Source: JAUXIQ01 sp030620925 [NCBI: Nitrospinota bacterium] (GTDB lineage: Bacteria > JAUXIQ01). From it: a DNA stretch of 6,935 bases. The number at the start of each line of letters is the position of its first letter. Position 1 is the first letter of the stretch. This document shows, one piece after another, positions 1 to 6,935 of this stretch. Location: assembly GCA_030620925.1 (NCBI GenBank), contig JAUXIQ010000101.1, forward strand, positions 1-6,935, written 5' to 3'. Position numbers and translations under genes: made by a program. The notes under the pieces were generated by a model. The model saw only the letters and a list, made by a program, of their open reading frames with translations, was not told the DNA's origin and searched no databases.

Positions 1-90
1 GGGAGCAGGTAAGGAGACCTTGCCCAAGCTCCTTACCGGTCCCGTCCTCCGAACGGGACCACCCCGCAAAGCGAGACTCACTCCCCGGAG
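1..90. other. Structured stretch of adjacent hairpins, possible 3' part of an RNA element
   Basis: Two perfect hairpins lie back to back: GGTAAGGAG (8-16) with CTCCTTACC (29-37), and GGTCCCGT (38-45) with ACGGGACC (53-60) around a CCTCCGA loop. A small CGC-AAA-GCG stem follows at 65-73. GGGAG at 1-5 can pair with CTCCC at 81-85 to close the whole set. The segment AAGGAGACCTTGCC (12-25) resembles the 3' end of cobalamin riboswitches (CAGGAGACCTGCC), but the rest of that riboswitch would lie outside the window and no gene follows directly. There is no U-tract, so it is not an ordinary terminator. It could also be just another dispersed palindrome. The strand cannot be settled. Confidence 0.3.
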
Positions 91-204
91 ATGTGTTATT
101 TGAATTATCGGCTGAACTAATCGGATAGTTTATATCCTATTTGATTATCCAAGGCGGGAAACGGCTTCATGGGTGGGTTGTTGATGATCCCGCAGAACGA
201 GGGA

Positions 205-271
205 TTTGCAAGGGCAGGCGAGATTCTTCACTCCGTCTCGCGTTCCGCGGAACTACGTTCAGAATGACAGG
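205..271 (-). repeat. Dispersed repeat, copy 1 (inverted relative to copy 2 downstream of dnaE)
   Basis: Read on the minus strand this begins CCTGTCATTCTGA and ends GAAGAATCTCGCCTGCCC followed by TTGCAAA. The same two end blocks occur on the plus strand at 3792-3848. The middle differs between copies; here it holds the perfect palindrome GTTCCGCGGAAC (242-253). Sharp conserved ends around a variable, palindromic middle are typical of short non-autonomous dispersed repeats. No protein-coding role is apparent. Confidence 0.7.
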
Positions 272-282
272 AATGCGGAAGA

Positions 283-402
283 GGGGTATCCCGCGTACAG
301 CGGGACCGTACCCCTGCCATGGTCGCGCCTGGAAGGCGATCCTGTGGCAGGTGTTTTGGGCGGCGACCCCGCGGGGCGCGAGAGCACAGCATTGATGCTG
401 TG
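283..402. repeat. Chain of palindromic repeats upstream of dnaE
   Basis: Four inverted repeats follow each other almost without gaps. (1) GGGGTA (283-288) pairs with TACCCC (309-314), enclosing TCCCGC-GTACA-GCGGGA. (2) CCTGCCA (313-319) pairs with TGGCAGG (345-351). (3) CCCCGCGGGG lies at 367-376. (4) CACAGCAT (385-392) is mirrored by ATGCTGTG (395-402). Open frames crossing this stretch have no family resemblance and only reflect the repeats. A mosaic of REP-like elements is the simplest reading. Confidence 0.6.
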
Positions 403-433
403 AGCAGCAGTCAAAAAAGTTTTTGGAAGAGGG

Positions 434-480
434 TATGGGGGGAACCTTTATACAAAAAGGTTCCCCCATAGATTTTTCTT
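434..480 (+). terminator. Terminator-like hairpin of a dispersed repeat family, upstream of dnaE
   Basis: TATGGGGGGAACCTTT (434-449) pairs with AAAAGGTTCCCCCATA (455-470) apart from one bulged G. The right arm is followed by GATTTTTCTTTT, giving a rho-independent terminator shape on the plus strand. An A-rich then T-rich run on the left (413-424) would allow termination from the other direction too. The left flank AAAAAAGTTTTTGGAAGAGGG and the arm sequence recur inside dnaE at about 3160-3216, so the hairpin belongs to a repeat family. It may insulate dnaE from transcription coming from upstream. Confidence 0.65.
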
Positions 481-517
481 TTGTCCCTTTTTCTCGCTTT
501 TCCTTGTCTATCATTCC

Positions 518-546
518 TTGATTTTCGTATTTTCTTCGCTTATAAT
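518..546 (+). promoter_or_regulatory. Sigma70-type promoter for dnaE
   Basis: TTGATT (518-523) and a perfect TATAAT (541-546) are separated by 17 bases. Transcription would begin near 553 and leave a leader of about 40 bases before the ATG at 595. This also argues against starting the protein at the ATG at 559, which lies almost at the transcription start and has no ribosome binding site. I see no clear GAAC-NNNN-GTTC type LexA box around it. Confidence 0.65.
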
Positions 547-594
547 GGCTAATGGTAGTTGTGTTTTGTCTGGAAACGTGCCGGCGGAGGAAAG

Positions 595-3500
595 ATGGGA
601 CAGGATTTCGTGCATCTGCACTGCCACAGCAACTATTCGCTGTTAGAAGGTGCAAACAAGATACAGGCGCTGCTGGACGCCGCCGCGGAAGCGGGTATGG
701 AAGCGTTAGCCGTCACTGATACCAATGCCCTCTACGGCGCTGTTGAATTCCACAAAGCCGCCCGTGAGCGGGGGATAAAACCCATCTTCGGCGCGGAGGT
801 GGACGACCCCGAAACGGGTCGTAAAGCGGTGCTCCTGGCCAGGGATCGGAAAGGATATTCCGCACTCTGCCGGGTCATCACCGCCCGCCGGCTCGACGAA
901 AACTTCTCCCTGGAAGATGCACTGGCGGATGAGAGAGCGGGCCTGTTCATCCTGAGCGCGGAGCCAGAGCTTCTGCGCACTCTCATGGATAAACGGGGCA
1001 AAGAGGGGCTCCGCGTGGAGCTGTCCGCTTGCTCCCCGGGCGGAATGAGGGAGCTGGCCCGTTTCGCAAATGAGAACGGCCTCCCGGCGGCGGTGACCAA
1101 CGATGTCCATTTCGCCCGCGGGGAAGGCTTCCGAATCCACAAGGTGCTGGCCGCCATCCGGGAGAACGCCACCATACACGGCGTCAATGCCGACAAACTG
1201 TGCAGCCCGGAATCCTGGCTCAAACCGCCTGACTTCATGGCGCGGATCGCCGGTGAATATCCCGAAGCCCTGGCGGAGACGGCGCGGATAGCCGAAGCGT
1301 GCAGCGTAGAGCTGGAGCTGGGCGTCAACAGGTTCCCCGCCTACCCGCTGCCGCCGGGGGAGACACCCTTCTCTTACCTGTGGAAAGTCTGTTTCCGGGG
1401 CCTGAGCGAGCGCTACCGGCCCATCACGCCGGAAGCAGTGCGCCGATTGGAGATGGAGCTTGATACCATCCGGAAGTTGGGCTACGCCGAGTATTTCCTG
1501 GTGGTATGGGATATCGTGGAGAAAGCCAAAGAGCTGGGCATCCCCACCGTGGGCCGCGGCTCGGCGGCTAACAGCATCGTCTCCTACGTCCTGGGCGCGA
1601 CGCACGTGGACCCCTTGGAACACGACCTTTATTTCGAGCGTTTCCTGAACCCGGAACGGGTGAGCCCCCCGGATATAGACCTGGATTTCTGCTGGCGGCG
1701 GCGGGACGAGATACTGGAATACGTCTACGAGCGTTACGGCGAGGACAGGGTGGCCATGATAGCCACCATCAACAGGTTCTCCGCCCGCTCGGCGGTGAGG
1801 GATGTCGCCAGGGCCATGGGGATGCCCCAATCCGAGGTGACCGCCTTCACCCGCCGGTTACCACACGTGGCGGTCTCCGCCATCGAGAAAGCAGTGGAGA
1901 CACTGCCAGAATCCCGCGACCTGCCCCTGCACAGGGAGCCTTATAAGACCATACTGGAGATCGCTGCCGCTATGGACCGCTACCCACGCCACCTGGGCGT
2001 GCACACCGGCGGCATGATCATTACCCCCGGCCCGCTCACCGATTACGTCCCCCTCCAGCGGGCGGCCAAAGGGCTGGTGGTTACCCAGTGCGATATGTAC
2101 GCCGCCGAGGACATGGGTCTCATCAAAATAGACCTGCTGGGCCAGCGCTCCCTCTCCGTCATCGCCGACACCCTGATCGACATAAAAGAAAAGGGGGTGG
2201 AGCCGGAGATGGCCCACCACCGCCTCATAAGCGACCCCGATACGCTGCGCCTCATGCGGAAGGGAAAGAGCATGGGCTGTTTCTACATCGAGTCGCCGGG
2301 TATGCGCAGCCTCATGATCAAGCTCAGGGTGGAGGATTTCCCCACGCTGGTAGCGGCAAGCTCTGTCATCCGGCCCGGCCCCGCCGACAGCGGCATGATG
2401 CGCCGTTTCATCGACCGCCACAACGGCCGTGAGGAGATCGTCTATCCGCATCCGACCATGCGTTTCCTGGAGGAGACGCACGGAGTGATGATCTACCAGG
2501 AGGACGTCATGCGCGTGGTACGGGAGGTGGCGGGCATGAGCCTGAGTGAGGCGGACTCCATACGGCGGGCCATGAGCTTCAAGGGTTCGCCGGAAAAAGT
2601 GCTGGCGCTGAAGAAGCGGTTCATGGAAGGGGCGGGCGGAAAGGGCGTGGAGGAAGAAACGGCCGAAGAGATATGGCGGCAGGTAAAGAGCTTCGCCGGC
2701 TACGCCTTCTGCAAGGCCCACAGCGCCTCTTACGCCCAGGTCTCTTTCGAGGCCGCATACCTGAAGGCGCATCACCCGGCGGAGTTCATGGCCGCGGTGC
2801 TATCCAACGGGGGCGGGTTCTACCCGGCGTTCGCTTACGTGGAGGAGGCGCGGCGCATGGGGCTCGCCATACTGCCGTCGGACGTGAACCGCAGCGAGCG
2901 CCGCTACATCGCCGAAGGGGAAGGCATACGCCTGGGTCTCATGTCGGTGCGAGACCTCACCCGGAAGGCCGTCGATTCCCTGCTGGAGGCTCGAAAGGAA
3001 GGCCGTTTCGTCTCGCCCACCGATTTCTGCCGCCGGGTGGACATCACCCTGAAGGAGGCGCAGAACCTGGTCCTCTGCGGCGCATTGGACTGCTTTGAAT
3101 TCACCCGCCCCGAGCTGATGTGGAAACTGGAGCTGTTCTGGTCCGATAATGGTCATGGCGAAAAAAGTTTGGGAAGGGGGGCCGGGGGAGAACCCTTTTT
3201 AAAGGGTTTCCCCCGGAAAGGGATCCGGGGAGAACTTTTTTTAATGAGTGCTCTCAAGGAGAAACCTTCCGCCATAGTGCCCCGTGTGCCCGACTATTCG
3301 TGGGAGAAGAAGCTGGCCCTGGAGCGGGAGATACTCGGTTTCGAGGTCTCCGTTCATCCCATGACTCTATACCGGGACGCCCTGAAGGATGAGGGACTCA
3401 TATCTGCCGGGGATATACCCAAACACGCGGGGAAGAGGGTGCGCGTGGCGGGGACCATGGTCACCAACCGGCGGGTGCGTCTCAAGGGGCGGGAGGAATA

Positions 3501-3711
3501 TATGAAGTTCGTCACCCTCCACGACGAGACGGATATCTTCGAGGCGACGCTTTTTCCCGCCGCCTACCAGAAATACGGCCACCTGCTGGTCACCCGCGGG
3601 CCTTACATCATCACCGGCCTGGTGGAGGAGGATTACGGCTACTGCACGATTACCGTGAACCCCGGAGAGCGGGGAGTGGAGCTTATAGGCCCCGATGCGC
3701 CCCCGCCCTGA
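595..3711 (+). CDS. dnaE: DnaE-type DNA polymerase III alpha subunit, short DnaE2-like form
   Basis: C-family DNA polymerase, 1038 aa from the ATG at 595, chosen because GGAGG (586-590) lies four bases before it. The order is an N-terminal PHP domain (HLHCHS near residue 7, AVTDT at 40-43, GAE to 68, TNDVH to 172), the polymerase core, an HhH region (about 800-840) and a C-terminal OB fold (about 945-1025). The catalytic aspartates are visible: D362 and D364 in PDIDLDF, and D513 in IKIDLLG. The protein stops after the OB fold and so lacks the C-terminal tau-binding domain of replicative DnaE (about 1160 aa in E. coli). RSAVRDV after the catalytic motif and GFYPAFAYVEEARRMG resemble DnaE2, the error-prone translesion class. 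No imuA or imuB partner is in view. The PHP motif usually reading TDH has Thr at 43, so proofreading activity is doubtful. Residues 856-883 are encoded by an inserted palindromic repeat. A replicative role in an organism with short DnaE remains possible. Confidence 0.93.
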   Translation: MGQDFVHLHCHSNYSLLEGANKIQALLDAAAEAGMEALAVTDTNALYGAVEFHKAARERGIKPIFGAEVDDPETGRKAVLLARDRKGYSALCRVITARRLDENFSLEDALADERAGLFILSAEPELLRTLMDKRGKEGLRVELSACSPGGMRELARFANENGLPAAVTNDVHFARGEGFRIHKVLAAIRENATIHGVNADKLCSPESWLKPPDFMARIAGEYPEALAETARIAEACSVELELGVNRFPAYPLPPGETPFSYLWKVCFRGLSERYRPITPEAVRRLEMELDTIRKLGYAEYFLVVWDIVEKAKELGIPTVGRGSAANSIVSYVLGATHVDPLEHDLYFERFLNPERVSPPDIDLDFCWRRRDEILEYVYERYGEDRVAMIATINRFSARSAVRDVARAMGMPQSEVTAFTRRLPHVAVSAIEKAVETLPESRDLPLHREPYKTILEIAAAMDRYPRHLGVHTGGMIITPGPLTDYVPLQRAAKGLVVTQCDMYAAEDMGLIKIDLLGQRSLSVIADTLIDIKEKGVEPEMAHHRLISDPDTLRLMRKGKSMGCFYIESPGMRSLMIKLRVEDFPTLVAASSVIRPGPADSGMMRRFIDRHNGREEIVYPHPTMRFLEETHGVMIYQEDVMRVVREVAGMSLSEADSIRRAMSFKGSPEKVLALKKRFMEGAGGKGVEEETAEEIWRQVKSFAGYAFCKAHSASYAQVSFEAAYLKAHHPAEFMAAVLSNGGGFYPAFAYVEEARRMGLAILPSDVNRSERRYIAEGEGIRLGLMSVRDLTRKAVDSLLEARKEGRFVSPTDFCRRVDITLKEAQNLVLCGALDCFEFTRPELMWKLELFWSDNGHGEKSLGRGAGGEPFLKGFPRKGIRGELFLMSALKEKPSAIVPRVPDYSWEKKLALEREILGFEVSVHPMTLYRDALKDEGLISAGDIPKHAGKRVRVAGTMVTNRRVRLKGREEYMKFVTLHDETDIFEATLFPAAYQKYGHLLVTRGPYIITGLVEEDYGYCTITVNPGERGVELIGPDAPPP
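3160..3243 (+). repeat. Palindromic repeat inserted in frame within dnaE
   Basis: This block shares its layout with the hairpin upstream of dnaE: AAAAAAGTTT, then a GGAAG-G-rich run, then GGGGG-GAACC and its mirror GGTT-CCCCC. A strong palindrome spans 3182-3216 (CCGGGGGAGAACCC against GGGTTTCCCCCGG), and a second partial unit follows (TCCGGGGAGAAC, 3224-3235). The outer ends AAAAAAGTT (3161-3169) and AACTTTTTT (3233-3241) are inverted. The block stays in the dnaE frame without a stop and encodes a Gly/Arg/Lys-rich, low-complexity stretch between the HhH region and the OB-fold part, where DnaE proteins tolerate length variation. In-frame palindromic insertions are known in Rickettsia (RPE elements). 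I infer the same type of event here. Confidence 0.75.
3206..3242 (+). terminator. Intrinsic-terminator-shaped hairpin inside the dnaE coding region
   Basis: CCCCGGA (3211-3217) pairs perfectly with TCCGGGG (3224-3230) around AAGGGA. Below one C-A mismatch, GTTT (3206-3209) pairs with GAAC (3232-3235) with one G-U. Seven T residues follow at once (3236-3242). This is the textbook form of a rho-independent terminator on the sense strand, yet it lies about 470 bases before the dnaE stop codon. It shares its left arm with the larger palindrome 3182-3216, so only one of the two can form at a time. Translating ribosomes probably suppress it. Function is not shown. Confidence 0.45.
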
Positions 3712-3734
3712 TGGGCGATAGGTGGTTTGGTGTA

Positions 3735-3755
3735 GGGGCGTATTGCATACGCCCC
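3735..3755. repeat. Short palindrome GGGGCGTAT-TGC-ATACGCCCC
   Basis: Perfect nine-base arms flank a three-base centre, 24 bases after the dnaE stop codon. It stands directly before another palindrome (3758-3784). I recall this kind of GGGGCGTA...TACGCCCC palindrome as a common dispersed element in uncultured Chloroflexota. No T-tract follows, so it is an unlikely intrinsic terminator, but it may protect the 3' end of the dnaE message. Confidence 0.7.
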
Positions 3756-3757
3756 AC

Positions 3758-3784
3758 TAGGGCGGGTTTCAAACCCGCCCCTAC
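3758..3784 (-). repeat. 27-bp palindromic repeat, copy 1
   Basis: GGGCGGGTTT (3760-3769) and AAACCCGCCC (3771-3780) form perfect ten-base arms around one C. The 27 bases are the exact reverse complement of 4104-4130. This is a REP-like dispersed palindrome placed in tandem with the palindrome at 3735-3755. Confidence 0.8.
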
Positions 3785-3791
3785 GCAGCAT

Positions 3792-3848
3792 CCTGTCATT
3801 CTGAGTCCCGCGGTTAGCGGGACGAAGAATCTCGCCTGCCCTGGCAAA
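3792..3848 (+). repeat. Dispersed repeat, copy 2 (inverted relative to copy 1 upstream of dnaE)
   Basis: It begins CCTGTCATTCTGA and ends GAAGAATCTCGCCTGCCC then TGGCAAA, matching the minus strand of 205-271 at both ends. The middle forms the hairpin GTCCCGC-GGTTA-GCGGGAC (3805-3823), which differs from the middle of copy 1. The pair therefore brackets dnaE in opposite orientations. Confidence 0.7.
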
Positions 3849-3872
3849 CCCGCTTTCTTTTGCGCTTTCAAA

Positions 3873-4041
3873 ATCCCCCTCCCCTTAATCCCCTCCCTCC
3901 AGTGGAGGGGAGATTTGTCGATTCGAAAGATTTCGGACCGATGAATCGTTAAATGAGTACGATAAGGGAGGTATTAGTTCTCCCTCCCCCTCGGCCCGCC
4001 TGCCGCGGGGCGTTCCGGTTGGGGAGGAATTAAGGTGGGGG
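3873..4041. repeat. C-rich and G-rich repeat blocks in inverted arrangement
   Basis: ATCCCCCTCCCCTTAATCCC (from 3873) is loosely the reverse complement of GGGGAGGAATTAAGGTGGGG (4021-4040), so the two blocks appear to be inverted relatives. Inside, CCCTCCA (3895-3901) mirrors TGGAGGG (3903-3909), and TCCCTCCCC (3981-3989) mirrors GGGGAGGAA (4021-4029) imperfectly. Together with neighbouring elements this explains most of the gene-free 3712-4260 region. No coding sequence with family resemblance lies here. Confidence 0.45.
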
Positions 4042-4103
4042 TGAATACAATAAATTGATCGCGTTCCCGCGTGCCGGGGGATGCCGCTCCTACCGGATCT
4101 AGC

Positions 4104-4131
4104 GTAGGGGCGGGTTTGAAACCCGCCCTAC
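4104..4131 (+). repeat. 27-bp palindromic repeat, copy 2
   Basis: AAACCCGCCC mirrors GGGCGGGTTT around a central G, and the flanking GTAG and CTAC extend the symmetry. It is the exact reverse complement of 3758-3784 over 27 bases. It ends about 140 bases before the promoter of the MarR gene. Confidence 0.8.
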
Positions 4132-4260
4132 AATCGATATGCATCATTACCCACAACCCTTTAGGGCAAACCCAATGACCCCACAAACATAATTTAGCAG
4201 AAACGCCGGCAAACGTAGGGCCGAGCGCCCGCGCAGAACCCGTGTCGGGGCAACGGTTAC

Positions 4261-4298
4261 TTTTTTTTGTTGACAGGATGGTTACGTTATATTATTTT
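4261..4298 (+). promoter_or_regulatory. Promoter of the MarR-permease unit
   Basis: A perfect TTGACA (4270-4275) is followed after 17 bases by TATTTT (4293-4298), a four-of-six match to the -10 consensus. Eight T residues (4261-4268) directly precede the -35 box and could act as an UP-type element. They could also be the tail of a weak terminator, because AACCCGT (4237-4243) can pair with ACGGTT (4253-4258). The AT-rich stretch between the -10 and the start codon contrasts with the GC-rich surroundings, which marks the regulatory region. Confidence 0.55.
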
Positions 4299-4326
4299 GA
4301 ATATACAAATATATGTAATCCTTATA

Positions 4327-4341
4327 ATTTGGTTTCCAAAT
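4327..4341 (+). promoter_or_regulatory. Candidate MarR operator, ATTTGG-TTT-CCAAAT
   Basis: A perfect inverted repeat with six-base arms and a three-base centre lies downstream of the -10 box and 19 bases before the MarR start codon. MarR-family dimers bind AT-rich palindromes of about this size, commonly overlapping or just downstream of their own promoter. The position fits autorepression of the regulator and permease. The link to the protein is inferred from location and symmetry only. Confidence 0.45.
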
Positions 4342-4360
4342 AAAAGGGGGCAGTTCATAA

Positions 4361-4819
4361 ATGGGTAAAGTCGAAGACCATGCGGATAGACTCCAGAAAA
4401 CGTTAAAGCATTTCATCCGTAGCCACCAGTTTCGAGACCGCAACGAGATGAGCCCCTTCGGAGTTACTGTTACCCAGTGTTACGCCCTTGACGCTCTGGG
4501 GGACAGCGGCAGCCTGACCATGAGCGAGCTGGCGGAGAAGATGTACCTCACCACTCCAACCATGACCGGCGTGGTGGAGGAACTGGTGAAGAAAGGGTTA
4601 ACGGAAAGAAAGTTCGACCAGCGGGACAGGCGGTTGATCCGTGTGGCCCTGACCCCCAAAGGGCTGGAAGTCTACGACCAGATCAGGGGTACGCTGCTGA
4701 ACAGATACAAGGATATTCTCAGGAGACTCAAACTTTCCGGTAGGGACGTGGACAAGGTCATCAGCGTGCTCAATGTGCTGACCGCTGATCCCGGGGAAAG
4801 TTGCGCCGAGTGTAAATAA
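4361..4819 (+). CDS. MarR-family transcriptional regulator with C-terminal Cys-x-x-Cys
   Basis: Protein of 152 aa, normal MarR length. AAGGGGG about 10 bases before the ATG serves as ribosome binding site. The winged helix-turn-helix runs from about residue 34 to 100: LTMSELAEKM, recognition helix TTPTMTGVVEELVKKG (64-79), then the wing around DQRDRRLIRVALTPKG (86-101). The DxRDRR pattern is typical of MarR wings. Flanking helices (about 8-25 and 104-142) would make the dimer interface. Cysteines are C40 in the dimerisation/ligand region and C148/C151 in a CAEC tail. Such thiols in MarR proteins can sense oxidants, electrophiles or soft metals, but the ligand is not identifiable from sequence. 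The next gene starts 56 bases downstream with no clear terminator between, so both are probably co-transcribed and this protein probably controls the permease. Confidence 0.9.
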   Translation: MGKVEDHADRLQKTLKHFIRSHQFRDRNEMSPFGVTVTQCYALDALGDSGSLTMSELAEKMYLTTPTMTGVVEELVKKGLTERKFDQRDRRLIRVALTPKGLEVYDQIRGTLLNRYKDILRRLKLSGRDVDKVISVLNVLTADPGESCAECK

Positions 4820-4875
4820 CGCCGCACACAGGGAAGTGGACTTTTTACATACGCCTTTCAGAAGGAGATTAGAAA

Positions 4876-5817
4876 ATGTATGGTGAGTTGTGGATCATAG
4901 CCAAGACGGCCGGTCATATACTGGCCGAATTGTGGTGGTTCGTGGTGTTGGCCATAGTCATCGCCTCGATAATGTCCGCGCTCAAGCTTGATAAGAAGGT
5001 GTCCCTCTACTTTCATCGGGCCAAAGGGTGGGCTATTTTTGGAGCACTGCTTCTGGGTCTGGTCAGCCCCCTGTGAGCCATAGGGGTCCTCCCCGCGGTA
5101 GCGGCCATGCTGGCTGCGGGGGCGCCCATGGCACCCGTGATGGTGTTTCTGATTTCATCGCCGCTCATGAGCCCCAGCGCCTTTTTCATAACCCTGGGCG
5201 GTTTGGGATTAAGTATCGCCCTTTGGAAGCTGGTCTCCGCTGTTATCCTGGGCCTGGCTGCGGGTTGGATGACGGACCGGTTATCCAGACGCGGATATTT
5301 TGGTAATTCCATTCTTCGACTGGAAACCGCCCCGCCTGAGCAGAACCCGCCAACATCATGCTCCGCCTCAGGAAACGAAGTGCAGACCGAAAGCGCGGGA
5401 AGAGTAACCGGCGAGGATATAAAAGCAACGCTCCGCCTCACCTGGAAGTTCAGTGTTTTCATCGGCAAGTTCATCCTCATTGCGGTGGTAGCCCAGGCGG
5501 TGGTGATGCGTTTCGTCCCCCAGGATTGGGTGGTGACCGCCGTGGGCACCAAGAACGCATACGGAGTGCTCTACTCCACCATGATCGGCATTCCCACCTA
5601 TATAAGCAGCATCAGCGCCGTCCCGCTGCTCAGTGGGCTTATGGACCTGGGGATGGACAAGGGCGCTGTGCTTGCGTTCATCATAGCAGGCCCGGTTATG
5701 TCCGTGCCCTCCATACTGGCGGTGATGGCCCTGTTCAGGCGTCGGGCCCTCTACGTCTACATGATGGTGGGATTCATAGGAGCCATCCTTTTTGGATATA
5801 CCTACCGCCTCTTCTGA
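4876..5817 (+). CDS. COG0701/ArsP_1 (YraQ-like) permease with in-frame TGA, candidate selenoprotein
   Basis: Read through one TGA at codon 67, this gives a 313-aa integral membrane protein. AAGGAG eight bases before the ATG is a strong ribosome binding site. Hydrophobic segments fall at about 16-36, 50-66, 69-100 and 104-130, then a polar loop (about 135-180) and a second hydrophobic half (about 185-313). The two halves carry related motifs: SPL-TGA-AIGVLPAVAAML with FLISSPLMSPSAF, and GIPTYISSISAVPLLSGLM with FIIAGPVMSV. This is the internal repeat of the ArsP_1 permease family (PF03773), whose members include organoarsenical exporters. In the family the first motif usually reads PFCSCG or PLCSCG, so the TGA stands at the first Cys. 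The frame is clean for 246 codons after it. The only ordinary Cys is C162 in the loop. Selenocysteine is the favoured reading; a fresh nonsense mutation or a sequencing error is the alternative. The substrate is unknown; arsenicals or other thiol-reactive compounds are an inference. Confidence 0.8.
5076..5115 (+). promoter_or_regulatory. Candidate bacterial SECIS element after the in-frame TGA
   Basis: CCGC (5093-5096) pairs perfectly with GCGG (5101-5104) around the loop GGUA, whose first G is the 21st base after the TGA (5074-5076). AGCCA (5076-5080) can pair with TGGCT (5111-5115) as a lower stem. Bacterial SECIS elements are read by SelB and need a short apical stem with a G at the start of the loop, roughly 16-37 bases after the UGA; E. 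coli fdhF has GGUCU at a similar distance. A competing GGGG-UCCU-CCCC hairpin (5083-5094) overlaps it. A four-base stem in GC-rich DNA can arise by chance, so this alone is weak evidence. Confidence 0.45.
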
Positions 5818-6019
5818 GTTAAGGGAAAATAACCGAGTCCTCCCGATAATAAGGCAGACCCCCCGTTTCAGGCGTTCCCTTTCCACAACAGGGCAAGAAG
5901 ACGGAGCTGAGAAAAATAAAACGGTATCCGCAATTGTCGAAACGACTTAACAGCGGCTTGTAAACCATATTTTTATTGCATCGTATACCCCATAAATGGT
6001 AAAAATAGTTGCTGTCAAA

Positions 6020-6051
6020 GGAGTTTGATTACACTATCATTTTGAAACTCC
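6020..6051 (+). promoter_or_regulatory. Inverted repeat GGAGTTT...AAACTCC in the GGDEF leader
   Basis: Seven-base perfect arms (6020-6026 and 6045-6051) enclose 18 bases. The left arm contains AAAGGAG, which looks like a Shine-Dalgarno site, but every frame starting just after it ends within a few codons. It may be a leader hairpin or a binding site for a dimeric regulator. Confidence 0.3.
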
Positions 6052-6066
6052 AGGCTGTGCTCGTCG

Positions 6067-6083
6067 TTTTGATTCAATCAAAA
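6067..6083. promoter_or_regulatory. Perfect 17-bp palindrome TTTTGATT-C-AATCAAAA
   Basis: Eight-base arms mirror each other around a single C, ending 23 bases before the GGDEF start codon. The symmetry and AT content fit a transcription-factor operator. With a one-base centre it is less suited to an RNA hairpin. The protein that would bind is not evident. Confidence 0.4.
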
Positions 6084-6106
6084 TTTACGATGTGGGCTGT
6101 AACAAT

Positions 6107-6935
6107 ATGGACAAGCTATTAGACGCCCTTTTGTTGAGCAAAGATAAGGAAGCAGTCGAACTAATTACCCAGGCATTAAAAGCCAGCGACTACAAAATAT
6201 TGCGAAGGCGCCGGAAGAAAGAATTCGCGATGATTATCGTCGATCTGGATGATAATAACGCGGACCCCTTCAAGGAAATCAAAGACGCCAGAAAAAGGAA
6301 TGCCGATCTGGGAATTATCGCCATGGGGAAAACCGGTAGTCCGAAAAATGTGGTCAAGGCCATTAAAGCGGGAGCGGATGAGTACCTGTGGAAGCCGGTG
6401 ATTCCGGAGCAGGCAGCATTAGTCGCAGCAAGGTTCAGTGAGCGACACAAGCTCGAGATACAGGCCAGGGAAGCGGAGTTTTTTAGAAACCTGGCCAACA
6501 CCGATGAGCTCACCAGCCTATATAACTATAGATTTTTCCATCAACAACTGGATGCCGAAATATCCAGGTCCGTCCGACTTAAGAACAGCGTATGCCTCCT
6601 CATGCTGGATATCGATTTTTTCAAAGACTACAACGATTTCTTCGGCCACATGGCGGGGGACAAAGTCCTCAAGCAGATAGCCGGCATACTCGAACAGCAA
6701 AGCAGAAATTACGACACTGTGGCCAGATACGGAGGTGAGGAATTCACCGTTATAGCTCCTGAAGAAAGCAAGGCCGCCTCTAAGGCGCTGGGGTTAAGGC
6801 TTATGAATACAGTAAAGGAATTTGCCTTCAAAGGAGAGGAGAAGCTACCCGACGGAAAGCTTACCATAAGCGTGGGGATAGCATCTTTTCCTGAGGACGC
6901 CACTACAAAAATGGAACTGCTGGAGCGCGCCGACC
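6107..6935 (+). CDS. Degenerate receiver domain-GGDEF diguanylate cyclase, partial at window end
   Basis: The 276 codons seen run off the window. Residues 1-115 resemble a CheY-like receiver: ALLLSKDKEAVELI, then MIIVDLDD with D46 as the phosphoacceptor candidate, then KAGADEYLWKPV with the conserved K-P. The acidic pair expected at the end of strand 1 is replaced by S-K (11-12), and the segment after helix 1 is short and basic (LRRRRKKEF), so the domain looks degenerate. The GGDEF domain follows from about 125: NTDELTSLYNYRFF, LDIDFFKDYND with D168, GGEEF at 209-213 and LTISVGIASFPED. An inhibitory-site RxxD (R200-D203) precedes GGEEF by five residues, as in PleD. It should make cyclic di-GMP from two GTP and be inhibited by product. 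The ATG at 6107 has no clear ribosome binding site; the frame is open upstream to 6029 and a GTG at 6092 is an alternative start. Roughly the last 30-40 residues of the domain are missing. Confidence 0.85.
   Translation, partial: MDKLLDALLLSKDKEAVELITQALKASDYKILRRRRKKEFAMIIVDLDDNNADPFKEIKDARKRNADLGIIAMGKTGSPKNVVKAIKAGADEYLWKPVIPEQAALVAARFSERHKLEIQAREAEFFRNLANTDELTSLYNYRFFHQQLDAEISRSVRLKNSVCLLMLDIDFFKDYNDFFGHMAGDKVLKQIAGILEQQSRNYDTVARYGGEEFTVIAPEESKAASKALGLRLMNTVKEFAFKGEEKLPDGKLTISVGIASFPEDATTKMELLERAD

Follow-up and report, generated by a model that had tools for sequence, protein, structure and literature searches.

A putative selenocysteine codon at the conserved motif cysteine of an ArsP_1-type permease

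The window, a stretch of DNA of 6,935 nucleotides, is contig C54 of a 2.5 Mb genome bin (445 contigs, 89.47% complete, 3.55% contamination) and carries a gene for an ArsP_1-type permease that is interrupted by a TGA codon. The question raised by this locus is whether the TGA is a lesion, an error, a true stop or a codon for selenocysteine (Sec). When the sequence was re-read, the gene structure proposed in the first-pass annotation was confirmed: the frame opens with an ATG behind a strong ribosome binding site, contains a single TGA at codon 67, and ends at position 5817 (Table 1). Apart from this TGA and the terminal TGA at 5815-5817, there is no stop in frame. Ordinary ORF calling yields two pieces in place of this gene, a stub of 66 residues and a shortened permease.

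Table 1. Features of the window, with positions counted from its first nucleotide.
Feature	Position	Strand	Basis
DNA polymerase III alpha-type (dnaE-type) gene	559-3711 as open frame	+	HHH and OB-fold matches
MarR-family regulator gene	4361-4819	+	PF12802, 1.6e-14; directly upstream of the permease gene
Shine-Dalgarno sequence AAGGAG	4862-4867	+	Sequence; 8-nt spacer to ATG at 4876
ArsP_1-type permease gene	4876-5817	+	313 codons, codon 67 read as Sec; PF03773, 6.4e-43
In-frame TGA, codon 67, putative Sec	5074-5076	+	Aligned column is Cys in 41/41 nearest rows
ATA (Ile69)	5080-5082	+	Second Cys of CxC here in 41/41 nearest rows
Candidate bacterial SECIS hairpin	5090-5122	+	14 bp, one bulged G, loop GCCA at 5104-5107
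GGDEF gene, start only	from about 6092	+	Pfam; response-regulator match below the Pfam cut-off

The PF03773 (ArsP_1) profile matched the permease with 147.4 bits against a cut-off of 32.3. Since the match spans residues 11-310 (profile positions 8-292 of 294), homology crosses the TGA, and similarity to relatives continues for 246 codons past it, to the C-terminus. The G+C content at the three codon positions is alike on both sides (0.53/0.38/0.68 before the TGA and 0.57/0.47/0.71 after it). A global reassignment of TGA, which the first-pass annotation had judged unlikely, was rejected, because both the dnaE-type gene and the permease gene terminate in TGA.

Several repeats were observed elsewhere in the window. 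A G-rich repeat at 3161-3249 lies in frame within the dnaE-type gene, between the HHH and OB-fold matches, where it would be translated (about GEKSLGRGAGGEPFLKGFPRKGIRGELFL); it resembles the intergenic stretch 413-449 (73% over 37 nt), and the arrangement gives the impression of a mobile repeat inserted into coding sequence. The intergenic space is full of dispersed inverted repeats (3758-3796 / 4092-4130 and 202-229 / 3824-3851). An 18-base piece from the region of the latter pair matched, among 144 loci, the window's own copies only. An Rfam search of the window gave two matches, both far below the gathering scores of their families.

To place the TGA within the family, a tree of 98 rows was used. 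The window protein grouped with 30 rows (support 98/86), and this group was joined by 11 sister rows (100/97); these 41 nearest rows stand for 39 distinct proteins, L092/L059 and L096/L072 being duplicates. Column 67 is Cys in every row of these two nearest supported clades and corresponds to the first Cys of the CxC-G motif, the place that had been proposed for the TGA. Over the wider set of 96 readable rows (L082, which is out of frame at that place, was left out of the count), the column holds 89 Cys, 3 Pro, 3 Ser and 1 Gly. The second motif Cys, likewise invariant in the 41 nearest rows and present in 78 of the 96 readable wider rows, is Ile69 in the window protein, whose motif reads TGA-Ala-Ile-Gly (U-A-I-G) and so departs from the common CxC-G. 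CxC-G is frequent in PF03773 but outside Pfam's definition, and because the motif varies within the family, membership in ArsP_1 does not depend on the second Cys. The seven rows with another residue at column 67 fall within a separate 15-row set, and six of them are from Latescibacterota. These seven related permeases (L055-L057, L065, L073, L076 and L113) carry Pro, Ser or Gly in place of the first motif Cys and Phe or Tyr in place of the second, and a version of the motif free of both Cys residues therefore exists. A further relative, from Anaerocolumna (L082, 5729-6822), is spread over two frames, so that this permease is either broken or misassembled.

Conservation beyond the motif was assessed in the same 41 rows. 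Forty-one positions are conserved in at least 85% of them; 34 of these positions lie after codon 67, and 29 of the 34 are kept in the window protein. It departs from the conserved residue at positions 69 (Cys in 41 rows), 185 (Phe in 40), 241 (Leu in 37), 269 (Leu in 36) and 275 (Thr in 38). The first-pass annotation placed the motif correctly but passed over the loss of the second motif Cys. Identity with the nearest relatives amounts to 35-38% along their length (42-46% over shorter pieces), and the end branch of the window protein is long (1.24). We conclude that the window permease is conserved as a whole and carries some unusual substitutions at otherwise firm positions, among which Ile69 could reflect altered or relaxed function.

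The first-pass annotation had named selA, selB, selD and tRNA-Sec as the genes to look for in the source genome, and all of them were found in the bin. The selA and selB genes (611 and 415.5 bits, respectively) adjoin each other on contig C407. A tRNA-Sec on C411 scored 78.3 bits and was called by ARAGORN as tRNA-SeC with anticodon tca, while a second place above the tRNA-Sec cut-off, on C113, was discarded, being tRNA-Trp by ARAGORN. Contigs C134 and C51 hold one selD gene apiece (L089 and L090; 398 and 382.8 bits). Both genes contain a TGA in frame, flanked as in Gly-Gly-Gly-TGA-Ala-Cys-Lys and Gly-Ala-Gly-TGA-Ala-Cys-Lys; the presence of two selD genes in one bin means either that the gene is truly duplicated or that the bin is mixed. 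Given selA, selB, tRNA-Sec and the TGA-bearing selD genes, the bin has the Sec pathway and appears to decode TGA as Sec at other places. The Sec machinery and the permease gene are on different contigs of this one bin. The G+C content of the machinery contigs is 0.506-0.570 (0.566 in the window) and their tetranucleotide correlation with the window is 0.675-0.863, a composition that fits a single genome without proving it, as correlations of up to 0.84 also occur with loci from other genomes.

The region downstream of the TGA was compared with the bacterial SECIS model given in PMC13188914, a stem-loop 16-37 nt after the TGA. The permease hairpin, whose loop GCCA lies 27 nt past the TGA, conforms to this model; a smaller hairpin that would compete with it, CCGC-GGTA-GCGG at 5093-5104, places the loop 20 nt past the TGA. 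The loops of the selD hairpins are 20 and 21 nt past their TGA codons. As background, 1086 TGA triplets from both strands of six pieces of the same genome and 600 synonymous shuffles of the permease gene were used. The model was satisfied by 409 of the 1086 triplets (by 12 at -22.9 kcal/mol or lower), by the terminator TGA of the dnaE-type gene, and by 94.5% of the shuffles; 11.5% of all 600 shuffles did so at an energy as low. In a fold scan against synonymous shuffles, the stretch after codon 64, which holds both the TGA and the hairpin, had the lowest z of 295 stretches (-3.0), and the 54 nt after codon 67 ranked 26th of 295 by z and 3rd of 295 by energy. Because so many genomic triplets and nearly all shuffles fit the model, a fit to it was rejected as proof of Sec insertion; the hairpin agrees with a Sec codon and adds little weight.

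Relatives with Sec at the same column were sought in sets of 192 and 386 genomes (overlapping, and mostly of different families), in three small phyla (12, 4 and 2 genomes), and in 30 loci whose genomes are named, with column 67 covered in 29; the phylum of the window was represented by its own genome alone. No other Sec form of the window permease was found among the matches listed from these genomes and loci. The in-frame stops among these matches were a C-terminal TGA in G057 and one broken place in G138, in addition to the window's own. A search of the 386 genomes with NF033936, the family of the SO_0444 Cu/Zn efflux transporter, gave a match at 1e-50 in 98 genomes, with TGA among the matches listed only in G093 and G183. 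The TGA-bearing hits were discarded, as the TGA is at the C-terminus in G057 and G093, and G183 has none inside the permease frame. Matches to the window permease were found in 944 plasmid records, all below 60% identity; viral contigs contained no relative of it. Comparison with PF03773 members, suggested in the first-pass annotation, gave homologues that carry Cys at the TGA column, and none in the subfamily that carries U among the matches listed.

Because the TGA lies on a conserved Cys column and the bin holds Sec machinery, UGA codon 67 of the ArsP_1-type permease is very probably decoded as selenocysteine. A different origin of the same codon would be a recent nonsense mutation that turned a Cys codon into TGA and inactivated the gene, too recently for decay to have followed. 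The permease is known from a single copy, with no Sec-form relative among the matches listed, and the changes at the second motif Cys and at three other firm residues, together with the branch of 1.24, could hint at relaxed constraint. Yet the TGA is the sole defect in the frame, it falls on a column that is Cys in 41/41 rows, and it does so in a genome with Sec machinery, while 29 of the 34 conserved later positions are kept. The permease gene contains 26 sense codons one base away from TGA, and 87 single substitutions in it would yield some stop; on these counts, the chance that random nonsense strikes codon 67 ranges from approximately 1 in 27, when TGA alone is counted, to 1 in 88. The first-pass judgement that chance nonsense at this codon is the less likely explanation is borne out, and we consider such a mutation unlikely.

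An error of sequencing or assembly, the real codon being TGC, TGT or TGG, would leave the same trace, and the source bin is fragmented into 445 contigs. A single-base error would, however, have had to strike precisely this codon in a genome that carries Sec machinery, and the permease, MarR and dnaE-type frames contain no other interrupting stop, which makes an error highly improbable. That UGA acts as a stop, giving a 66-residue peptide and a separate protein from the ATG at 5107, where a 236-aa frame opens, can practically be dismissed, as no clear Shine-Dalgarno sequence lies upstream of 5107 and such a protein would lose the motif and first helices that relatives keep in one chain.

The reading of codon 67 as Sec has a precedent within ArsP_1. 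The SO_0444 Cu/Zn efflux transporter (NF033936, WP_014809615.1) is listed in a 2026 review (PMC13188914) as a selenoprotein with the motif UxC, annotated in GenBank. The first-pass statement that no selenoprotein had been described in the permease family thus does not hold for ArsP_1 as a whole, NF033936 being listed there; it retains force in that the window protein is outside this curated family, with 112.3 bits against a cut-off of 300. The Sec form of SO_0444 belongs to PF03773, like the window permease, and the listed motif UxC would put its Sec at the first Cys, the matching place; it differs in having a second Cys, which U-A-I-G lacks. A separate SO_0444 protein is encoded in the same genome as the window (C415), with 365.5 (part) and 383.8 bits, a CSCG motif and no in-frame stop. 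Since the window permease is outside the curated SO_0444 family, it represents a separate case at what seems to be the same place.

SaoE (NF040736) is, as the window permease, an ArsP_1-like efflux protein, and is grouped with the Sao proteins by name; the window permease is also below its cut-off (94.5 bits against 325). Among the selenoproteins given in PMC13188914 are SaoB, SaoC, SaoP, SaoT and SaoX, whereas SaoE is nowhere named in it; no Sao gene was recognised in the window. The closest kin are uncurated ArsP_1 clades, including L054 from a Clostridiaceae MAG (35% identity, 3e-59), L105 (38%), the Nitrospinota loci L058 and L062 and, further, L106; unlike the window permease, these clades have Cys at both motif places in 41/41 rows. 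In the literature searched, no paper was found on a Sec form of ArsP_1/COG0701 outside SO_0444, and for SO_0444 as a selenoprotein PMC13188914 was the only one; the words permease, transporter and ArsP do not occur in the deep-Sep paper (PMC12013277). The finding is best read as one putative Sec-bearing member of another, diverged ArsP_1 subfamily, in which the second motif Cys is absent.

The MarR gene upstream of the permease gene was considered as part of the same unit, and the two are likely co-transcribed as an operon. Among the 24 loci inspected, 8 have a MarR gene upstream of the related permease: L054, L058, L062 and L081 were found by Pfam, and L060, L067, L083 and L143, as well as L054 and L081 again, by tblastn with the window MarR. 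Since tblastn missed L058 and L062, some MarR genes have perhaps been overlooked. In the window permease's own 30-row clade, tblastn revealed MarR in 0 of 9 loci (L064, L066, L071, L072, L075 and L137-L140). An upstream MarR gene is thus shared with the close relatives L054, L058 and L062, and the link is present in the sister set, L083 and L081, but is not general. The window MarR product ends in ESCAECK. The MarR proteins of L054, L058, L062 and L081 have, with the start codons chosen, a Cys-Cys pair near the N-terminus, and two also have one at the C-terminus. The regulator may sense something thiol-reactive.

An AlphaFold2 model of the window permease (27 aligned sequences; mean pLDDT 79.9, pTM 0.78) placed residue 67 at a predicted helix break (64-67), before a helix at 68-80, and a similar break was predicted in the second half of the protein, at 239-244. 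A sequence search of solved structures gave no credible relative (best E 0.46), and a fold search with the model gave nothing at E <= 0.001; a TRAP transporter was rejected as a fold relative, the match being too weak (E 0.22, TM 0.45).

In the proposed mechanism, the SelA/SelB/SelD/tRNA-Sec system would decode UGA 67 to give a full-length ArsP_1 permease, in which Sec would take the place of the first Cys of CxC-G at the predicted helix break. From the family and from Sec chemistry, the selenolate could bind the substrate, a soft metal or metalloid, during efflux. Because the second Cys is absent (Ile69), Sec would do so alone, as one strong ligand, and not as a member of a thiol pair. According to PMC9312934, most selenoproteins are thought to have redox functions. 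We tentatively propose that the window permease belongs to a second, separate ArsP_1 subfamily, in which a lone Sec, gained independently of SO_0444, is a transport ligand and not a redox catalyst; within the membrane domain, its selenolate would bind and pass on a soft metal, a metalloid or a selenium compound. If this is true, it suggests that ArsP_1 permeases acquired Sec on more than one occasion, and a membrane-integral permease whose motif holds Sec and lacks the partner Cys would provide a clean test of Sec as a transport metal ligand.
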